This document shows positions 1 through 64,000 of a stretch of 64,000 nt of DNA, piece by piece. The translations under genes and the position numbers were made by a program. The notes below the pieces were generated by a model. The model saw only the letters and a program-made list of their open reading frames with translations, was not told the origin of the DNA and did not search any database. Within the stretch, counting starts at the first letter, position 1, and each line of letters starts with the position of its first letter. Source of the DNA: Fibrobacter sp. UWR3 (GTDB lineage Bacteria > Fibrobacterota > Fibrobacteria > Fibrobacterales > Fibrobacteraceae); contig NZ_FRCW01000005.1 of assembly GCF_900143055.1 (NCBI RefSeq), forward strand, positions 248,001 through 312,000, given 5' to 3'.

Positions 1-851
1 CCAAAGTTGGCGTATGTCATCGTTAGCCACTTGAGCTGGAATACGATCCACCCGCCCGAAGGAATTTCGTTCGCAATCTTTATGGGCAAGTAGTATTGCC
101 CGTTTTCATCCGGAACATACGAATCGAAACTGACCTGAGATATACCAACCGTATTTCCTTCACCACCGAACAACTGGCTGATGTAACTGACCGGCGTTTC
201 AATAAACTCATTCCCTAGATAAAAACGAAGGTCCATACCAGAGATAGCGTTCGACTCATTGTTGTGTACTTCTATAAAGAAATCCGCGCAATTAAGCCAG
301 TCGTAGCCAGGTGCGCAATTATCGGTATTCTGGTAGGCACTCGGCTTGACTTTCACGTCTATCTTGGCATCGTTGCTTTCCGACATGTACGTCGGTATGT
401 CGACCACCTCGCCTGCACCCACATATTTCACAGAAAAACCTATTGCATCCGTACCTCCGGCATTTTTAGACCTGAGTGCCGAGGGAGTCGCGAAAGAAAA
501 AAGATCCCTCCATTCCCCTTCATCGGGAACGTGCCAGCCATCCGGGCAGACATCCGAAAGCGGCCATCCGTAGAGGCGACCGTACTTATCGCAGAGTTTC
601 GGGGAATTGAAGAAACACAGGCTACCCGACTTTGCGTAGCTCAGGTTTTCTGCCATCCACTCCACCTTCCCTACCGATACAGTCTTGTAGGTACGACCAT
701 CGCGGTAGTCGGTCATTTCACCAGAAACGCCATCTTTTCCGCTGGAATCCTCCGGGCCATACTCGTCCTGAATTTTTTGCGCATAGTCGGTGCAGGCGCA
801 TAGGGATGCGACTACGAAAACAGAAACTATGACGCCGAAGAGTCTTCTCAT
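1..851 (-). CDS. FISUMP-domain lipoprotein, 3' end cut by window
   Basis: The frame is open from ATG at 851 to the window edge (283 codons, no stop). The N-terminus is a lipoprotein signal with lipobox L-C-A-C (Cys20). Residues 21-33 (TDYAQKIQDEYGP) nearly repeat those of the adjacent gene, so the two genes probably arose by duplication. Residues 46-145 are a FISUMP domain: DGRTYKT, WMAENL, YGRLYGW, CPDGWHVP. After it, residues about 162-283 form a different beta-rich domain (FFIEVHNNES...MDLRFYLG...YYLPIKIANEIPSGGWIVF) whose layout weakly recalls a CBM3-type carbohydrate-binding module. It is the last visible gene of a minus-strand operon and lies 16 bases after the previous stop. It is probably an outer-membrane or surface lipoprotein of unknown function. 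The FISUMP call is firm; the CBM-like call is tentative. Confidence 0.85.
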   Translation of the reverse strand, partial: MRRLFGVIVSVFVVASLCACTDYAQKIQDEYGPEDSSGKDGVSGEMTDYRDGRTYKTVSVGKVEWMAENLSYAKSGSLCFFNSPKLCDKYGRLYGWPLSDVCPDGWHVPDEGEWRDLFSFATPSALRSKNAGGTDAIGFSVKYVGAGEVVDIPTYMSESNDAKIDVKVKPSAYQNTDNCAPGYDWLNCADFFIEVHNNESNAISGMDLRFYLGNEFIETPVSYISQLFGGEGNTVGISQVSFDSYVPDENGQYYLPIKIANEIPSGGWIVFQLKWLTMTYANF

Positions 852-867
852 ATAAAACTTCTATAAT

Positions 868-2715
868 CTATTTAGGAATGTATACTTCCTTGACACAACG
901 GACGCTGTTTCCATCATATGCATCGGCGATGTCACGCACCACAGCGCTGTCGGTGTCAAAGCGAAGATCCATATTATACGCAGCAGAACTGTTCTGCACT
1001 CTGGAGTTACTCCAGAAATATGCTCCCAAGGTTTTATCGGTAAAATCTTGATAATATCCACGGCGACCGGCAGGGAGTGCAGTAAAGCCATAGTCATCAG
1101 TACTGACTGCACCTGCTTCCCAACCCTCCACAGCCTTAAGGCGTGCTCCAGCAACGGCATTCCCACCCGCAAAATCAATCAGCGAATTGAATTCTTCCGG
1201 TGACGGCAAACGCCATTCATCGGGACAAGCCTGTTGTGCCCATGACCACGGATAAAGACGTCCATACCTTTCACAATTTTCATCTTCATAGTCAAAGCAG
1301 AAACTGCCTTCCTGATCGTAATTCAGATTCTCCGCCATCCAGATCAGGGTATCGATGGTTATAGTCCTGTAGGTCTGTCCGTCGCGATCGTCAAAGAGGT
1401 CTTCGCCCGGGTAAAAGACAACAGACGAAGACGAGGATCCCGCGCTACTGGACGAGCTAAAGCCCTCGCCATTCATAATGCAACGGACACTATTTCCATC
1501 GGCAGAATCATAGTTGTCTCGTATCGATACATAGCCAGAGCCATCCATTACTAGATTATATCCAGAAACACCATTTGGCGCTATGGAATTGCTCCAGAAG
1601 AACGCCATTGTACCTTCATGAGCGTAATTACCATCATTGCCCCTAAATCCGCCAAAGAGTGCAGAAAAACCAGAGGAATTTTCGTCGGGAATGAAATAGC
1701 CCCAGTCGGTTTCCTTCCTCAACACAATACCAGCATCATCTCCCACCGTCGCAAGCAGAGTATCAAACTCTTCTGGCGAAGGCAGATGCCAACCATCCGG
1801 ACAAGCTTCCTGTGCAGCAGTCCAAACATAGAGGCGACCGTAATCGACGCAGTAGCGACCTTCGTCGTTATAGCAATAACTGTCCTCCATTTCAAATCTG
1901 AGATTTTCAGCCATCCATGTCTGCGAGCCGATTTCTATAGTCTTATAGGTCCGGCTATCGCGATCGTCAAAGAATTCCCCAAACGAGTATTCAAACGAAC
2001 GCTGACTGGAAGAAGACTCGGACACAGAACTACTTGAAGACCGATCAACGTCTCCGTAAAGACAGCGGATGGAATACCCATAATTCCTGCTCCCTTGATT
2101 CAGGCGAGCCTCTTCATAGTCACTGCGCATGATTAGGTAGTTCGCAAGGGTATCGTTATCACCCTCTGTCGAACTCCAGAACCCCGCGGTAAAACCTTTA
2201 CCATCATAATACCCTTCATAGCCAAGCATACCCGCAGGCAACGCTGCAAAGCCAACAATGTCCGAGCCGTTACCGTTATCATCCCATCCATCGATGGACT
2301 TGAGTGCATTCGCGGCCGTAGAATAGCCACCAACATTCTTTATCAGCACCTCGATTTCATCTGCCGTAGGCAAGTGCCAATACGCAGGGCAAGCATATAG
2401 CGCGGCATTATATGTATAGAGGCGGCCATACGTTTCGCAATTCTGGTCGATTCCTCCGTAACAGAAACTTTCCTGGGAGTCATAGTTCAGGTTTTCGGCC
2501 ATCCAGATCTGCCCACCAATTATGAAAGTTCTGTACTCATGACCATCACGTTCGTCTACCATGTTGGCACTCAAAACATCCTTATTAGGATCCATGCTTT
2601 CTTCTTTCGCAGGGCCGTATTCATCCTCTATTTTCTGGGCATAGTCGGTACAGGCGCTCAGGAGCACCAAAGCCAGAAAAGTAGAAACCAGTATAAAGAA
2701 TTTTAATTTATACAT
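868..2715 (-). CDS. Lipoprotein with three tandem FISUMP domains
   Basis: The product has 615 residues. The ATG at 2715 was chosen because it gives a clean lipoprotein signal (LALVLLSAC, lipid Cys22) and overlaps the upstream stop by one base (TGATG), which suggests translational coupling. A longer reading would place odd residues before the signal. Three FISUMP domains lie at residues about 54-219, 250-412 and 442-608. Each has DxRDGxxYxT, WMAENL, YGRLY, a CPxxWxLP block and a final SxRC. Ser-rich linkers separate them (residues 225-240 and 419-432), as is common for exported Fibrobacter proteins. The FISUMP domain has no established biochemical role. Expected location is the outer membrane or cell surface. 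Confidence 0.9.
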   Translation of the reverse strand: MYKLKFFILVSTFLALVLLSACTDYAQKIEDEYGPAKEESMDPNKDVLSANMVDERDGHEYRTFIIGGQIWMAENLNYDSQESFCYGGIDQNCETYGRLYTYNAALYACPAYWHLPTADEIEVLIKNVGGYSTAANALKSIDGWDDNGNGSDIVGFAALPAGMLGYEGYYDGKGFTAGFWSSTEGDNDTLANYLIMRSDYEEARLNQGSRNYGYSIRCLYGDVDRSSSSSVSESSSSQRSFEYSFGEFFDDRDSRTYKTIEIGSQTWMAENLRFEMEDSYCYNDEGRYCVDYGRLYVWTAAQEACPDGWHLPSPEEFDTLLATVGDDAGIVLRKETDWGYFIPDENSSGFSALFGGFRGNDGNYAHEGTMAFFWSNSIAPNGVSGYNLVMDGSGYVSIRDNYDSADGNSVRCIMNGEGFSSSSSAGSSSSSVVFYPGEDLFDDRDGQTYRTITIDTLIWMAENLNYDQEGSFCFDYEDENCERYGRLYPWSWAQQACPDEWRLPSPEEFNSLIDFAGGNAVAGARLKAVEGWEAGAVSTDDYGFTALPAGRRGYYQDFTDKTLGAYFWSNSRVQNSSAAYNMDLRFDTDSAVVRDIADAYDGNSVRCVKEVYIPK

Positions 2716-4265
2716 CAAAAATCCACAATCAAGAATGTTGTTGCAAGAACAAAGCCAAGCCCACCGACCGCAGTCATACCCCACCCGACATTTCGAATAG
2801 TCTGGGACGTCTTGGCCGCATCCATATTTTCCTCGTAATTATCAGAAGTGGCAGATTTATATTGCTCCGAGGCATCAAGTTCAAAAATAATCCCAAGAGC
2901 AAGTCCAGCACCAAGTATAACAGACGATAGAGGGAGAAGCCAGGTCGCAACATCAGACAAGCTCGTTGAACTCGAGGACGAAGATGACGTAGACACATTT
3001 GTCGGAATGCTCGTTCCGCGTTCCGGCGTAGTAGAAGCCTTGTTCACGCCAGCATTCGCCCTTCTGCGCTTTGCAGTACTTCCGCCTTGCTGAGGAGGCT
3101 CTACATATTCATAGTTCAGGACATCGCCTTGAACAATATTCAATTCTAGAGGCTTAACGCTGGGAGCCTCCCCGATAGCCAGTTGCGCACAGACCGGGAC
3201 ACTACCCACATAAGGCGTTTCGCCAATCTTTTCACCATTTGCGTAAACGGGCAAAATTATTTCTTCGCCCTCTGCAGAGCGAGCCTTGAGCGAAAGCCCG
3301 CCCATAACGGGTTGCAAGGATTCCTTGAACGTTTCTTCCTTGTCCCTGAACACGCCAACCTTGAAATTCACCGGATTGTAGCAGCGATGAGCAATAGAGA
3401 CATCGTGAGTGCCCGGGTCCACCAGCACCTTGTTTGATGCCGGCACCAGTTCGCCATCCACCTTAATCTTCAGTTCCTCGTACGAGCCACCCGTCGGGAA
3501 GGCAAGATTCAAGTTCAATGTGCCATAACGCGGAGCCAGGTCAAGCGAAATTTCCTGACCATTCCCGCTAACCGTGAACGTTCCCTCGGCATCATCGTGA
3601 TGGTCAAGCACCGCGACAAAGCGGTGTTCACCCGCATCTACCATGATCTGGCACGGAGTCGACATGCACTGCCTAACCGGACGGCCGTCTATACTCAGCG
3701 ATGCGCCCTGCGGGTTAGTCGAAACGTTCACGACAAACGACTGGTTGTCCGCACTATCAAAGCCCGTACGCATAATGCCCGAGGCATTCCCCCGCACCTT
3801 GCGGAAGAACTCCGGCGAATTTGCCTTGATGACTTCGATAAGCGCGTTCACATCGGCGCCAAGGCCCGTAAAGCTCGCGACCAGTTTGCTACCCGCAGTC
3901 TCGTACAGTTCGACGCTGATGGAGATGTTCGCACCCACCTGGCCAATTCGCGCCTGTGCAACGAAATCGGCCTGAATGTTCTTACCCGTCTCGGCAAGGC
4001 AACTGCCCTCGCAGTCCTCGATGGCCTTGCCCGGAGGGAGCATCATCTGGATGTTCTCGCGGGTCATGATGACGAACTCACGTTCGGCAGGGAGTTCCTT
4101 GACCGCCTGCGTACGCAGCATATCCGTCAAGAAGCGGCGCTCCGATGGCGACATGATATCCTTGCTATCGGCAACGGTCTCTAGGACGGCCACGTGCTGT
4201 TTTGCGGCGAACGACGCGCCAGCCAGGAACAGCGTAAACATTAAGATTCTAAATATATGGCTCAT
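2715..4265 (-). CDS. Exported TolB-like/PEGA protein with C-terminal membrane segments
   Basis: 516 residues, starting with a signal peptide (ILMFTLFLAGASFA). Residues about 22-150 form a domain with AVLETV, LTDMLR, IMTRENIQMMLPPGK, EDCEGSC and VAQARIG. The same domain opens the FISUMP protein at 7104-8261, so it is a paralogous family module. It resembles TolB/CsgG-like periplasmic domains only weakly. A PEGA-like segment follows (VVNVSTNPQGASLSIDGRPV). Near the C-terminus is a poly-Ser stretch and then two hydrophobic segments. A good ribosome site (TAGGAT) precedes the ATG. It heads the operon with the two FISUMP lipoproteins and may anchor or sense at the envelope; the precise role is unknown. 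Confidence 0.75.
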   Translation of the reverse strand: MSHIFRILMFTLFLAGASFAAKQHVAVLETVADSKDIMSPSERRFLTDMLRTQAVKELPAEREFVIMTRENIQMMLPPGKAIEDCEGSCLAETGKNIQADFVAQARIGQVGANISISVELYETAGSKLVASFTGLGADVNALIEVIKANSPEFFRKVRGNASGIMRTGFDSADNQSFVVNVSTNPQGASLSIDGRPVRQCMSTPCQIMVDAGEHRFVAVLDHHDDAEGTFTVSGNGQEISLDLAPRYGTLNLNLAFPTGGSYEELKIKVDGELVPASNKVLVDPGTHDVSIAHRCYNPVNFKVGVFRDKEETFKESLQPVMGGLSLKARSAEGEEIILPVYANGEKIGETPYVGSVPVCAQLAIGEAPSVKPLELNIVQGDVLNYEYVEPPQQGGSTAKRRRANAGVNKASTTPERGTSIPTNVSTSSSSSSSTSLSDVATWLLPLSSVILGAGLALGIIFELDASEQYKSATSDNYEENMDAAKTSQTIRNVGWGMTAVGGLGFVLATTFLIVDF

Positions 4266-4381
4266 ACATCCTATAAATAACTTTTTTTTACATTAAAAAC
4301 AATACCCCCCAATCCATTTGTATTCCAAATCGGACCAAGATAAACGGGCTAGGTCGTAAATTTCTATCTTTTGCCAAAAAA

Positions 4382-4406
4382 GATCCCCGCCTACGCGGGG
4401 ATGACA
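4382..4406 (+). repeat. Short palindromic repeat, ATCCCC/GGGGAT type
   Basis: A 25-base hairpin with arms GATCCCCGC and GCGGGGAT and a fixed 3' tail TGACA. The same sequence recurs at 6962 and 30250 and, with one change, inside tilS at 47918. It sits directly before the guaA ribosome site. Confidence 0.9.
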
Positions 4407-4414
4407 GAAAGAAT

Positions 4415-6250
4415 ATGAAGAACGTTGATACGATTGCCGTTTTGGACTTTGGCGGGCAGTACGCCCACCTGATTGCTAACCGTGTGCGCCGCTTGGGCGT
4501 GTTTACCGAAATCCACTCCCCCGCCGCTCCCGTCAGCGAGCTCGAAGGCGTGAAGGGAATCATCTACAGTGGCGGCCCGAGTAGCGTGTACGCCGCGGAC
4601 GCCCCGGAATACAATCCCGAAATTCTGAACCTGCCGGTGCCCAAACTCGGCATCTGCTACGGTCACCAGCTCATCGCCCAGCAATTGGGCGGGCACGTGG
4701 AACCGGGCAAGGTCAAGGAATACGGCATCGCCGACCTGATTGTGGGCGACGAGAACTGCCCGATTCTGAAGGGACTCCCGAAGGCTAGCCCCATGTGGAT
4801 GAGCCACGGCGACCAGGTCACCAAGCTCCCCGAGGGCTACAAGATCGTGGCCAGCACCAAGGACTGCGAAATCGCTGCCGTCGCTTTCGATAGCGACAAG
4901 CCCGAACGTCAGATTTTCGGCATCCAGTTCCACCCCGAAGTCACGCACAGCAAGTTCGGCATGAAGTTGCTCGAAAACTTCGTGGACTTCACGGGCGCAA
5001 AGAAGACCTGGAACATGAAGAGCTACCTGCCGCTCATCACGGAGCGCATCAAGGAACAGGTCAAGGACCGCAAGGTCTTCTTGCTTGTGTCCGGCGGCGT
5101 GGACTCCACCGTTGCATTCGTGCTCTTGAACCGCGTGCTCGGACCGGAAAAGGTCTTGGGCCTGCATGTGGATAACGGCATGATGCGCCTCGGCGAATCC
5201 CAGAAGATTATGGAATTCTTGAAGGCCGAGGGAATGAACAACCTCAAGGTCCGCGACGCTAGCGAACACTTCCTCGCGAAGCTCAAGGGTGTGACTGCGC
5301 CGGAAACCAAGCGCGGCATTATCGGTAAGGAATTCCTGACGGTGAAGGACGAGGAAATGGCGAAGCTCAACCTCGATCCGAACCAGTGGATGATGGCCCA
5401 AGGTACCATCTACCCCGACACCATCGAAAGCGGCGGCACCAAGAACGCCGACAAGATCAAGACGCACCACAACCGCGTGCAGGAAGTCCTGGACCTCATG
5501 GAAAAGGGCCTCGTGCTCGAACCGCTCGCCGACCTGTACAAGGACGAAGTCCGCGCGCTCGGCGAAGAACTCGGCATTCCGCACAACCTCGTGTGGCGCC
5601 ATCCGTTCCCGGGTCCGGGTCTCGGCGTGCGCCTGCTCTGCAGCGACGGCAAGTTCACCGATGACCTCGTGAAATTCGATGATGTTCGCGACACATCAGG
5701 CCAGTCCCTCGCCGACTACCTGAAGGCGAACAACATTGCAGGCCGCCTGCTCCCCATCAAGAGCGTGGGCGTGCAGGGCGACGGCCGTACTTACGCACAG
5801 CCGTTCCTCATCACCACTCCGGGTCTCTCCTGGAAGGATTGCGAAAAGTTCTCCACCGAACTTGCCAACCGCTTCAAGGCCATCAACCGCGTGATTTACC
5901 AGATCGGTAGCGTGGCTGATGAAGATCCGAAGCTTGTGGAACAGTTCGCCACGCGCGAAAACTTCGATACGCTCCGCAAGTTCGACAACATCTGCACCGA
6001 ATTCCTGCAGGCAAACGACCTGTACGAAAAGATCTGGCAGATGCCGGTCGTGCTCGTTCCGCTCCGCACGGCTAACAAGCCCTGCATCGTGATGCGCCCG
6101 GTGAACTCCACCGAAGCCATGACAGCCAACTTCGCCGAAATCGACCAGGGAATGCTGGCCGGACTCTGGCGCAAGTTCGAAGCCGAAGGTGCCGGCAGCC
6201 TGTGGTACGACGTGACGCACAAGCCGCCTGGCACTATTGAGTGGGAATAA
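4415..6250 (+). CDS. guaA: GMP synthase (glutamine-hydrolysing)
   Basis: Converts XMP to GMP using ATP and glutamine, in the cytosol. 611 residues. The N-terminal class I glutamine amidotransferase has the nucleophile in GICYGHQ and the His/Glu pair in QFHPE. The ATP pyrophosphatase domain starts with the P-loop SGGVDST (residues about 225-231), followed by the C-terminal dimerisation domain with HPFPGPGLGVR and a typical end (YDVTHKPPGTIEWE). Most bacterial GuaA are about 525 residues. The extra length lies after the PGPGLGVR block, in the dimerisation part, as in the longer eukaryote-like forms. It stands alone on the plus strand behind a palindromic repeat. Confidence 0.97.
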   Translation: MKNVDTIAVLDFGGQYAHLIANRVRRLGVFTEIHSPAAPVSELEGVKGIIYSGGPSSVYAADAPEYNPEILNLPVPKLGICYGHQLIAQQLGGHVEPGKVKEYGIADLIVGDENCPILKGLPKASPMWMSHGDQVTKLPEGYKIVASTKDCEIAAVAFDSDKPERQIFGIQFHPEVTHSKFGMKLLENFVDFTGAKKTWNMKSYLPLITERIKEQVKDRKVFLLVSGGVDSTVAFVLLNRVLGPEKVLGLHVDNGMMRLGESQKIMEFLKAEGMNNLKVRDASEHFLAKLKGVTAPETKRGIIGKEFLTVKDEEMAKLNLDPNQWMMAQGTIYPDTIESGGTKNADKIKTHHNRVQEVLDLMEKGLVLEPLADLYKDEVRALGEELGIPHNLVWRHPFPGPGLGVRLLCSDGKFTDDLVKFDDVRDTSGQSLADYLKANNIAGRLLPIKSVGVQGDGRTYAQPFLITTPGLSWKDCEKFSTELANRFKAINRVIYQIGSVADEDPKLVEQFATRENFDTLRKFDNICTEFLQANDLYEKIWQMPVVLVPLRTANKPCIVMRPVNSTEAMTANFAEIDQGMLAGLWRKFEAEGAGSLWYDVTHKPPGTIEWE

Positions 6251-6256
6251 TACCAA

Positions 6257-6297
6257 CAGTCACCCTGGAGCGAGGCCGCAGGCCGATGCGATAGGGG
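6257..6297 (-). repeat. Palindromic repeat, CCCT/AGGG type, inverted
   Basis: On the minus strand it reads CCCTATCGC... to CTCCAGGGTGACTG, the family layout with the GAC-containing tail. It faces the copy at 6302-6335, so together they fill the 109-base gap after guaA and could fold as one large hairpin. Confidence 0.75.
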
Positions 6298-6301
6298 CCA
6301 T

Positions 6302-6335
6302 GGATTCTATCGCGCTATGCGCTCCAGAATGACAG
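6302..6335 (+). repeat. Palindromic repeat, ATTCT/AGAAT type
   Basis: Begins GGATTCTATCGCG and ends GCTCCAGAATGACAG. The outer stem ATTCT/AGAAT replaces the ATCCC/GGGAT stem of other copies, a compensatory change. Confidence 0.85.
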
Positions 6336-6359
6336 ATGGTAATATTAATGAGGTAAGAC

Positions 6360-6959
6360 ATGGCAGGCATTACATACGAAATAGACGACAAGAACGTTGT
6401 CGAACAGATTCGTAACGACGCGATGAACGCCGCTAAAGAACTTGTAGAAAAAGCTCACCTCACGGCGGGCAATATTGTGGTTATCGGTTGCAGCACGAGT
6501 TCCACGCTCGGAAACGACATCGGGAGCCATTCCGTGCCCGAAGTCGGCAAGGCGATTTTCGAAGGGCTCTCGTCCGTATTCAAGCCGCTCGGCATCAACA
6601 TCGCGGCGCAGTGCTGCGAGCACCTGAACCGCGCCATCATCGTCGAGCACGCGGCTGTCCCGTTTGCCGAAATCGTGAACGTTGTTCCGCAACCCAAGGC
6701 GGGCGGTTCTTTTGCTACGGCCTGCTACAGCGCATTCGAGCATCCGGTCGCCATCGAGCATATCAAGGCCGACGCAGGCCTCGATATCGGCGGAACGCTC
6801 ATCGGCATGCATTTAAAAGAGGTCGCAGTTCCTGTACACATGCAGCAGACGCATGTCGGAAAGGCAATCCTGATTGCGGCCCGCACTCGCCCGAAGTTTA
6901 TCGGCGGTGAACGCGCGCATTACGATGAGAGCCTAAAAGACGGGTATCCGAAATTTTAA
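6360..6959 (+). CDS. TIGR01440/UPF0340 family protein (YwlG-like)
   Basis: 199 residues, full length for this family (DUF436, B. subtilis YwlG). Recognisable blocks are GCSTSS near residue 42, CCEHLNRA near 87, PKAGGSFA near 117, the DIGGTLIGMHL segment and HVGKA near the end. The start is ATG at 6360 behind GAGGTAAG. The protein is predicted soluble and cytosolic. The biochemical role is not known; the structural fold has been likened to nucleotide- or coenzyme-binding proteins. It follows guaA on the same strand, but the repeat pair between them makes co-transcription uncertain. Confidence 0.9.
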   Translation: MAGITYEIDDKNVVEQIRNDAMNAAKELVEKAHLTAGNIVVIGCSTSSTLGNDIGSHSVPEVGKAIFEGLSSVFKPLGINIAAQCCEHLNRAIIVEHAAVPFAEIVNVVPQPKAGGSFATACYSAFEHPVAIEHIKADAGLDIGGTLIGMHLKEVAVPVHMQQTHVGKAILIAARTRPKFIGGERAHYDESLKDGYPKF

Positions 6960-6961
6960 AA

Positions 6962-7102
6962 GATCCCCGCCTACGCGGGGATGACAATGCAAGGTGGACC
7001 CTATCGCCTCTTCGAGGCTCCAGGGTGACAATGCGAATTCTCGCTCCAGGGTGACAGATTTCAAAATGACTATAAGGATCCCCGACTAAACCGGGGATGA
7101 CA
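6962..7102 (+). repeat. Cluster of palindromic repeats
   Basis: Four units lie head to tail: 6962-6986 (ATCCCC/GGGGAT), 6996-7030 (ACCCT/AGGGT), a truncated unit ending near 7056 (CTCCAGGGTGACAG) and 7077-7102 (ATCCCCG/CGGGGAT, loop ACTAAAC). All end in TGACA. They fill the space between two convergent genes. Confidence 0.88.
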
Positions 7103-7103
7103 A

Positions 7104-8261
7104 TTACTCGTCGGAGACGCAGCGGACGCTGAGTTCGTTTACCTTGTAGTCTTCGTGATAGGTCAAGCCGGCGTTGTTGAAATCGTCGGTCACTTCCCAG
7201 CTGACGGCCTCGACAGCGCCCAGGTCGGCAGTGGACCAGAATCGAGCGGTTTTACCCAGGTCCATGAAGTTGCCGCTACCGAATCGAAAACCCGCGGGAA
7301 CGGCGTTGAACCTGGATTCGTTCGTGCCGTTATTCTTTTTCCAGCCGTAATCAGACTTGAGCACCAGCGAAGCGTTGCCCTTCGCCTTACCCTGTACATA
7401 CTTAGAAAGGTTCTGCCATTCGATAATCGAGGGAATGTGCCACCCTGCCGGGCAAATGCCCTTGATAAACATGCTCTTCTTTACAGCGCACGTCTTGGAA
7501 TTGCAATTCGGGTCAATATTGAGCGCCTGGGCCCACGTGTAATAGCGGCCATACAGCCTGCAGGCCGCATCGTCGGAACTGTGACATTCGCTCCCGGGAG
7601 CATCGTAGCGGAGGTTTTCGGCCATCCACGCCTTCTTGCCGATAACGACTACCTTGTACGTTCTCCCGTCGCGAGGATCCTTGATGTACTTCTTGACGAA
7701 AGGTTTCGAAGGGTCGCGCGGTTCAACGTCGCCGTTCTTCAGCGGGGACGTTTCCCATTCCGACTGGGGTTTTTCGGCGGCAGCAGCCGGCGCAGGCATA
7801 ACGTTCTGCACCTTGGCAAACATCGACTTTGCATCAGCCTTGATGCTGTTCCACAAGTCAACTGCGGTAGTCTGCATGGCGGTAAAACTGCCGATGAGGT
7901 TACCCGTACCCGTCGCGTAGAGTTCCACCGTGAGCGTAAGGCGGTCCTCGAACCTCCCCACGCGTGCCTGAGCCACATAGTCTGCAGCGATGTTCCTGCC
8001 CGTCTCTGCAATGCAGCTCCCTTCGCAATCCTCAATGGACTTGCCCGGAGGCAACATCACGTTGATGTTCTCGCGCGTCATGATGGTGTAGTTCATGTAC
8101 GACGGCAGGGCAGCACCCGCCTGAGCGCGCAATTCATCAGTCAAGAAGCGGCATTCCGCGGGCGTAATCGCCTTGTCGATAGATACCGTCTCGAGGACGG
8201 CGACAAACGCCGCAAACGAATGAATGCTCAACAACAGGACAAATGATACTATCGCTCTCAT
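7104..8261 (-). CDS. TolB-like module plus FISUMP domain, exported protein
   Basis: 385 residues with a signal peptide ending near FAAF. Residues 18-140 repeat the module of the gene at 2715-4265 (AVLETV, LTDELRAQA, MTRENINVMLPPGK, EDCEGSC, VAQARVG). Residues about 195-383 are one FISUMP domain (DPRDGRTYK, WMAENLRY, YGRYYTW, CPAGWHIP, final SVRCV). It therefore joins in one chain two domains that sit in separate genes of the 868-4265 operon, which argues that these domains work together. The function is unknown; location is likely periplasm or envelope. No lipobox is visible. Confidence 0.85.
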   Translation of the reverse strand: MRAIVSFVLLLSIHSFAAFVAVLETVSIDKAITPAECRFLTDELRAQAGAALPSYMNYTIMTRENINVMLPPGKSIEDCEGSCIAETGRNIAADYVAQARVGRFEDRLTLTVELYATGTGNLIGSFTAMQTTAVDLWNSIKADAKSMFAKVQNVMPAPAAAAEKPQSEWETSPLKNGDVEPRDPSKPFVKKYIKDPRDGRTYKVVVIGKKAWMAENLRYDAPGSECHSSDDAACRLYGRYYTWAQALNIDPNCNSKTCAVKKSMFIKGICPAGWHIPSIIEWQNLSKYVQGKAKGNASLVLKSDYGWKKNNGTNESRFNAVPAGFRFGSGNFMDLGKTARFWSTADLGAVEAVSWEVTDDFNNAGLTYHEDYKVNELSVRCVSDE

Positions 8262-8312
8262 AACGTCACAAATATAAGCACAAATTATCCGAAAAGGGCG
8301 CTTTGGGACAAA

Positions 8313-11300
8313 TTAGCCGACAAAAATGCGTCCATTGCGGAACAACTGCATCCACGGGCCGTCTTCGCCCCACTCTGCCGGGTGCCAGGAGTACTGGCAG
8401 GTACGGAACACGCGTTCGGGGTGCGGCATCATCACGAGGGCACGGCCGTCTTCGGAGCAGAGGCCGTTGATGCCGAACGGAGAGCCGTTGGGGTTCAGCG
8501 GATAGCGTTCGGTGTATTCGTGCTTGCCGTCCACATAGCGGAGCGCCACGAGACCGGTCTTCAGGCAGGCTTCGGCGGATTCGCGACTAGCGAATTCCGC
8601 GCGGCCTTCGCCGTGTGCGACCGCAATCGGGAGCACGGAGCCTGCCATGCCCTTGAGGAGCACGGCCGGAGTGTCTTCGACCTTGAGCGTGCAGAAACGG
8701 GCTTCGAAGCGTTCGGAAAGGTTCTGCACAAAGCGCGGCCAATGCTTAGCGCCCGGAATCAAGTCCTTGAGGTTAGAGACCATCTGGCAGCCGTTGCAGA
8801 CGCCGAGCGTGAAGGTGTCCTTGCGGTTGAAGTAAGCCTCGAATTCGGCGCGGGCCTTCGGGTTGAAGAGAATGCTCTTGGCCCAGCCTTCACCGGCACC
8901 GAGAACGTCACCGTAGCTGAAGCCACCGCAAGCGACGAGACCGTTGAAGTCCTTGAGGCTTACACGACCTTCGAGAATGTCGGTCATGTGAACGTCGATA
9001 GATTCGAAACCAGCCTTCTGGAAGGCGGCAGCCATTTCGAGTTCACCGTTGACGCCCTGTTCGCGGAGGATCGCCATCTTCGGGCGGCTTGCGTAATCCT
9101 TGATAATCTTGGCGGACGCCGCCACGTCGAAGGTGACCTTCGGCGTGATACCCGGATTGTCCTGTTCCAGCTTGAGCTTGTATTCGCTTTCGGCGCAATC
9201 CGGGTTATCGCGGAGGGCCGCGATGCGGCGGGTCGTGTCGCTCCAGATGGCGCGGAGATCCGAGAGGCCTTCGGCGTAGTCGCCGATGACCAGGTTGTAA
9301 GTATCGTTGAGCGTTGCAATTTCAGAAACCGTATCGCCGAGACCGGCAGCGGCAAATGCGTCGCGCACAGCAGCGAGGTCGGCATTCTTCACCTGGAGCA
9401 CGGCACCGAGTTCTTCGTTGAAGAGGGCGTCGATGAGGTTGCCCTTGAGGGCGTCGGCCTTCACCGTCACGCCCACGTGGCCTGCAAATGCCATTTCGGC
9501 AAGCGTCGTGTAGAGACCGCCATCGCTCTTGTCGTGGTAGGCCATAATCTTGCCGGCGGCATTGAGCTTCTGGATGGTTTCGAAGAAGGCGCGGAGTTCC
9601 TTAGCGGAATCAACATCCGGAGCCTTGTCACCGAGGTTGCAGTAAACCTGAGCGGCAATGGATGCGCCCATGCGGTTCTTACCGCGAGCGAGGTCCACGA
9701 GAACGAGGGTCGAATCCTTACATTGCAAGAGCTGCGGGGTAAGCGTCTTGCGCACGTCAGCGCACGGAGCAAACGCACTAATCACAAGCGAAATCGGAGC
9801 GGTCACGCGGTGGCTACCCTTGTCATCCTGCCACACGGTGCTCATGCTCATGGAGTCCTTGCCCACCGGAATCGTAATGCCAAGTTCCGGGCAGAGTTCC
9901 ATACCGATAGACTTCACTGCTTCGTACAAGTCAGCGCCGTCGCCTTCGTAGTTCGGCGTGGCCATCCAGTTTGCAGACAAGTTCACGCGGCCCATATCAG
10001 GCACGCAAGCGGCAGCCATGTTGGTGAGGGATTCAGCCACCGTCATGCGGGCAGCGGCCGCCGGAGAAATCAAGGCAACCGGGGCGCGTTCGCCCATACT
10101 CATCACTTCACCTTCGTATGTGTCGAGCGTTGCGCTGGTCACGGCGCAGTCGGCGACCGGCACCTGCCACGGGCCGACCATCTGGTCGCGGCAAATCATA
10201 CCCGTCACGCTACGGTCACCGATGGAGATAAGGAACGTCTTGTCGGCAACAGTCGGGTTTGCAAGCACGCGGTGAGCCACGTCCTTGATAGTTGCATCGG
10301 CCGGAACCACCGTGGAATTGAGCGGGCGCTTCTGGCTCTTTTCGTTACGGATCATGCGGGGCGGCTTGCCAAGGAGCACGCCGAGCGGCATGTCAATCGG
10401 AGTCGTACCGAAGTGCTTGTCGGTAAGGGTCAGGTGCTTTTCAGGGATAGCCTCGCCCACCACGGCGTACGGGCAGCGTTCACGCTTACAAATCGCGTCG
10501 AACACATCGAGCTTGTCGCCGGCGATTGCGATAACGTAACGTTCCTGGGATTCGTTACTCCAGATTTCGAACGGGCTCATGCCCGGTTCGTCGTTCGGCA
10601 CATTGCGCAGTTCAAACTTACCACCGAGGCCGCCATCGTTCACCAGTTCCGGGAAAGCGTTGGAAAGTCCACCTGCACCCACGTCGTGAATGAAGGTAAT
10701 CGGGTTTTCTTCGTCCATCGCCCAGCAGCGGTCGATGACTTCCTGGCAGCGGCGTTCCATTTCGGGGTTCTCACGCTGCACCGAGGCAAAGTCGAGAGAT
10801 TCATTACCGGCACCGTTAGCCACAGAACTTGCGGCACCACCACCGAGACCGATGAGCATCGCCGGACCGCCGAGCACAATCAGGTGGTCACCCGGGTCGA
10901 TGTGGCCCTTTTCGATATGTTCATGCTTGATGTTACCGAGACCACCAGCCAGCATAATCGGCTTGTGGTAACCGCGGACTTCCTTGCCGTTCTGGGCATC
11001 GACTTCCTGTTCGAAAGTACGGAAGTAACCGAGGATGTTCGGACGGCCGTATTCGTTGTTAAACGCAGCGCCACCGAGCGGGCCTTCGATCATGATATCG
11101 AGGGCGGAAGCAATGCGGGACGGGCTACCGAAGTCCTTTTCCCAAGGCTGGACTGCACCCGGCAGTTTCAAGTTCGAAACGCTAAAGCCCGTGAGGCCGG
11201 CCTTCGGCTTACTACCCTTACCCGTGGCACCTTCGTCGCGGATTTCGCCGCCACTACCAGTAGCGGCACCCGGGAACGGAGAAATCGCCGTCGGGTGGTT

Positions 11301-12188
11301 GTGGGTCTCGACCTTCATCAAGATATCAACTTCTTCGTTGTGGAAGTCGTACTTGTTCGTACGCGGGTCAGCGTAGAAGCGGCCGGCGGTAGCGCCCTTC
11401 ATCACGGCGGCGTTATCCTTGTAAGCGCTGAAGATGTTGCTATTGTGGAGCTGGTAGGTGTTCTTGATCATCTGGAACAGGGACTTGTCCTGTTTGACGC
11501 CGTCGATGGTCCATTCGGCACCGAACACCTTGTGGCGGCAGTGCTCCGAGTTGGCCTGCGCGAACATGTAGAGTTCCACGTCGGTCGGATTGCGCTTGAG
11601 CTCGGTGAAGTTCTTGACCAAGTAATCGATTTCATCCGGAGAGAGCGCGAGGCCCATTTCCTTGTCGGCCTTCACTAGGGCATCGCGGCCCTGGTCGAGC
11701 ACCGGAATCACGTTCAGCGGGCGCGGTTCTTCCTTGCTGAAGAGAACTTCCAAGGAGGCGGTGTCGGCGAAAACGGCCTGGGTCATGCGGTCGTGAATCT
11801 TGGCCGAGATTTTTTCGCGGGCACCGGCGGGCACAGCACCTTCAAACTTCACGTAGTAAGCGATAGCACGTTCGATGCGCTTGATGGCCGGAAGGCCGCA
11901 AATGTGAGCGATATCGGTAGCCTTCGAGCTCCAGGGGCTGATGGTACCCGGACGCGGGCACACCACAAAGAGTTCGCCTTCGAGAGCCTTGGGTTCGCGG
12001 GCCGGACCGTAGTGCAGCACCTTCTTCAAGGTTTCGGTTTCCGCATCGGTCAGGTCGGCGGACAAATCCACCACGTGCAGGAATTCGGCATAGACGGAAG
12101 CGACAGAGAGCCCCGCTGCCTTGAAATCGGAAGAAAGTTTCTGGAGACGGAAATCCGACAGAGCCGGCGTACCACGAAGAATGAGCAT
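8313..12188 (-). CDS. purL: Phosphoribosylformylglycinamidine synthase, single-chain
   Basis: Catalyses the fourth step of de novo purine synthesis (FGAR to FGAM with glutamine and ATP). 1291 residues, the large single-chain form of E. coli type. The start [14 protein letters not shown] matches the E. coli N-terminus. The AIR-synthase-like ATP domains carry [20 protein letters not shown] and [12 protein letters not shown]. The C-terminal amidotransferase has the nucleophile in GVCNGCQ and a typical end ([10 protein letters not shown]). The start ATG at 12188 lacks a strong ribosome site. It is monocistronic. Confidence 0.97.
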
Positions 12189-12251
12189 TATAAACCTCGG
12201 TTTAAATTTTTACGCCGTAAAGATAGAAAATTCATGCGGGACGAACCCCGT

Positions 12252-12302
12252 GATTCTATCCTATCGCTTCGCTCCAGGACGGCTTCGCCCTCCAGAATGA
12301 CA
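12252..12302 (+). repeat. Palindromic repeat, ATTCT/AGAAT type, long form
   Basis: A 51-base unit starting GATTCTATCC and ending CTCCAGAATGACA. Inside it a CTTCGCTCCAGGAC / GGCTTCGCCCTCC segment suggests two nested or fused copies. Confidence 0.8.
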
Positions 12303-12356
12303 CGCAAGGTTACGAAGCAGCAAAACTCGTTTTGATATTTCGTAACCGCAGCTGTC

Positions 12357-12376
12357 TTGCGCTTAGCGCAATGACA
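12357..12376 (+). repeat. Minimal palindromic repeat with TGACA tail
   Basis: Stem TTGCGC / GCGCAA with loop TTA followed directly by TGACA, which places it in the same family. Just upstream (12309-12347) is another hairpin with arms GGTTACGAA / TTCGTAACC. Confidence 0.65.
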
Positions 12377-12381
12377 ACAAG

Positions 12382-12411
12382 AAAAAAACGGCCCGGAGAG
12401 CGGGTCGTTTT
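12382..12411 (-). terminator. Intrinsic terminator of the small membrane-protein pair
   Basis: On the minus strand the arms AAAACGACCCG and CGGGCCGTTTT (one mismatch, loop of five) are followed by further Ts. It lies 40 bases beyond the stop of the gene at 12451-12954. Confidence 0.8.
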
Positions 12412-12450
12412 AAGCTTTTTTCTAACTCGTTGAGAGTCAAAAAGTTAAGA

Positions 12451-12954
12451 TTATTCCTCGACTTCTTCCTCTTCTTCGCCTTCAGGCATTTCTTCTTCCT
12501 GGGCAACCGGAGCTTCACCCATCAGGGCGCCGACATCGATAGACTTGAGGCCCGAAAGGGTCTTGAGGTCAGTCTTCTTGTCCACATCCACCTTGTCGAA
12601 GGAAGAGACAATGAAGTAGGCGCTGGTGGCCTCGAAACGACGGGTCTTGTTAGCGATGCTGTTCGAGCCCTTCGTTGTCGGGAAATACTTGGCTTCGAGC
12701 TTGGCCAAGTCCGGCGAAGTCTTTGCCGTCTGGCTTGCCTCGCAGGCCATCGCCCACACGAGCTTGTTCACGTCGGCCGAGTTGTTCACGTACTCGAGAA
12801 TCTTCTTGCCACCGTTGAACGAGGCTTCGGTAGTCTTGGTGTAGTGTTCCGTAGCCTGGCTTACGTAGTTGCCCTTCTGCATAAGGACAGTCGCGGCGAT
12901 AGCCACAAGGAGAATGGTGAGGACAATCGAAATGTTCTTGATATTCATTTTCAC
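12451..12954 (-). CDS. Small membrane-anchored protein with acidic tail
   Basis: 167 residues. One N-terminal membrane helix (ISIVLTILLVAIAATVLM) is followed by a soluble helical domain and a C-terminal run of Glu. It starts six bases after the stop of the gene at 12961-13515, and the two proteins share the plan 'one membrane helix, then KGxY..QA, then a helical domain with (A)W(K/M)...', so they look like diverged paralogues in one operon. No known family was recognised. It is probably anchored in the inner membrane with the domain outside. Confidence 0.75.
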   Translation of the reverse strand: MKMNIKNISIVLTILLVAIAATVLMQKGNYVSQATEHYTKTTEASFNGGKKILEYVNNSADVNKLVWAMACEASQTAKTSPDLAKLEAKYFPTTKGSNSIANKTRRFEATSAYFIVSSFDKVDVDKKTDLKTLSGLKSIDVGALMGEAPVAQEEEMPEGEEEEEVEE

Positions 12955-12960
12955 TTCTCC

Positions 12961-13515
12961 TTATTCAAACTTGAACGCCTTGGGGGCTTCGATGCTGAAG
13001 TTTTCGGCAAACTTGTATTCGACAAGAGCCTTGTAGTCGGAATCCTTGAGCTTGCCCTTCACGAACTTGAAGGTCGCCACGCAGTTCTTGCCGCAGGCAA
13101 TTTCCTTCACGCCACCCTCGTTCTTGAGGAGGAACTGTTCGGCAAGGCCGACAGCAGCGATATCGTTCTGCACCTGGGCCGGAATGCTTGCGGCGGTGTA
13201 CATGTACGAAATCTGCTTGAAGCGGGCATCCTTGTCGTCAAAAATCTTCTGGACGTTGGCATCGAAAGCGGCTTCGGTCTTGGGGCCGGTGAGCGTCGCA
13301 TAAACGAGTTTCCACGCCATGCCGTACTGGTCCATGGATTTCCACTGGTCCTGCAGGGCTGCGTTCACGGTAGCCTTGTAGTTACCGACCTGTTCCTTGA
13401 CGGATGCCTGCGCCTGGTCGTTGTACTTACCCTTGAGCGTAAACATCAAGACGACAAGAGCCACGATGAGCACAGCATCGACAATGGCCAAAATCTTGAA
13501 TTTTTTCATGTTCAT
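12961..13515 (-). CDS. Small membrane-anchored protein, first of a pair
   Basis: 184 residues. The start MNMKKFK (ATG 13515, second ATG 13509) gives a single membrane helix (ILAIVDAVLIVALVVLMFTL) right after basic residues. The open frame runs much further upstream but crosses the divergent gene, so the longer start is rejected. The outer part is predicted helical with two cysteines (IACGKNCVATF) that could form a disulfide. It forms an operon with the gene at 12451-12954. No family was recognised. Confidence 0.75.
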   Translation of the reverse strand: MNMKKFKILAIVDAVLIVALVVLMFTLKGKYNDQAQASVKEQVGNYKATVNAALQDQWKSMDQYGMAWKLVYATLTGPKTEAAFDANVQKIFDDKDARFKQISYMYTAASIPAQVQNDIAAVGLAEQFLLKNEGGVKEIACGKNCVATFKFVKGKLKDSDYKALVEYKFAENFSIEAPKAFKFE

Positions 13516-13653
13516 ATAAAATCCTTCGAATGGAATGGTTTTAACAAGAAAATAATACTTAATTTGAAAAAAGCAAGCAAATTTATAGAAAAAATTGCAC
13601 CTAAAACGGCAAAAAAAAGCAAAGAACGCGGTTTTTTGTATATTTTTTGCAGA

Positions 13654-14154
13654 ATGAGTGATACAAACGAACAAAAAAAGCTGCCATCGCAGATTATTTT
13701 CGAAAACCTGAAGGAATTCCTGCGGGCAAAGAACGCCGCGCACGAATCCATTTTCAAGTTCCACTGGAAAAAGATGTGGCCGTTCAACCGCATCTGGCCG
13801 CAGGTCGACTACGAACGCATCGTGCGCCTGATGAGCGAAATCCGCAAGAACATCATCGCGCAGCAGAACCTGGTTATAGTGGCAAAGGAAAAGGCCGAAA
13901 GTTTCGAGAAATCTTTCCTGGATGCAGTACCCGCCTACCTCAAGGCGCTGGACAAGAGCTGCGTAGGGCTTGCAGACATCGCGCAGTGGAAGCAGGACAT
14001 GCTCTACAAGAAAATCCACCACGAGGCAAAACTGGTGCGCGATTCGAAGGGCTACAACGAACTTTTGAAAACCTACGAGAAAGAACAAGCGGACTTGGTC
14101 CGGGCCGGAGCGTTCGTGCAGGCCGGCTGGATGGAAATTGCCAGTAAGGTCTAA
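13654..14154 (+). CDS. Helical soluble protein of unknown function
   Basis: 166 residues from ATG 13654. It is rich in Lys/Glu and predicted almost entirely helical, with no signal peptide or membrane segment. Notable is an aromatic patch (FKFHWKKMWPFNRIWPQVDYERI, residues about 34-56). It ends six bases before the glycosyltransferase at 14161, so it is probably the first gene of that short operon. No domain was recognised. Confidence 0.7.
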   Translation: MSDTNEQKKLPSQIIFENLKEFLRAKNAAHESIFKFHWKKMWPFNRIWPQVDYERIVRLMSEIRKNIIAQQNLVIVAKEKAESFEKSFLDAVPAYLKALDKSCVGLADIAQWKQDMLYKKIHHEAKLVRDSKGYNELLKTYEKEQADLVRAGAFVQAGWMEIASKV

Positions 14155-14160
14155 GGCCAT

Positions 14161-15204
14161 ATGCCCGCAATCAGTGTAGTCATCCCGGTCTATAACACGG
14201 AGTCGTATATCGCGGACTGCCTTGCGAGCATTCACGGGCAGACCTTTCAGGATTTCGAGGCCATCATTGTCGATGACGGCTCTACGGACGGGAGTGCAGG
14301 CTTTGCCAAGGAATTCGCCAGGGATGATTCTCGTTTCCGCATCGTAAGCCAGGAGAACAAGGGCCTTTCGGAAGCAAGGAACGCAGGAATCGATGTCGCT
14401 CAGGGCGACTGGATTACTTTCGTGGACAGCGACGACATGCTCGCCCCGAATTTTCTGCAGGCATTGCTCGATGCCGCAAGGTCAACAGGCGCAGACATCG
14501 TATGCTGTGCCAAGCATTTCTTTGGAGAAGGCAATCTAGTCGCAAGCAACGGGAAGTTCGCGGATTCCGGTATCGGGATGCCCGCCGGAAGCAAGATGCC
14601 CGCCGGAAGCAATATGCCCGCCGGAAGCGAGATGTCCGCCGGTATTAAACGGTGCGCGACGCTCTCCCCCGCCAAAGCGCTCGCGAACGCGCTGTACCAG
14701 AACGACAGGCCAGACTATTCTGCATGGAACAAACTCTATGCGACACGCCTCTGGAAAACGCGCCGATTCCCCGCAGGCAAGTATTTCGAGGATATGGCGA
14801 CCATCCCGCAGGTATTCCTGGATGCGGGGCGCATCGCATTCGTGCCCGAGCCGCTCTACATGAACCGCAGGCATTCCGCAAGCATTCTCGCAACCGCATA
14901 CAGCCGCAAGAAGGCAGAACTTTTGGACATTGCAGAAGCGGTATGCAGCCTGGTCGCAGGCAAGGGCGCTCTGCTCGAAAGGGCGGCACGGAGCAACCTC
15001 TTCAGCGCAAGCTGCAGCATCTTGATGCGCACGGGCGATACGCCCGAATTCGCAGACTACCGCGACCGCGCGTGGAAGCACATCCGGGAATTGCGACTGG
15101 GTGCATTGCTCAACCCGCGGACACGCTGCCGGAACAAGGCGGCCGCCCTGATTTCTTTTGCTGGCAGGGCAACGCTCGTGAAGGCGCTACGGAGGCACGG
15201 ATGA
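14161..15204 (+). CDS. Family 2 glycosyltransferase
   Basis: 347 residues. A GT-A fold of family 2 starts at the N-terminus: VVIPVYNTESYI, then VDDGSTDGS, ARNAGID and the metal-binding DSDD near residue 90. It transfers a sugar from a nucleotide donor to a growing polysaccharide at the cytoplasmic face. Between residues about 138 and 165 it carries four near-copies of a six-residue unit (MPAGSK, MPAGSN, MPAGSE, MSAGIK), encoded by an 18-base tandem repeat. The stop overlaps the next start (ATGA), so it is coupled to the gene at 15201. Confidence 0.92.
   Translation: MPAISVVIPVYNTESYIADCLASIHGQTFQDFEAIIVDDGSTDGSAGFAKEFARDDSRFRIVSQENKGLSEARNAGIDVAQGDWITFVDSDDMLAPNFLQALLDAARSTGADIVCCAKHFFGEGNLVASNGKFADSGIGMPAGSKMPAGSNMPAGSEMSAGIKRCATLSPAKALANALYQNDRPDYSAWNKLYATRLWKTRRFPAGKYFEDMATIPQVFLDAGRIAFVPEPLYMNRRHSASILATAYSRKKAELLDIAEAVCSLVAGKGALLERAARSNLFSASCSILMRTGDTPEFADYRDRAWKHIRELRLGALLNPRTRCRNKAAALISFAGRATLVKALRRHG
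14577..14648 (+). repeat. In-frame 18-base tandem repeat in a glycosyltransferase gene
   Basis: Four copies of a unit beginning ATGCCCGCCGGAAGC, the last degenerate (ATGTCCGCCGGT). Being a multiple of three, changes in copy number would keep the frame. Confidence 0.85.
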
Positions 15205-15947
15205 TCCCGAAGAAGATACACTTCTGCTGGTTTTCGGGAGAGCCCTTCCCGGAGAACATACAACGTTGTATAGACAGCTGGCACAAGTTTCTCCCTGACT
15301 TTGAACTTGTCCACTGGAATGCCGAGAAAGCGCGCGCCACGGGAATCCCGTGGGTTACCGGAGCGCTCGAGCAAAAACGCTGGGCATTTGCCGCCGATGC
15401 GGTACGACTGCACGCTCTCTACACGGAAGGCGGGTTCTACCTCGATACCGACGTAGAAGTCCTGCGCCCGATTGAACCGCTGTTGAACCGCCCGAACGCA
15501 TTCGGGTACGAAAACGGTTCCCGCAGGATTGAAGCCGCAGTCATGGGATGCGAGGCAGGTTTTGCACCCGTAAAGGCGGCGCTGGATTATTACAAGTCAC
15601 GCGAATTCACGTACTCGGAGAGCGACGTAGATGACATGGTGCTCCCGAAAATCCTTGCAGACGCATTCGCGCCGTTTACCGGAATCGAGATTCTGCCCGA
15701 GAGCGCGTTCTCGCCCAAGAGCTACATCGACGGGAAGGTGAGCGCGACAGAAGAAACCTACTGCATCCACCACTTCGATAGCGCCTGGCGACCTGAATCC
15801 GTGCGCAAGGGAATCCGCCGCAGGCAATGGCTATTTGCCACCTTCCCCCGCCCGCTGGCAAAAGCACTCGCGTACCCGCTTTCGCTGTGGACGAACCTCA
15901 CGACACTCGGGTTAGCAGGAACCCTGAAAAAATTTTTTAGGCGCTAG
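15201..15947 (+). CDS. Glycosyltransferase of the DXD sugar-binding type (GT32-like)
   Basis: 248 residues. The N-terminus IPKKIHFCWFSGEPFP and the DXD site in GGFYLDTDVEVL mark the glycosyltransferase family with the DXD-containing sugar-binding region, common in capsule and O-antigen loci (also seen in OCH1-type enzymes). The C-terminus holds basic and hydrophobic residues that may touch the membrane. Its ATG overlaps the previous stop by four bases. Its 3' end overlaps the convergent glycosyltransferase by four bases. Confidence 0.9.
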   Translation: MIPKKIHFCWFSGEPFPENIQRCIDSWHKFLPDFELVHWNAEKARATGIPWVTGALEQKRWAFAADAVRLHALYTEGGFYLDTDVEVLRPIEPLLNRPNAFGYENGSRRIEAAVMGCEAGFAPVKAALDYYKSREFTYSESDVDDMVLPKILADAFAPFTGIEILPESAFSPKSYIDGKVSATEETYCIHHFDSAWRPESVRKGIRRRQWLFATFPRPLAKALAYPLSLWTNLTTLGLAGTLKKFFRR

Positions 15948-16909
15948 CGCTTAAGCAAAAAGCGCGGGATAAACAGTTTGGGGAACCGCTTCAGGAACGG
16001 CAACGAAAACGACCACAACTGCGGGAGCTTGCGGAGGGCATCCTTCTTGTCGCGGTAGGCAAGCATCGAGAACCAGTGCGATTTCCAGATGTTCACCGCC
16101 TCCTTGTAGCGCGGGTGGTCGCTATAGCGGGCCAGCACCTTCAAGAAGGTTCCGTACATGAGCGTGTTGTCGAGCGACATGTTGTTGCCGTGCTGGCGAT
16201 AATAGCAGCACTTTACGGGCAAGACGGGCAGCGAACCGCAAATCTTGAAGAATTTTAGCCACTGCGGGAAATCCTCGAACGGGAATTCCGCATCGTAAGC
16301 CCCGTGCTCGCGGAAAAAGTCGAGCCGAATCATCTCGGAACAGCCGTGCACCTCTTTCTTGCCCATAAAAAATTCGTCGAAGGTCACCCGCGGAATGGAG
16401 CGCGTGTATCGCGGGTCGCATTCCTCTCCGTGATTGCCGTCCTTGTCCATCAGCACAATCTGGCCAAAGCACAGCGGGTCTTCGGGGTGCGATTCCAGGT
16501 AGGCACTCTGTTTCTCGAGCCTGCCTGCGGGCATCATGTCGTCGGAGGCGAACGAGCAGAAATACTTGCCGCGCGCCATCGAGACAAGCTCGTTCATCGT
16601 CGCCACCACGCCCTTGTTAGGGCGATGCACGTAGGTAAAATGCAGTTCATCGCGCAGGCGTTCCAGAATTTCGGGAGAACTGTCCGTACTGCCATCATCG
16701 ACCACGATGAGTTCAAAAGCGACACCCTTCTGCGCCATCACCGAACGCACGGCCGCTTCCACGAACTTCTCGTGATTGTAACTAGCCATCAGCACCGACA
16801 CGAGCGGCGGGAGTTCGCGCTGTTCTGTTTCGGAGCCCTGCACAAAGGCCTTCACGTACACGTTCTCATCCATCTTTTCGGCAAACATGTTCGTTATGGA
16901 GTATTCCAC
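15944..16909 (-). CDS. Family 2 glycosyltransferase
   Basis: 321 residues. GT-A motifs are SVLMASYNHEKFV, VDDGSTDSS and the metal site FASDDMMPAG. A GTG start at 16909 was chosen because AGGAGG lies five bases before it; an ATG at 16888 is the alternative. It overlaps the flippase gene by 16 bases. It is the last gene of the minus-strand polysaccharide operon 20761-15944. The likely role is adding one sugar of the repeat unit. Confidence 0.92.
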   Translation of the reverse strand: MEYSITNMFAEKMDENVYVKAFVQGSETEQRELPPLVSVLMASYNHEKFVEAAVRSVMAQKGVAFELIVVDDGSTDSSPEILERLRDELHFTYVHRPNKGVVATMNELVSMARGKYFCSFASDDMMPAGRLEKQSAYLESHPEDPLCFGQIVLMDKDGNHGEECDPRYTRSIPRVTFDEFFMGKKEVHGCSEMIRLDFFREHGAYDAEFPFEDFPQWLKFFKICGSLPVLPVKCCYYRQHGNNMSLDNTLMYGTFLKVLARYSDHPRYKEAVNIWKSHWFSMLAYRDKKDALRKLPQLWSFSLPFLKRFPKLFIPRFLLKR

Positions 16910-18162
16910 TTGAGCCTCCTGACAGATACAGCAAGCGCGACAAAGGTCACGAAGTTTTCGAACGCGTAGGCAAACATCGGGCCGTGCATTTCGAACAGGC
17001 GAATCCCCACAAAGGTAGCGCCCGCAAACAGCAGGTTCGCGCCAACTTCAATTACAAGAAACAGTTTTGTTTCGCGACGGGCAATCAGCACCATCCCGAG
17101 GCACCACGCGCCCGAGCGGAAGAAATCGCCCAGCAACTGCACCGGCATGTAGTCGGCCGCAGGGGCGTACGTGCCCGAAAGGAGAATCGCCACCACGAGG
17201 CCGCGCCCGAAGTAGAGCGCAATGCAGAACAACAGCGTAAAGCCCACCATGCGGACAAATATCGGGTAGAATTCCTTGCGGAACGCTTCGCGCGTCATTT
17301 CCCGGCTGATGCGCGGCAGTATGAGCACGCCGAGGATAGCCGAGAAAATGGAGGCAAAGAAGTCCGATATCTTGTAGACGCCCTGCCAAATGCCCGCGGC
17401 GTTCCAGCCGAGTTCCGCCCCAACGAGCGAACGCACGAACATGAGGACCAGCGGGGCAATTATCATCGGCACGAGGCCCATCACAGCATACGACATCCAC
17501 GGCCCGCGCGTATCGAGAACGGACTGCCGGAATTTTGCCAGGCTAAAGCCTGCATGCGACGCCACACGGGCGGCAAAGATACCCGCGACAATCGACTGCG
17601 TCGCAATGATGCTCAATACCGAAAGGCGACCCGTGTACAGGAAGAACGCCACCCACAGCATCTGGAAAAGCGAGGCGGCAATCTGAATAAATGCCCAGCG
17701 TTTCACGAGCCCGAGGCCGTTCATTACCGCAGAGCAGATAGAGACGATGTTGGCGGCAAGCATTCCCGGGAGCGCAAAGAGTATGGCCGCCTGGGCCAGG
17801 CGCGGATGCACCCCCGGCAGTAGCTTCTCGAGCGGGGCGGCGAAACAGAATATTGCCGCCAGAGCGCAGGTTATCACGGTCGCGAAAGTCGTGAGGCGAA
17901 AACCGCCACGCCAAATACCGTGCAAGTTTTTGAGATTATCCTTGTTCTGTGCGGTAAGGCTTACCCAGCCGTTCTGCATGGCAAGGCTCGATGTCGCCTG
18001 CCCGATGCTCATCCAGTTCATGAACTGGCCCACGCACGCGAATGCAGTAGGCGGCAAGAAAACGGCAAGCAGCTTGTTGATAACGAAGGCACGGAGCGTG
18101 TTGAAGAGCGTCACCGAACCCGAGCCGAAAAACAGCCGCCAAATTTTAGAGGAGCGATCCAC
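16894..18162 (-). CDS. Wzx-type polysaccharide flippase
   Basis: 422 residues with about 12 predicted membrane helices and the layout of the MATE-like polysaccharide exporter family (WzxE/O-antigen flippase). It would move a lipid-linked oligosaccharide across the inner membrane. It starts with GTG two bases after the upstream stop. Its place between the amino-sugar genes and a glycosyltransferase fits export of a unit containing that sugar. No Wzy polymerase is visible in the window. Confidence 0.85.
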   Translation of the reverse strand: MDRSSKIWRLFFGSGSVTLFNTLRAFVINKLLAVFLPPTAFACVGQFMNWMSIGQATSSLAMQNGWVSLTAQNKDNLKNLHGIWRGGFRLTTFATVITCALAAIFCFAAPLEKLLPGVHPRLAQAAILFALPGMLAANIVSICSAVMNGLGLVKRWAFIQIAASLFQMLWVAFFLYTGRLSVLSIIATQSIVAGIFAARVASHAGFSLAKFRQSVLDTRGPWMSYAVMGLVPMIIAPLVLMFVRSLVGAELGWNAAGIWQGVYKISDFFASIFSAILGVLILPRISREMTREAFRKEFYPIFVRMVGFTLLFCIALYFGRGLVVAILLSGTYAPAADYMPVQLLGDFFRSGAWCLGMVLIARRETKLFLVIEVGANLLFAGATFVGIRLFEMHGPMFAYAFENFVTFVALAVSVRRLKWNTP

Positions 18163-18164
18163 CG

Positions 18165-18740
18165 TCAGCCACCTATCTCACGTATCACACGCGCAGGCAC
18201 ACCGCCAATGACGACATTCGCCGGGAACTCGCCCGATACCACGGAACCAGCCGCGACAACGGAATTCTTGCCGATGGTCGAGCCCTTCAGAATCATCACG
18301 CGGTCGCCAATCCAGACGTTGTCTCCAATAACCACCTTCCCCGTTTTCGGGTTTCCATCGATGCGTTTCGACGGGTCAATCTCGTGGAAATCGCTGTCGA
18401 GCACGGTCACCGAGGAGCCCACAAGCACGTTATCGCCAATCTCGATTCCCTCGCCTTCAGATACGGCGGTGAACCGGTTGCAAATCTGGCAGTTCTTGCC
18501 GATGGAAATTTTTGAGTCAACGTTGCGCGGGTTCAAGAACTCGTACGATGTCCAGAAACCAGCATCTTCCATAAAGCCGAATACCGTGCCCTCGCCCACA
18601 GACACACGCCCCTTCCCTTCACAGAGCACAGGCGCAACGGAACGGAACTTTCCTTCGGGTTTCGCGGTCGAGATGCACTTATAGAAGCTCACGCGCGAGG
18701 TTCGCACCAGCTTGCGGATGATTCTAGCAAACAAACTCAT
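18165..18740 (-). CDS. Hexapeptide-repeat acyltransferase (FdtC/WbbJ-like)
   Basis: 191 residues with left-handed beta-helix repeats (IGKNCQI, IGDNVLVGSSV, IGDNVWIGDRVMIL, IGKNSVVAAGSVV). The VVAAGSVV...PANVVIGGVPARVI end is typical of sugar O- or N-acetyltransferases. Next to an FdtB-type aminotransferase it is a good candidate to acetylate the 3-amino group of the dTDP sugar, the FdtC role. It overlaps the aminotransferase gene by 17 bases. Confidence 0.85.
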   Translation of the reverse strand: MSLFARIIRKLVRTSRVSFYKCISTAKPEGKFRSVAPVLCEGKGRVSVGEGTVFGFMEDAGFWTSYEFLNPRNVDSKISIGKNCQICNRFTAVSEGEGIEIGDNVLVGSSVTVLDSDFHEIDPSKRIDGNPKTGKVVIGDNVWIGDRVMILKGSTIGKNSVVAAGSVVSGEFPANVVIGGVPARVIREIGG

Positions 18741-19917
18741 TCAGCGCTCCTATAATTTCGGTGACCTCGGCGTCCGTAAGCACCTGCGACACGGGGATGC
18801 TCAATACAGTCTCGCCCATCGCCTCTGCAATCGGGAACTTGGGATTAGCGGGCAAAAGAACGTCCATTGCACCGTTTATTGCGCCGCCCTCCGGCCCAGC
18901 CGCGTAGGCCTGCTGCAAATGCGGAGGAATCGGGTAAAAGATGAGCGTCCCGATACCGCGTGCCTCGAGATACTTTTGCAGGGCATCGCGCACCCGCCGG
19001 TCAGGCGTGCGCACCGTAAACACGTGCCACACGTGCTCCCGCGGGTCTGCAGGGATTTCGGGCAATCGCACCAGCGGGTTATGCACCTCGCGCACGTAGC
19101 GGGCAGCAATTTCGCGCCTCCGCTCATTCCACGCATCAAGATGCGGGAGTTTCGCAAGCAAGAAGGCCGCCTGAATTTCGTCCAGGCGGGAATTGACGCC
19201 GCGGTAACGGTTCACGTACTTCTGTTCAGAACCGTAGTTGCCGAGCATCCGCACCACGCGGGCAAGTTCGGCATCGTCGGTCAGGACCATGCCCGCATCG
19301 CCGAGCGCCCCGAGGTTTTTCGTCGGGTAGAAACTGTAGGCGACCGCGGCGCTTTTCATACCCGCTTCAGCGCTTTTCGAATCGGCGGGCATCTCAGCGC
19401 AGGCATTAAACCGCGCACCGTGCGACTGCGCGGCATCCTCGAAAAGAAGGAGGTCGCGCGTCTTGGCAAACTCGCCAATAGCCTTCATGTCAGCCAGGCG
19501 CCCATACAGGTGCACCGCAAGAATCCCGCGCGTCTTTTCCGTGCAGGCATCCGCAAGCCGTTGCGGGTCGATATTGAAAGTCCTTTCGTCAGGTTCCACG
19601 AGCACGGGCACGAGCCCCGCCGCATTTACCGCAAGCACCGTCGCGATGTAGGTATTCGCGGGCACAAGAATTTCGCTACCCGGAGCCAGGTGGCCAAGTT
19701 CAATGGATGCACGGAGCATCAGCGTGAGGGCATCAAGCCCGTTCCCGACACCTACCCCATGCGCAAAACCGGAGTAGGCGGCAAATTCCTTCTCGAAGCG
19801 TTCGCAATAGGTACCGCGGATGTACCAGCCCGATTCCACGACCGCCGAGGCAGCGTCCTTCAAAGCGTCCATGTAGGGAGCATTCACCTGTTTCAAGTCA
19901 AGGAAAGGAATCTTCAT
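18724..19917 (-). CDS. DegT/DnrJ/EryC1/StrS aminotransferase (FdtB-like)
   Basis: 397 residues. A PLP-dependent sugar aminotransferase: FLDLKQVNAPY start, GNGLDALTL, LFEDAAQSHGA and the PLP lysine in YSFYPTKNLGALGD. Together with the adjacent 3,4-ketoisomerases it should turn dTDP-6-deoxy-3-keto-hexose into a 3-amino sugar (Fuc3N or Qui3N). Between SHGARF and SAAVAYSF it has about ten more residues than usual (ACAEMPADSKSAEAGM). Its start overlaps the upstream stop (TAATG). Confidence 0.9.
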   Translation of the reverse strand: MKIPFLDLKQVNAPYMDALKDAASAVVESGWYIRGTYCERFEKEFAAYSGFAHGVGVGNGLDALTLMLRASIELGHLAPGSEILVPANTYIATVLAVNAAGLVPVLVEPDERTFNIDPQRLADACTEKTRGILAVHLYGRLADMKAIGEFAKTRDLLLFEDAAQSHGARFNACAEMPADSKSAEAGMKSAAVAYSFYPTKNLGALGDAGMVLTDDAELARVVRMLGNYGSEQKYVNRYRGVNSRLDEIQAAFLLAKLPHLDAWNERRREIAARYVREVHNPLVRLPEIPADPREHVWHVFTVRTPDRRVRDALQKYLEARGIGTLIFYPIPPHLQQAYAAGPEGGAINGAMDVLLPANPKFPIAEAMGETVLSIPVSQVLTDAEVTEIIGALNEFVC

Positions 19918-20351
19918 TACCGCTCCTTCTTGAACTTGAGGTATTCGCCGTAATCGCGCCAGTAGTCGCTCTCGTCAAACTCGTGCGAAGTGAGCACCAG
20001 GCAAATGGAACCCGAAGAGAACCCGAGTTCCTCGGCCCACACTCCGGGCGGAATATGCAGCCCAAAATACGGGCGGTCCAGGCGATAAACCTTCTCGCTC
20101 TCGCCGTCAGAAACCTTGATATCGAAAGCACCGCTCGCCGCGACCAGCAACTGGTGGCATTCCTTGTGGGCATGCCCACCGCGCGTCACGCCGCCGGGAA
20201 TATCGTACAGGTAAAAAACACGCTTGATATCGAAGGGAATCTCCTTCGAATTCTGGATAGGCGTAAGGCTACCCGAACGCTCACTTATCCTCGGGAGTTC
20301 AATGAGCGAGCACATGTCGATGCGGGCTTTCTTCAAATCCTGCTCGTTCAT
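19917..20351 (-). CDS. WxcM-like sugar 3,4-ketoisomerase (FdtA-like)
   Basis: 144 residues, cupin fold. It carries the paired histidines in RGGHAHKECHQ that act in FdtA-type isomerases, plus the typical PPGVWAEE segment. It would act on dTDP-4-keto-6-deoxyglucose, which must be made elsewhere because rmlA and rmlB are not in the window. It overlaps its neighbours by one base (TAATG) downstream and four bases (ATGA) upstream. Confidence 0.9.
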   Translation of the reverse strand: MNEQDLKKARIDMCSLIELPRISERSGSLTPIQNSKEIPFDIKRVFYLYDIPGGVTRGGHAHKECHQLLVAASGAFDIKVSDGESEKVYRLDRPYFGLHIPPGVWAEELGFSSGSICLVLTSHEFDESDYWRDYGEYLKFKKER

Positions 20352-20761
20352 TTGCGTACCTCGCGGATAAACTCGTCAAAATCGCGGATGTAGTCCTCCT
20401 CGGAAAAATCCGCCGAAGAAACGACTAGCGCAAGCGAATTGGTCGAGAAGTTGTCGAGGGTCCTGAAGTGCATCGGGGGCAGGTAGAGCCCGTAGTACGA
20501 GCGCGAAAGGGAATAGCGCTTTTCTTCTACGCCGTCGTGCACCACCACGTCGAAACTGCCCGAAAGCGCGACGATGAATTCCTTCTCCGTCCTGAAAGCA
20601 TGGCTTCCGCGCAGGCAACCGCCCGGCACGTCGTAAATCCAGTAGGTGCGCCGGATTTCGAACGGGACATGCTTTCCCGATTCCAAAAAGCTCAAGTTTC
20701 CGCGTTCGTCGAGGAACTTGGGCAGCTGGATGATTTGCGCTTTTTCTTCAAAATTCGGCAT
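20348..20761 (-). CDS. WxcM-like sugar 3,4-ketoisomerase paralogue
   Basis: 137 residues, second cupin of the same family: IPFEIRRTYWIYDVPGG-like core, then RGSHAFRTEKEFIVALSGS and YYGLYLPPMHFR. Where the neighbour has H-A-H it has H-A-F, a subfamily feature I have seen in other WxcM-like proteins. It may isomerise a different centre or form a mixed complex with the neighbour. It heads the minus-strand sugar operon. Confidence 0.85.
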   Translation of the reverse strand: MPNFEEKAQIIQLPKFLDERGNLSFLESGKHVPFEIRRTYWIYDVPGGCLRGSHAFRTEKEFIVALSGSFDVVVHDGVEEKRYSLSRSYYGLYLPPMHFRTLDNFSTNSLALVVSSADFSEEDYIRDFDEFIREVRK

Positions 20762-20822
20762 ATTACGAAAGTAATATACAAATTTTGGTGTTTTGGAGGC
20801 GGTAGATTTGTATCTTTAAGGC

Positions 20823-21821
20823 ATGTTCAGCGTTTTGCCATACGATTCGCACCTCGAGGCGCGATGGGACCGGTTCGTGATGAGCGAATCGGTGAACGGC
20901 ACCTTTTTGCAGACAAGGCGATTCCTGAACTACCACCCGCAGGGGCGATTCAAGGACGCCTCCTTCATGCTGGAATCGAGCGGCACGATTGTCGCCGCAT
21001 TCCCCGGGATTCTTACCGATGCAGGGCAGTGGATTTCGCACCAGGGTTCCACCTTCGGCGGGCCCGTAATTTCCAGGAACTTCTATACCGCAGAGCGCGT
21101 CATGCACATCATGGAATGTGCGGAAAATTACCTGAAGGGCTTCTGCAGGAGCGTGAAGATGCGGCCCACATCGAGCCTGTTCTCGCAGGAACCGACCGAC
21201 CTCCTGGAATACGTGCTGGAGCACCGCGGGTACACGCGCAATTCCGAACTGAGCGCCGTGTGCACGCTGGAGGCAGGCAAGGACCCGCTCGAGAACTGCG
21301 AAAAGACATGCCGCTCGGTATTCCGCAAGTCGCAAAACTTCAATCTCGAGTACCGCGAAATGACCGACGCGGAACTGCCCGAATTCTACAGGCACCTGAG
21401 CAACCTGGAATCAAAGTTCGGCACAAAACCCGTGCACACGCTCGAGGAACTGCTCGACCTGCGCCATAACCGCATTGCAGACGAAGTAAAGTTCCGTGCC
21501 CTGTGGATGCGCGACACGGACCATGCAAATAGAGAAAAGTTCGTTGCCGGCATGATGCTATTTGATTTTAAACAAACTAACGTACGCCACGCGCAGTACA
21601 TCGCCCCGAACGAGGAAATCCGCGAGTTCCAGCCCACGACCGCCATGTACATAAACGTAATGCGCGAGGCAGCCCAAGACGGCATCAGCAAGTTTTCGTG
21701 GGGAACATCCAACGGCATGGCGGGGGGCGCCTTGAACCTGCCCCTGTTCAAGTTCAAGGAATCCCTCGGTGCAAAGCCCTCGCTGAACCTGATTTACAGC
21801 AAAGAAGAACTGCCGGGATAA
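20823..21821 (+). CDS. FemAB-like/GNAT acyltransferase
   Basis: 332 residues. It has the two-lobed layout of FemAB-type proteins: an N-terminal lobe with WDRFV and TFLQTRRFLNYH, and a C-terminal lobe with FVAGMMLFDF, HAQYIAPNEEIREFQPTTAMY and FSWGTSNG. Members attach an amino acid or acyl group to cell-wall or sugar precursors. It diverges from the amino-sugar operon across a 61-base gap, so it probably modifies the same polysaccharide. The substrate is not known. Confidence 0.75.
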   Translation: MFSVLPYDSHLEARWDRFVMSESVNGTFLQTRRFLNYHPQGRFKDASFMLESSGTIVAAFPGILTDAGQWISHQGSTFGGPVISRNFYTAERVMHIMECAENYLKGFCRSVKMRPTSSLFSQEPTDLLEYVLEHRGYTRNSELSAVCTLEAGKDPLENCEKTCRSVFRKSQNFNLEYREMTDAELPEFYRHLSNLESKFGTKPVHTLEELLDLRHNRIADEVKFRALWMRDTDHANREKFVAGMMLFDFKQTNVRHAQYIAPNEEIREFQPTTAMYINVMREAAQDGISKFSWGTSNGMAGGALNLPLFKFKESLGAKPSLNLIYSKEELPG

Positions 21822-21851
21822 CCCCCAAATCGTCATCCCCGCGACCTTAGT

Positions 21852-21888
21852 TGTCATCCTGGAGGGAGCAACGCGACCGATAGGATCC
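21852..21888 (-). repeat. Palindromic repeat, ATCCT/AGGAT type
   Basis: Read on the minus strand it matches the copy inside the nfeD gene (61113-61150) over 37 bases with four differences. Two of these change both sides of the outer stem together (ATCCT/AGGAT against ATTCT/AGAAT). A partial second copy (GTCATCCCCGCG) lies just before it. Confidence 0.9.
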
Positions 21889-21980
21889 AAAAGCTAGTTG
21901 TCTTGAACACAGCAGACTCTCGCGCAGACAGCGCAAAGAACCCGAAAAACAAGCCCAAAAGGCAAATATTTGTAAAAAGT

Positions 21981-21994
21981 TGCATTTTTGTGCA
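21981..21994 (+). promoter_or_regulatory. Second, imperfect LexA box
   Basis: TGCATTTTTGTGCA matches TGCNCN4GTGCA at all positions but the fixed C. It lies exactly 31 bases upstream of the perfect box, close to three helical turns, so two dimers could bind the same face. Confidence 0.5.
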
Positions 21995-22003
21995 GTGAAC
22001 CTA

Positions 22004-22032
22004 TTGACAATTGCCCAATTGTGCATTATATT
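22004..22032 (+). promoter_or_regulatory. lexA promoter
   Basis: A -35 box TTGACA (22004-22009), 17-base spacer and -10 box TATATT (22027-22032), close to the sigma-70 consensus. The ATG lies 33 bases after the -10 box. Confidence 0.85.
22012..22025 (+). promoter_or_regulatory. LexA operator
   Basis: TGCCCAATTGTGCA is an exact match to TGCNCN4GTGCA, the LexA box described for Fibrobacter succinogenes. It overlaps a perfect inverted repeat ACAATTG-CC-CAATTGT (22007-22022). It lies between the -35 and -10 boxes, so binding would block transcription and give autoregulation. Confidence 0.85.
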
Positions 22033-22064
22033 TAGGAATATAAATTCATAATGCGAGGTTTATC

Positions 22065-22712
22065 ATGGATAACAGCAAACGCAAGGAACTGACCACCCGT
22101 CAGGAAGAAATCTACGAATACATCAAGAAGTATTCCCGCGAAAACCACATGCCGCCCACCGTCCGCGAAATCGGCAACCATTTCGAGATTTCCTCGACAA
22201 ACGGCGTGCGCTCTATCCTCGCCGCCCTCATCAAGAAGGGCTACATCAACCGCTCCCCGCGCCTCAGCCGCGGCATCGAGATTGTGGATACTGACGGTTC
22301 CGCCGCCGATTCCGCACCGAGCAACACCATCGAGATTCCCATTATCGGCCGCGTGGCCGCGGGTACGCCCATCCTCGCCGTACAAAACCTCGAAGGAACG
22401 GTCACCATCGACCGCGACTTCCTCGCCTGCCGTTCCGACGTATTTGCCCTGCGCGTCAAGGGCGATTCCATGATCAATGCCGGCATCTTCGACGGCGACC
22501 TCATCTTCGCCCGCCAGCAGCGCTCTGCCGAACGCGGCGAAATCATCGTGGCGCAGGTCAACAACGAGGCCACCGTCAAGTACTACCAGCCGCAGCACGA
22601 CCACATCGAGCTCAAGCCCGCTAACCCGAAGTACCGCCCCATCATCGTGAACAAGGGCAGCGACTTCTCCATCGCGGGCCGCGTCATCGGCGTGATGCGC
22701 AAGGTGAACTAA
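22065..22712 (+). CDS. lexA: LexA repressor, SOS regulator
   Basis: 215 residues. The N-terminal winged helix ([16 protein letters not shown]...[19 protein letters not shown]) binds DNA. The C-terminal S24 protease domain has the Ala-Gly cleavage site in GRVAAGTPI, the catalytic Ser in VKGDSMI and the Lys in EATVKYY. RecA filaments trigger self-cleavage and derepress DNA-repair genes. GAGG lies before the ATG. It is monocistronic with its own operator and terminator. Confidence 0.97.
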
Positions 22713-22733
22713 GCGCGAAATTCATTTATACAG

Positions 22734-22761
22734 AAAACCCTGCCGGTGCGGCAGGGTTTTT
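22734..22761 (+). terminator. lexA intrinsic terminator
   Basis: Perfect 11-base arms AAAACCCTGCC / GGCAGGGTTTT with a five-base loop, followed by T. It lies 22 bases after the lexA stop. Confidence 0.92.
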
Positions 22762-22771
22762 CGCTTTTTAA

Positions 22772-22860
22772 GACCCTCGCCTTTGCGAGGGTGACGAAAT
22801 AGGCTTTGCGAGGGTGACGAAATAGGCTTGTCGAGGGCGACGAAGCGGGCTAGTCGAGGG
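22772..22860 (+). repeat. ACCCTCGC hairpin plus 23-base tandem repeat
   Basis: A palindromic unit (ACCCTCGC / GCGAGGGT, tail GACG) is followed by about three more copies of a 23-base unit (CTTTGCGAGGGTGACGAAAT plus AGG) that decay towards 22860. The last copy overlaps the stop codon and final codons of the gene at 22850-24691. Confidence 0.85.
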
Positions 22861-24691
22861 TATGGACCAGCAGGCCGTCACGCAGCTTGGGTTCGAACCA
22901 GGTGCTCTTCGGCGGCATGATTTCGCCCGCATCGGCGATGTTCATGAGCTGGTCGAGCGTAGTCGGGTACATCGCGAACGCGCAGGCGCATTCACCGCTG
23001 TCGACGCGCTTCACCAGTTCGCCGAGACCGCGGATGCCACCGACGAAGTCGATGCGCTTGGAGGTACGCGGGTCGTCGATGTCGAAAATCGGCTTCAGCA
23101 CGAGCTTCTGGAGCAAGGCCACGTCGAGGCTGTCGACCGGGCCCAGGTTCTTGAGGAACTTGTCCTTGAACGTGCAGGCGTACCACTTGCCCTGCAGGTA
23201 CATATTCACCTGGTTCTGCTTTGCCGGGTGCTGCATCTCGGCGAGCGGCTCAATATCGAACACCTGCTTCAGCTCTTCCATGAGCTGCTCCGGCGTGCGG
23301 CCGTTCAGGTCCTTCAGCACGCGGTTGTAGTCCAGAATCTTGAGTTGCGTGCTCGGGAACAGGATGGCCAGGTAGCGGTTGTATTCTTCCTCGCCCGTGT
23401 TCTTCGGGTTCTGTTCCGCGCGGTAGCTTGCAGCGCGGGCTCCGGCGGCACTGCGGTGGTGACCGTCGGCAATGTAGCTCACCGGAATCTGTTCAAAGCT
23501 CTTGCGGATGGCGGCAATCTCGGCATCGTCATCGATAATCCAGACCGTGTGGCCAAAGCCGTCGCCGTCGCTCACGAAGTCGTAAACAGGCTTGCGCTTG
23601 GTAACGGCACCGAAAAGGTCGAACTGGCCGTTGTCGCGATAAGTGAGGAACACCGGACCGGTATTGGCGTTGGTGTCGAGCACGTGGCGCAGGCGGTCTT
23701 CTTCCTTGTCGGCGCGGGTAAGTTCGTGTTTCTTGATAATGCCGTTGAAGTAGTCGGCGGCGGGCACGGTGCACACCAGGCCGTACTGTTCGCGGCCGTT
23801 CATCGTCTGGCGGTAAACGTACAGGCAGTCCTTCTTGTCGTGCGCAATGACGCCATCGGCAATCATCTTGTCGAGGTTCGCACGGGCATGCGCATAGACC
23901 TTCGGGTCGTACGGGTCAACGCTGTCGTCAAGTTCGATTTCGGCACGGGTCACGCGCAGGTAGGAATGCGGGAGCCCTTCGGCCATGGCCTTGGCTTCGG
24001 CGCGGTTCATCACGTCGTAAGGGAGAGCGGAAATGTCCTTGGCCTCGGCGGGGTTCACCGGGCGAAGGGCCTTGAACGGATAGATGTGCATCATGGGCTT
24101 CTTTCCTTTGTGAGATTCCTTGATTAAAACTTCGTCCTCGGAAATGAGGTTGTGGATATAGCCGGTCTTGCCTTCAATCCACTTCTTCTTGCGGTAACTG
24201 ACAACGAAATACGCAATGAAGAAGAAAATGAATCCGGTGATAGCGGCAACGATGGTTATACCAATCATGAAGGCGAGCAGGTGACCGGCGGCATTTTCCC
24301 AGAGGTTCTTGACAATATCCAAGCAGTTGCGGATAGACATGCGTTCGAATTCACCCAGAAAGTCAAACTTGATCGGGTCGGGGTCGACAATCTTGCAACC
24401 GATATAGTAGCCCGAGGGGTAGAATATGCCGAACTGGGTCACGGGGTTTGCCACGAAGTCGGCCACGACACCCGGAACCTTCGGCAGGCGGAACAGCGCA
24501 CAGATAGCCACGGTAAGGATGATGGCAAAACCGATGGTAGGCCACACGCCAATAAACACGCCAATAAATACGGACCACGCGACCTTCAAGGAATCCTGGC
24601 GACGAGGAAACATGCGATTGTAGTAAATACGGCTCAAGCGCTTGTACTTGGATTCCTGCTTGCGCGCAGGTTGATGGTGACGAAGTTTCAT
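22850..24691 (-). CDS. DUF2062 membrane domain fused to DUF1015 domain
   Basis: 613 residues from ATG 24691. Residues about 20-170 form a DUF2062 module with several membrane helices (FIGVFIGVWPTIGF, a long second hydrophobic block near 135-160). From residue about 200 (MMHIYPFKALRPV) a complete DUF1015 domain follows, with GPVFLTYRD, a central ADGHHRSAAGARAAS motif and a C-terminal FVGGIRGLGEL / MPPKSTWFEPK. DUF1015 proteins usually stand alone, and this one has an internal ATGATG with a ribosome-site-like AAAGGAAAG where the stand-alone form would begin. The HHR motif recalls the DGxHR site of ParB/Srx-like serine kinases, but that is only resemblance. Function unknown. Confidence 0.85.
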   Translation of the reverse strand: MKLRHHQPARKQESKYKRLSRIYYNRMFPRRQDSLKVAWSVFIGVFIGVWPTIGFAIILTVAICALFRLPKVPGVVADFVANPVTQFGIFYPSGYYIGCKIVDPDPIKFDFLGEFERMSIRNCLDIVKNLWENAAGHLLAFMIGITIVAAITGFIFFFIAYFVVSYRKKKWIEGKTGYIHNLISEDEVLIKESHKGKKPMMHIYPFKALRPVNPAEAKDISALPYDVMNRAEAKAMAEGLPHSYLRVTRAEIELDDSVDPYDPKVYAHARANLDKMIADGVIAHDKKDCLYVYRQTMNGREQYGLVCTVPAADYFNGIIKKHELTRADKEEDRLRHVLDTNANTGPVFLTYRDNGQFDLFGAVTKRKPVYDFVSDGDGFGHTVWIIDDDAEIAAIRKSFEQIPVSYIADGHHRSAAGARAASYRAEQNPKNTGEEEYNRYLAILFPSTQLKILDYNRVLKDLNGRTPEQLMEELKQVFDIEPLAEMQHPAKQNQVNMYLQGKWYACTFKDKFLKNLGPVDSLDVALLQKLVLKPIFDIDDPRTSKRIDFVGGIRGLGELVKRVDSGECACAFAMYPTTLDQLMNIADAGEIMPPKSTWFEPKLRDGLLVHTLD

Positions 24692-24773
24692 AAGCGCGCA
24701 CAAAGATAGAAATTAGACGAAAGATGCGAGGCGAAAGACAAAAGAAAATCTCGGAAATTCTATTTTTTGTGGT

Positions 24774-25241
24774 ATGAAGCACGTTATTTCAAAGGAAGGA
24801 TTCGAAAAATACAAGGCAGAATGGGAACAGCTCAAGTACGTGGAGCGCCCCGCCATGATAAACCAGGTACAGGCGGCCGCCGCAGAAGGCGACCGGAGCG
24901 AAAATGCGGCCTATACCTATGGGCGCATGCGCGTACGCGAAATCGACCGCAGGCTGCGCGAACTTGACCGCATCCTCGACGGAGCAAAAATCGTGGAAAT
25001 TTCCGCACCCGAGGACGGCTCCATCCGGTTCGGCGCGACAGTGAAGCTGCTCGACAAGAAGACCAAGCGCGAAAAAGCGTACAGCATCGTCGGCGAAAAG
25101 GAAATCGACCCGCTGCAGGGCAGAATCAGCCTCAAGTCACCCATCGGCGAAGCCCTCGTCGGCAAAAAAAAGGGCGAAACCGTGCAGGTTCAGGCCCCCC
25201 GCGGAACCATCACCTACGAGATACTTGAGGTAACCTACTAA
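24774..25241 (+). CDS. greB: Transcription elongation factor GreA/GreB family (GreB-like)
   Basis: 155 residues. Binds RNA polymerase through the secondary channel and promotes cleavage of backtracked RNA. The N-terminal coiled coil carries the tip acidic motif EGDRSENAAYTYGR. REIDRRLRELDRIL is closer to GreB than to GreA. The C-terminal FKBP-like domain ends normally (YEILEVTY). It diverges from the DUF2062-DUF1015 gene. The GreB assignment over GreA is from motif similarity only. Confidence 0.88.
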   Translation: MKHVISKEGFEKYKAEWEQLKYVERPAMINQVQAAAAEGDRSENAAYTYGRMRVREIDRRLRELDRILDGAKIVEISAPEDGSIRFGATVKLLDKKTKREKAYSIVGEKEIDPLQGRISLKSPIGEALVGKKKGETVQVQAPRGTITYEILEVTY

Positions 25242-25243
25242 CA

Positions 25244-25328
25244 ATGTGAAATGTGGAGTGTGTAATGTGAAATGATTAGTCACTCACCACTCACCACTCA
25301 CCCCTCACTCCCCACTCCACACTTGTCA
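25244..25328. repeat. Low-complexity inverted repeat (GTGxAATG / CACTCCAC type)
   Basis: The left arm is TG-rich (AATGTGAAATGTGGAGTGTG...) and the right arm is its imperfect complement (ACTCACCACTCACC...CACTCCACACTT). The pair fills the whole gap between greB and tatD. Similar pairs lie at 39488-39550 and 53944-54060. Confidence 0.75.
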
Positions 25329-25330
25329 TT

Positions 25331-26125
25331 ATGTTCGTCGACACGCATTGCCACATAGATTCCTACGAGCGCCACGCCGGAGAAAGTTTCGACGCGCTAC
25401 TCGCCCGCCTGCGCGACGACGGCGACCCGAATATCGAGCTGCCCGAGGCGTTTATCCACGTGGCATGCGACCCGGCAGACTTCGAACGTGCACGCGAGCT
25501 CTCCGAAAAACACCCGAACGTCTACGCCGCATACGGAATCCACCCGGAATACGTCGACACCGAAACTCCCGATGACGAAGCACGCATGCTCGAATACCTG
25601 AAGCACCCCAAGTGTGTCGCCTGCGGGGAGTTCGGGCTCGACTACCATTACGACCCGGAATCGCGCCCGCGGCAGATAGCCCTCTTCGAGCGCCACCTGC
25701 AACTGGCGCTCACAAGCGGAAAACCCATCGTGCTCCACCTGCGCGAAGCGGACGACGACGCGCTCGCCGTACTGCGCGGCGCCGACATCCGCAACAAGAA
25801 CATCCATGTGCACTGCTTTACCGGCACACCCGGATTCGCGGAAGCGCTACTCGCCCTCGACGCGAACATCTACATCGGGTTTACCGGCATCATCACGTTC
25901 AAGAACGCACAGAACGTGCGCGACGCCGCGGCCATCGTACCCGATAGCCGCATGCTCCTCGAAACGGACTCCCCCTACATGGCGCCCATCCCTTACCGGG
26001 GCAAGCCCTGCCATTCAGGCTACATTCCCTACATTGCAAACAAACTTGCAGAAGTAAAAGAAAAGCCCGTAGAAGAAATCTACAGGCAAGTCCGCGAAAA
26101 TACGCGCCGCTGTTACGGAATCTAG
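25331..26125 (+). CDS. tatD: TatD family metal-dependent hydrolase (DNase)
   Basis: 264 residues, normal length. TIM-barrel metal ligands are DTHCHID at the N-terminus, GEFGLDYH near residue 98, HLREA near 137, HCFTG near 160 and ETDSPYMAP near 210. The family hydrolyses DNA 3' ends and has a role in DNA repair and turnover. It ends with a four-base overlap with the convergent GGDEF/EAL gene. Confidence 0.93.
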   Translation: MFVDTHCHIDSYERHAGESFDALLARLRDDGDPNIELPEAFIHVACDPADFERARELSEKHPNVYAAYGIHPEYVDTETPDDEARMLEYLKHPKCVACGEFGLDYHYDPESRPRQIALFERHLQLALTSGKPIVLHLREADDDALAVLRGADIRNKNIHVHCFTGTPGFAEALLALDANIYIGFTGIITFKNAQNVRDAAAIVPDSRMLLETDSPYMAPIPYRGKPCHSGYIPYIANKLAEVKEKPVEEIYRQVRENTRRCYGI

Positions 26126-28116
26126 GCTATCTGCGCAGCCGCACCTGCAGGCACTGCACCGCCCGCGTAGTGCGCCTCCATGTACTTAAGCGCATCTTCG
26201 GGCGAAAGCGGAACACTAAAGTAGAATCCCTGAATGTTACGGCAGCCCTCGCTCCGCAGGAATTCCAGCTGTTCCTCAGTTTCTACGCCCTCGGCAATCA
26301 GTTCCAGATTTAGGGACTTCGCAATCCCGATAACCATCTTCGCGAATGCCGCATCTTCCTCGTCGTCGGCGACGTGGTCCACGAACGACTTGTCCATCTT
26401 GAGCGTATGCACCGGCAAGTGCTTCAGGTAAGAAAGGCTGCTGTAGCCCGTGCCAAAGTCATCGATGGAAATCTGCACGCCCATGCACGAAAGTTTGCGC
26501 ATGATGTCCGCCGCCTTCTCCACCTCGCAGGTCGCCGTGTACTCGGTAATCTCGAGTTTCAGGTTACGCGGGTTCAGGTTCGTCTCGGCGAGCACGCGCT
26601 TCACGTCGTCGACCATCGATTCCATCGCAAACTGCTTTGCCGAGAAGTTCACCGCAACGCGGATGTCCTTGAACCCCAGATCCACCCACTTCTTGGTCTG
26701 GATGCACGCCATCTTGAGGATAAGCGCACCCATCGGCACAATGAGCCCGGTCTCTTCGGCCAGCGGGATGAATTCTGCCGGAGAAACAATCCCGTGCTCG
26801 GAATTGTTCCAGCGGACAAGCGCCTCGAAACCGACAATCCGGTCCCCGCTAGCGATATCTATAATGGGCTGGTACATCAGCACGAATTCCTGGGCCTGGA
26901 TGGCGCGGCGGATTTCGTACTCGAGCTTGTAGAGCTTCATCGCCTTCTCGCGGATGCCGCCCGTCACGAACTGGATTCCGCCATGCTGCCCGCTCTTCTT
27001 CAGGTTGCGAAGCACTGCATTCGCACTCGCGAGGATATCCTCAACACAGTCCACATCACTATTCAAGACAACCGCCATCGACGCACTCACAAAGAGCTCG
27101 CTACCGTCCAGCTGGATAGGCGCCTTAATTTTCGTGTGAATCTGCTTCACCTTCGCAAGCAGGTCCTCGCGCACTTCGCTACCCTGGATATCGTGCAAAA
27201 TGACCGCGAAAACATCGGGCCCGATACGCGCCAGAACGTCGTTCTTGCCGCAGGTCGCCTTGATGCGCTCGGCAACCACGCGCAACACGTTATCGCCAAA
27301 GTTGATGGAATAGGATGCGTTTATCGCCCCGAAACTGTCGATATCGAGGAGCGCCACGCCAAAGGTGTATCCCGGTTTCTGGGCGGCCATGTCCACGTCG
27401 ACCTTGAGCTTTTCAAGGAAGAACTTGCGGTTATAAACACCCGTAAGCGCATCCTGGTAGGCGTAGTAGTACTTTTCGCGGGCAATGGCAGACGTGTCAC
27501 TTGCGGTTATGGAACCGATAACGCGGATAGGCCTGTTTTCGGAATCCATCTGCAGGCGTCCCGCAATCATAATCTCTTCGGGCTTGCCCTTCATCGGCGA
27601 AGAAAGCCGGAGCACCTCGGAAAAGTCCTCGCCCGTCTCGAGCGCCTTCATGAACTTTTCCCTGAACGCGACCCAGTCACTCTCCATCACGTAAGACTCG
27701 AGCGCCGAGAACGAGTCCTCGAGAAGTTCCTTCGCGCCAATCAGTTCCGCCACGAGGTTGGACCAGTACACCTTCCCCGTCGAAACGTTAAATGTCCAGA
27801 AGCCCTCGTGCGACACGTCGATCATCATCTGGTGGAGTTCGCTCTGCTCGTGCAGGTCCTTCTGGAAATCGCGAACGGGCTCGGTATCCACCTTCGTCGG
27901 GATTTCCACGTCGGTACGCATCTTCTTGCGGTTACCTACCGTCGGGAACGAGTAGAACAGGGCCAGGTACGCAATAAAGATGATTGCAACAAAATAGGGG
28001 ACAAACGCCATCACATGCCCCGAAAAATGCAGAATATCGGGAACAAACGCCGCGAACATAAAGCACGCGAACAGGAGCGCAAAACGGAGGATTTTGTGTT
28101 CGTCAAAAAGTTTCAT
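26122..28116 (-). CDS. Membrane c-di-GMP phosphodiesterase with degenerate GGDEF and intact EAL
   Basis: 664 residues. Two N-terminal membrane helices are followed by a PAS-like segment (HEGFWTFNVSTGKVYWS), a GGDEF domain (about 210-380) and an EAL domain (about 400-645). The GGDEF signature reads ARIGPDVF, so cyclase activity is unlikely. The EAL domain keeps EALVRW, the Glu of EITEYT, DDFGTGYSSL, KMDKSFV and AEGVET, so c-di-GMP hydrolysis is expected. The C-terminus is Ala/Gly-rich. The upstream region of 510 bases holds only repeats and a terminator. Confidence 0.92.
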   Translation of the reverse strand: MKLFDEHKILRFALLFACFMFAAFVPDILHFSGHVMAFVPYFVAIIFIAYLALFYSFPTVGNRKKMRTDVEIPTKVDTEPVRDFQKDLHEQSELHQMMIDVSHEGFWTFNVSTGKVYWSNLVAELIGAKELLEDSFSALESYVMESDWVAFREKFMKALETGEDFSEVLRLSSPMKGKPEEIMIAGRLQMDSENRPIRVIGSITASDTSAIAREKYYYAYQDALTGVYNRKFFLEKLKVDVDMAAQKPGYTFGVALLDIDSFGAINASYSINFGDNVLRVVAERIKATCGKNDVLARIGPDVFAVILHDIQGSEVREDLLAKVKQIHTKIKAPIQLDGSELFVSASMAVVLNSDVDCVEDILASANAVLRNLKKSGQHGGIQFVTGGIREKAMKLYKLEYEIRRAIQAQEFVLMYQPIIDIASGDRIVGFEALVRWNNSEHGIVSPAEFIPLAEETGLIVPMGALILKMACIQTKKWVDLGFKDIRVAVNFSAKQFAMESMVDDVKRVLAETNLNPRNLKLEITEYTATCEVEKAADIMRKLSCMGVQISIDDFGTGYSSLSYLKHLPVHTLKMDKSFVDHVADDEEDAAFAKMVIGIAKSLNLELIAEGVETEEQLEFLRSEGCRNIQGFYFSVPLSPEDALKYMEAHYAGGAVPAGAAAQIA

Positions 28117-28310
28117 CTATATGACACCCAATGTGCATAAAATAACTCAAAAACCCCAATTTAGATTATTCCCGATTGAATTAAAGCAATTTTGTAAGTA
28201 AAAAAACCGCTCCAAAAGCGAGTATTCCACTTTGGAATAAGCCTTTCTTTTATTCCATAAAGAGATATTTCTGGTATAAAAGACATGCGGGAGGGGCCCC
28301 AGCTCGGAGT

Positions 28311-28378
28311 GGACGCCTACTCCCCAAAGAGGATAACTCAACTAAGCCACTAAAGTGGCAAGTTTCGTATAGGCGTCC
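28311..28378. repeat. TAAA-loop hairpin element, copy A
   Basis: Outer stem GGACGCCTA (28311-28319) / TAGGCGTCC (28370-28378) encloses GAGGATAACTC and a hairpin GCCAC-TAAA-GTGGC (28346-28359) followed by AAGTTTCGT. Copy B at 53984 keeps the flanks but has a different, still paired stem. Confidence 0.8.
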
Positions 28379-28398
28379 GTGGCTGCACTCGGTCATAT

Positions 28399-28416
28399 CG
28401 GCAAGTAAACTTGCCG
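28399..28416. repeat. Isolated TAAA-loop hairpin
   Basis: Perfect seven-base arms CGGCAAG / CTTGCCG around the loop TAAA, 20 bases from copy A of the TAAA-loop element. It may be part of the same structure. Confidence 0.6.
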
Positions 28417-28494
28417 CTGCGACACTCGTTTGCACACTACTGCGAAGGCCAGAACATATAAAAAAGCCCCCAGCTTTTTACCGAGGGCAGTTTC

Positions 28495-28626
28495 CCGTGA
28501 GCAAGAATCTAGCGGATTCGGTCGTATCCGTGAGCAAAAAAGGGCGACCAGTATTAACTGGTCGTCCTTTGCGAGAGCGAGCGCAGACCGGAGAAGTGGT
28601 TCCCGAGTCTAGCGCGAGCGGTCGTA
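28495..28626. repeat. CCGTGAGC...GGTCGTAT structured repeat, one truncated and one full unit
   Basis: The full unit 28528-28626 reads CCGTGAGC, a long hairpin (28542-28567), GCGAGAGC, ACCGGAG, CCCGAG and AGCGGTCGTAT. A truncated unit 28495-28527 keeps only the two ends (CCGTGAGC...TCGGTCGTAT). The full unit stops exactly at the gdhA stop codon. The same block order is found twice at 39552-39743. Confidence 0.85.
28536..28567 (-). terminator. gdhA intrinsic terminator inside the structured repeat
   Basis: An 11-base stem (28542-28552 with 28557-28567, one G-T pair, loop ATTA) is followed on the minus strand by six T. It is the variable hairpin of the CCGTGAGC repeat. Confidence 0.88.
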
Positions 28627-30006
<1,380 letters not shown>

Positions 30007-30079
30007 TTAATGTTTTTAACGCTTGTAAAGATAGCAAAGGGGCATGACAAATAGTGAAAAACGGGCAAAAATCTTCAAA

Positions 30080-30099
30080 AACTTACATTTTTGTAAGTT
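30080..30099. promoter_or_regulatory. Palindrome upstream of gdhA, proximal copy
   Basis: AACTTACATTTTTGTAAGTT, perfect eight-base arms with loop TTTT. It lies about 104 bases before the gdhA ATG. A second copy with one mismatch is 82 bases further upstream. Likely a regulator binding site. Confidence 0.6.
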
Positions 30100-30161
30100 A
30101 GTTTTTTGTCAGTTTTAAAAAGTTTGAATTTTCGTTAAATTTCACGGCATAGAAATGCAAA

Positions 30162-30181
30162 AACCTACATTTTTGTAAGTT
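30162..30181. promoter_or_regulatory. Palindrome upstream of gdhA, distal copy
   Basis: AACCTACATTTTTGTAAGTT, the same site with one substitution in the left arm. Both copies are also flanked by AAAA on the left. Confidence 0.6.
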
Positions 30182-30249
30182 TTATATTTTCACTATCATT
30201 CGTAACGAAAATTTTACAGACGCCGGGTATGCTTTAGAGCGTTTATAAA

Positions 30250-30274
30250 GATCCCCGCCTACGCGGGGATGACA
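30250..30274 (+). repeat. Palindromic repeat, ATCCCC/GGGGAT type
   Basis: Identical over 25 bases to the copies at 4382 and 6962. It lies between the gdhA regulatory region and the stop of the patatin gene. Confidence 0.9.
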
Positions 30275-30296
30275 GTTGAACAATGTCAGGGATGAT

Positions 30297-31142
30297 TTAG
30301 AGTTCGAGGAAGGCCTTCAGGTCGTCCATGCGGCGCTTCGCCATCTCGACTCCGTGCTCGTAGGACTCGTTCATCTTGTCCATGTCGGTATCGAACTGGT
30401 CGCACAGTTCTATGAGGGGGCGAACCAGGAACAGCCTCCCCTCCTTCTCGAGTTTCTCCATCTGCACGAACATCTTCTCGTAACGCTTGAGACGCACCAT
30501 CAGGGCGCGGAAAAGTTCGGGGTACTTGCGCTTGTACATCGGGTTGAGGATTGCGCGGTACTTGCGGAAATCCGTCACGGCCTCGCCCGGGTAATGCGTC
30601 GAAACAGCCACCACCTTGTCGCAGCCCTTCTCGAAGGCGCGCTCATACGGGATAGGGACCGTAATGCAGCCGTCGGCGTAGTGCTTGCCGTCGAGAGATG
30701 CCATCGGGAAAATCATCGGGAGGGCGCAGCTCGCGCTAATCAGGTCCAGAAGGCGCTTCTTGTCTTGCCTTTCGGACTTGAACTCGGCGCGGCCGGTCTC
30801 ACAGCAGGTGAGACCGATTTCGAATTCAATCTTGGAATTCCGGTAGGCCTCGAAATCGAGCGGCATCTTGCCGTCGGCCGCGAGGTAATTCAATGCGTGA
30901 AATTCCTTCTGGATTCCGATAAACTTGCTCGCCCATTTTTTGCCCTCTTGCAGGCGTGTCGGGAGAACGATAAACTTGAGCCTTCCCTGCTGGCGGGTAA
31001 TGAAGTTCACCGCCGCGTGCGCACCGGCGGAAACGCCCGCAACGTAATTGAAGTCTATACCCTCGTCGAACCAGGTGTCCAGCACTCCTGCGCTGAACAT
31101 CGTCTGGCGCGAGCCTCCTTCCAGCACCAACCCCGCCTTCAC
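30297..31142 (-). CDS. Patatin-like phospholipase
   Basis: 281 residues. The Ser-Asp dyad is visible: oxyanion segment LVLEGGSRQTMFSAG, nucleophile GVSAGA (residue about 39) and DGCITVP for the Asp (residue about 161). It hydrolyses acyl esters of lipids. The GTG start at 31142 overlaps the upstream stop (GTGA) behind a GGGGG ribosome site. It is the last gene of the acyl operon that begins with the ACP at 35952, so it may release or remodel the acyl product. Confidence 0.88.
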   Translation of the reverse strand: MKAGLVLEGGSRQTMFSAGVLDTWFDEGIDFNYVAGVSAGAHAAVNFITRQQGRLKFIVLPTRLQEGKKWASKFIGIQKEFHALNYLAADGKMPLDFEAYRNSKIEFEIGLTCCETGRAEFKSERQDKKRLLDLISASCALPMIFPMASLDGKHYADGCITVPIPYERAFEKGCDKVVAVSTHYPGEAVTDFRKYRAILNPMYKRKYPELFRALMVRLKRYEKMFVQMEKLEKEGRLFLVRPLIELCDQFDTDMDKMNESYEHGVEMAKRRMDDLKAFLEL

Positions 31143-31924
31143 GCATTCCCCCTATTGTCATCCCCGGCCTGACCGGGCGGACAGCACTTAGAGCTTTGCT
31201 CTTTAGTGCGCATGGCCTCCAAGGTGGGGATCTGTTCGGACGGAGTTTCTGCCGCAATGGGCAAAACCGGCGGTTCGGCAACGCCGAGCGCACGCTGCTT
31301 GAGCGTCCAAACCTTCTGGCGGAAATACTCACTGCGTTCGGCCAGATGCTTCGAAGAAGGTATGCCCTTCACGCGCTCGATTTTTTCGGGCTCGCCCACG
31401 ACTATGCGGGTGCGGCGCCCTATCTTGTACACACCTTCAAGGCCCACCGAAAGCACGGGAGCGCCCGTACTACGCGCAAGGAAAGCAAAGCCCGTCTTGA
31501 ATTCGTTCAGCAGGCCATCGTAACGGCACTTGCCCTCGGGGAAAATAATGACGTTGTTCCCCTTTTCAAGTTCGCGCTTCGCTAGCAAGGCCCATTCGGT
31601 ATCCAGGTTAAAACGGTCGCAGGGAATCACGCACTTGACACGCGTCAAAGCCCAGCTGAAATGCGGGGCTTCCACCTGGTCCTTCGCCACCACGATGCTC
31701 TTCTTGTGGAAAAAGATGGCAAGCATCATGAGGGGGTCCCACATGCTGGTATGGTTCGCGATAATAACCGAGGGCGTCTTGAGCCGCGGGGACTTTACCG
31801 AACCCGCAAAAGTAATCTTCGGGCGGTACGCCACCAGCAGGTAAACGCGCACGGTGTATATCACGACCACCATGACGAACTGCATAAAAAGTTCAAACAG
31901 AAAATTTTTCTTCTTTACTTTCAC
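31139..31924 (-). CDS. PlsC-type 1-acyl-glycerol-phosphate acyltransferase family protein
   Basis: 261 residues. A membrane segment near the N-terminus is followed by the acyltransferase blocks NHTSMWD (NHx4D), CDRFNLD and FPEGKCRYDG. It would move an acyl chain from ACP or CoA to a lipid acceptor. It starts with GTG at 31924. The last 15 or so residues (CCPPGQAGDDNRGNA) are encoded by a palindromic repeat (31156-31183) that seems to have replaced the original C-terminus. Its stop overlaps the patatin start. Confidence 0.88.
   Translation of the reverse strand: MKVKKKNFLFELFMQFVMVVVIYTVRVYLLVAYRPKITFAGSVKSPRLKTPSVIIANHTSMWDPLMMLAIFFHKKSIVVAKDQVEAPHFSWALTRVKCVIPCDRFNLDTEWALLAKRELEKGNNVIIFPEGKCRYDGLLNEFKTGFAFLARSTGAPVLSVGLEGVYKIGRRTRIVVGEPEKIERVKGIPSSKHLAERSEYFRQKVWTLKQRALGVAEPPVLPIAAETPSEQIPTLEAMRTKEQSSKCCPPGQAGDDNRGNA
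31156..31183 (-). repeat. Palindromic repeat forming the end of the PlsC-like gene
   Basis: On the minus strand it ends GGCCGGGGATGACA, the family 3' end; the 5' arm is decayed (GTCCGCCCGG). It is translated as the C-terminal tail of the acyltransferase. Confidence 0.75.
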
Positions 31925-31934
31925 TTTATTTACA

Positions 31935-31975
31935 GATCCTTCGACTACGGGCTTCGCCCTGCGCTCAGGATGACA
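31935..31975 (+). repeat. Palindromic repeat, ATCCT/AGGAT type
   Basis: GATCCTTCGACTACGG...CGCTCAGGATGACA, with an inner GGGCTTCGCCC hairpin. It fills the gap between the FabZ-like and PlsC-like genes. The copy at 48410 inside tilS has the same ends. Confidence 0.88.
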
Positions 31976-31984
31976 GCGGGAATA

Positions 31985-32431
31985 CTATTTCCCCAAAGAT
32001 TCCTTGGGAATGCTCGTAAACGTCAGCGCACCCTTCGCGTGCACGTTGCCGTTCACCTTCACGATGCAGTCAAAACCAACGAGAACGCCACCGCCCTTCG
32101 TCTTGTTCACGGTAATTTCGAGCTGGTCGCCGGGAATTACCGGCTTCACGAACTTGAACCCGTCAATCTTCAAAAGCACGTAGAGGTTCTTTTCCAAATC
32201 CTCTGCGGGCTTCTCGATAACGAGGGAGCAGAGCTGCGCGCAACTTTCCACGATAAGCACGCCCGGCATAATGGGCGTCTGCGGGAAGTGACCCGTAAAG
32301 TACGGTTCGTTCACGCTCACATTCTTAATGCCCACGGCAGATTCATTCGGCACGAGTTCCGAGACCTTCTCGATCATCTGGAACGGCGGGCGCTGTGCAA
32401 TCTTTTCGCTGATTTCAAAAATGTTCATCAT
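31985..32431 (-). CDS. fabZ: 3-hydroxyacyl-ACP dehydratase, FabZ family
   Basis: 148 residues, hot-dog fold. The catalytic His lies in GHFPQTPIMPGVLIVE and the Glu is in the same helix. Removes water from 3-hydroxyacyl-ACP in chain elongation. The start ATGATG overlaps the fabG stop. It belongs to the operon ACP, KS, FabG, FabZ, PlsC, patatin, so it may serve a dedicated acyl product and not general lipid synthesis. Confidence 0.9.
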   Translation of the reverse strand: MMNIFEISEKIAQRPPFQMIEKVSELVPNESAVGIKNVSVNEPYFTGHFPQTPIMPGVLIVESCAQLCSLVIEKPAEDLEKNLYVLLKIDGFKFVKPVIPGDQLEITVNKTKGGGVLVGFDCIVKVNGNVHAKGALTFTSIPKESLGK

Positions 32432-33159
32432 AGAGAAAGGCCTCCATCGAGCACGAACACCTGGCCCGTCACGTAGGCGAACTGGTCAGACGCGAGCGCA
32501 GACACGATGTTCGCGACTTCGTCTGCGGTACCGAAGCGCTTGAGAGGAATCTTTTCCACATAGCCCTTGCGGGTCTCTTCGGGGATAGCCTCAATCATCT
32601 CGGTCGCGATAAAGCCGGGAGCCACGGCATTCACGCGGATACCGAAACCGCCGAGTTCCTTCGCGAGGGTCTGCGTGAGGGAGTTCACCGCACCCTTCGT
32701 GGCGCTATAGACAGCCTGACCGGCGAGCGCGAACTTGGAGGAGACGGAGCTCATGTTGATAATCACACCGGACTTCTGCTTGTACATCTTCACCGCAACC
32801 TGCTGGGCGCAGTAGAAGTAGCCCTTCACGTTCAGGTCGAAGCACTTGTCGAGCGTTTCGGGGTTCATCATCATCAGGTATTCGTCGCGCACGATGCCCG
32901 CATTGTTCACGAGCACGTCGATGCGGCCGTAGGCCTTGAACACCTCGCGCACCATGACCTTCACCTGCGAGAGGTCGGCCACGTTCGCCTTGTAAATCAT
33001 GCCATCACCACCCTCGGCCTTAATCTGGTCGAGCGTCTGCTGCGCGGCCTCGTCGGAACTGGAGTAGTTCACCACGACCGTGTAGCCATCACGGGCAAGG
33101 CGCAAGGCACAAGCCTTGCCGATTCCCTTCGATGCACCTGTAACGAGAGCAACTTTCAT
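32428..33159 (-). CDS. fabG: 3-oxoacyl-ACP reductase, FabG family
   Basis: 243 residues, short-chain dehydrogenase. The cofactor site is TGASKGIGKACA, then NNAGIVRD, and the catalytic Ser-Tyr-Lys lie in NMSSVSSKFALAGQAVYSATKGA. Reduces 3-oxoacyl-ACP with NADPH. A good ribosome site GGGAGG precedes the ATG, 16 bases after the ketosynthase stop. Confidence 0.95.
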   Translation of the reverse strand: MKVALVTGASKGIGKACALRLARDGYTVVVNYSSSDEAAQQTLDQIKAEGGDGMIYKANVADLSQVKVMVREVFKAYGRIDVLVNNAGIVRDEYLMMMNPETLDKCFDLNVKGYFYCAQQVAVKMYKQKSGVIINMSSVSSKFALAGQAVYSATKGAVNSLTQTLAKELGGFGIRVNAVAPGFIATEMIEAIPEETRKGYVEKIPLKRFGTADEVANIVSALASDQFAYVTGQVFVLDGGLSL

Positions 33160-33175
33160 TTTTGAGCCTCCCTAT

Positions 33176-35578
33176 TTAAGGATTTTTTCCAAACACGACT
33201 GCGCTGTAAGAGCCACCCGCCGCAAAAGAGATGATTAGAATTTTCTTGAGGTTCGTCGCATCGGCAGACTTGCTTGTCACGGAACCATCGCCCGCAATAA
33301 AAAAGGCGTTGTCGCAAGCAAGTTCGCCGTTCAACAGGAGCGCAGCTTCTGCGGCGGCGAGCGCGGCAGACCCCGCACGGCCTTCGCCGACACGTTCCTT
33401 GACCTCGAACAGCGGCATCGTAGCGAGCTTGTCGCCGAACACGCGCTTGAGGGCACCCTTCTCGATATCGTCGATACGCTTGCAGCCGTTCGCGAATCCG
33501 CAAACCGCATCGATATCGGCGGCAGAGAGGCCCGCATCGGCCAGGGCGTCGTTGATAGCCTTGTCGAGCGCCTCGTCAGAACCAGCGAGCTTGCCGAACT
33601 TCACGTTCTTGCGGCCATGGCCAAACCCGAGCGCATAGCAATAGACCTTCGCACCGCGGGCCTTCGCGTAATCCTCTTCCTCGAGCATTATCGACACAGA
33701 GCCGTCGCCCACCACGAAGCCTTCGTTTTCGGCAAAGGGTGCGACCACATCGCCTGCGGCAACACCGAGCTTCTGGGCGAATTCGGTAATAATCGGCAGG
33801 TTCTCGTCGGTACCGGTCGCCATCATCGCCTTTTCCTGGCCGTCGTGGATGACGTTCATGGAGTAACCGATGCTGTCGAGACCGGAAAGCGGGCCCGTCG
33901 TAATCGTGACACCGTAGCCCTTGATGCCGGAGCAAATCGAGAGGTAACCACCGGCGGCGTTGTAAACCGTGTGCGGGAACTTGAACGCGGAACCGCCCGC
34001 GTTGCCCGCCTCGGCAATCAGTTCCTCGAAATCGTAGGTAGCACCGAGACCGCCCTCGCTGGTCCCCACGATAATGCCGATATCCTTCGCGTTGTCGTCG
34101 GTCACCTGGAATGCGGAATCCTGCAGAGCGCGCATGCCCGAAACCGTCTGGAGCTGGCCCAGGTTATCGAGCTTGCGGTAGAACGCCATCTTGATGCCAA
34201 GTTCCTTGTAATCCTCGAGCGCGATGGTCGAATGCACCGAAGCGCTCTCGGGCTTCTTGCCCGCCTTTACGGCATCCAGGTAGGCAGCCTTGCTGTTGCC
34301 GAGCGGAGACACGATTCCAAGACCGGTCACCGCAATTTTCTTCGCCTTGGCGGACTGGGCGGAAACTTCGCCCGGCACCTTCGAGAACACGATGGCGGCG
34401 TTCGTGCCGCCGAATGCCACGTTGTTGCTCAACACGCACTTGAGTTCCTTGTGGCGGGCCTTGTTCTGCACAAAGTCGAGAGCGCCCACCTTCTCCTTGA
34501 GGGCGGCGGACTGTTCCTCGGTATAGGGGAACGTCGGGAGCACCGTATCGGTCGTAAGCGCCTTGATGCTGAAAACCGCCTCGATGGCACCCGCGGCGCC
34601 CAGGCAGTGGCCCGTCATCACCTTCGTGGAACTCACGCTCACGTTCGCATTGTCTTCGCCAAAGAAATTCTTGAAAGCCGTAATTTCAGCATTGTCGTTC
34701 TTGCCCGTGCCGGTACCGTGAGCGTTCACGTAACCGATATCGGACTTGTCGATGCCGGAGTTCTTGACGGCGCGGTTGATGGCCTCCATCAGGCACACGC
34801 CATCTTCGCGCGGGGCAGTAATGTGGTTCGCGTCGCTCGTGACGCCGGAGCCGAGCACTTCGCAATAAGTCTTCGCGCTGCGCTTCTGGGCATGTTCGTA
34901 GGATTCCACGATGACGATACCCGCACCTTCACCGAGCGTGATGCCGTTACAACGGTTAAACGGGGAGCAGCCGTTCTCGTCGAGTGCATGAAGCGAAAGG
35001 AAGCCGGAATACGGCACGGAAGCGAAGGAATCCGCACCGCCCGCAATCACCACGTCGGCCTTGCCCGCGCGGATGAGGTCGCAGGCGACCGCGATAGAAA
35101 TCGTACCCGCCGCACACGCATTCGCCACGTTCGTCACGATGCCGCCCGCGCCACAGGTTTCTGCCACCTGGCTTGCAATGGATGCAATCGGCATCTTCGC
35201 AATTTCTGCGGCATCGCGCCCGTGCTGGTGATACTGTTCAATGGAAAGCACGCCACCCACGCAACTGCCGATAACTACGCTCACGCGCTGGTCGTCACCA
35301 AAATTAGAAAGCCCCGCATCGGCGAGGGCCTCGTTCGCGGCCTTGATGCAGAGCTTCGAGACGCGGTCCTTCTCTTCGGGGGCGTCAATCTGGTCGAGCG
35401 TGTCACACTTGACTTCGGCAGCCAAGTCCGCGTAGCAGTTCTTTGTATCTAGGGAAGTCGTCTTGTGGATTCCCGAAACGGATTCTAAAGCACTCTTCCA
35501 GGTTTCTTCGACATTGTTACCGACGGCGCAAATTACGCCCAGGCCAGTAACTACACAGCGACGTTCATCAGGTGTCAT
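33176..35578 (-). CDS. Fused beta-ketoacyl synthase plus degenerate ketosynthase (KS-CLF-like)
   Basis: About 800 residues. ATG 35578 was chosen because GGAATGG precedes it and CVVTGLGVI follows at once; ATG 35584 is possible. The first half (1-405) is a complete FabF-type synthase with Cys in NACAAGT, His in NAHGTGTGKND and Lys/His in STKVMTGHCLGAAGA. The second half (from KKIAVTGLGIVSPLG, about residue 415) keeps the fold but has TTGPLSGLDS where the active Cys should be, GFANGCK for HGTGT and GEGRAGSAA for GHxxGAAG. This is the pattern of a chain-length factor, here joined to its partner. It condenses malonyl-ACP with an acyl starter. Confidence 0.9.
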   Translation of the reverse strand: MTPDERRCVVTGLGVICAVGNNVEETWKSALESVSGIHKTTSLDTKNCYADLAAEVKCDTLDQIDAPEEKDRVSKLCIKAANEALADAGLSNFGDDQRVSVVIGSCVGGVLSIEQYHQHGRDAAEIAKMPIASIASQVAETCGAGGIVTNVANACAAGTISIAVACDLIRAGKADVVIAGGADSFASVPYSGFLSLHALDENGCSPFNRCNGITLGEGAGIVIVESYEHAQKRSAKTYCEVLGSGVTSDANHITAPREDGVCLMEAINRAVKNSGIDKSDIGYVNAHGTGTGKNDNAEITAFKNFFGEDNANVSVSSTKVMTGHCLGAAGAIEAVFSIKALTTDTVLPTFPYTEEQSAALKEKVGALDFVQNKARHKELKCVLSNNVAFGGTNAAIVFSKVPGEVSAQSAKAKKIAVTGLGIVSPLGNSKAAYLDAVKAGKKPESASVHSTIALEDYKELGIKMAFYRKLDNLGQLQTVSGMRALQDSAFQVTDDNAKDIGIIVGTSEGGLGATYDFEELIAEAGNAGGSAFKFPHTVYNAAGGYLSICSGIKGYGVTITTGPLSGLDSIGYSMNVIHDGQEKAMMATGTDENLPIITEFAQKLGVAAGDVVAPFAENEGFVVGDGSVSIMLEEEDYAKARGAKVYCYALGFGHGRKNVKFGKLAGSDEALDKAINDALADAGLSAADIDAVCGFANGCKRIDDIEKGALKRVFGDKLATMPLFEVKERVGEGRAGSAALAAAEAALLLNGELACDNAFFIAGDGSVTSKSADATNLKKILIISFAAGGSYSAVVFGKNP

Positions 35579-35644
35579 ATCCATTCCAAAAAAAAACAGG
35601 TTAGTGGTTGCCACGTCACCTTTAATATCTACGCAAGCGCTGGT

Positions 35645-35674
35645 GATCCCATCGCCTACGGCTCCAGGATAACA
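35645..35674 (+). repeat. Palindromic repeat, decayed tail
   Basis: GATCCCATCGCC...GGCTCCAGGATAACA. The outer stem and the 3' tail (AACA for GACA) carry changes. It lies between the ACP and ketosynthase genes of one operon. Confidence 0.7.
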
Positions 35675-35706
35675 GCACCGAAGAATGCGCTTGATAGGGC
35701 GACGAA

Positions 35707-35952
35707 TTAAGCCTTGTGGCTTTCGATGTAAGCGGCGATGGTATCGATGCTCTGGAAGTTTTCCTTCGCGACACCGGTCATGGACACGCCGAAGTTGGAA
35801 TCCACGAAGGAAATGATTTCGAGGGAATCGACGGAATCGAGACCGATTTCTTCGCCAAAGAGCGGGGTGTCGAACTGGAGAACGTCGCCATCTACGCCGA
35901 GATCGGACATAAAGAAGGCCTTGAGCTTGCTTTTCATTTCTTCGTTTGCCAT
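35707..35952 (-). CDS. Acyl carrier protein
   Basis: 81 residues, acidic and helical. The phosphopantetheine Ser lies in GLDSVDSLEI (residue about 40). The start ATG follows AGAGGAAAC. It is the first gene of the minus-strand acyl operon and probably the dedicated carrier for it. It may not be the housekeeping AcpP: residues MSDLGVDGDVLQFDTPLFGEEI differ from the usual E. coli-like form. Confidence 0.93.
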   Translation of the reverse strand: MANEEMKSKLKAFFMSDLGVDGDVLQFDTPLFGEEIGLDSVDSLEIISFVDSNFGVSMTGVAKENFQSIDTIAAYIESHKA

Positions 35953-36181
35953 TGTTTCCTCTCTAAAAAAAGATGAATTTTCCGCACAAAGATAGAAAAA
36001 AAATGCCTTTTACTCAAAAAATCAAGAAAATTTCGGATAAAAAGCAAAATACATAGATTAAAGGAAAGTCCCCATACGCATGTTTACGACTTATTTTTAT
36101 GAAACATTGATATAAGTTTGAATAATGCAAAATTTTTTCTACATTTTCGCTCGAAATAATCAAAAAAAGGACAAAATAACC
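35953..36181. other. Divergent promoter region, AT-rich
   Basis: About 230 bases between the ACP operon and the carboxyltransferase. Very AT-rich with runs of A. No gene or clear operator was found. AAGGAC at its right end serves as ribosome site for the gene at 36182. Confidence 0.6.
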
Positions 36182-37726
36182 ATGTGGGATAAGTCTTATC
36201 TCGAGAAACTCAACGAATACAAGGAAAAATCCATTGCGGGCGGCGGAGCCGCACGTGTCGAAAAGCAGCACTCGCAAGGCAAGCTTACCGCCCGCGAACG
36301 CCTCGAAATTCTCTTTGACAAGGGCACGTTCCGCGAAATCGGCGCCCTCCGCGTTTCTACGAGCCTCGATTTGCCCGAATCCAAGCGCATTTTTGGCGAC
36401 GGCGTCGTGACCGGCTACGGCAAGGTGAACGGCAGGACCGTCTACGTGGCATCGCAGGACTTCACCGTTAGCGGCGGCTCCCTCGGGTCTGCCCACGCGA
36501 AGAAGATTTGCCAGGCGATGGACCTCGCTCTCGAATCCATGTCCCCGTTCGTGTGCATCAACGACGGCGGTGGCGCCCGCATCGAAGAAGGCGTGAATTC
36601 CCTCGACGGCTACAGCGGCATCTTTACCCGCAACACGCTCGCCTCGGGCATCATCCCGCAGATTTCCGTAATCCTCGGACCCTGTGCCGGTGGCGCCTGC
36701 TACTCCCCCGCCATTACCGACTTTATCTTCATGACCGAAAAGACGAGCCAGATGTTCATCACGGGCCCGGGCGTCGTGAAGGCTGTGACCGCAGAGACGG
36801 TCTCCCCCGAAGGCCTCGGCGGTGCAGGCGTGCACTCCACCAAGTCCGGTGTTTCGCACTTTGTATGTAAGGACGACAAGGAAACCCTCGAAGCCGTGCG
36901 CAACCTGCTCAGCTACCTGCCGCAGTCGAACCTCGAGAAGCCTCCCGTCGCCGAAAAGTCGAAGGCCGTCGACAAGTCGAAGGAAATCGAGGAAATCGTC
37001 CCCGACAACTTCAAGAAGGGCTACGATGTTCGCGAAGTCATCGCGACTTTCGCCGACAAGGAAAGCTTCCTTGAAATCCAGAAGGACTTCGCCCGCAACG
37101 TGGTCATCGGTTTCGCCCGTATGGACGGTAACGTCGTGGGCATCGTCGCGAACCAGCCGAACTTCATCGCAGGTTCGCTCGACGTGGATGCTAGCGACAA
37201 GGCAAGCCGTTTCGTGCGCTTCTGCGACTGCTTCAACATTCCTATCCTCACGCTGGAAGACGTTCCGGGCTACATGCCGGGCACCAAGCAGGAACACAAC
37301 GGCATCATCCGTCACGGCGCAAAGCTCTTGTATGCCTACGCCGAAGCGACCGTGCCTAAGGTGACGCTTATCCTCCGCAAGGCATACGGTGGCGCCTATA
37401 TCGCCATGAACAGCAAGAACCTCGGCGCCGACTACGTGTTCGCACTCCCGATTGCACAGCTCGCCGTGATGGGCGCTGAAGGTGCCGTCGACATCCTTCA
37501 TAGGAAGGAAATCGCCGCCTCCGCCACCCCGCAGGAAACGCGCAAGCAGCTCATTGCCGAATACGAGGCGAAGTACCTCAACCCGTATATCGCCGCGAAG
37601 AACGGCTACATCGACGAGGTGATTTCGCCCGCGAACGTGCGCGACCGCCTGGCCACCGCCTTCGACTACCTCAAGAACAAGAAGAAGGCAAGGCTCTGGA
37701 GGAAGCACGGGAACATCCCGCTGTAG
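36182..37726 (+). CDS. Acyl-CoA carboxylase carboxyltransferase subunit (PccB/MmdA family)
   Basis: 514 residues from ATG 36182. Two crotonase-like halves: the N-terminal half has GKLTARERLEILFD, GDGVVTGYGKVNGR and CINDGGGARIEEGV; the C-terminal half has GIVANQPNFIAGSLDVDASDKASRF, EDVPGYMPGTKQEHNGIIRHGAKLLYAYAEATVPK and KAYGGAYIAMNSK. These oxyanion sites are typical of propionyl-CoA carboxylase beta and methylmalonyl-CoA decarboxylase alpha. The biotin carrier and partner subunits are not adjacent, so carboxylase and decarboxylase roles cannot be told apart. Confidence 0.9.
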   Translation: MWDKSYLEKLNEYKEKSIAGGGAARVEKQHSQGKLTARERLEILFDKGTFREIGALRVSTSLDLPESKRIFGDGVVTGYGKVNGRTVYVASQDFTVSGGSLGSAHAKKICQAMDLALESMSPFVCINDGGGARIEEGVNSLDGYSGIFTRNTLASGIIPQISVILGPCAGGACYSPAITDFIFMTEKTSQMFITGPGVVKAVTAETVSPEGLGGAGVHSTKSGVSHFVCKDDKETLEAVRNLLSYLPQSNLEKPPVAEKSKAVDKSKEIEEIVPDNFKKGYDVREVIATFADKESFLEIQKDFARNVVIGFARMDGNVVGIVANQPNFIAGSLDVDASDKASRFVRFCDCFNIPILTLEDVPGYMPGTKQEHNGIIRHGAKLLYAYAEATVPKVTLILRKAYGGAYIAMNSKNLGADYVFALPIAQLAVMGAEGAVDILHRKEIAASATPQETRKQLIAEYEAKYLNPYIAAKNGYIDEVISPANVRDRLATAFDYLKNKKKARLWRKHGNIPL

Positions 37727-37788
37727 ATTCTATCGCGTGGCCATGCCACGCTCCAGAATGACAGCAAGATAGTCGCTCCTGAATGACA
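37726..37788 (+). repeat. Palindromic repeat, ATTCT/AGAAT type, plus partial copy
   Basis: 37726-37763 starts on the last base of the carboxyltransferase stop codon and ends CTCCAGAATGACA, with inner arms GCGTGGC / GCCACGC. A truncated copy (AGTCGCTCCTGAATGACA) follows to 37788. Confidence 0.85.
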
Positions 37789-37792
37789 AATA

Positions 37793-37820
37793 GCCCCGCG
37801 AAAGCGGGGCCATTTTTTTT
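37793..37820 (+). terminator. Intrinsic terminator after the carboxyltransferase
   Basis: Stem GCCCCGC / GCGGGGC with GAAA tetraloop, then CA and eight T. It lies downstream of the repeat. Confidence 0.92.
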
Positions 37821-37882
37821 GCAAAAAGAGCAATGCTTATATGCAAATGGAGCGATGCGCCACCTTGCTCTTAAGGACTTGT

Positions 37883-39448
37883 CTAGCCCTGAGATGTTTC
37901 CGCGAACTTGAGGTTCTCGTAGTTCTTCATCGCGAGGTTCAGGCGGTACTCGTTCGGGAAAAGGCACACGAGGTTTCGTTCCTTGTCCATCATGCAGTCC
38001 ATCGCGTATTCCTCGGCGAACTTGCCCATGTCCTTCTCGGGGCCAGACACCCAGCGGATTCCGTGGGCAGGAACGCGGTCCAGCGAAACATCGGCGCCGT
38101 ATTCGCTCTGCAGGCGGAACTTGAGCACGTCGAACTGCAACTCGCCCACCACGCCAATCACAGGTATTGCGGACTTGAGCGGTTCATAGAGCTGGGTAGC
38201 ACCTTCTTCGCTGAGTTCTGCAAGGCCCTTCGCCATCTGCTTACTCTTAAGCGGGTTCAGAAGCGTCACACGGGCAAAGTGTTCCGGAGCGAAGTCCGGA
38301 ATGCCCGTGAAGTTCATCTTCTCGCCATCAGTCAGCGTATCGCCGATGCGGAAAAGTCCCGGGTCATTGATACCCACGATGTCGCCCGCCCAGGCGTGGT
38401 CAATGACTTCCTTGTCCTTCGCAAGGAACGCCGTCGGAGCGGCCAGGCGAATTTCGCGGCCCGTGCGCACGTGGTAAACCTTCTCGCCACGGGTAAAGCT
38501 GCCCGAGCAGATGCGCAGGAACGCCGTGCGGTCACGGTGCTTGGGGTCCATGTTGGCCTGAATCTTGAACACGAACGCGCTGAAGGCATCTTCGTCGGGA
38601 TTCACCGGACGCTTGTCGGTCTCGCGCACCATCGGGGGCGGCGCAAGCTTGGCAAATGCGTTCAAGAGCTGACGCACGCCGAAGTTGTTCACCGCAGAAC
38701 CGAAGAACACGGGGCACATCTCCCCCTTCAGGAACTTCTCGTGGTCAAACGGGTCCATACCACCGGTGACCATTTCGTATTCTTCCTTGAACTGTTCCAC
38801 CCAGTTCTCGCCGCACATTTCCACAAGGCGCGGGTCATCCGGACCTTCCATCTGGATGATTTCCTGGTGGCCTTCTTCCTTGTTGAAGGTATGGAACGTA
38901 TTCTCAGCGATGGAATACACGCCCTTGAAAAGCTTACCCACGCCAATCGGGAGCGTAAACGGGGCCGTCTTGATGTGGAGCACGTTTTCAATCTGGTCGA
39001 GCAAGTCGAGCACATGGCGGCCATCGAGGTCCATCTTGTTGATGAACGTGATAATCGGGGTGTGGCGCATGCGGCACACGTCCATGAGCTTTATAGTCTG
39101 CTTTTCCACGCCGTTCACGCTATCGATAAGCACGAGGGCAGCATCCACGGCAGTCAGGGCGCGGTAGGTATCTTCACAGAAGTCCTGGTGCCCCGGGGTA
39201 TCGACGAGGTTGAACATGCAACCTTCGAACGGGAAATTCAAAACGGAAGAGGAAACCGAAATACCGCGCTGCTGCTCAATCTTCATCCAGTCACTCACGG
39301 TGTAGCTGCGGTTCGCCTTCGCGCGCACGTGGCCCGCCTCGCGGATGACGTTCCCGTACCACAGGAACTTCTCGGTAATGGTGGTCTTACCCGCGTCAGG
39401 GTGACTTACAATGGCGAAAGTGCGGCGTTTCTCGATTTCAGCGTTCAT
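37883..39448 (-). CDS. prfC: Peptide chain release factor 3
   Basis: 521 residues, translational GTPase that recycles RF1 and RF2. G-domain motifs are SHPDAGKTT (G1), RGISVSS (G2), DTPGHQDF (G3) and NKMD (G4). The RF3-specific N-terminus (IEKRRTFAIVSHPDAGKTTITEK) separates it from EF-G. It is monocistronic. It lies downstream of the structured repeat pair at 39552-39743. Confidence 0.96.
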   Translation of the reverse strand: MNAEIEKRRTFAIVSHPDAGKTTITEKFLWYGNVIREAGHVRAKANRSYTVSDWMKIEQQRGISVSSSVLNFPFEGCMFNLVDTPGHQDFCEDTYRALTAVDAALVLIDSVNGVEKQTIKLMDVCRMRHTPIITFINKMDLDGRHVLDLLDQIENVLHIKTAPFTLPIGVGKLFKGVYSIAENTFHTFNKEEGHQEIIQMEGPDDPRLVEMCGENWVEQFKEEYEMVTGGMDPFDHEKFLKGEMCPVFFGSAVNNFGVRQLLNAFAKLAPPPMVRETDKRPVNPDEDAFSAFVFKIQANMDPKHRDRTAFLRICSGSFTRGEKVYHVRTGREIRLAAPTAFLAKDKEVIDHAWAGDIVGINDPGLFRIGDTLTDGEKMNFTGIPDFAPEHFARVTLLNPLKSKQMAKGLAELSEEGATQLYEPLKSAIPVIGVVGELQFDVLKFRLQSEYGADVSLDRVPAHGIRWVSGPEKDMGKFAEEYAMDCMMDKERNLVCLFPNEYRLNLAMKNYENLKFAETSQG

Positions 39449-39487
39449 AAAGAATCTCGTTTTTTACGCCGCCAAAGATAGAAAAAA

Positions 39488-39550
39488 TGTGAAGTGTGAA
39501 GTGTGAAGTGTGAAATTAATCATCACACATTACACACCCCACATTACTCA
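39488..39550. repeat. Low-complexity inverted repeat (GTGTGAA / TCACACA type)
   Basis: The left arm is four GTGTGAA-like units, the right arm is ATCACACATTACACACCCC. Same layout as the repeats at 25244 and 53944. It lies just upstream of prfC. Confidence 0.75.
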
Positions 39551-39551
39551 T

Positions 39552-39743
39552 CCGTGAGCCACAAGCTCCATGCGTTAAGCTGGAGCGGTGGCGAGAGCAC
39601 GGGCAAACCGGAGGTTTCAATACCCGAACTTAGCCCGTGCGGTCACCTGTGAGCCACAAGCTCCATGCGTTAAGCTGGAGCGGTGGCGAGAGCGAGTGAG
39701 AAACCGGAGGTTTTATCACCCGAAACGACGAACGAGCGGTCAC
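39552..39743. repeat. Two tandem copies of the CCGTGAGC...GCGGTCAC structured repeat
   Basis: Unit 1 is 39552-39646 and unit 2 is 39647-39743. The first 44 bases after TG are identical (TGAGCCACAAGCTCC...GGCGAGAGC), including a GCTCCA / TGGAGC hairpin. The middle differs: unit 1 has ACGGGC paired with GCCCGT, unit 2 does not. Both end ACCGGAGG...CCCGAA...GCGGTCAC. The end of unit 2 supplies the stop codon of the SprT-like gene. Confidence 0.88.
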
Positions 39744-40552
39744 AACTCTTTGTGCCGGTGCATGGCGCGAATGTTTTTCGGGAGCACTTCCTTGTGCCAG
39801 CGAATCCACTCGTCGTAGTATATGTACTGGCGTTCGCGCTGCCTAAAAATTCTTCCGTGAACCACGCGACGCCCGTTCTTTTCTTCCACCGGGATAACAA
39901 TATGCAGGCATTCGTGATAGACCACACCCGCCACTGCATACAACGGGCAGTTCGCCGCATCGTAGCCCCTGCTGATGCTAATCAGGTGGAACTCCTCGCC
40001 CGTTATCGGGTCCTTGCGCAGGGAATGGAAACTGAGGCCCCCCACACGGTTGCTCCAGGTAATGCGACACTTGAGCAGCTCGTCGAAATACGTATGGTTT
40101 ATCGCTTCCAGAACCTGATTGAGGTCGAAGTAACGCCCCCTGGGGTTAATGGGCGGGAGCCTTCCCGTACTTTCGAGCGGAGCCTTCCCCTTGTCTACAA
40201 GCACCTGGTCCACCGCTTCCCAGAAGCGCGTCACCAAATCCTTGATAATAGCCTTGTTCTTCTGCGTCTTGCGGCGTATCGCATGCTCTGCCCATTCTGC
40301 GGCAAGCTCGCGCGCATCAGCAAACTCAGGCGTTTCCATGTACGAAGGGAGCAATACCTCGGGGTGGCCGAACAGGAAGTTCGCCTTGCACCGGATGCTC
40401 CTTTTCAAACGTGAATTGTACTTGAAGTGCACGAGCCCGTTCGCAGAGCACTTCGACTTGCGGATAGGCGGCGCAGGAGCGATATCCGGAGCGGGAGCCC
40501 CGAACAAGTCCATCTGCCCGAACAGGTCGAGCTGTCCGTTCTCTTCTATCAC
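39740..40552 (-). CDS. SprT-like zinc metalloprotease with tandem beta-clamp motifs
   Basis: 270 residues. The GTG start at 40552 has AGGAG seven bases before it and overlaps the upstream stop (GTGA). Residues 7-11 (QLDLF) and 13-17 (QMDLF) fit the bacterial sliding-clamp binding motif QL(S/D)LF. A Pro/Ala linker and a basic helical region follow. From residue about 141 a SprT-like domain is visible: VLEAINHTYFDELL, ITWSNR, then the zinc site HECLH (213-217) and a third ligand candidate in HGRIF (His232). SprT-like proteases include SPRTN, which cleaves proteins crosslinked to DNA and is tethered to PCNA. A similar clamp-tethered role is an inference. Active-site Glu214 is present. Confidence 0.8.
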   Translation of the reverse strand: MIEENGQLDLFGQMDLFGAPAPDIAPAPPIRKSKCSANGLVHFKYNSRLKRSIRCKANFLFGHPEVLLPSYMETPEFADARELAAEWAEHAIRRKTQKNKAIIKDLVTRFWEAVDQVLVDKGKAPLESTGRLPPINPRGRYFDLNQVLEAINHTYFDELLKCRITWSNRVGGLSFHSLRKDPITGEEFHLISISRGYDAANCPLYAVAGVVYHECLHIVIPVEEKNGRRVVHGRIFRQRERQYIYYDEWIRWHKEVLPKNIRAMHRHKEL

Positions 40553-41301
40553 CCGAGCACTCCTTCATACGCATTCAAGGACAGGAGCCCCCCGAAATAG
40601 CTTTCCGGGAGTTCCAGCCCCGCATAGTGTTCCGAGAGGTCCACCAGCGACTGTTCGATGTTGTCGGGCAAGTAGACGATGTAGCTTTCGTTCCTTTCCG
40701 TCTGCAAGTGTTCCGGAGTGCAATAGCACGGGTCCGTCTGGCTAAAGTACATACGGCACGAAACCGGGCGCGAAGCATACACGCCGCAGTCGCCCTTCCT
40801 GTCCGAAAACGGGCACGGGCGCCACTGTTCAAAATAATCGTGCAGGGCGTGGTCTTCCGCATCGTCCTCGGAACCAATCGTTTCAAGCCGATTTTCAAAC
40901 AAACTATTAAACAGGTCGGAACGAGACTGACACATTTCCATTACAGAAATAAAGTCTTCGCGTTCGCGCAGTTCCGTGTAGAGCGAAATCAGTTCAAACG
41001 GTTCTACCGACATGGGGTAATGATGGCAGCAGTTGCCGCACGCGGGCCTGCACTGGATAGGCTTTTCCTGTTGCGGGAGAACCGCCTTCAGGTAAAGGTC
41101 GTAGGCCCTGTGGTACTCCCCTGCAAACGAGATAATGTTCGGCAGTTCGTCTTTTAAGTTGTCTGGACCGATGGCGTACGTCCGGCCAAATTTTGCAGCG
41201 ACCTTGTCGAGACGGTCGATTTCTGAGCCCAAAAGGGAGCCCATCCGCATCTCGGCGATCTTGTAGGAGCGCGTGGGTAAATAGTCTCTGCAAAGTTCCA
41301 T
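40549..41301 (-). CDS. YkgJ-type cysteine-cluster protein
   Basis: 250 residues from ATG 41301 (a TTG nine bases upstream is possible). The cysteine pattern is that of the zinc- or iron-chelating CxxCxxCC family: CRPACGNCCHHYP, then CPFSDRKGDCGVYASRPVSCRMYF and CYC. Members likely bind a metal or Fe-S cluster; function unknown. It is translationally coupled to the SprT-like protease (four-base overlap), so the two proteins probably act together. It diverges from the lipoprotein at 41458. Confidence 0.85.
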   Translation of the reverse strand: MELCRDYLPTRSYKIAEMRMGSLLGSEIDRLDKVAAKFGRTYAIGPDNLKDELPNIISFAGEYHRAYDLYLKAVLPQQEKPIQCRPACGNCCHHYPMSVEPFELISLYTELREREDFISVMEMCQSRSDLFNSLFENRLETIGSEDDAEDHALHDYFEQWRPCPFSDRKGDCGVYASRPVSCRMYFSQTDPCYCTPEHLQTERNESYIVYLPDNIEQSLVDLSEHYAGLELPESYFGGLLSLNAYEGVLG

Positions 41302-41457
41302 TGAGCACAAATATATCTACTATGAGCCCTTTTTGGCAATTTTTTACCGAAAAAAGCGAATTTACTACCAAAAAAAGCCACCCCAAGACACCCCCGCGTT
41401 TTTTTTCGAACAAAGAAAGTTATTTTTTGCTTATTGAATTCCCTAGGGAACCGCTCT

Positions 41458-42744
41458 ATGAAACGTATTAAAAAACTTTGTCTGTACGCGGCCATCGCAC
41501 TCTCGACAGGGATTGTTGGCTGCAACCTGTTCAATCCGACTGAATCGGCGAACATCGACTCGACCGACACGGATGCACTGACCTACGAAGGCTACATCCA
41601 TTTCCGCAATGCGGAGTACACCCTCGCCAGGGAATACTTCGAGCGCACGCTTGCCGTGGACTCCACCATCTCCGAGGCGTGGTACGGACTTGCAAAGAGC
41701 GTCCTGAACCAGCAGAAGCTGAACGTGTTCGAAATGCTCAAGTACGCAAACAGCAAGGACGGTCAAAGTGCGTTCATGACCATGGACGATTCCACCGCCA
41801 ACCACTACAAGTCCGGTATCGATTCCGTGATGAAGGTCCTTATCCCGTTTATCGAGAGGGATACCACGGGCCGTACCGACGGCAAGGTGACGTTCAAGAC
41901 CATCTCGGCCAGCTACACGGTACTCCACCTCACCAAGGCGGCCCTTTTGCTCAGGAGCAACGCTCAGGACCTGACCAAGCTGTTCAGTGTTTCCGGAACG
42001 TCAATCAACGTGGACTGGGCCTCCCTGAAGGATGTCGGCGAGAAGTCTGTTGAACTGTTCGAGACCCTCGGCGACATCGGCGGCGCCATCAAGGCCGACC
42101 CGACCATCGCGACCGAGGTCATCCGCTCTTACGTACCCGAAGCGGCCCTCCTCAGCGACAGCGGCCTTACCGTCGCTACCGAGGCAATGGCTAGCTACAT
42201 GGTCACGGCAAGCGAAGCCGTTACGAGCAACGAGGACGCCATTCTTGCTTACACGAGCATCGGCGACATGATTGACAGTGACGGCGACGGCTGCATCGAC
42301 GAAGAAATTACGGACGGCTTCGACAACGACGGCGACGGCCTGGTTGACGAAGACATGCGCACCAACAAGGCTCTCGTTTACGAAACGGACTTCTTGCACC
42401 ACAAGCCCGGCCAGGTGGCATCCATCAAGACCGGCGAAGGCTACGAATACGTGGATATCGACGGGAACGGCACCCCCAACGACGATGCCGAAAGGACGTT
42501 CTTCAACCCGAGCTCCAACGACCGCGATGCCGTGGGCGACCATAGGATAGCCGCATTCGTCACCGGGTTTACCTGGAGTGCATCGGGCGACCAGCTCAAG
42601 CATGCCATGGCCCTCGCCGCAAAGGATACCGACGTAAGCAACATCCAGTATCCTCTCCAGTGGCGCAAGGAAAACATCGGCGGATGCTGGAACAATTATA
42701 CGGAGGAGGCCTTCCTCAAGTGGTTTGAAGGGAGGAACAAGTAA
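41458..42744 (+). CDS. Lipoprotein with TPR-like and calcium-binding-like repeats
   Basis: 428 residues from ATG 41458, which gives a lipoprotein signal (CLYAAIALSTGIVGC). A TPR-like helix pair follows (YEGYIHFRNAEYTLAREYFERTLAVD...AWYGLAKS). Around residue 285 are two acidic loops DSDGDGCIDEE and DNDGDGLVDED, like EF-hand or thrombospondin type 3 loops. The C-terminal part (GFTWSASGDQLKHAM) is unrecognised. It is first of four exported proteins with coupled starts (41458-46189). Probably an outer-membrane assembly or surface component. Confidence 0.8.
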   Translation: MKRIKKLCLYAAIALSTGIVGCNLFNPTESANIDSTDTDALTYEGYIHFRNAEYTLAREYFERTLAVDSTISEAWYGLAKSVLNQQKLNVFEMLKYANSKDGQSAFMTMDDSTANHYKSGIDSVMKVLIPFIERDTTGRTDGKVTFKTISASYTVLHLTKAALLLRSNAQDLTKLFSVSGTSINVDWASLKDVGEKSVELFETLGDIGGAIKADPTIATEVIRSYVPEAALLSDSGLTVATEAMASYMVTASEAVTSNEDAILAYTSIGDMIDSDGDGCIDEEITDGFDNDGDGLVDEDMRTNKALVYETDFLHHKPGQVASIKTGEGYEYVDIDGNGTPNDDAERTFFNPSSNDRDAVGDHRIAAFVTGFTWSASGDQLKHAMALAAKDTDVSNIQYPLQWRKENIGGCWNNYTEEAFLKWFEGRNK

Positions 42745-43997
42745 TGAAACGAGTTATTGCAACACTTCTTTCCCTCGGACTGGGAGCGGCGGTCTTTGCC
42801 GCAAAAGCACCGACCCACCATTCGCTCCGCGGCGAATCCATGGGTAACGCCCACGTGGCAGTGGTCGACGACAAGGAAGCCATCTATTATAACTACGCAG
42901 GCTTGAGCCAGATCAACCGCCTCGGTAACTACGACAAGCGCCCCGAACAGGGCTACTACCCGCGCAACTTCCTCGGTGATGCCCGCTTGAACATCGGCGG
43001 CGCGGGCCCGTTCGAGACCTACTTCTCCACCTACAACGTGGCGAAGGACCTCCAGAAGCTCTACCAGAACGTGAGCGATGCAGCAGCGGAAACCGGCATA
43101 GCCCAGAACACGCTCCTCATGGACACGCTCTCTAGCCACCCCGAGCTCATCCACAAGATTAACTCCTACGACCACAAGTACCTCACCATGAAGGTCAAGT
43201 TCGACGCGGAACTCGCCATCCACGGGTTCGGCGGTGCAGTCTGGGTCGACGGTAGTGTTGCCCCGTACCTGGACGGCGGCCTTATCCTCCCCTTCCTCGG
43301 CGTTGACACGTTCTACGTGGACGGCGTGGTGCAAGGCGGTTTCGCCTACGGGTTTACAGACAAGTTCTCCGTCGGTATCGGCGCGAAGGCTGCAAAGCGC
43401 CACAAGGTGGAAGTCATTACGATTGACATTCTCAACTACGGCTCCCTGCAGGACACCCTCGAAGACCGCTACGACGACGCAACCCACAACATCTTTGACT
43501 TCAGCTCGATTTCTTTCGGTCTCGATTTCGGCGTGCTCTACCAGCTGACACGTGAATTCCGCGTGGGAGCATCGCTGCGCGACGTGTACTTCAAGGAACT
43601 CGCCGGCGACAAGATTACCCCGAACCTGAGCGTGGGCTTCAACTACAGCCCGAGATTCTTCAACAAGAACACGGCCTATGCCCGCAAGTTCAACTTCGCC
43701 TGCGACTTCGTAGATGCGATAAACGCCGACAAGAACTACAAGGCGCTATCACACCTGAACTTCGGCCTGGAAGTGGAACAGACGCTCCTTGCCTGGCCCG
43801 GCTACAACAACGAGCTCCGCGCACTGAGCCTGCGACTTGCCGGCGGTTTCAAGGGCGGTTACCCTTCTGCGGGCGTGAGCCTCGAACTGTTGCGCGTCGT
43901 GACCCTCGAATTCGCGACCTGGGCAGAGGAACTCGGTTACTACACCGGCCAGGACGAAGAACGTATCTACATGGGCCAGATTAGCCTCGGATTCTAA
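42744..43997 (+). CDS. Outer-membrane beta-barrel protein (TraF/FadL-like)
   Basis: 417 residues with a signal peptide ending VFAAK. Alternating amphipathic strands and a terminal aromatic residue (MGQISLGF) indicate an outer-membrane beta-barrel. The opening RGESMGNAHVAVVDDKEAIYYNYAGLSQI resembles the conjugal-transfer TraF/FadL-like group that starts with 'GMGGA..A..dd..A.y.NPAgla'. GGGAGG and a TAATG overlap couple it to the upstream lipoprotein. Confidence 0.8.
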   Translation: MKRVIATLLSLGLGAAVFAAKAPTHHSLRGESMGNAHVAVVDDKEAIYYNYAGLSQINRLGNYDKRPEQGYYPRNFLGDARLNIGGAGPFETYFSTYNVAKDLQKLYQNVSDAAAETGIAQNTLLMDTLSSHPELIHKINSYDHKYLTMKVKFDAELAIHGFGGAVWVDGSVAPYLDGGLILPFLGVDTFYVDGVVQGGFAYGFTDKFSVGIGAKAAKRHKVEVITIDILNYGSLQDTLEDRYDDATHNIFDFSSISFGLDFGVLYQLTREFRVGASLRDVYFKELAGDKITPNLSVGFNYSPRFFNKNTAYARKFNFACDFVDAINADKNYKALSHLNFGLEVEQTLLAWPGYNNELRALSLRLAGGFKGGYPSAGVSLELLRVVTLEFATWAEELGYYTGQDEERIYMGQISLGF

Positions 43998-44012
43998 CCC
44001 CCGAGCTACATC

Positions 44013-44879
44013 GTGAGAGTGCTTAGGTCAATACGTATTGCGCTATTGCTTGCCGCAAGCGTTTTTGCCGACGACCTGATAATGGCGCCGCTATTTACCC
44101 CGCAGGCACTAATCGCAAAGCAAATCGCTCCGGGAACATCGAAGATTTTCTCCATCTCGAGCACGTTCGGCGGTTGCGACTCCTGCAACGTGAGCGGCAG
44201 GACCGTGCAGAATACAGACCCGCCGGTACTTGTCGACGACGACATTTCGGGCAGTTCGTATTTCCGCATGGATATAACGCCCGTGAGCTACACGTGGCCC
44301 TCGACGGCAAATCCCGAAGGGGCGGAAAACTGGTCCGGGCATACCTTCGGGGGCGGATTTTTCCTGAACTTCCACTACGCCCTCCCCATCGAAGCGGGCG
44401 TTGCGCCTTCTGTTGTACAATGGTTTGGCCCCATCTACGTGGGCGCGTCTTACGAACTTTCTTTCGGGCGGTATTACGGCAAGGATAGCGACGGCGATAC
44501 CGACTTCGACAAGACTAGGCACCTGTTTACCGGAGCCGCCAATTTCGGTGCGGGTTCGATGACGTTCATGAAATTCCACGGGCTCGGATTCGGCCTACAC
44601 GGCGGCCTGCGACAGTTCCACATCGTGAGTGCGGGTTGTTCCGACTCCGAATCAGACGTTGTCGGCGCGTCCGAATGCACCGCCGATGGCAAGCAGTACC
44701 ACATCCAGGACTGGGTGTTCTATTACGGGATTGACTTTATCGGGTACACGAGCCTCCCCCTGCTGAAGGAGACAAACGGCAAGGGACACGCGGCATACTC
44801 CTTCACAATCGAGTCGGGCATTCGCACTGATGACCAGCGCCTGATGTACTGGGCACTGCAATGGAGCATTATGCTATGA
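44013..44879 (+). CDS. Exported beta-rich protein, probable outer-membrane protein
   Basis: 288 residues with a signal peptide (IRIALLLAASVFADD). GTG start. It contains a CDSC pair near residue 53 and many Tyr/Gly/Phe-rich strands (GGGFFLNFHYALPIEAG, YVGASYELSFGRYYG) and ends with an aromatic pattern (YWALQWSIML), consistent with a barrel. DSDGDTDFD is again an acidic loop like that in the lipoprotein at 41458. No family was recognised. Its end overlaps the next start (ATGATG). Confidence 0.75.
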   Translation: MRVLRSIRIALLLAASVFADDLIMAPLFTPQALIAKQIAPGTSKIFSISSTFGGCDSCNVSGRTVQNTDPPVLVDDDISGSSYFRMDITPVSYTWPSTANPEGAENWSGHTFGGGFFLNFHYALPIEAGVAPSVVQWFGPIYVGASYELSFGRYYGKDSDGDTDFDKTRHLFTGAANFGAGSMTFMKFHGLGFGLHGGLRQFHIVSAGCSDSESDVVGASECTADGKQYHIQDWVFYYGIDFIGYTSLPLLKETNGKGHAAYSFTIESGIRTDDQRLMYWALQWSIML

Positions 44880-46189
44880 TGTACCGACTGCTCACATTGC
44901 TTGCCGTAGTCTCGCTCCTTTCGGGTTGCAGTTCCATAATGCGTCCGCCTCCGGCCGCAGCCTTCATGGACACCTACAAGAGCGAAAAGTCGCTCAACAT
45001 GGTTGGCGCATCGGGCTATGGCGGCGATATGCAGAACCGGAAAGAAGATATCGACAGTTACCACCAAATTAGCGAAGAGGAATGGTGGGTCGACGGACAT
45101 TTCGCGCGATTCCTCAACGGAGGCTATTTTACGCTCGGGCTCGGCATGCAGAGCTTGACCGCCTTCATGCAGGGAGGTTTCGTTTCTCCCTACTTCGGGT
45201 TTAACGCGTGGAGCAACATGAATGCGCTGTTCATCCCGATGATAAAGGACGAAGACCGCGGATTCTGGAGCCACTATTCCGGCGGCGCGATGACGATCGA
45301 GCAGATTCCCGTAACGCAGAAATGGGCACTCGGCCTTACGCAGCACATATCGCGCAACGGCCGCGAAATATACAAGGTCACCACCGACAATGACGGCGGC
45401 GCACCCGCTTTTGACAAGCCCCGTCCCAAGTTCTACAAGGAAATGGGCGCAGGTCTCTACGGGCGATACAAGGGCGAAAAAGCAGCTTTCTCGCTCGAAT
45501 TCCGCTACGGCCGCGACATCGATAACGACAACAACCGCTTTGCGCTCACCCTGAGTGTCTGGGGCTTCAGCAAGCCGTTCTTCTCGCCTCACGACTACAT
45601 GAGAACGCAAGCCGAAGCGTATAACGAAAAGAGCGAAGGCATAAAGATTGGTTCTGTTTCCGATACCGTCGTCTACAATGTGAAGACAATGGATTCCGTC
45701 TACAAGTCACCTTCAAGACTCATGCACAAGATACCCAACCGCTGGTTCAGTGTCCTGGATACCTCGAAGGTCATCTCCAAGGTTTACCCGCTTTCGCCCA
45801 TCGAGCACAGCATCTATTCCAACGGGATATGCTACGACGAATACGAACGTGAAGTTTGGCTCAGAAAAGACACAGACAACACCATTTTCGCAACCCCGAT
45901 AGACAACATCGACTACTGCGAAGAGGCCGTGTTGAAATTCCCGTGGTCAACCGTGATTTTCGAAGGCCTGCTGTTTGGCGGGGCGTCCGGCTTGCTGCTC
46001 CACAGTTTCGACGCGTTCCTTATCGGCGACCTCGTCGGCTCTACCGCATTCTGGGCTATTTTCAAGGCGGCAGACGTGAAGGTTCCGAAAAATCTCAAGG
46101 GTATATGCAAGTTGCAGCATTCCCCCGAAGAACTGGAAGAGTGGCTAAAGCAATACCCCTGCTACGATTCAAACGACAACGAATTCTAG
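44876..46189 (+). CDS. Lipoprotein of unknown function, last of four-gene exported cluster
   Basis: 437 residues from ATG 44876 with a lipoprotein signal (LLAVVSLLSGCSS). The middle region is beta-rich (GGYFTLGLGMQSL, YFGFNAWSNMNALFIPM). The C-terminal third has one hydrophobic segment (FEGLLFGGASGLLLHSF) and a last CKLQHSPEELEEWLKQYPC with two Cys. Its 3' end overlaps the convergent small gene at 46169-46411 by 21 bases. No known family was recognised. Confidence 0.78.
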   Translation: MMYRLLTLLAVVSLLSGCSSIMRPPPAAAFMDTYKSEKSLNMVGASGYGGDMQNRKEDIDSYHQISEEEWWVDGHFARFLNGGYFTLGLGMQSLTAFMQGGFVSPYFGFNAWSNMNALFIPMIKDEDRGFWSHYSGGAMTIEQIPVTQKWALGLTQHISRNGREIYKVTTDNDGGAPAFDKPRPKFYKEMGAGLYGRYKGEKAAFSLEFRYGRDIDNDNNRFALTLSVWGFSKPFFSPHDYMRTQAEAYNEKSEGIKIGSVSDTVVYNVKTMDSVYKSPSRLMHKIPNRWFSVLDTSKVISKVYPLSPIEHSIYSNGICYDEYEREVWLRKDTDNTIFATPIDNIDYCEEAVLKFPWSTVIFEGLLFGGASGLLLHSFDAFLIGDLVGSTAFWAIFKAADVKVPKNLKGICKLQHSPEELEEWLKQYPCYDSNDNEF

Positions 46190-46411
46190 GGCATTTCCCC
46201 AAACGACTTGAACAGCAAAAGGAAAATCCCCCGCGTCGGCGAGGGACTTCTTGTGTTTAAGGGTTCTCGAGTACTTTGTCTTGTCGCGGACAACCCTTGT
46301 CCGTAACGTGGCTCCGTTCTGGGAGCCGTCTATGCGTAGCGCTCGCATTCTTGCGCTTTCTGTTGCGGCATCGGCAACCTTGCCCGCCGCTTTCGCTCTG
46401 TTTTTAGCCAT
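46169..46411 (-). CDS. Small basic protein, candidate ArfA-like ribosome rescue factor with non-stop mRNA
   Basis: 80 codons from ATG 46411, behind a perfect AAGGAGG. The core at residues 36-55 (LRTRVVRDKTKYSRTLKHKK) resembles the E. coli ArfA core [21 protein letters not shown], with the shared pattern R.RV...K..YxR..KH. At codons 56-63 the frame is interrupted by an intrinsic terminator (46223-46246), so most transcripts should end without a stop codon. In arfA and brfA such truncation makes the factor appear only when trans-translation fails. The remaining codons 64-80 overlap the convergent gene and look non-functional. The assignment is inferred from short-motif similarity plus this gene layout. 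Alternative: an unrelated small basic protein with a misplaced terminator. Confidence 0.6.
   Translation of the reverse strand: MAKNRAKAAGKVADAATESARMRALRIDGSQNGATLRTRVVRDKTKYSRTLKHKKSLADAGDFPFAVQVVWGNALEFVVV
46223..46246 (-). terminator. Intrinsic terminator inside the reading frame of the small basic gene
   Basis: On the minus strand an eight-base stem (TCCCTCGC / GCGGGGGA, one T-G pair, loop CGAC) is followed by TTTTCCTTTT. It begins right after the KHKK codons. On the plus strand no T-run follows, so it acts on the minus strand. Confidence 0.85.
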
Positions 46412-46469
46412 AGGGGCCTCCTTAAGGGGCAAATATAAATTATTTTTAGGACATACAAAGGATTTTTTC

Positions 46470-47576
46470 ATGAAAAAAGCATACTGCATTCTGTTCTCCG
46501 CGCTGCTGATGGTCGCCTGTGGCGACGACAATTCATCGTCGGCAAATGACAACGAACTTTCATCTTCTTCAGAAGAAGTTGCTATCGAATCCTCTTCGGA
46601 CGAGGAAATCGTTAGTTCGTCTTCTGAAAAAAAGGAAAATCAGAATTCTTCTTCAAGCGTTCAAGAAGCCAGTTCCTCTAGCGACAAGGCTGTATCATCG
46701 TCTAGCATTCAAGAAGCCAGTTCCTCTAGTACAGAAAATGAGCCGCCTTCGTCATCTTCATATAATCAAAGCATTTCTGATATCGGCGACAACAAGATTG
46801 TCATAAAACAAATTCCAACATTCGGTGAACTAAACGGCAAGCCCTATTTTTATACAACACAGCCAAGATGCATTTACAAAAATGGCACATTCACCTTAAA
46901 GGCAGATACCTCTGATAACGCCTATTTCTACGAAATCGCCAACGACACTCTCACCCTTTACCATGTGGATTTAGACAAAGTCCTTGCGGGTTCTTATGAA
47001 GAGCCCAGCGCAAAGGAGACCTATTACGGAAAGAATACAAACCTCGAAAGCGAATGGGAAAGCCTTTGCTATTACAACCTAAATGATGACTATACCAGCT
47101 GCACTCAAAAATATTCCTATCTCATATCAAGAGACACCATTTATAACAGCCTAACGTATCCCATCGATTATAACTACGAAGTATTTGAACTTATCGAAAA
47201 GATCTCGCACACAGAACTCGGGCCTTACGATGAAATGAGCGCCGCACAACGTGCCACGAAATATGCAGAAAACGGAATCTCCATCGATTCATCTGGAGCC
47301 AAAGTCGTCGTGACGGTAAAAGACAAGGGTTCGTTCACCATTGAAGAAATCAACATGTCCGTTACCAACAGAGAAGACTTTACTGGAAAAATAACCATTT
47401 CATCCGGCAATAAAAAATGCTCCTTCTCGGGAGTAAGCAATCAAAATCCCATAAAGTACTGTTCCGAAGAATATCTTCCCTATCTTCAAATTGACGATTT
47501 CGATGGATATGTTTCATCTTACGCAAAAGGCAACCAAAAAGAATTCAACGCCTGCCTAGAGAGTCTATTTGATTGA
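46470..47576 (+). CDS. Ser-rich lipoprotein
   Basis: 368 residues from ATG 46470. Lipoprotein signal (ILFSALLMVAC). Residues about 20-110 are a low-complexity linker with repeated SSSSE and the unit SIQEASSSS, typical of Fibrobacter surface proteins. The C-terminal domain (from NKIVIKQIPTFGELNG) has several Cys (CIYKNGTF, CYYNL, CTQKY) and is unrecognised. Lower GC content than its neighbours. A longer frame upstream has no start signal. It ends on the TTG start of tilS. Confidence 0.8.
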   Translation: MKKAYCILFSALLMVACGDDNSSSANDNELSSSSEEVAIESSSDEEIVSSSSEKKENQNSSSSVQEASSSSDKAVSSSSIQEASSSSTENEPPSSSSYNQSISDIGDNKIVIKQIPTFGELNGKPYFYTTQPRCIYKNGTFTLKADTSDNAYFYEIANDTLTLYHVDLDKVLAGSYEEPSAKETYYGKNTNLESEWESLCYYNLNDDYTSCTQKYSYLISRDTIYNSLTYPIDYNYEVFELIEKISHTELGPYDEMSAAQRATKYAENGISIDSSGAKVVVTVKDKGSFTIEEINMSVTNREDFTGKITISSGNKKCSFSGVSNQNPIKYCSEEYLPYLQIDDFDGYVSSYAKGNQKEFNACLESLFD

Positions 47577-48718
47577 GTCTTGATTTAACGCAAAATATTC
47601 GCCGTCATGGTTTCAAGCGCCTGCTGCTTGCAGTTTCGGGCGGTTTGGATTCTATTTGCTTAGCTCATTATTTTATCGAGAACCGCGATGCACTTGGAAT
47701 TGAATGGCTAGGGATTGCTCATGTGCATCACGGGCTACGCGAAGGAACGGCGGACCGCGATGCCGCATTTGTGGAGGCTTTCGCTCGCAAGCACAACGTT
47801 CCGTTTTTCTTGAAGAAACTGGATGGAGTTGAGCTAAAGAATGCCGAGGGTTCGCTCGAAGAAAAAGCACGGGATGCAAGGTACAAAGCGCTGGTGGAAG
47901 TATTCAACGAGACAGAAGATCCCCGCCTGCGCGGGGATGACAATAAGGACGTCATCGTAACCGCGCACCATGCGGGCGACCAGGCCGAAACGATGTACAT
48001 GCGCCTCCGCCGCGGAACAACACTCGCCGGATTGCGGGGAATCCAACCGCTGCGGGCGTTAGACTCTATTGGACACACTTGCGCTTCGCGCTGCGGTGTG
48101 ACGCAACAGGCCTCACTTCTCATCATCAATCATCAATCAAAATTCATCTACCGTCCTTTCCTGAACGTGACTCGCAAGGAACTGCTCGCCTACGCCCGCG
48201 AGAACAACCTCACCTGGTGCGAAGACGAGAGCAATGCCGACGTGAAATTCGCACGCAACAAGGTACGGCACGATCTGTTGCCCCTGCTGGAACGGGAATG
48301 CCCCGGCGCAAAGGCACAACTTTGCCGGATTGCGGAGCTTGCAGACAGGGCTTATGCGAAGGTGATTGCCAAGGGCGAGGCAGTTTTCGACTCGATCTTG
48401 GTTAAGCAAGATCCTTCGACTCCGCTACGCTTCGCTCAGGATGACACTCACACAATCACGCTGGACAAGAAAAAGCTCAACAAGATCTTGCGGGAGCATG
48501 CAGATGCAGACCTTTCGGAGATGTTCCGCCTGTGGGTTGCAGAACAAGGGTTCCGCTTCCCCATCGGGTTCTTCTACGGCCCAAAAGAGCCCGCTCACGT
48601 CAAAATTCCGCACCGGGCGGCATACCGCAAGCGTTCCGTCGCCAAAATCGGCCATACCATCAAGATTTGCGAGTTTTGCACCCCCGAAGAAGCCCAGAAA
48701 TTTGTATCTTGCGAGTGA
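47573..48718 (+). CDS. tilS: tRNA(Ile)-lysidine synthase with three repeat-derived insertions
   Basis: 381 residues. Adds lysine to C34 of the tRNA(Ile2) anticodon so that it reads AUA. PP-loop ATPase motif SGGLDS near residue 22, then HVHHGLR, EEKARDARY and TAHHAGDQAET. The TTG start overlaps the previous stop (TTGA). Three segments are absent from typical TilS and are encoded by palindromic repeats: EDPRLRGDDN (47918-47942), a stretch of about 28 residues from ALDSIGHTC to HQSKF (48062-48150), and DPSTPLRFAQDD (48410-48446). All are in frame and lie at loops between conserved blocks, so the enzyme is probably active. It is essential in most bacteria. It precedes ftsH, a common gene order. 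Confidence 0.93.
   Translation: MSLDLTQNIRRHGFKRLLLAVSGGLDSICLAHYFIENRDALGIEWLGIAHVHHGLREGTADRDAAFVEAFARKHNVPFFLKKLDGVELKNAEGSLEEKARDARYKALVEVFNETEDPRLRGDDNKDVIVTAHHAGDQAETMYMRLRRGTTLAGLRGIQPLRALDSIGHTCASRCGVTQQASLLIINHQSKFIYRPFLNVTRKELLAYARENNLTWCEDESNADVKFARNKVRHDLLPLLERECPGAKAQLCRIAELADRAYAKVIAKGEAVFDSILVKQDPSTPLRFAQDDTHTITLDKKKLNKILREHADADLSEMFRLWVAEQGFRFPIGFFYGPKEPAHVKIPHRAAYRKRSVAKIGHTIKICEFCTPEEAQKFVSCE
47918..47942 (+). repeat. Palindromic repeat inside tilS (first)
   Basis: Same 25-base unit as at 4382 with one loop change (CCTGC for CCTAC). Encodes EDPRLRGDDN between FNET and the TAHHAGDQ motif. Confidence 0.93.
48062..48109 (+). repeat. Palindromic repeat inside tilS (second, divergent)
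   Basis: GACTCTATTGGACACAC, inner GCGCTTCGCGC hairpin, GTGTGACGC. The inner stem CACAC/GTGTG is intact and the tail reads TGACG. A pyrimidine-rich run (CTCATCATCAATCATC) follows. Confidence 0.65.
48410..48446 (+). repeat. Palindromic repeat inside tilS (third)
   Basis: GATCCTTCGACTCC...TTCGCTCAGGATGACA, the same ends as the intergenic copy at 31935. Encodes DPSTPLRFAQDDT. Confidence 0.9.
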
Positions 48719-48735
48719 ATATATAAAGGATTATA

Positions 48736-50904
48736 ATGAGCCAAATCAAGAAGCCCGCCTCCCCGTTCAAGAATCGGAACTTTATCATCGTTCTTATTAT
48801 GCTTGTCATGCTGTTCGTGATGTTCCCGCTTACCGGGCAGGACAAGGAACAGAACCTGACACGCACCGAATTTTTGGCCATGATGGGAGACTCCACCAAG
48901 GTCATTACCGAACTTTCGCTCCAGAAGACCCCCGACGGCATCATCATCGAGGGAGCCTACAAGCTTACCCCCGAAGAGATTGCTGAAGCCGCCAAGAACA
49001 AGAGCCCCATCGCGCGCTTTACGCGTTCCGACAATGCAGGCGACACCCGCCACTTCACAAGCCACATGCTCGAAATCTCTAACGAGCAGATTACCGCATG
49101 GGAAATGTTCAAGGGCGTGAAGGTGAAGGTCATCCACGAATCGACTACGTGGATAGACACCATCATGGCATTCCTCCCGGTCATTATCCTCATTGCGTTC
49201 TTCTGGATAATGACGAGCCGCCAGATGGGCGGTGGCGGCAAAAACCCGTTCAGCTTTGGCAAGAGCCAGGCAAAGATTATCGGTAACGACCCGAAGAAGA
49301 AGACCACGTTCAACGACGTGGCGGGTTGCGACGAGGCCAAGCAGGACTTGCAGGAACTCGTGGAGTTCCTGAAGGACCCGAAAAAATACGATGCGCTCGG
49401 TGGACGAATCCCGAAGGGGGCACTTCTCGTCGGGCCTCCGGGTACCGGCAAGACTCTCCTCGCACGCGCAGTCGCGGGCGAAGCGGGAGTGCCGTTCTTC
49501 AGCATGTCGGGTTCGGACTTCGTGGAAATGTTCGTGGGCGTGGGCGCAAGCCGCGTGCGCGACCTGTTCGAGACCGGCAAGAAGAACGCCCCGTGCATCC
49601 TGTTTATCGACGAAATCGATGCAGTGGGTCGCCAGCGTGGCGCAGGCCTCGGTGGCGGGCACGATGAACGCGAACAGACTCTGAACCAGCTTCTCGTGGA
49701 GATGGACGGCTTCGCTGCAAACGAAGGCGTCATCCTGATTGCGGCAACAAACCGCCCCGACGTGCTCGACAAGGCGCTGCTCCGTCCGGGACGCTTCGAC
49801 CGCCAGATCGTGGTGGGACTCCCCGACCTCAAGGGACGCGAAGAAATCCTGAAGGTGCATCTGAAGAAGAGAATGGTCCCGCTCGATAAGGACGTGGACG
49901 TGAGTGCCATCGCGAAGGGAACACCGGGCCTCGCCGGTGCCGACCTCGAGAACCTCGTGAACGAAGCGGCCCTCCTGGCCGCACGGTTCAACAACAAGAA
50001 GGTAACGATGCTCGACTTCGAGGAAGCTCGCGACAAGCTCAGCATGGGTGCCGAGCGCCGCACGCTCCTGATGACCGACGAAGAGAAGCGCCACACCGCC
50101 TACCACGAAGCGGGCCACGCCCTCATGACGCTCCTGTGCAAGCACAGCGACCCGCTCCACAAGATTACGATTATCCCGCGCGGCCGCGCTCTCGGCGTCA
50201 CGATGAGCCTCCCGGAACGCGACCAGGTGAGCTACAGCCGCGAGTACGCCGAAGAACGCATCATGATTATGATGTCGGGCCGCCTTGCAGAACTCATATT
50301 CTTCAACCACCAGAGCACGGGTGCAAGCAACGACATCCAGCGCGCCACCGAACTTGCACGCAAGATGGTCACGGAATGGGGCTTCGACGACGAAATCGGG
50401 CCGGTATGCTACAGCCGCACCGACGGTGAAGTCTTCCTGGGCCGCGAAATAAGCAAACCGAAGGAAATGTCCGAGATGATGGCCGAGAAGATCGACAACG
50501 CGGTCAACAGCCTCATCAAGCGTCTGGATGCAGCCGCACGCAAGCTCATCGAAGAACACAAGGACAAACTCGTGGACCTCGCCGAAGCGCTGTTCGAGTT
50601 CGAAGTTCTCGACCGCGAAGAAATCGACAAGGTCATGGCGGGCGAAAAGCTCACCGGCACCAAGAAGAGCCGCCAGTACCAGGCTCTCGAAGAGATGGCC
50701 GAAAAGAAGAAGCGCGAAGAGACTCCCCCGCCCGACCCGGGCAAGCAGCCGCCGGTAGCCCCGGTCGCCGATGCGCCCGTTGCTGAAATCAAGCCCGCCC
50801 CCGCTGGCGGTGGTTCGGCAGGCTCACCAACCGTTACGCCGTCAGTGAGCGACGGCGAAGCACATTCAACTACAGTCGAACCGCACGAACAGGAAAACTC
50901 GTAG
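48736..50904 (+). CDS. ftsH: ATP-dependent zinc metalloprotease FtsH
   Basis: 722 residues. A membrane-bound AAA+ protease that removes damaged or short-lived membrane and cytosolic proteins. Two membrane helices (residues about 15-33 and 140-158), Walker A GPPGTGKT, Walker [10 protein letters not shown], second region of homology [20 protein letters not shown], and the zinc site HEAGH. The C-terminus is longer than usual, with a Pro/Ala-rich low-complexity tail of about 60 residues ([19 protein letters not shown]...). AAAGGA precedes the ATG. The next gene starts directly after its stop. Confidence 0.97.
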
Positions 50905-51816
50905 ATGCTGAAGCCTGTCCTGGAACAAAGTCGCGCCCTCCCCTGGAAAGTCGGGAACAAGGTCATCCCCTGTTCCGCGCCTCTCGTGATGGGAATCGTG
51001 AACGTGACTCCGGACAGTTTCTTTGACGGCGGCAAGCACAACTCGCCCGAGGCGGCATACGAGCATGCGGTATCGCTCCTGCAGCAGGGCGCGGACATTC
51101 TCGATATCGGCGGCGAAAGCAGCAGGCTCGGTAGCGCCCCCGTAAGCGAGCAGGAAGAAATGGACCGCGTGTGCCCCGTAGTGGAGGCGCTCGCCCAGCT
51201 TGCAAACATTTCGGGCGACCTGGAGAATCCGGGTTCCCGCGAGTTCTACATCTCGGTCGATACCGTAAAGTCACGTGTCGCGCGCGAATGCATGAAACTC
51301 GGTGCGCACATCATAAACGACATCAGCGCCTGCGCGATGGACCCCGAAATGGCGGGAGTCGTCGCAAGTACCGGCGCAAGCGTGGTACTCAACCACATGC
51401 GCGGGACCTTCGGGAACATGCAGCAGGATTTCAAGCCCTATGCGAACGTGGTCACGGAAGTGCGCGAAGAACTGGTATCGCGCGCGGAAGCCCTCATCAA
51501 GGCGGGCGTCGAGAAGTCCAGAATCTGCATCGACCCCGGCATCGGATTCGGGAAGACAGCACAGGACAATATCGACCTGATGAAATCCACCGAGGAATTC
51601 CTCGCGGAAGGCTACCCCATCCTTGTGGGCACATCCCGAAAGTCCTATATCGGGAAGATTGCGGGCCTCGAAAAGAGCGACAGACTCATCCCCACCATCA
51701 CCGCGGGCATTATCGCAGTCCTCGGGGGTGCATCCGTACTCCGCGTTCACGACGTGCGCGAGACAAAAGAATCTATACTTTACCTGGAGGCGCTGAAGAC
51801 CCATGGTACTGTTTAA
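50905..51816 (+). CDS. folP: Dihydropteroate synthase
   Basis: 303 residues. Joins 4-aminobenzoate to the pterin diphosphate in folate synthesis. Signatures are MGIVNVTPDSFFDGG, DILDIGGESSRLG, SVDTVKS, INDISA, LNHMRG and IDPGIGFGKT, then GTSRKSYIG. Its ATG follows the ftsH stop with no gap, and its end overlaps cdaA by 14 bases, so ftsH-folP-cdaA form one transcript. Confidence 0.96.
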   Translation: MLKPVLEQSRALPWKVGNKVIPCSAPLVMGIVNVTPDSFFDGGKHNSPEAAYEHAVSLLQQGADILDIGGESSRLGSAPVSEQEEMDRVCPVVEALAQLANISGDLENPGSREFYISVDTVKSRVARECMKLGAHIINDISACAMDPEMAGVVASTGASVVLNHMRGTFGNMQQDFKPYANVVTEVREELVSRAEALIKAGVEKSRICIDPGIGFGKTAQDNIDLMKSTEEFLAEGYPILVGTSRKSYIGKIAGLEKSDRLIPTITAGIIAVLGGASVLRVHDVRETKESILYLEALKTHGTV

Positions 51817-52636
51817 ACTTTTTGACGTCATCGACGTGAGAATGGCCGACATCCTGGATGTCCTCCTGATTTCCATTCTCCTTTACTACGTGTTCCTGCT
51901 GTTCCGCGGCACGCGCGCCGTGCAGATGATCGTGGGTGGCCTTTTGCTGATTGTCGCCTGGCTCATCGCGCAGTGGTGGGAACTGCGGAGCATCTCGTGG
52001 ATTCTCAGTAACCTTACCGGAATCGGCATCATCGCGCTAGTGATTCTTTTCCAGCCCGAAATCCGAAGCGCCCTTACCCGCATAGGCCAAACCATAAGCC
52101 GCGCGGACATACGGCAACTGTTCTTCCATTCCAGCGGTCTCGACGAAGTTACCGAATCCATTACGTCTGCAGTGCAGGACCTCGCCAAGAATCATGTGGG
52201 TGCGCTCATCGTGCTCGAAAAGCGCGTGGGCCTGCGCAACTACGAAGAAACCGGTGAAATCCTGAACGCCCGAATCAGTTCTCGCCTGCTGAGGGCCCTG
52301 TTCTTCCCAAATTCCGCCCTCCACGACGGCGCAGTGCTCCTGAACAGCCACAGCATCGTTGCCGCAGGCTGCATCCTCCCCATGCCCACGGGTAACGCCG
52401 AAGGCGATGCGGGCTACGGCATGCGTCACCGCGCCGCAAAGGCACTCGCCGCAGAATGCGATGCCATGGTGATTGTCGTTTCCGAAGAGACTGGCGGCAT
52501 TTCCATCGCCTACCGCAACAGCCTGCGCCGCAAGCTTTCCATCAAGGAACTTGAAGCCGAAATCAAGCGCCACTGGGCAGAACTCTTCCGCGAACAGGTC
52601 GTTGTACCGGAGAAGGTCGACGTAGAAGACAACTAA
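51803..52636 (+). CDS. cdaA: Diadenylate cyclase (c-di-AMP synthase)
   Basis: 277 residues. Makes c-di-AMP from two ATP at the inner membrane; c-di-AMP controls potassium and osmolyte balance and cell-wall homeostasis. Three N-terminal membrane helices (ILDVLLISILLYYVFLLF, IVGGLLLIVAWLIAQ, IGIIALVILF), then the DAC domain with DGAVLL and RHRAA. ATG 51803 lies inside the end of folP with GGAGG 12 bases upstream; an ATG at 51842 is an alternative start. No ybbR-like regulator follows. Confidence 0.94.
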   Translation: MVLFKLFDVIDVRMADILDVLLISILLYYVFLLFRGTRAVQMIVGGLLLIVAWLIAQWWELRSISWILSNLTGIGIIALVILFQPEIRSALTRIGQTISRADIRQLFFHSSGLDEVTESITSAVQDLAKNHVGALIVLEKRVGLRNYEETGEILNARISSRLLRALFFPNSALHDGAVLLNSHSIVAAGCILPMPTGNAEGDAGYGMRHRAAKALAAECDAMVIVVSEETGGISIAYRNSLRRKLSIKELEAEIKRHWAELFREQVVVPEKVDVEDN

Positions 52637-52664
52637 CAATAAACTTTTTTAGAACTACGGCAAT

Positions 52665-53930
52665 ATGAACGAGAACAACGAAAATACGCAAGAAAGCAAG
52701 AACGCGAGCAAGAGAAAGAAGAAGAACATCGCCGTACTGGTCATCATGTTCCTTCTGCTCGTCTGCCTTTTCATTGTGCAGTGCCAGCTTGACAAGATCA
52801 AGCAGGAAGCACAGCAGAAGGCTCAGGAAACAGAACTGGAAGCGCGCCAGAAGCACATTCTCGATAGCCTTCGCAGGCTCGAGCAGGCAAAGGCCGACAG
52901 TCTCGCGAATGCAGAAGCTGCACGCATCGCCGACAGTTTACGCCTTGCAGACAGTGCTAGAGTCGCAGATTCCATGCGCGTCGCCGATTCGCTCGCCTCG
53001 CTCAAGCCCGAAATAAACAAGGATAGCCTGCGCCACGTGCGTGACAGCATCAAACACGTTCGCGACAGCGTCGCAGCCGCCGACAAGGCCCGCAACGATT
53101 CGCTCGCGGCAGTCGCCGACAGCCTCGCAAAAGTTGAGAAGGCACGCCTCGATTCGCTCGAAAAGAAACGCGTGCAGGACAGCATCCGCGCCGCAGACCA
53201 GACTCCGCCCTCCGCCGAAATCGTACCGCCGAGCGGCCGCTACTACAACCCCATCAAGTTGAAGGTCAAGTGCGACGAAATCAAGTGCAAGACGTTCCTT
53301 TCTATCGGTGACACGCTGAACCCCGTAGAGGCGGGCAAGGCCGTGGAATACAACAAGACGGGTAGCGTATTCTACTTTGCGGAAGATTCCGTCGGGAACC
53401 GCACCAAGTGGGAAGAAGCAAAATACGACATGGCATCGGACAACGTGTGCGGCAAGAACGCCTACCCCGTGCCTGTTGGCGGGAAGACCGTTTGCGTGGA
53501 CGCTTACGAATACCCGAACGAAGCCGACGCCACTCCGCGCGACATGGTGAGCCAGGAGCAGGCGGCAAGCCTGTGCGAACAGGCAGGCAAGCACCTCTGC
53601 AGCATCGACGAATGGCAGGCAGCATGCCGCGGCAAGGACAAGACGCGTTTCTCGTACGGTGACGGCTACAAGCAGAACAAGTGCAACACGAACACCAAGG
53701 CCATGAAACGCAGTGGGCGCAAGGAACAGTGCCGCAGCTGGTTCGGCATGTACGACATGAACGGAAACCTGTGGGAATGGACCTCGACCAAGAGCAAGGA
53801 CCACCCGAACATGTTCCTCGTGGCAGGCGGTGCCTGGAACACGAACAACGAAAGCAAGTGCACCGACAGCAAGTTCAGCTTCTATCCGCAGAACCAGTAC
53901 CCGAGTGTCGGCTTTAGATGTTGCAAGTAG
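52665..53930 (+). CDS. Membrane-anchored protein with Asp-Ser coiled repeat and FGE-sulfatase-like domain
   Basis: 421 residues. A Lys-rich N-terminus and one membrane helix (IAVLVIMFLLLVCLFIVQC, about 23-41) are followed by a long helical stretch (about 45-180) made of repeats such as ADSLRLADSARVADSMRVADS and RDSIKHVRDS. A small beta domain with two Cys (KLKVKCDEIKCKTFLSIGD) comes next. The C-terminal 150 residues are FGE-sulfatase-like: VCVDAYEYPNE, LCEQAGKHLCSIDEWQAAC, MYDMNGNLWEWTS, VAGGAWN and SVGFRCC. The domain is often non-catalytic and ligand-binding. It follows cdaA by 28 bases, so it may be co-transcribed. Confidence 0.85.
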   Translation: MNENNENTQESKNASKRKKKNIAVLVIMFLLLVCLFIVQCQLDKIKQEAQQKAQETELEARQKHILDSLRRLEQAKADSLANAEAARIADSLRLADSARVADSMRVADSLASLKPEINKDSLRHVRDSIKHVRDSVAAADKARNDSLAAVADSLAKVEKARLDSLEKKRVQDSIRAADQTPPSAEIVPPSGRYYNPIKLKVKCDEIKCKTFLSIGDTLNPVEAGKAVEYNKTGSVFYFAEDSVGNRTKWEEAKYDMASDNVCGKNAYPVPVGGKTVCVDAYEYPNEADATPRDMVSQEQAASLCEQAGKHLCSIDEWQAACRGKDKTRFSYGDGYKQNKCNTNTKAMKRSGRKEQCRSWFGMYDMNGNLWEWTSTKSKDHPNMFLVAGGAWNTNNESKCTDSKFSFYPQNQYPSVGFRCCK

Positions 53931-53943
53931 GCGGCTGCGCCGC

Positions 53944-54060
53944 AGTGTGAAGTGTGTAATGTGTAATGTGTATTTTTCTCGTAGAGGATAACTCTACTAA
54001 GGTGCTAAAGCATCAAGTATCGTTTAAGTCATTTCTCATTCCACATCCCACATTCCACAC
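53944..54060. repeat. Low-complexity inverted repeat enclosing a TAAA-loop hairpin
   Basis: The left arm AGTGTGAAGTGTGTAATGTG and the right arm TTCCACATCCCACATTCCAC are imperfect complements. Between them lies copy B of the TAAA-loop element. Confidence 0.75.
53984..54028. repeat. TAAA-loop hairpin element, copy B
   Basis: GAGGATAACTC, CTACTAA, then GGTGC-TAAA-GCATC and AAGTATCGT. Against copy A (28329 onward) the flanks differ at two positions, but the stem changes from GCCAC/GTGGC to GGTGC/GCATC and stays paired. Confidence 0.82.
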
Positions 54061-54599
54061 TATTCTAAAAGTTCTACATGCAGGTGTTCGGCTTCGCCCT
54101 TTTCCCACAGCACGCGGAAGCGGTACCCCAGACGCAACTGGGCCATTTCGACCAGCTCGCGGCGCCTGTTCATCGGCAGGTTAACTATCCGAAAATCTAG
54201 CGCGGCATTCATGTAGTGCTTCGAGTTCTTCGCATGGTACGGGTAGTCGTTCCCGCTCGTAATCACGGGCACGTAGTCATCGCCCATTACCTTATGGAAG
54301 CAATGCACCACCTCGATTCCGGCGCTATCCATCGCAGGGAGCAGGCTTTCAAGATACACGCCCTCCTTCTGGCGGGTTCTCTTAAGCAAAAGCAGGTGCA
54401 CACCCTGCTGGTTGAACGGCTTGTTTTTCGCCTTCAGGCTGCGCAGGTATTCTTCTGCATCAAAAACGATTTCCTCGTGCTTGATTTCGACATGCTGGAC
54501 CGGCTGTATTCTTGAATTCAAAAAGAAGTACCCGCCCACCACAGCCGCAATGGCAAGAATAGGCGCAATTAAATACAAATGTTTAACAAAAAATTGCAT
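54060..54599 (-). CDS. M15-like peptidase, membrane-anchored
   Basis: 179 residues from ATG 54599 (a GTG 12 bases upstream is possible). One N-terminal membrane helix (LIAPILAIAAVVGGYFFL). The C-terminal half has the M15 (D-Ala-D-Ala carboxypeptidase/VanY-type) zinc pattern SKHYMNAALDFRI and EHLHVELLE, i.e. HxxxxxxD...HxH. It would act on peptidoglycan in the periplasm. The usual Gly of SxHxxGxAxD is Asn here. It diverges from the small lipoprotein at 54632. Confidence 0.75.
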   Translation of the reverse strand: MQFFVKHLYLIAPILAIAAVVGGYFFLNSRIQPVQHVEIKHEEIVFDAEEYLRSLKAKNKPFNQQGVHLLLLKRTRQKEGVYLESLLPAMDSAGIEVVHCFHKVMGDDYVPVITSGNDYPYHAKNSKHYMNAALDFRIVNLPMNRRRELVEMAQLRLGYRFRVLWEKGEAEHLHVELLE

Positions 54600-54631
54600 T
54601 TTTCCGCACACAAAAATACTATTTTAATGGC

Positions 54632-54994
54632 ATGAAAAAGATTCTCGCCCTCATTACCGTTTCCATTCTCCCCCTGATGTTCACCGCCTGCGGTCAAAAG
54701 ACCGGTACGGAATCCTATATCGGCTACTGGCAGAGCGACGCGAACACAATCTTTGAAGTCCTTACCGAGAACGGCGAAGACTTCATTATCCGCAACATCT
54801 ACGGCGACCTCACCGCAAAGGTCGTAGATGGCGCTCTCCGCGGCAAGAACAACGTTGATATGGACTACTCCATGACGGTGAAGGGCGATTCCGCATACTA
54901 CCTGTTCGCGGACATCACTACCGGCTACAAGCGCATCACTAAAGAAGAATACGACAAGATCTTCGCGACGCTCTCCAAGCCCGCAATCCAGTAA
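54632..54994 (+). CDS. Small lipoprotein of unknown function
   Basis: 120 residues with a lipoprotein signal (SILPLMFTAC, Cys20). The rest is a small beta-rich domain (YIGYWQSDANTIFEVL, DFIIRNIYGDL) like those of lipocalin-like or META-type lipoproteins, but no family could be named. It ends in an intrinsic terminator. Confidence 0.78.
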   Translation: MKKILALITVSILPLMFTACGQKTGTESYIGYWQSDANTIFEVLTENGEDFIIRNIYGDLTAKVVDGALRGKNNVDMDYSMTVKGDSAYYLFADITTGYKRITKEEYDKIFATLSKPAIQ

Positions 54995-55018
54995 TTCCGG
55001 ATTACCCGCAAAAAGTTT

Positions 55019-55047
55019 AAAGCCGCTTTAAAGCGGCTTTTTCGTTT
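55019..55047 (+). terminator. Intrinsic terminator of the small lipoprotein
   Basis: Arms AAAGCCGC / GCGGCTTT, loop TTTAAA, then TTCGTTT. Perfect palindrome, so it could also act in the other direction. Confidence 0.88.
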
Positions 55048-55049
55048 GC

Positions 55050-55108
55050 AGTTTTTTTATTGTTTGTTGTTTATTGCTTATCGTTTGTCGTTTATCGTTT
55101 ATCGCGCG
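55050..55108. repeat. T-rich tandem repeat (TTTATCG-like units)
   Basis: Units of about seven to nine bases (TTGTTTATTGC, TTATCGTTTGTCG, TTTATCGTTTATCG) between the terminator and the stop of the gene at 55113. Function unknown. Confidence 0.65.
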
Positions 55109-55112
55109 CGGC

Positions 55113-55883
55113 CTACTTGCCGCTCATCGTCTCGACAACAATCTGTTCGAGCGCCTTCGCGTTGGGCACGCCGCTCCACACGCCCTTGATGTAGCCCTCG
55201 CTATCGAGCAGCATGAGCGTCGGTACGGCGCGAATCCCGTAACGCATCCACATTTCTTTCTTTGCGTCGCGGTAGAGCGGGTACGGCGAGCGGTGCTGCC
55301 TCTCGTAGAAGGCGTTGAGCGTCGGGAGCGCTTCGTCTGCAAGGCCGATAACTTCCAGCCCCTGGTTGCCGAGCTTGTTGTAGAGGTTCTCGAGAATCGG
55401 GAGCGTCTGCCTGCAGGGGCCGCACCATGTGGCCCAGAAATCGAGCAATGTCGCCTTCGGTTTATCTTTCCGCCTGTCGGCATTCTGGTAGAAGTTCTTG
55501 CCGAATTCCGCCATCTTGCTCCCGATGGCAGAACCCGTGAGGCTGCTGATGTCATCGGGGCGGTCGGTGAGCTTTACCTTGAGTTTTTTCTTCTTGCCGT
55601 CGCGCAGGATTTCGACCGCAACGGTAGCGCCCGTCTTGGAACCGGAAATGACGGAGGTTATCTGCGACATGACGGCAAGCGGCTTACCCGCAAAGCCGAT
55701 AACCTTGTCACCCGCGACAATGCCCGCGGCCATACAGCCCGAACCGGGATGCACGCCCTTCACGTCGAGTGCCAGGTGGTTCTCAAATTCAGTCTTCTTG
55801 AAAATAAGCCCGAGCCACGGACCCGCAAACGAGGGAACCGTAGCAAGCAAAACCAGCATAAATGCAGATAAAATAAATCGCAT
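55113..55883 (-). CDS. PDZ-thioredoxin fusion, periplasmic TlpA-like
   Basis: 256 residues with a signal peptide (AFMLVLLATVPSFA). Residues about 25-105 form a PDZ-like domain (WLGLIFKKTE, GVHPGSGCMAAGIVAGDKVIGFAGKP). Residues about 130-254 form a TlpA/thioredoxin domain with active site FWATWCGPCRQTLP and the cis-Pro in IRAVPTLML. It should reduce or exchange disulfides in exported proteins, with the PDZ part choosing partners. It is the third gene of the minus-strand group pyrD-55894-55113. Confidence 0.88.
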   Translation of the reverse strand: MRFILSAFMLVLLATVPSFAGPWLGLIFKKTEFENHLALDVKGVHPGSGCMAAGIVAGDKVIGFAGKPLAVMSQITSVISGSKTGATVAVEILRDGKKKKLKVKLTDRPDDISSLTGSAIGSKMAEFGKNFYQNADRRKDKPKATLLDFWATWCGPCRQTLPILENLYNKLGNQGLEVIGLADEALPTLNAFYERQHRSPYPLYRDAKKEMWMRYGIRAVPTLMLLDSEGYIKGVWSGVPNAKALEQIVVETMSGK

Positions 55884-55893
55884 AGTCTAGCCT

Positions 55894-56466
55894 CTAAAAG
55901 AACAGTACAGAAAATTTCAGGTAAAGGAAGAACCTTACCGGTTCCACAATCGGCAAGTGCTCGTTTTCCTTCTCGACAGGCTCGCCAATCACGTAGCTGC
56001 CAAAGAATTCAAGCCTCCCTGCAATCGAGCCCTTTTCAAAAAAGAGGATGTCACGGCCATACCCGAACGACACCACCGGCGAAAAATGCGAGCCGTCCTC
56101 GTGATCGAGGTAGAAGCCCGATACCGCAAACTTGAGGAAGTCGTCGTGACCGGAGCGCATGAGCGAGCCCAGAAAATACCAGTGCCAGTCAATGCCCGCC
56201 TCCAGGAATTCGGCAGCAAACGGAACCGTCCCGAAAACTCCGAGAGAATGATTCTTGTGCAGCCTGTATTCGGCATCGACACCCACCGAGCCATCGAATG
56301 TCTTGAGGTAGTAGTCGAGCGACGCTCCCCCGCCAAACAGGAACGAGGGCAGCGGGCGTTCATCCTTCTTTGCGCGGTCCTCTATGGGTAGCCCCATAAA
56401 GTCATCGGCCAGGCACGCGCCCGCGACAAACAGAACCACCAGCAAAGTAAGAGAACGGAACATCAT
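55894..56466 (-). CDS. Small exported beta-barrel-like protein
   Basis: 190 residues, signal peptide ending near CLADD. Repeated amphipathic strands (GGGASLDYYLKTFDGSVGV, GIDWHWYFLG, FSPVVSFGYGRDILF) and a terminal F-F suggest a small outer-membrane barrel. It lies nine bases after the pyrD stop. No family was recognised. Confidence 0.72.
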   Translation of the reverse strand: MMFRSLTLLVVLFVAGACLADDFMGLPIEDRAKKDERPLPSFLFGGGASLDYYLKTFDGSVGVDAEYRLHKNHSLGVFGTVPFAAEFLEAGIDWHWYFLGSLMRSGHDDFLKFAVSGFYLDHEDGSHFSPVVSFGYGRDILFFEKGSIAGRLEFFGSYVIGEPVEKENEHLPIVEPVRFFLYLKFSVLFF

Positions 56467-56475
56467 CCAGACAAA

Positions 56476-57669
56476 CTAAACAGAGCGGACCATCGGCTTC
56501 TTGGGATTACGGTCATCGTATTCGCCAAGCGACTTGTAGCCGTCGTTCAGCAAGGCATCGTAAAGTTCGTTGCGCATGGCATGTGCGGCCATCCAGCGGA
56601 AGGCCACCACGGAGTAGCACTGCACCGCGTCGACACCGAGCTTGATGAGGTCGTAAATCTTGTAGCCGTGGTCAATGCCGCCGCACGCAATAACGCTCAT
56701 CTGCGGGTAATGCTCGCGGATGTACTTCACGTTCCAAACCATGTTATCGAACAGGGGCCTGCCCGACATACCGCCGCAGTCACCATCGGCACGGAGCGGG
56801 GTCAAGTCCTCGTACTTCGCGTTCATCGGGAGTTCTCTCATCTTCGCCGTCGGGTAAGTATTGCCAACGACCACACCGTTCACGCCGGTCCGGACAAGCA
56901 TATCCATGATGGAAATCAGGTGACGTTCCGAAAGGTCGGGGCTAAGCTTCGCGTACACCGCCTTCCTGAGCGTCTGGGAATTCCGCACGTTCATGATTTC
57001 GATAAAGATGCGTTCCGAGAAACTCATGTCCAAGTCGACGCGCGACTCGCCCGTATTGGGGCAACTCACGTTAATCTCGATGTAGTCCGCCGCACGGTAG
57101 GCAATCGTGAAACTCTCGACGATATCCTTCAGTTTTTCTTCAGGGTCCGAAAGGCCCGGAGTCTCCGCAACGGAAATGCCCACGCAGAGTCCGGCCTTGT
57201 GCGCCTTCACAAGCTGTGCATCTACGCGGCGTGCGATAACCTCGACACCCTCGTTGTTGAGGCCCATGCTGTTGTGGATAGCGCGGTCTTCTTCCAAAAA
57301 GCCAATGCGCGGCCTATGGGTGTTGCCCTCGCGGAAATGGCGAGTGGCAGTACCGACCGTAATGCCGCCAAAGCCCACGTTCGCATAGTCGCGGATGCGT
57401 TCTGCCGTCTTGTTCGCACCGGCGGCCAGGATGATAGGGCACCCGAGGTAAAGCGAATTGCTGCGGTCCGAAAACGTAATTACACGACGGAGCGGCTTTG
57501 AAAGATCTGGGCGGCCTCCCATGAAGGGGATAAACGGAGCAAAACGTGCGACGTGCTTGAACGAGTCGTGCCTGAACTCCGGAGACTTGTGGAAAATCTT
57601 ACGGATAAGCGCAAGAACCTTGTCGCTAAAACGCAAATAATATTCGTGGTTGATGCAATCATTCGCCAT
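56476..57669 (-). CDS. pyrD: Dihydroorotate dehydrogenase, quinone-dependent type
   Basis: 397 residues. Oxidises dihydroorotate to orotate in pyrimidine synthesis, with FMN, passing electrons to quinone at the membrane. FMN-site blocks include GGITVGTAT, NSMGLNN, IEINVSCPNTGE and KLSPDL, then GVVVGNTYPT and CGGIDHG. The length and N-terminal helix (ADKVLALIRKIFHK-like) fit class 2. The catalytic Ser of class 2 is expected beside the NVSCPNT block; I did not assign it firmly. It diverges from the M20 peptidase. Confidence 0.88.
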   Translation of the reverse strand: MANDCINHEYYLRFSDKVLALIRKIFHKSPEFRHDSFKHVARFAPFIPFMGGRPDLSKPLRRVITFSDRSNSLYLGCPIILAAGANKTAERIRDYANVGFGGITVGTATRHFREGNTHRPRIGFLEEDRAIHNSMGLNNEGVEVIARRVDAQLVKAHKAGLCVGISVAETPGLSDPEEKLKDIVESFTIAYRAADYIEINVSCPNTGESRVDLDMSFSERIFIEIMNVRNSQTLRKAVYAKLSPDLSERHLISIMDMLVRTGVNGVVVGNTYPTAKMRELPMNAKYEDLTPLRADGDCGGMSGRPLFDNMVWNVKYIREHYPQMSVIACGGIDHGYKIYDLIKLGVDAVQCYSVVAFRWMAAHAMRNELYDALLNDGYKSLGEYDDRNPKKPMVRSV

Positions 57670-57703
57670 ATTATTTAAATTACAAAAAAAAGAGGTAACA
57701 AAA

Positions 57704-59077
57704 GTGCTTTTGAACGTAGAAAAGACTACTCATGCAAATTTCGACGGCTATATCGAGGCCCTCAAGCGCCTTGTGCGCATTCCATCCATCAGTTTTGACA
57801 ACTTTGACCAAAAATTCGTGCAACAGAGCGCGGAAGCCGTAAAGGCGATGTTCGAGGAGGCGGGGCTCAAGAATGTGCAGTTCTTGCTGCCGCCAAGCGG
57901 GAGGGCGACCGTATATGCGGAGAGCCTCACGAGCCCCGACAAACCCACGGTTTTACTCTACGCGCACCACGACGTGCAACCCACCATGCGTGAGGCGCTG
58001 TGGAACAGCGCTCCGTTCGAGCCCGAGATTCGCGGCGACCGCATCTACGGGCGCGGCACCGCCGACGACAAGGCGGGCATAATCACGCACCTTGCGGCAT
58101 TCAAGCAGGTACGCGAAATGCTCGGCGACAAGGGACCGAACCTCAAGTTCATTATCGAGGGCGAAGAAGAATCCGGAAGCGCGGGCTTCGCAGAAATATT
58201 GCGCGAGCACGCGAAACTCCTGAAGTGCGACGCGGTGATTGTGGCCGACCTCGGGAACTTCGCGAAGGGGACACCCTCCATCACAACGACACTCCGCGGG
58301 ATGAGCGCGGTGAACATCACCCTCCGCAGCACCAAGACGCCGCTCCATTCCGGCAGCTGGTCAGGCCCGATTCCCGACCCCGCGCAGGCACTCTGCCGCA
58401 TGATAGCATCGCTGACCGACGAGCGCGGGAACATCGCCATCCCGCATTTCGAGGACGGCCTCGTACCGCCTACGCCCGAGGAACTGGAATCGTACCGCAG
58501 TCTCGGCTACAGCGAAAAGACGTTCCGCAGCGAGAGCGGCGTTTTGGACAAAGTAAGCCTCACCGTCCCCGAAGGGGAAATTCTCGAATCGCTCTGGCGC
58601 AGGCCATCCATCGTAGTGACCGCGATGGAGTCGGGCAACCGATCGAGCGCGGGAAACGTGCTCCAGGACTGCGCCTACGCCCGCATCGGAATCAGGCTTG
58701 CGCCCGGCATGAACGCGGACCGCTGTTCACAAATGCTCATGGACTTTTTGAAGGCTCAGGTCCCGAACGGGCTCGAATTTACCGCCGAAATCGAGGACGG
58801 AGCAAACCCGTTCGTCACCGACACGCAGCACCCCTTCTTCAAGAAGATGAGCGAAGCAATGGCGCAAGCCTACAAGAACGATACCAAGTTCATCGGCTGC
58901 GGGGCAAGCATCCCGGGTGCAGAACTCTTCCGCAAGACCTTCGGCGACATTCCCATACTGCTCACCGGCCTCGAGGACCCCGAATGTGCGGCCCACGGCG
59001 AGAACGAGAGCCTTTACCTGCCCGATTTCGAGGCAGGCATTGTCGCCGAGACGCTGTTCTTTATGTCGCTCGCATAG
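57704..59077 (+). CDS. M20 family dipeptidase/deacylase
   Basis: 457 residues from GTG 57704, chosen because AGAGGT lies seven bases before it; a longer frame would overlap the divergent pyrD. Metal ligands are YAHHDVQP (His, then Asp), GRGTADDKAG, EGEEESGS and the final HGENESL. The layout matches the ArgE/DapE/CNDP group, which hydrolyses dipeptides or N-acyl amino acids. The exact substrate cannot be told from sequence. Confidence 0.9.
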   Translation: MLLNVEKTTHANFDGYIEALKRLVRIPSISFDNFDQKFVQQSAEAVKAMFEEAGLKNVQFLLPPSGRATVYAESLTSPDKPTVLLYAHHDVQPTMREALWNSAPFEPEIRGDRIYGRGTADDKAGIITHLAAFKQVREMLGDKGPNLKFIIEGEEESGSAGFAEILREHAKLLKCDAVIVADLGNFAKGTPSITTTLRGMSAVNITLRSTKTPLHSGSWSGPIPDPAQALCRMIASLTDERGNIAIPHFEDGLVPPTPEELESYRSLGYSEKTFRSESGVLDKVSLTVPEGEILESLWRRPSIVVTAMESGNRSSAGNVLQDCAYARIGIRLAPGMNADRCSQMLMDFLKAQVPNGLEFTAEIEDGANPFVTDTQHPFFKKMSEAMAQAYKNDTKFIGCGASIPGAELFRKTFGDIPILLTGLEDPECAAHGENESLYLPDFEAGIVAETLFFMSLA

Positions 59078-59116
59078 GGCGACCCCATTTTTTTAGAATT
59101 TGCTATATTGAAAAAC

Positions 59117-59806
59117 ATGGAAAAGAAACTGGTTGTACTGACGGGCGCAGGAATTAGCGCAGAATCCGGACTCCGCACCTTCCGCGGAAACGACGGGATG
59201 TGGGAACACGAGAATATCGAGGACGTCTGCACGCCCGGCGCTTTGCGTCGTGACCCGAAGCGCGTCATGGACTTCTACAACTTCTTGCGCAAGGGGCTCC
59301 CCGAACACAAGCCGAACGCAGCCCACATTGCCCTCGCCGAACTCGAAAAGCGCCTGGGCGACCGTTTTCTGCTGGTGACCCAGAACGTAGACGACCTTCA
59401 CGAACGTGCGGGCAGCAAGCGCGTTTTGCACATGCACGGCGACCTGATGAAACTCCGCTGCATGAACCACCCCGACCACGAATTCATGTTCAAGGGTGAA
59501 GAAACGCTCGAGACCAAGTGCCCGTTCTGCGGCGCAGGTACTCGCCCCGATATCGTGTTCTTCGAGGAAGTCCCGCTCTACATGGAAATGATCCAGGACG
59601 CGCTGCGTGAATGCGACGAGTTCGTGTACATTGGCACGAGCAGCGTCGTGTACCCCGCCGCCGGTTTCAAGAACTTTGCCAAGCGTTTTGGCGCGAAAGT
59701 GACATGCCTTAACCTCGAAATTCCCGCACACGACCCGGATACCGACGTATTCGTGCAGGGCAAGGCAACCGAAATCGTACCCAAGTGGTGCGAAGAGTTT
59801 AAGTAA
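59117..59806 (+). CDS. cobB: NAD-dependent protein deacylase, sirtuin
   Basis: 229 residues. Removes acyl groups from lysines using NAD. Motifs are GAGISAESGLRTFRG, TQNVDDLHERAG, the catalytic His in HMHGDL, a CPFCG zinc pair and GTSSVVYPAAGF. As in E. coli CobB, the first zinc pair is incomplete (CMNH). The Y-x-x-R substrate motif reads FYNFLR, so the Arg is shifted by one. ATG 59117 has no strong ribosome site. Confidence 0.93.
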   Translation: MEKKLVVLTGAGISAESGLRTFRGNDGMWEHENIEDVCTPGALRRDPKRVMDFYNFLRKGLPEHKPNAAHIALAELEKRLGDRFLLVTQNVDDLHERAGSKRVLHMHGDLMKLRCMNHPDHEFMFKGEETLETKCPFCGAGTRPDIVFFEEVPLYMEMIQDALRECDEFVYIGTSSVVYPAAGFKNFAKRFGAKVTCLNLEIPAHDPDTDVFVQGKATEIVPKWCEEFK

Positions 59807-59843
59807 TACGTGTGGCCAACGCGCGATAAATAGTTTGTATAAA

Positions 59844-60884
59844 ATGCCGCGACTTAGCGAATCCGAAGCTTTAGACCTGTTTTTAAATGCGCAGCTCGAC
59901 GAACTCTGCGCACGCGCAAACACCGAGAAGGAACGCCTGCACGGGAAATCCGTGTACTGGGTAAACAACCGCCAGATCAACTACACCAACGTGTGCGTAC
60001 TGCACTGCAAGTTCTGCGCCTTCTCGAAAATCAAGAAGGATAGCCCTACCGCATACGACTGGGACTACGGCACCATCCGGAACAAGGCCGCAGAAGCGAT
60101 TGCCGGAGGCGCGCGGGAACTGCACATCGTAGGCGGGCTCCACCCGGACCATCCCTTCGATTACTACATCGAGATGTTGCGCAAACTGCGCGTTGAATTC
60201 CCGAAAGTGAACCTGAAGGCTTTTACCGCGGTAGAGATTTGCCACTTCGCGAAAATCTCGGGCCAGACGCCCCTGCAAATCATGACCACGCTCAAGGAAG
60301 CGGGCCTGGATGCCCTCCCCGGCGGAGGCGCGGAAATACTCGTGCAGAGCGTGCGCGACCAGATTTGCCCCGGCAAGGAAACCGGCGAGGAATGGCTCGA
60401 CGTGCACCGCGCCGCACACAGGATTGGCATCCCGACAAATGCCACCATGCTGTTTGGGCACATTGAGAAGCCCGAGGACCGCATCGCCCACATGCGCATG
60501 CTGCGCGACCTGCAGGACGAAGCACCCGGATTCTTCGCGTTCATCCCGCTCGTGTATCACCCGGAACACAATGCGCTGCACAAGATTGTCCCGAACATCA
60601 CAAGCGAAGAAGACATTTTGCGCACGGTCGCCGTCGCAAGGCTCTTTTTGGACAACTTCCCGCATATCAAGGCCTACTGGATACAGATGGGCATAGAGAC
60701 CGCGATGAAAGCGCTACACGCCGGAGCCTCCGACCTGGACGGCACGATTATCGAGGAAAAAATCACGCACGCCGCCGGAGCCACCGTCCCCGTGGGCATG
60801 AGCCCCGAGCGCATGAAGTCGCTTATTGCAGGCGAAGGCCTTACCCCGGTCGAGCGCGATGCATTGTACGAACGATTCTCCTAA
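59844..60884 (+). CDS. mqnE: Aminofutalosine synthase
   Basis: 346 residues. A radical SAM enzyme of the futalosine route to menaquinone. The SAM-cluster motif is CVLHCKFCAF. MqnE-type blocks are VYWVNNRQINYTNVC, VGGLHPDHPFDYY, FTAVEI, ALPGGGAEI, NATMLFGHIE, HIKAYW and GASDLDGT. The ATG at 59844 was preferred over TTG nine bases upstream. It indicates that menaquinone is made by the futalosine path, as expected for an anaerobic fumarate-respiring Fibrobacter. Confidence 0.94.
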   Translation: MPRLSESEALDLFLNAQLDELCARANTEKERLHGKSVYWVNNRQINYTNVCVLHCKFCAFSKIKKDSPTAYDWDYGTIRNKAAEAIAGGARELHIVGGLHPDHPFDYYIEMLRKLRVEFPKVNLKAFTAVEICHFAKISGQTPLQIMTTLKEAGLDALPGGGAEILVQSVRDQICPGKETGEEWLDVHRAAHRIGIPTNATMLFGHIEKPEDRIAHMRMLRDLQDEAPGFFAFIPLVYHPEHNALHKIVPNITSEEDILRTVAVARLFLDNFPHIKAYWIQMGIETAMKALHAGASDLDGTIIEEKITHAAGATVPVGMSPERMKSLIAGEGLTPVERDALYERFS

Positions 60885-60921
60885 CGAGAATTGTTCTTTT
60901 GGCAATTCTTTTTTATACATT

Positions 60922-62586
60922 ATGGACATGAAGATGTTATCTAGAATTTTATCCGCACTCCTGCTGTTTGTTGCATTCTCCTTCGCCAACACAGCGCAGG
61001 ATTCCTCCGTCAGTCGTTTCGACAAGCTCAACGACCTTACCGCCACAGGCGACTCCGCCGTCACGACAGTCGACGCCAACAAAACCGCAGCAACCGACGT
61101 TTCCGGTGCCGTGGATTCTATCGGTCGCTCTGCTCCCTCCAGAATGACAGCCAATAAGAAGCGCGCCGTCTGGATTAAGCTCGAAGGCGACGTGGAACCC
61201 TCCATGTACGATTTCTGCGCACGCGCCATCGCCGACGCCCTCAAGGAAAACCCGGACTACATCGTATTCGAAATCAATACCTTCGGCGGCAGGCTCGATG
61301 CCGCCTTCGACCTGGTCGATACCATCATGGCGGTCAAGGGTCCCGAGACCATCGCCCTCGTGAAGAAGAAGGCCATCAGCGCGGGCAGCCTCATCGCTCT
61401 CGCCTGCAAAAAGCTCTACATGCTCGAAGCCACGACCATCGGTGACTGCGCGCCCATTGTGCAGGGCGGCGACGGCACCCCGCAAATCGTCGGCGAAAAA
61501 ATACAGTCCCCGCTCCGCGCAAAGTTCAGGAACCTCGCCCAGCGCAACGGCTACCCCGAACTGCTGAGTTCCGCATTCGTAACTCCGGAACTCGAAGTGC
61601 TTGAACTCACCGCCAAGCTCGACAAGGGCAAGAAGACGGAACGCGACACAACGCTCATCATCGAAGGCCAGAAATACGCTGTCCTCGACAGCGCCGACAA
61701 GAAGTTCTGGGGCGCCCCGAAGATTCTCGTAAAGAAGGGCGAACTCCTGACCATGACTGACAAGGAAGCCGAGGAACTCGGATTTTCGAAGGGCACGTTC
61801 AAGGACCGTAACGAATTCGAGACGACGCTTGCCATCGAGAAGGCCAGTGAAGTCGAGACCACGCTCGGCGAAGACATCGCCGCCGCCATCGCCGCCATTT
61901 CGGGCATATTGCTCATCATCGGATTCGGTGCGCTCTACATCGAATTCAAGACCCCGGGCTTCGGGCTCTTCGGTATCATCGGCATCATCCTCATCGGCAT
62001 CGTATTCCTCGGGCAGTTCGCCCCGCAGCTCGACGGCTACATACCAGCCATCCTGCTCGTCGCGGGTGTAATCCTCTTCCTTGTGGAAATATTCGTGATG
62101 CCCGGAACATTCCTGTTCGGCATCGGCGGCATCATCTGCATGATAATTGCGCTTGCGATGTCGTTCTCGCCCGCAGAACTTCCGGAATACGTCCCCGACG
62201 CTGTCGAGACGACGTTCGATGCGACCCCATGGCTACTGGGATTGCTCTACATGCTGTGCTGTGCGGGCGTCGCGCTCGTGTTCCCGATTGCCGCGAGCAA
62301 GTACCTGATTCCGCTTTTGCCTGAAGGCTGGACGCCCATGCTCAAGACGGACCTGGAAACCGCCGCCTCCCCCACGGAATCCGTGCAGGAAGTGCATGTG
62401 GGCGACATCGGTACAGCAAAGACGTTCCTGCGCCCCGTGGGCCAAGCCAGCTTTACCATGCCCGACGGCAGCACCAAGCTCTTTGACGTGCAGACCCACG
62501 GCGAAATCATCGAGGCGAACACCCGCGTGAAGGTCGAATCCGTGCAGGAAGGCCATATCTGGGTCGTTCTGGACGAGAACGCCTAA
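60922..62586 (+). CDS. nfeD: NfeD-like membrane serine protease (long form)
   Basis: 554 residues from ATG 60922. Signal peptide (LLLFVAFSFA), then a variable linker, a ClpP-class serine protease domain (about 80-300; KLEGDVEPSMYDF, NTFGGRLDAAFDL, KKAISAGSLIALAC with the Ser), about five membrane helices (SGILLIIGFGALYIEF onward) and a C-terminal OB-like NfeD domain (HVGDIGTAKTFLRPVGQASF). A palindromic repeat (61113-61150) encodes AVDSIGRSAPSRMTAN in the linker. It is followed by floA, the usual partner in membrane-domain organisation. Confidence 0.92.
   Translation: MDMKMLSRILSALLLFVAFSFANTAQDSSVSRFDKLNDLTATGDSAVTTVDANKTAATDVSGAVDSIGRSAPSRMTANKKRAVWIKLEGDVEPSMYDFCARAIADALKENPDYIVFEINTFGGRLDAAFDLVDTIMAVKGPETIALVKKKAISAGSLIALACKKLYMLEATTIGDCAPIVQGGDGTPQIVGEKIQSPLRAKFRNLAQRNGYPELLSSAFVTPELEVLELTAKLDKGKKTERDTTLIIEGQKYAVLDSADKKFWGAPKILVKKGELLTMTDKEAEELGFSKGTFKDRNEFETTLAIEKASEVETTLGEDIAAAIAAISGILLIIGFGALYIEFKTPGFGLFGIIGIILIGIVFLGQFAPQLDGYIPAILLVAGVILFLVEIFVMPGTFLFGIGGIICMIIALAMSFSPAELPEYVPDAVETTFDATPWLLGLLYMLCCAGVALVFPIAASKYLIPLLPEGWTPMLKTDLETAASPTESVQEVHVGDIGTAKTFLRPVGQASFTMPDGSTKLFDVQTHGEIIEANTRVKVESVQEGHIWVVLDENA
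61113..61150 (+). repeat. Palindromic repeat inside nfeD
   Basis: GGATTCTATCGGTCGC...CTCCAGAATGACAG. It is nearly identical to the inverted intergenic copy at 21852-21888 but with the outer stem changed on both sides. It is translated in frame. Confidence 0.9.
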
Positions 62587-62629
62587 AAATTTTAGTAGAA
62601 TTTGAAAAAAATAACACCGGAGACAAACA

Positions 62630-63601
62630 ATGGATACACTCCTTATCGTTGGAATCATCATCGCGGCGATTGCCGTCATCATCCTCCTCGCCTTTATCGG
62701 CAAGTTCTTCAGCCTCTGGCTCCAGGCCTTGTTCTCCAGGGCGAACGTGAGCATTTTCCAGCTCATCGGTATGCGTCTGCGTAAGGTGCCCCCGCAGGTG
62801 ATTGTTGAAGCCCGAATCCTCAGCTGCAAGGCCGGCCTCCCGGTCGATACGAACCTGCTCGAAGCCCACTACCTTAGCCGCGGTAACGTGCTCCGCGTGA
62901 TTCAGGCCCTGATTGCCGCCAACAAGGCAAACATCAAGCTCGACTTCAAGGAAGCCGCAGCCATCGACCTCGCCGGCCGTAACGTGCTCGAAGCCGTGCA
63001 GATGTCCGTGAACCCGAAGGTCATCACGACCCCGAAGGTTTCCGCCGTTGCCCTCGACGGTATCCAGCTGCACGCCATTACCCGTATTACCGTGCGCGCC
63101 AGCATCCAGAAGCTCGTCGGTGGTGCCGGCGAAGAAACGGTTATCGCCCGCGTTGGCGAAGGCATCGTGTCTTCCATCGGTTCTGCGGTAAGCCACAAGG
63201 AAGTGCTTGAGAACCCGAACATGATTTCCAAGAAGGTGCTCGCCTCTGGCCTCGATGCCGGAACCGCATTCGAAATTCTCTCCATCGACATCGCCGACGT
63301 GGACGTGGGCCAGAACATCGGCGCTATCCTCGAAACTGACCGTGCCGAAGCCGACAAGAAGATTGCACAGGCAAAGGCAGAAGAACGCCGCGCCATGGCT
63401 TTCGCCGCCGAACAGGAAATGAAGGCCAAGGTGATGGAAATGAAGGCGAAACTCGTGGAAGCCGAAGCCCAAATCCCGATGGCCATGGCAACCGCACTCC
63501 GCGACGGCAAGCTCGGCGTGATGGACTACTACAACCTGAAGAACATCGAAGCCGACACCCAGATGAGGAAGGAAATCGGCAACGCTCCCGAGGCCAAGTA
63601 A
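62630..63601 (+). CDS. floA: Flotillin-like protein FloA
   Basis: 323 residues, full length for the FloA/YqfA family. One N-terminal membrane hairpin ([20 protein letters not shown]), then the SPFH-like region ([29 protein letters not shown]) and a C-terminal coiled coil with [14 protein letters not shown]. It forms membrane microdomains together with NfeD. CCGGAG precedes the ATG 43 bases after the nfeD stop, so they are one operon. Confidence 0.95.
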
Positions 63602-63617
63602 GCAACCGTAGGGCAAT

Positions 63618-64000
63618 ATGGAAACCCTAATATTCCTAGCCATCGCAGCCGTCATCGCGATTATCGAGAACAAGGTCAAGAAGGCCAGGGAGCAGAAGCA
63701 ACTGCCGCCCTCCAGACCCAGCGATTACGATAACGAATATGCGGAAGATTCTGAGGAAGAAGCGCAGGAGCAGCAAGTTCAGCCCCCGCGTTCCCTGCAG
63801 GATCTTATCCAGCAGTTCGAGAATGCCCAGCGGGAAGCCGCACAGGGCAATATCGAACCGCCCACTCCCCCCGTGCAAAGGCATCGCGACCCGAACATGC
63901 CGGTGACATTCCGCGATATTGCAGAAGCGGTCATCGAAATGGACGTTGTCGATGCAGAATTCCTGATGGAAGAATTCAACCTGAGCGAAGGCGATGCAAT
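63618..64000 (+). CDS. Membrane-anchored hypothetical protein, 3' end cut by window
   Basis: The frame is open from ATG 63618 to the edge (127 codons). A short hydrophobic start (LIFLAIAAVIAII) is followed by a basic stretch, an acidic Glu-rich stretch, a PPRSLQDLIQQFENAQ helix and PVTFRDIAEAVIEMDVVD. It is the third gene after nfeD-floA, the place taken by yqfB in B. subtilis, but it does not resemble that protein. Confidence 0.7.
   Translation, partial: METLIFLAIAAVIAIIENKVKKAREQKQLPPSRPSDYDNEYAEDSEEEAQEQQVQPPRSLQDLIQQFENAQREAAQGNIEPPTPPVQRHRDPNMPVTFRDIAEAVIEMDVVDAEFLMEEFNLSEGDA

Follow-up and report, generated by a model that had tools for sequence, protein, structure and literature searches.

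A SprT-like protease with a predicted N-terminal beta-clamp-binding motif in Fibrobacterota and Myxococcota: a candidate for replication-coupled crosslink proteolysis

SprT-like proteases and beta-clamp clients

In the open-access literature searched, accounts of DNA-protein crosslink repair by proteolysis come mainly from eukaryotes. Where their substrates are known, SprT/Wss1 enzymes cut proteins bound to DNA and show little preference for sequence (PMC7782752). The best comparison for the protease described here is SPRTN/Spartan (DVC1), initially reported to bind PCNA and regulate translesion synthesis (PMC9240642); its PIP box has been reported to be dispensable for recruitment to forks (PMC7782752). 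Both proteins have a SprT core with the same spacing between HExxH and the third His, both carry a short motif for a replication clamp, and many members of the bacterial family have an HGxEF-type motif as SPRTN does. However, the PIP box of SPRTN is C-terminal (325-332), whereas the motif of the bacterial family is N-terminal and of the beta-clamp type; the zinc-binding subdomain, p97 motif and UBZ of SPRTN are absent from the bacterial protease, which has instead a separate basic N-terminal domain, and sequence similarity between the two is weak (E 0.01).

E. coli SprT/YggI shares the zinc-peptidase signature of the SprT superfamily, but it is 165 aa long, lacks an N-terminal domain and a clamp motif, and has a C-terminal Cys-rich segment that the bacterial protease studied here does not. 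The archaeal minigluzincins selecase and abylysin have the same compact fold (Z 10-11 over about 100 residues) but are stand-alone proteases of about 110 residues, without a clamp motif or N-terminal domain. SprT-like/M48 proteins of cyanobacterial plasmids show homology of about 28% over 60-70% of the protein, although the clamp motif is absent and the N-terminus unrelated. To our knowledge, no clear role has been assigned to bacterial SprT proteins.

The canonical motif by which clients bind the beta-clamp is Q-phi-x-[LM]-[FL] or Q-phi-x-[LM]-x-[FL], and the tightest-binding peptide is QLDLF (PMC11139829). Clients such as Hda, MutS, Pol III alpha and Pol IV/V resemble the present protease in carrying the canonical Q-phi-x-[LM]-[FL] form in a disordered segment, which in Hda is likewise at the N-terminus (PMC11139829). 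No protease is among the clients reviewed in that article, where the term is absent (PMC11139829). A search of the open-access literature, by which older or subscription work could be missed, did not turn up any description of a bacterial SprT protease that carries a clamp motif; the parts are each of a known kind, while they seem not to have been described in this combination or across two phyla.

The protease gene and its N-terminal motif

The locus lies in a 64,000-nucleotide stretch of DNA from Fibrobacter sp. UWR3 that was analysed as a whole (the window). The features of the protease gene are as follows.

39740 to 40552, minus strand: SprT-like zinc metalloprotease, 270 aa, GTG start (ORF, Pfam, AlphaFold2 model)
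40520 to 40534, minus strand: predicted clamp-binding motif 1, QLDLF, residues 7-11 (sequence, published consensus)
40502 to 40516, minus strand: predicted clamp-binding motif 2, QMDLF, residues 13-17 (the copy that corresponds to the single conserved motif in relatives)
40178 to 40447, minus strand: basic N-terminal domain, about residues 36-125 (AlphaFold2 model: beta hairpins and two long helices)
39764 to 40138, minus strand: SprT catalytic domain, about residues 139-263 (AlphaFold2 model, fold and profile comparison)
39902 to 39916, minus strand: HECLH catalytic site, residues 213-217 (sequence, family alignment)
39857 to 39859, minus strand: third zinc ligand, His232 in HGRIF (15 residues past the second His of HECLH; same spacing in SPRTN)

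The protein begins with VIEENGQLDLFGQMDLFGAP (ORF 40552-39740, minus strand). Its match to the SprT-like profile PF10263 (E 1e-4, 22.6 bits) is below the cut-off of 25.6 bits; the profile matches 56/56 aligned family members, with a best E of 2.3e-7, and no NCBIfam profile matched the protease or its neighbour. A search of the protease's own genome with PF10263 missed the window protein itself and is a poor test for further paralogues, which could escape in the same way. The original prediction of a SprT-like zinc protease, with HECLH and a third His in HGRIF, is borne out by residues 213-217 and His232. HExxH and the third His are present in all 195 aligned rows, 181 of them with the 15-residue spacing, which rules out a degenerate protease; the degenerate HExxH sites that had been named as evidence against the idea were found in none of these orthologues. 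Just 3′ of the gene, at window positions 39553-39725, is an imperfect direct repeat of about 100 bp (GTGAGCCACAAGCTCCATGCGTTAAGCTGGAGCGGTGGCGAGAGC).

The AlphaFold2 model of the protease has a mean pLDDT of 89, with a low-confidence tail at residues 1-30 that contains both QLDLF and QMDLF and is predicted to be disordered. In this model the protease core folds like selecase (Z 11.0) and SPRTN (6mdx; Z 9.9 over 100 residues, rmsd 2.5 Å), with a weak Foldseek E of 0.14 for SPRTN, and Spartan was the sole plausible solved relative by sequence profile (E 0.01). Of the proposal that the locus follows the SPRTN plan with a bacterial clamp motif, the SprT core and the nearest solved sequence relative are upheld; the shared plan itself is an analogy, given the C-terminal position of the PIP box. 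The protease domain ends close to the C-terminus of the protein, and the C-tail has a net charge of about +5 in the family. The net charge of the N-terminal domain, +5 in the window protein and on average +8 in Fibrobacter and +10 in other members, is consistent with a role for this domain as a candidate DNA-contact region.

Several observations in the same genome bear on the motif. DnaE carries QMSLF and MutS a C-terminal QLDMF. DnaN is only 25% identical to its E. coli counterpart overall, yet 10/12 residues of subsite I and 4/8 of subsite II are as in E. coli, and the pocket is largely conserved. The codon pattern for Q-h-D-[LF]-F occurs at 11 sites in the 3.5-Mb genome, two of them in the window protease, and beyond these two just one belongs to a tail that looks disordered in a recognisable protein (TIGR03916); because the sites are so few, the motif is above chance. 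That QLDLF and QMDLF at residues 7-17 fit the beta-clamp consensus, as first proposed from the DNA, is confirmed and extended by their conservation in two phyla (below), and together these support a genuine clamp-binding motif.

Two further proteins of this genome deserve mention in their own right. The TIGR03916 protein, a radical-SAM putative DNA modification/repair protein (contig C6:141709-143013; L079, L223), has a C-terminal QLDLF/QLDFF tail that is kept in 26/28 relatives (among L224-L252), and it is a candidate for a second undescribed beta-clamp client; several orthologues (e.g., L229-L232) have an in-frame stop inside the aligned region, past the motif. The sole Y-family polymerase found (L167, contig C3:256579-257067 region) reads RGFDLFTD at the position expected for a clamp motif, without the leading Gln.

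Conservation and descent in two phyla

An N-terminal clamp motif is present in 55/55 Fibrobacter-type orthologues (shuffled sequences: mean 1.3, maximum 8) and in 39/50 other sequences (shuffles: mean 2.8, maximum 10), the latter comprising other Fibrobacterota, a few divergent Fibrobacter and the Anaeromyxobacter-like homologue L158. Its forms in these 50 include QLSLF, QTSLF, QLTLDLF, QTELDLF and QLHLNLF, among others. One of the 11 absences (L035) is a wrong start call, as the same gene in L101 reads QLSLF; the ten real absences are all Chitinispirillia-type (L040-L045, L048, L052, L086 and L099). Two of these, L043 and L052, have in common an SF-x-LFKP-like segment (SFITSLFKP and SFLKKLFKP, respectively) that may be a variant motif. 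In Myxococcota, where loci were gathered by a BLAST-based pass, the motif was found at 42/49 distinct loci (QLDLF, QLELF, QMSLF, QLSLPF and others). Start codons in the Fibrobacterota set were picked with knowledge of the motif, whereas a fixed 60-residue window applied to Myxococcota is free of such circularity and still gave the motif at 34/49 loci (shuffles: mean 0.9, maximum 7). The shuffles and the conservation over two phyla rule out a chance motif.

Within Fibrobacter, the motif reads Q-[LMT]-D-[LF]-F with little deviation and in varying codons; apart from the Gly that follows, its flanks are unalignable. The remainder of the N-terminal tail is unalignable across the family, the distance from motif to core is variable, and forms of the hexapeptide type (QLxLxLF, QLSLPF) also occur. 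A tandem double motif is found in only 13/55 Fibrobacter-type sequences, all in one subclade, and most members have a single motif, which rules out two motifs as a general feature. When conservation of the QxxLF motifs and of the gene pairing was checked as originally suggested, the motif held across two phyla; the doubling did not, and neither did the pairing outside Fibrobacteraceae.

The protease is single-copy in 89/101 Fibrobacterota genomes searched. A scan of genome contigs added L158, whose N-terminus reads GTRQLDRQLDLFGARM, and a homologue is encoded in 173/195 genomes, with up to four copies each, of a set whose assignment to Myxococcota rests on this Anaeromyxobacter-like member. 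Many of the Myxococcota genomes G156-G263 have two to four copies, and at least one second copy (L219) has QLALF. The two phyla separate in the tree, which is what vertical descent predicts, and among its 90 rows the motif state must have changed 11 times or more. Phage records and confirmed viral contigs contained no relatives of the protease. A mobile or phage origin was ruled out, as plasmid relatives were found only in cyanobacteria and are distant; inheritance in Fibrobacterota is chromosomal and single-copy.

A proposed clamp-tethered protease and the alternatives

We propose that this protein is probably a SprT protease tethered to the beta-clamp, which at forks, gaps or repair sites would clear proteins that are crosslinked to DNA or bind it tightly. 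The disordered N-terminus would dock one or two motifs in the DnaN pocket, and this would place the basic, probably DNA-contacting domain and the SprT domain beside DNA at such places. The protease would then most likely cut proteins covalently crosslinked to DNA or tightly stuck on it, allowing synthesis or bypass to proceed, and would do in bacteria what SPRTN does with PCNA. The parts of this proposal differ in strength. Clamp binding by the N-terminal motif is very likely, because the motif is well defined and conserved in sequence. DNA-dependent proteolysis we infer, and crosslinked proteins are favoured as the substrate by a small margin, because of the analogy with SPRTN (PMC7782752, PMC9240642). 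Since the PIP box of SPRTN is C-terminal and dispensable for fork recruitment, the analogy is a functional one and clamp coupling presumably arose independently. Whether the whole case holds, that is, whether Fibrobacterota and Myxococcota have a beta-clamp-tethered, replication-coupled crosslink protease that reached the SPRTN-PCNA design on its own, we regard as an even question.

If true, no dedicated bacterial crosslink protease of this kind, and no protease acting as a beta-clamp client, would have been known before, to judge from the searched literature. A protease with the strongest known clamp peptide, its motif kept in two phyla that include genetically tractable myxobacteria, is a testable candidate for replication-coupled crosslink proteolysis. 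It would add an enzyme class to the partners of the clamp, and would let the coupling of SprT proteases to clamps through unrelated short motifs be compared between eukaryotes and bacteria.

The same motif conservation and the same docking would be expected of a clamp-tethered regulatory protease, whose substrates would be intact clients (translesion polymerase, MutS, replicase) or DnaN itself and which would tune clamp traffic. The motif would compete for the pocket used by DnaE and MutS, and regulation of translesion synthesis from PCNA was the first role described for SPRTN itself (PMC9240642). However, where substrates of SprT/Wss1 enzymes are known, they are DNA-bound proteins cut with little regard to sequence (PMC7782752), and the basic N-terminal domain and C-tail suggest contact with DNA, so that a regulatory role seems rather unlikely. 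Further still from what we expect is a general or stress metalloprotease in which QxxLF is an autoinhibitory segment or substrate mimic and clamp binding is incidental. The selecase-type minigluzincins, which are the closest folds by Z score, include zymogens, and the motif is missing from some members; against this, the hexapeptide forms QLxLxLF and QLSLPF are those of clamp ligands, and a segment that was simply hydrophobic should not follow them; the motif also sits in a disordered tail, and its spacing to the core varies.

A different possibility concerns the upstream gene, whose features are as follows.

40549 to 41301, minus strand: Cys-cluster (PF03692, YkgJ-type) protein, 250 aa (Pfam, ORF, alignment)
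41026 to 41052, minus strand: CRPACGNCC cluster of the same protein, residues 84-92 (sequence)

This partner matches PF03692 (CxxCxxCC) at 33.2 bits, over the cut-off of 23, and its TGA overlaps the GTG start of the protease by 4 nt (GTGA), which upholds the translational coupling to a YkgJ-type protein noticed at the outset. The coupling had also suggested a two-protein system, e.g., one complex in which the Cys-cluster protein is a metal or redox switch for the protease. In line with this, partner and protease are adjacent on the same strand in 53/53 Fibrobacteraceae-type loci, including F. intestinalis, mostly with an overlap of 1 or 4 nt, and nine Cys are invariant in the partner (27 sequences). 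However, the partner is beside the protease in 0/27 other loci; outside Fibrobacteraceae, where both genes exist, they are at least 10 kb apart or on separate contigs, and an order-level relative (G062) has the partner with no protease detected. A conserved two-gene system is ruled out for the protease family as a whole, and a dedicated complex of the two proteins is improbable. Because the pairing holds only in Fibrobacteraceae, the partner falls outside the core design of the clamp-tethered crosslink protease and is best seen as a family-specific accessory of this lineage. Sequence searches found no relatives of the partner among solved structures, and its AlphaFold2 model, which is poor around the Cys cluster, gave no clear fold match.

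Outside Fibrobacteraceae, no repair theme was found among the neighbours of the protease gene, which counts against the proposed crosslink protease, as do the ten Chitinispirillia-type members that lack the motif and the missing SPRTN subdomain and motifs. SOS control was considered and set aside, as no LexA-type box was found 5′ of the partner-protease operon, a further point against the proposal but weak evidence; a lexA-like gene elsewhere in the window does have a perfect box. This gene (22065-22712, plus strand) has a TGCCCAATTGTGCA site in front of it at 22012-22025, which we take to be a Fibrobacter-type LexA box and which fits autoregulation.
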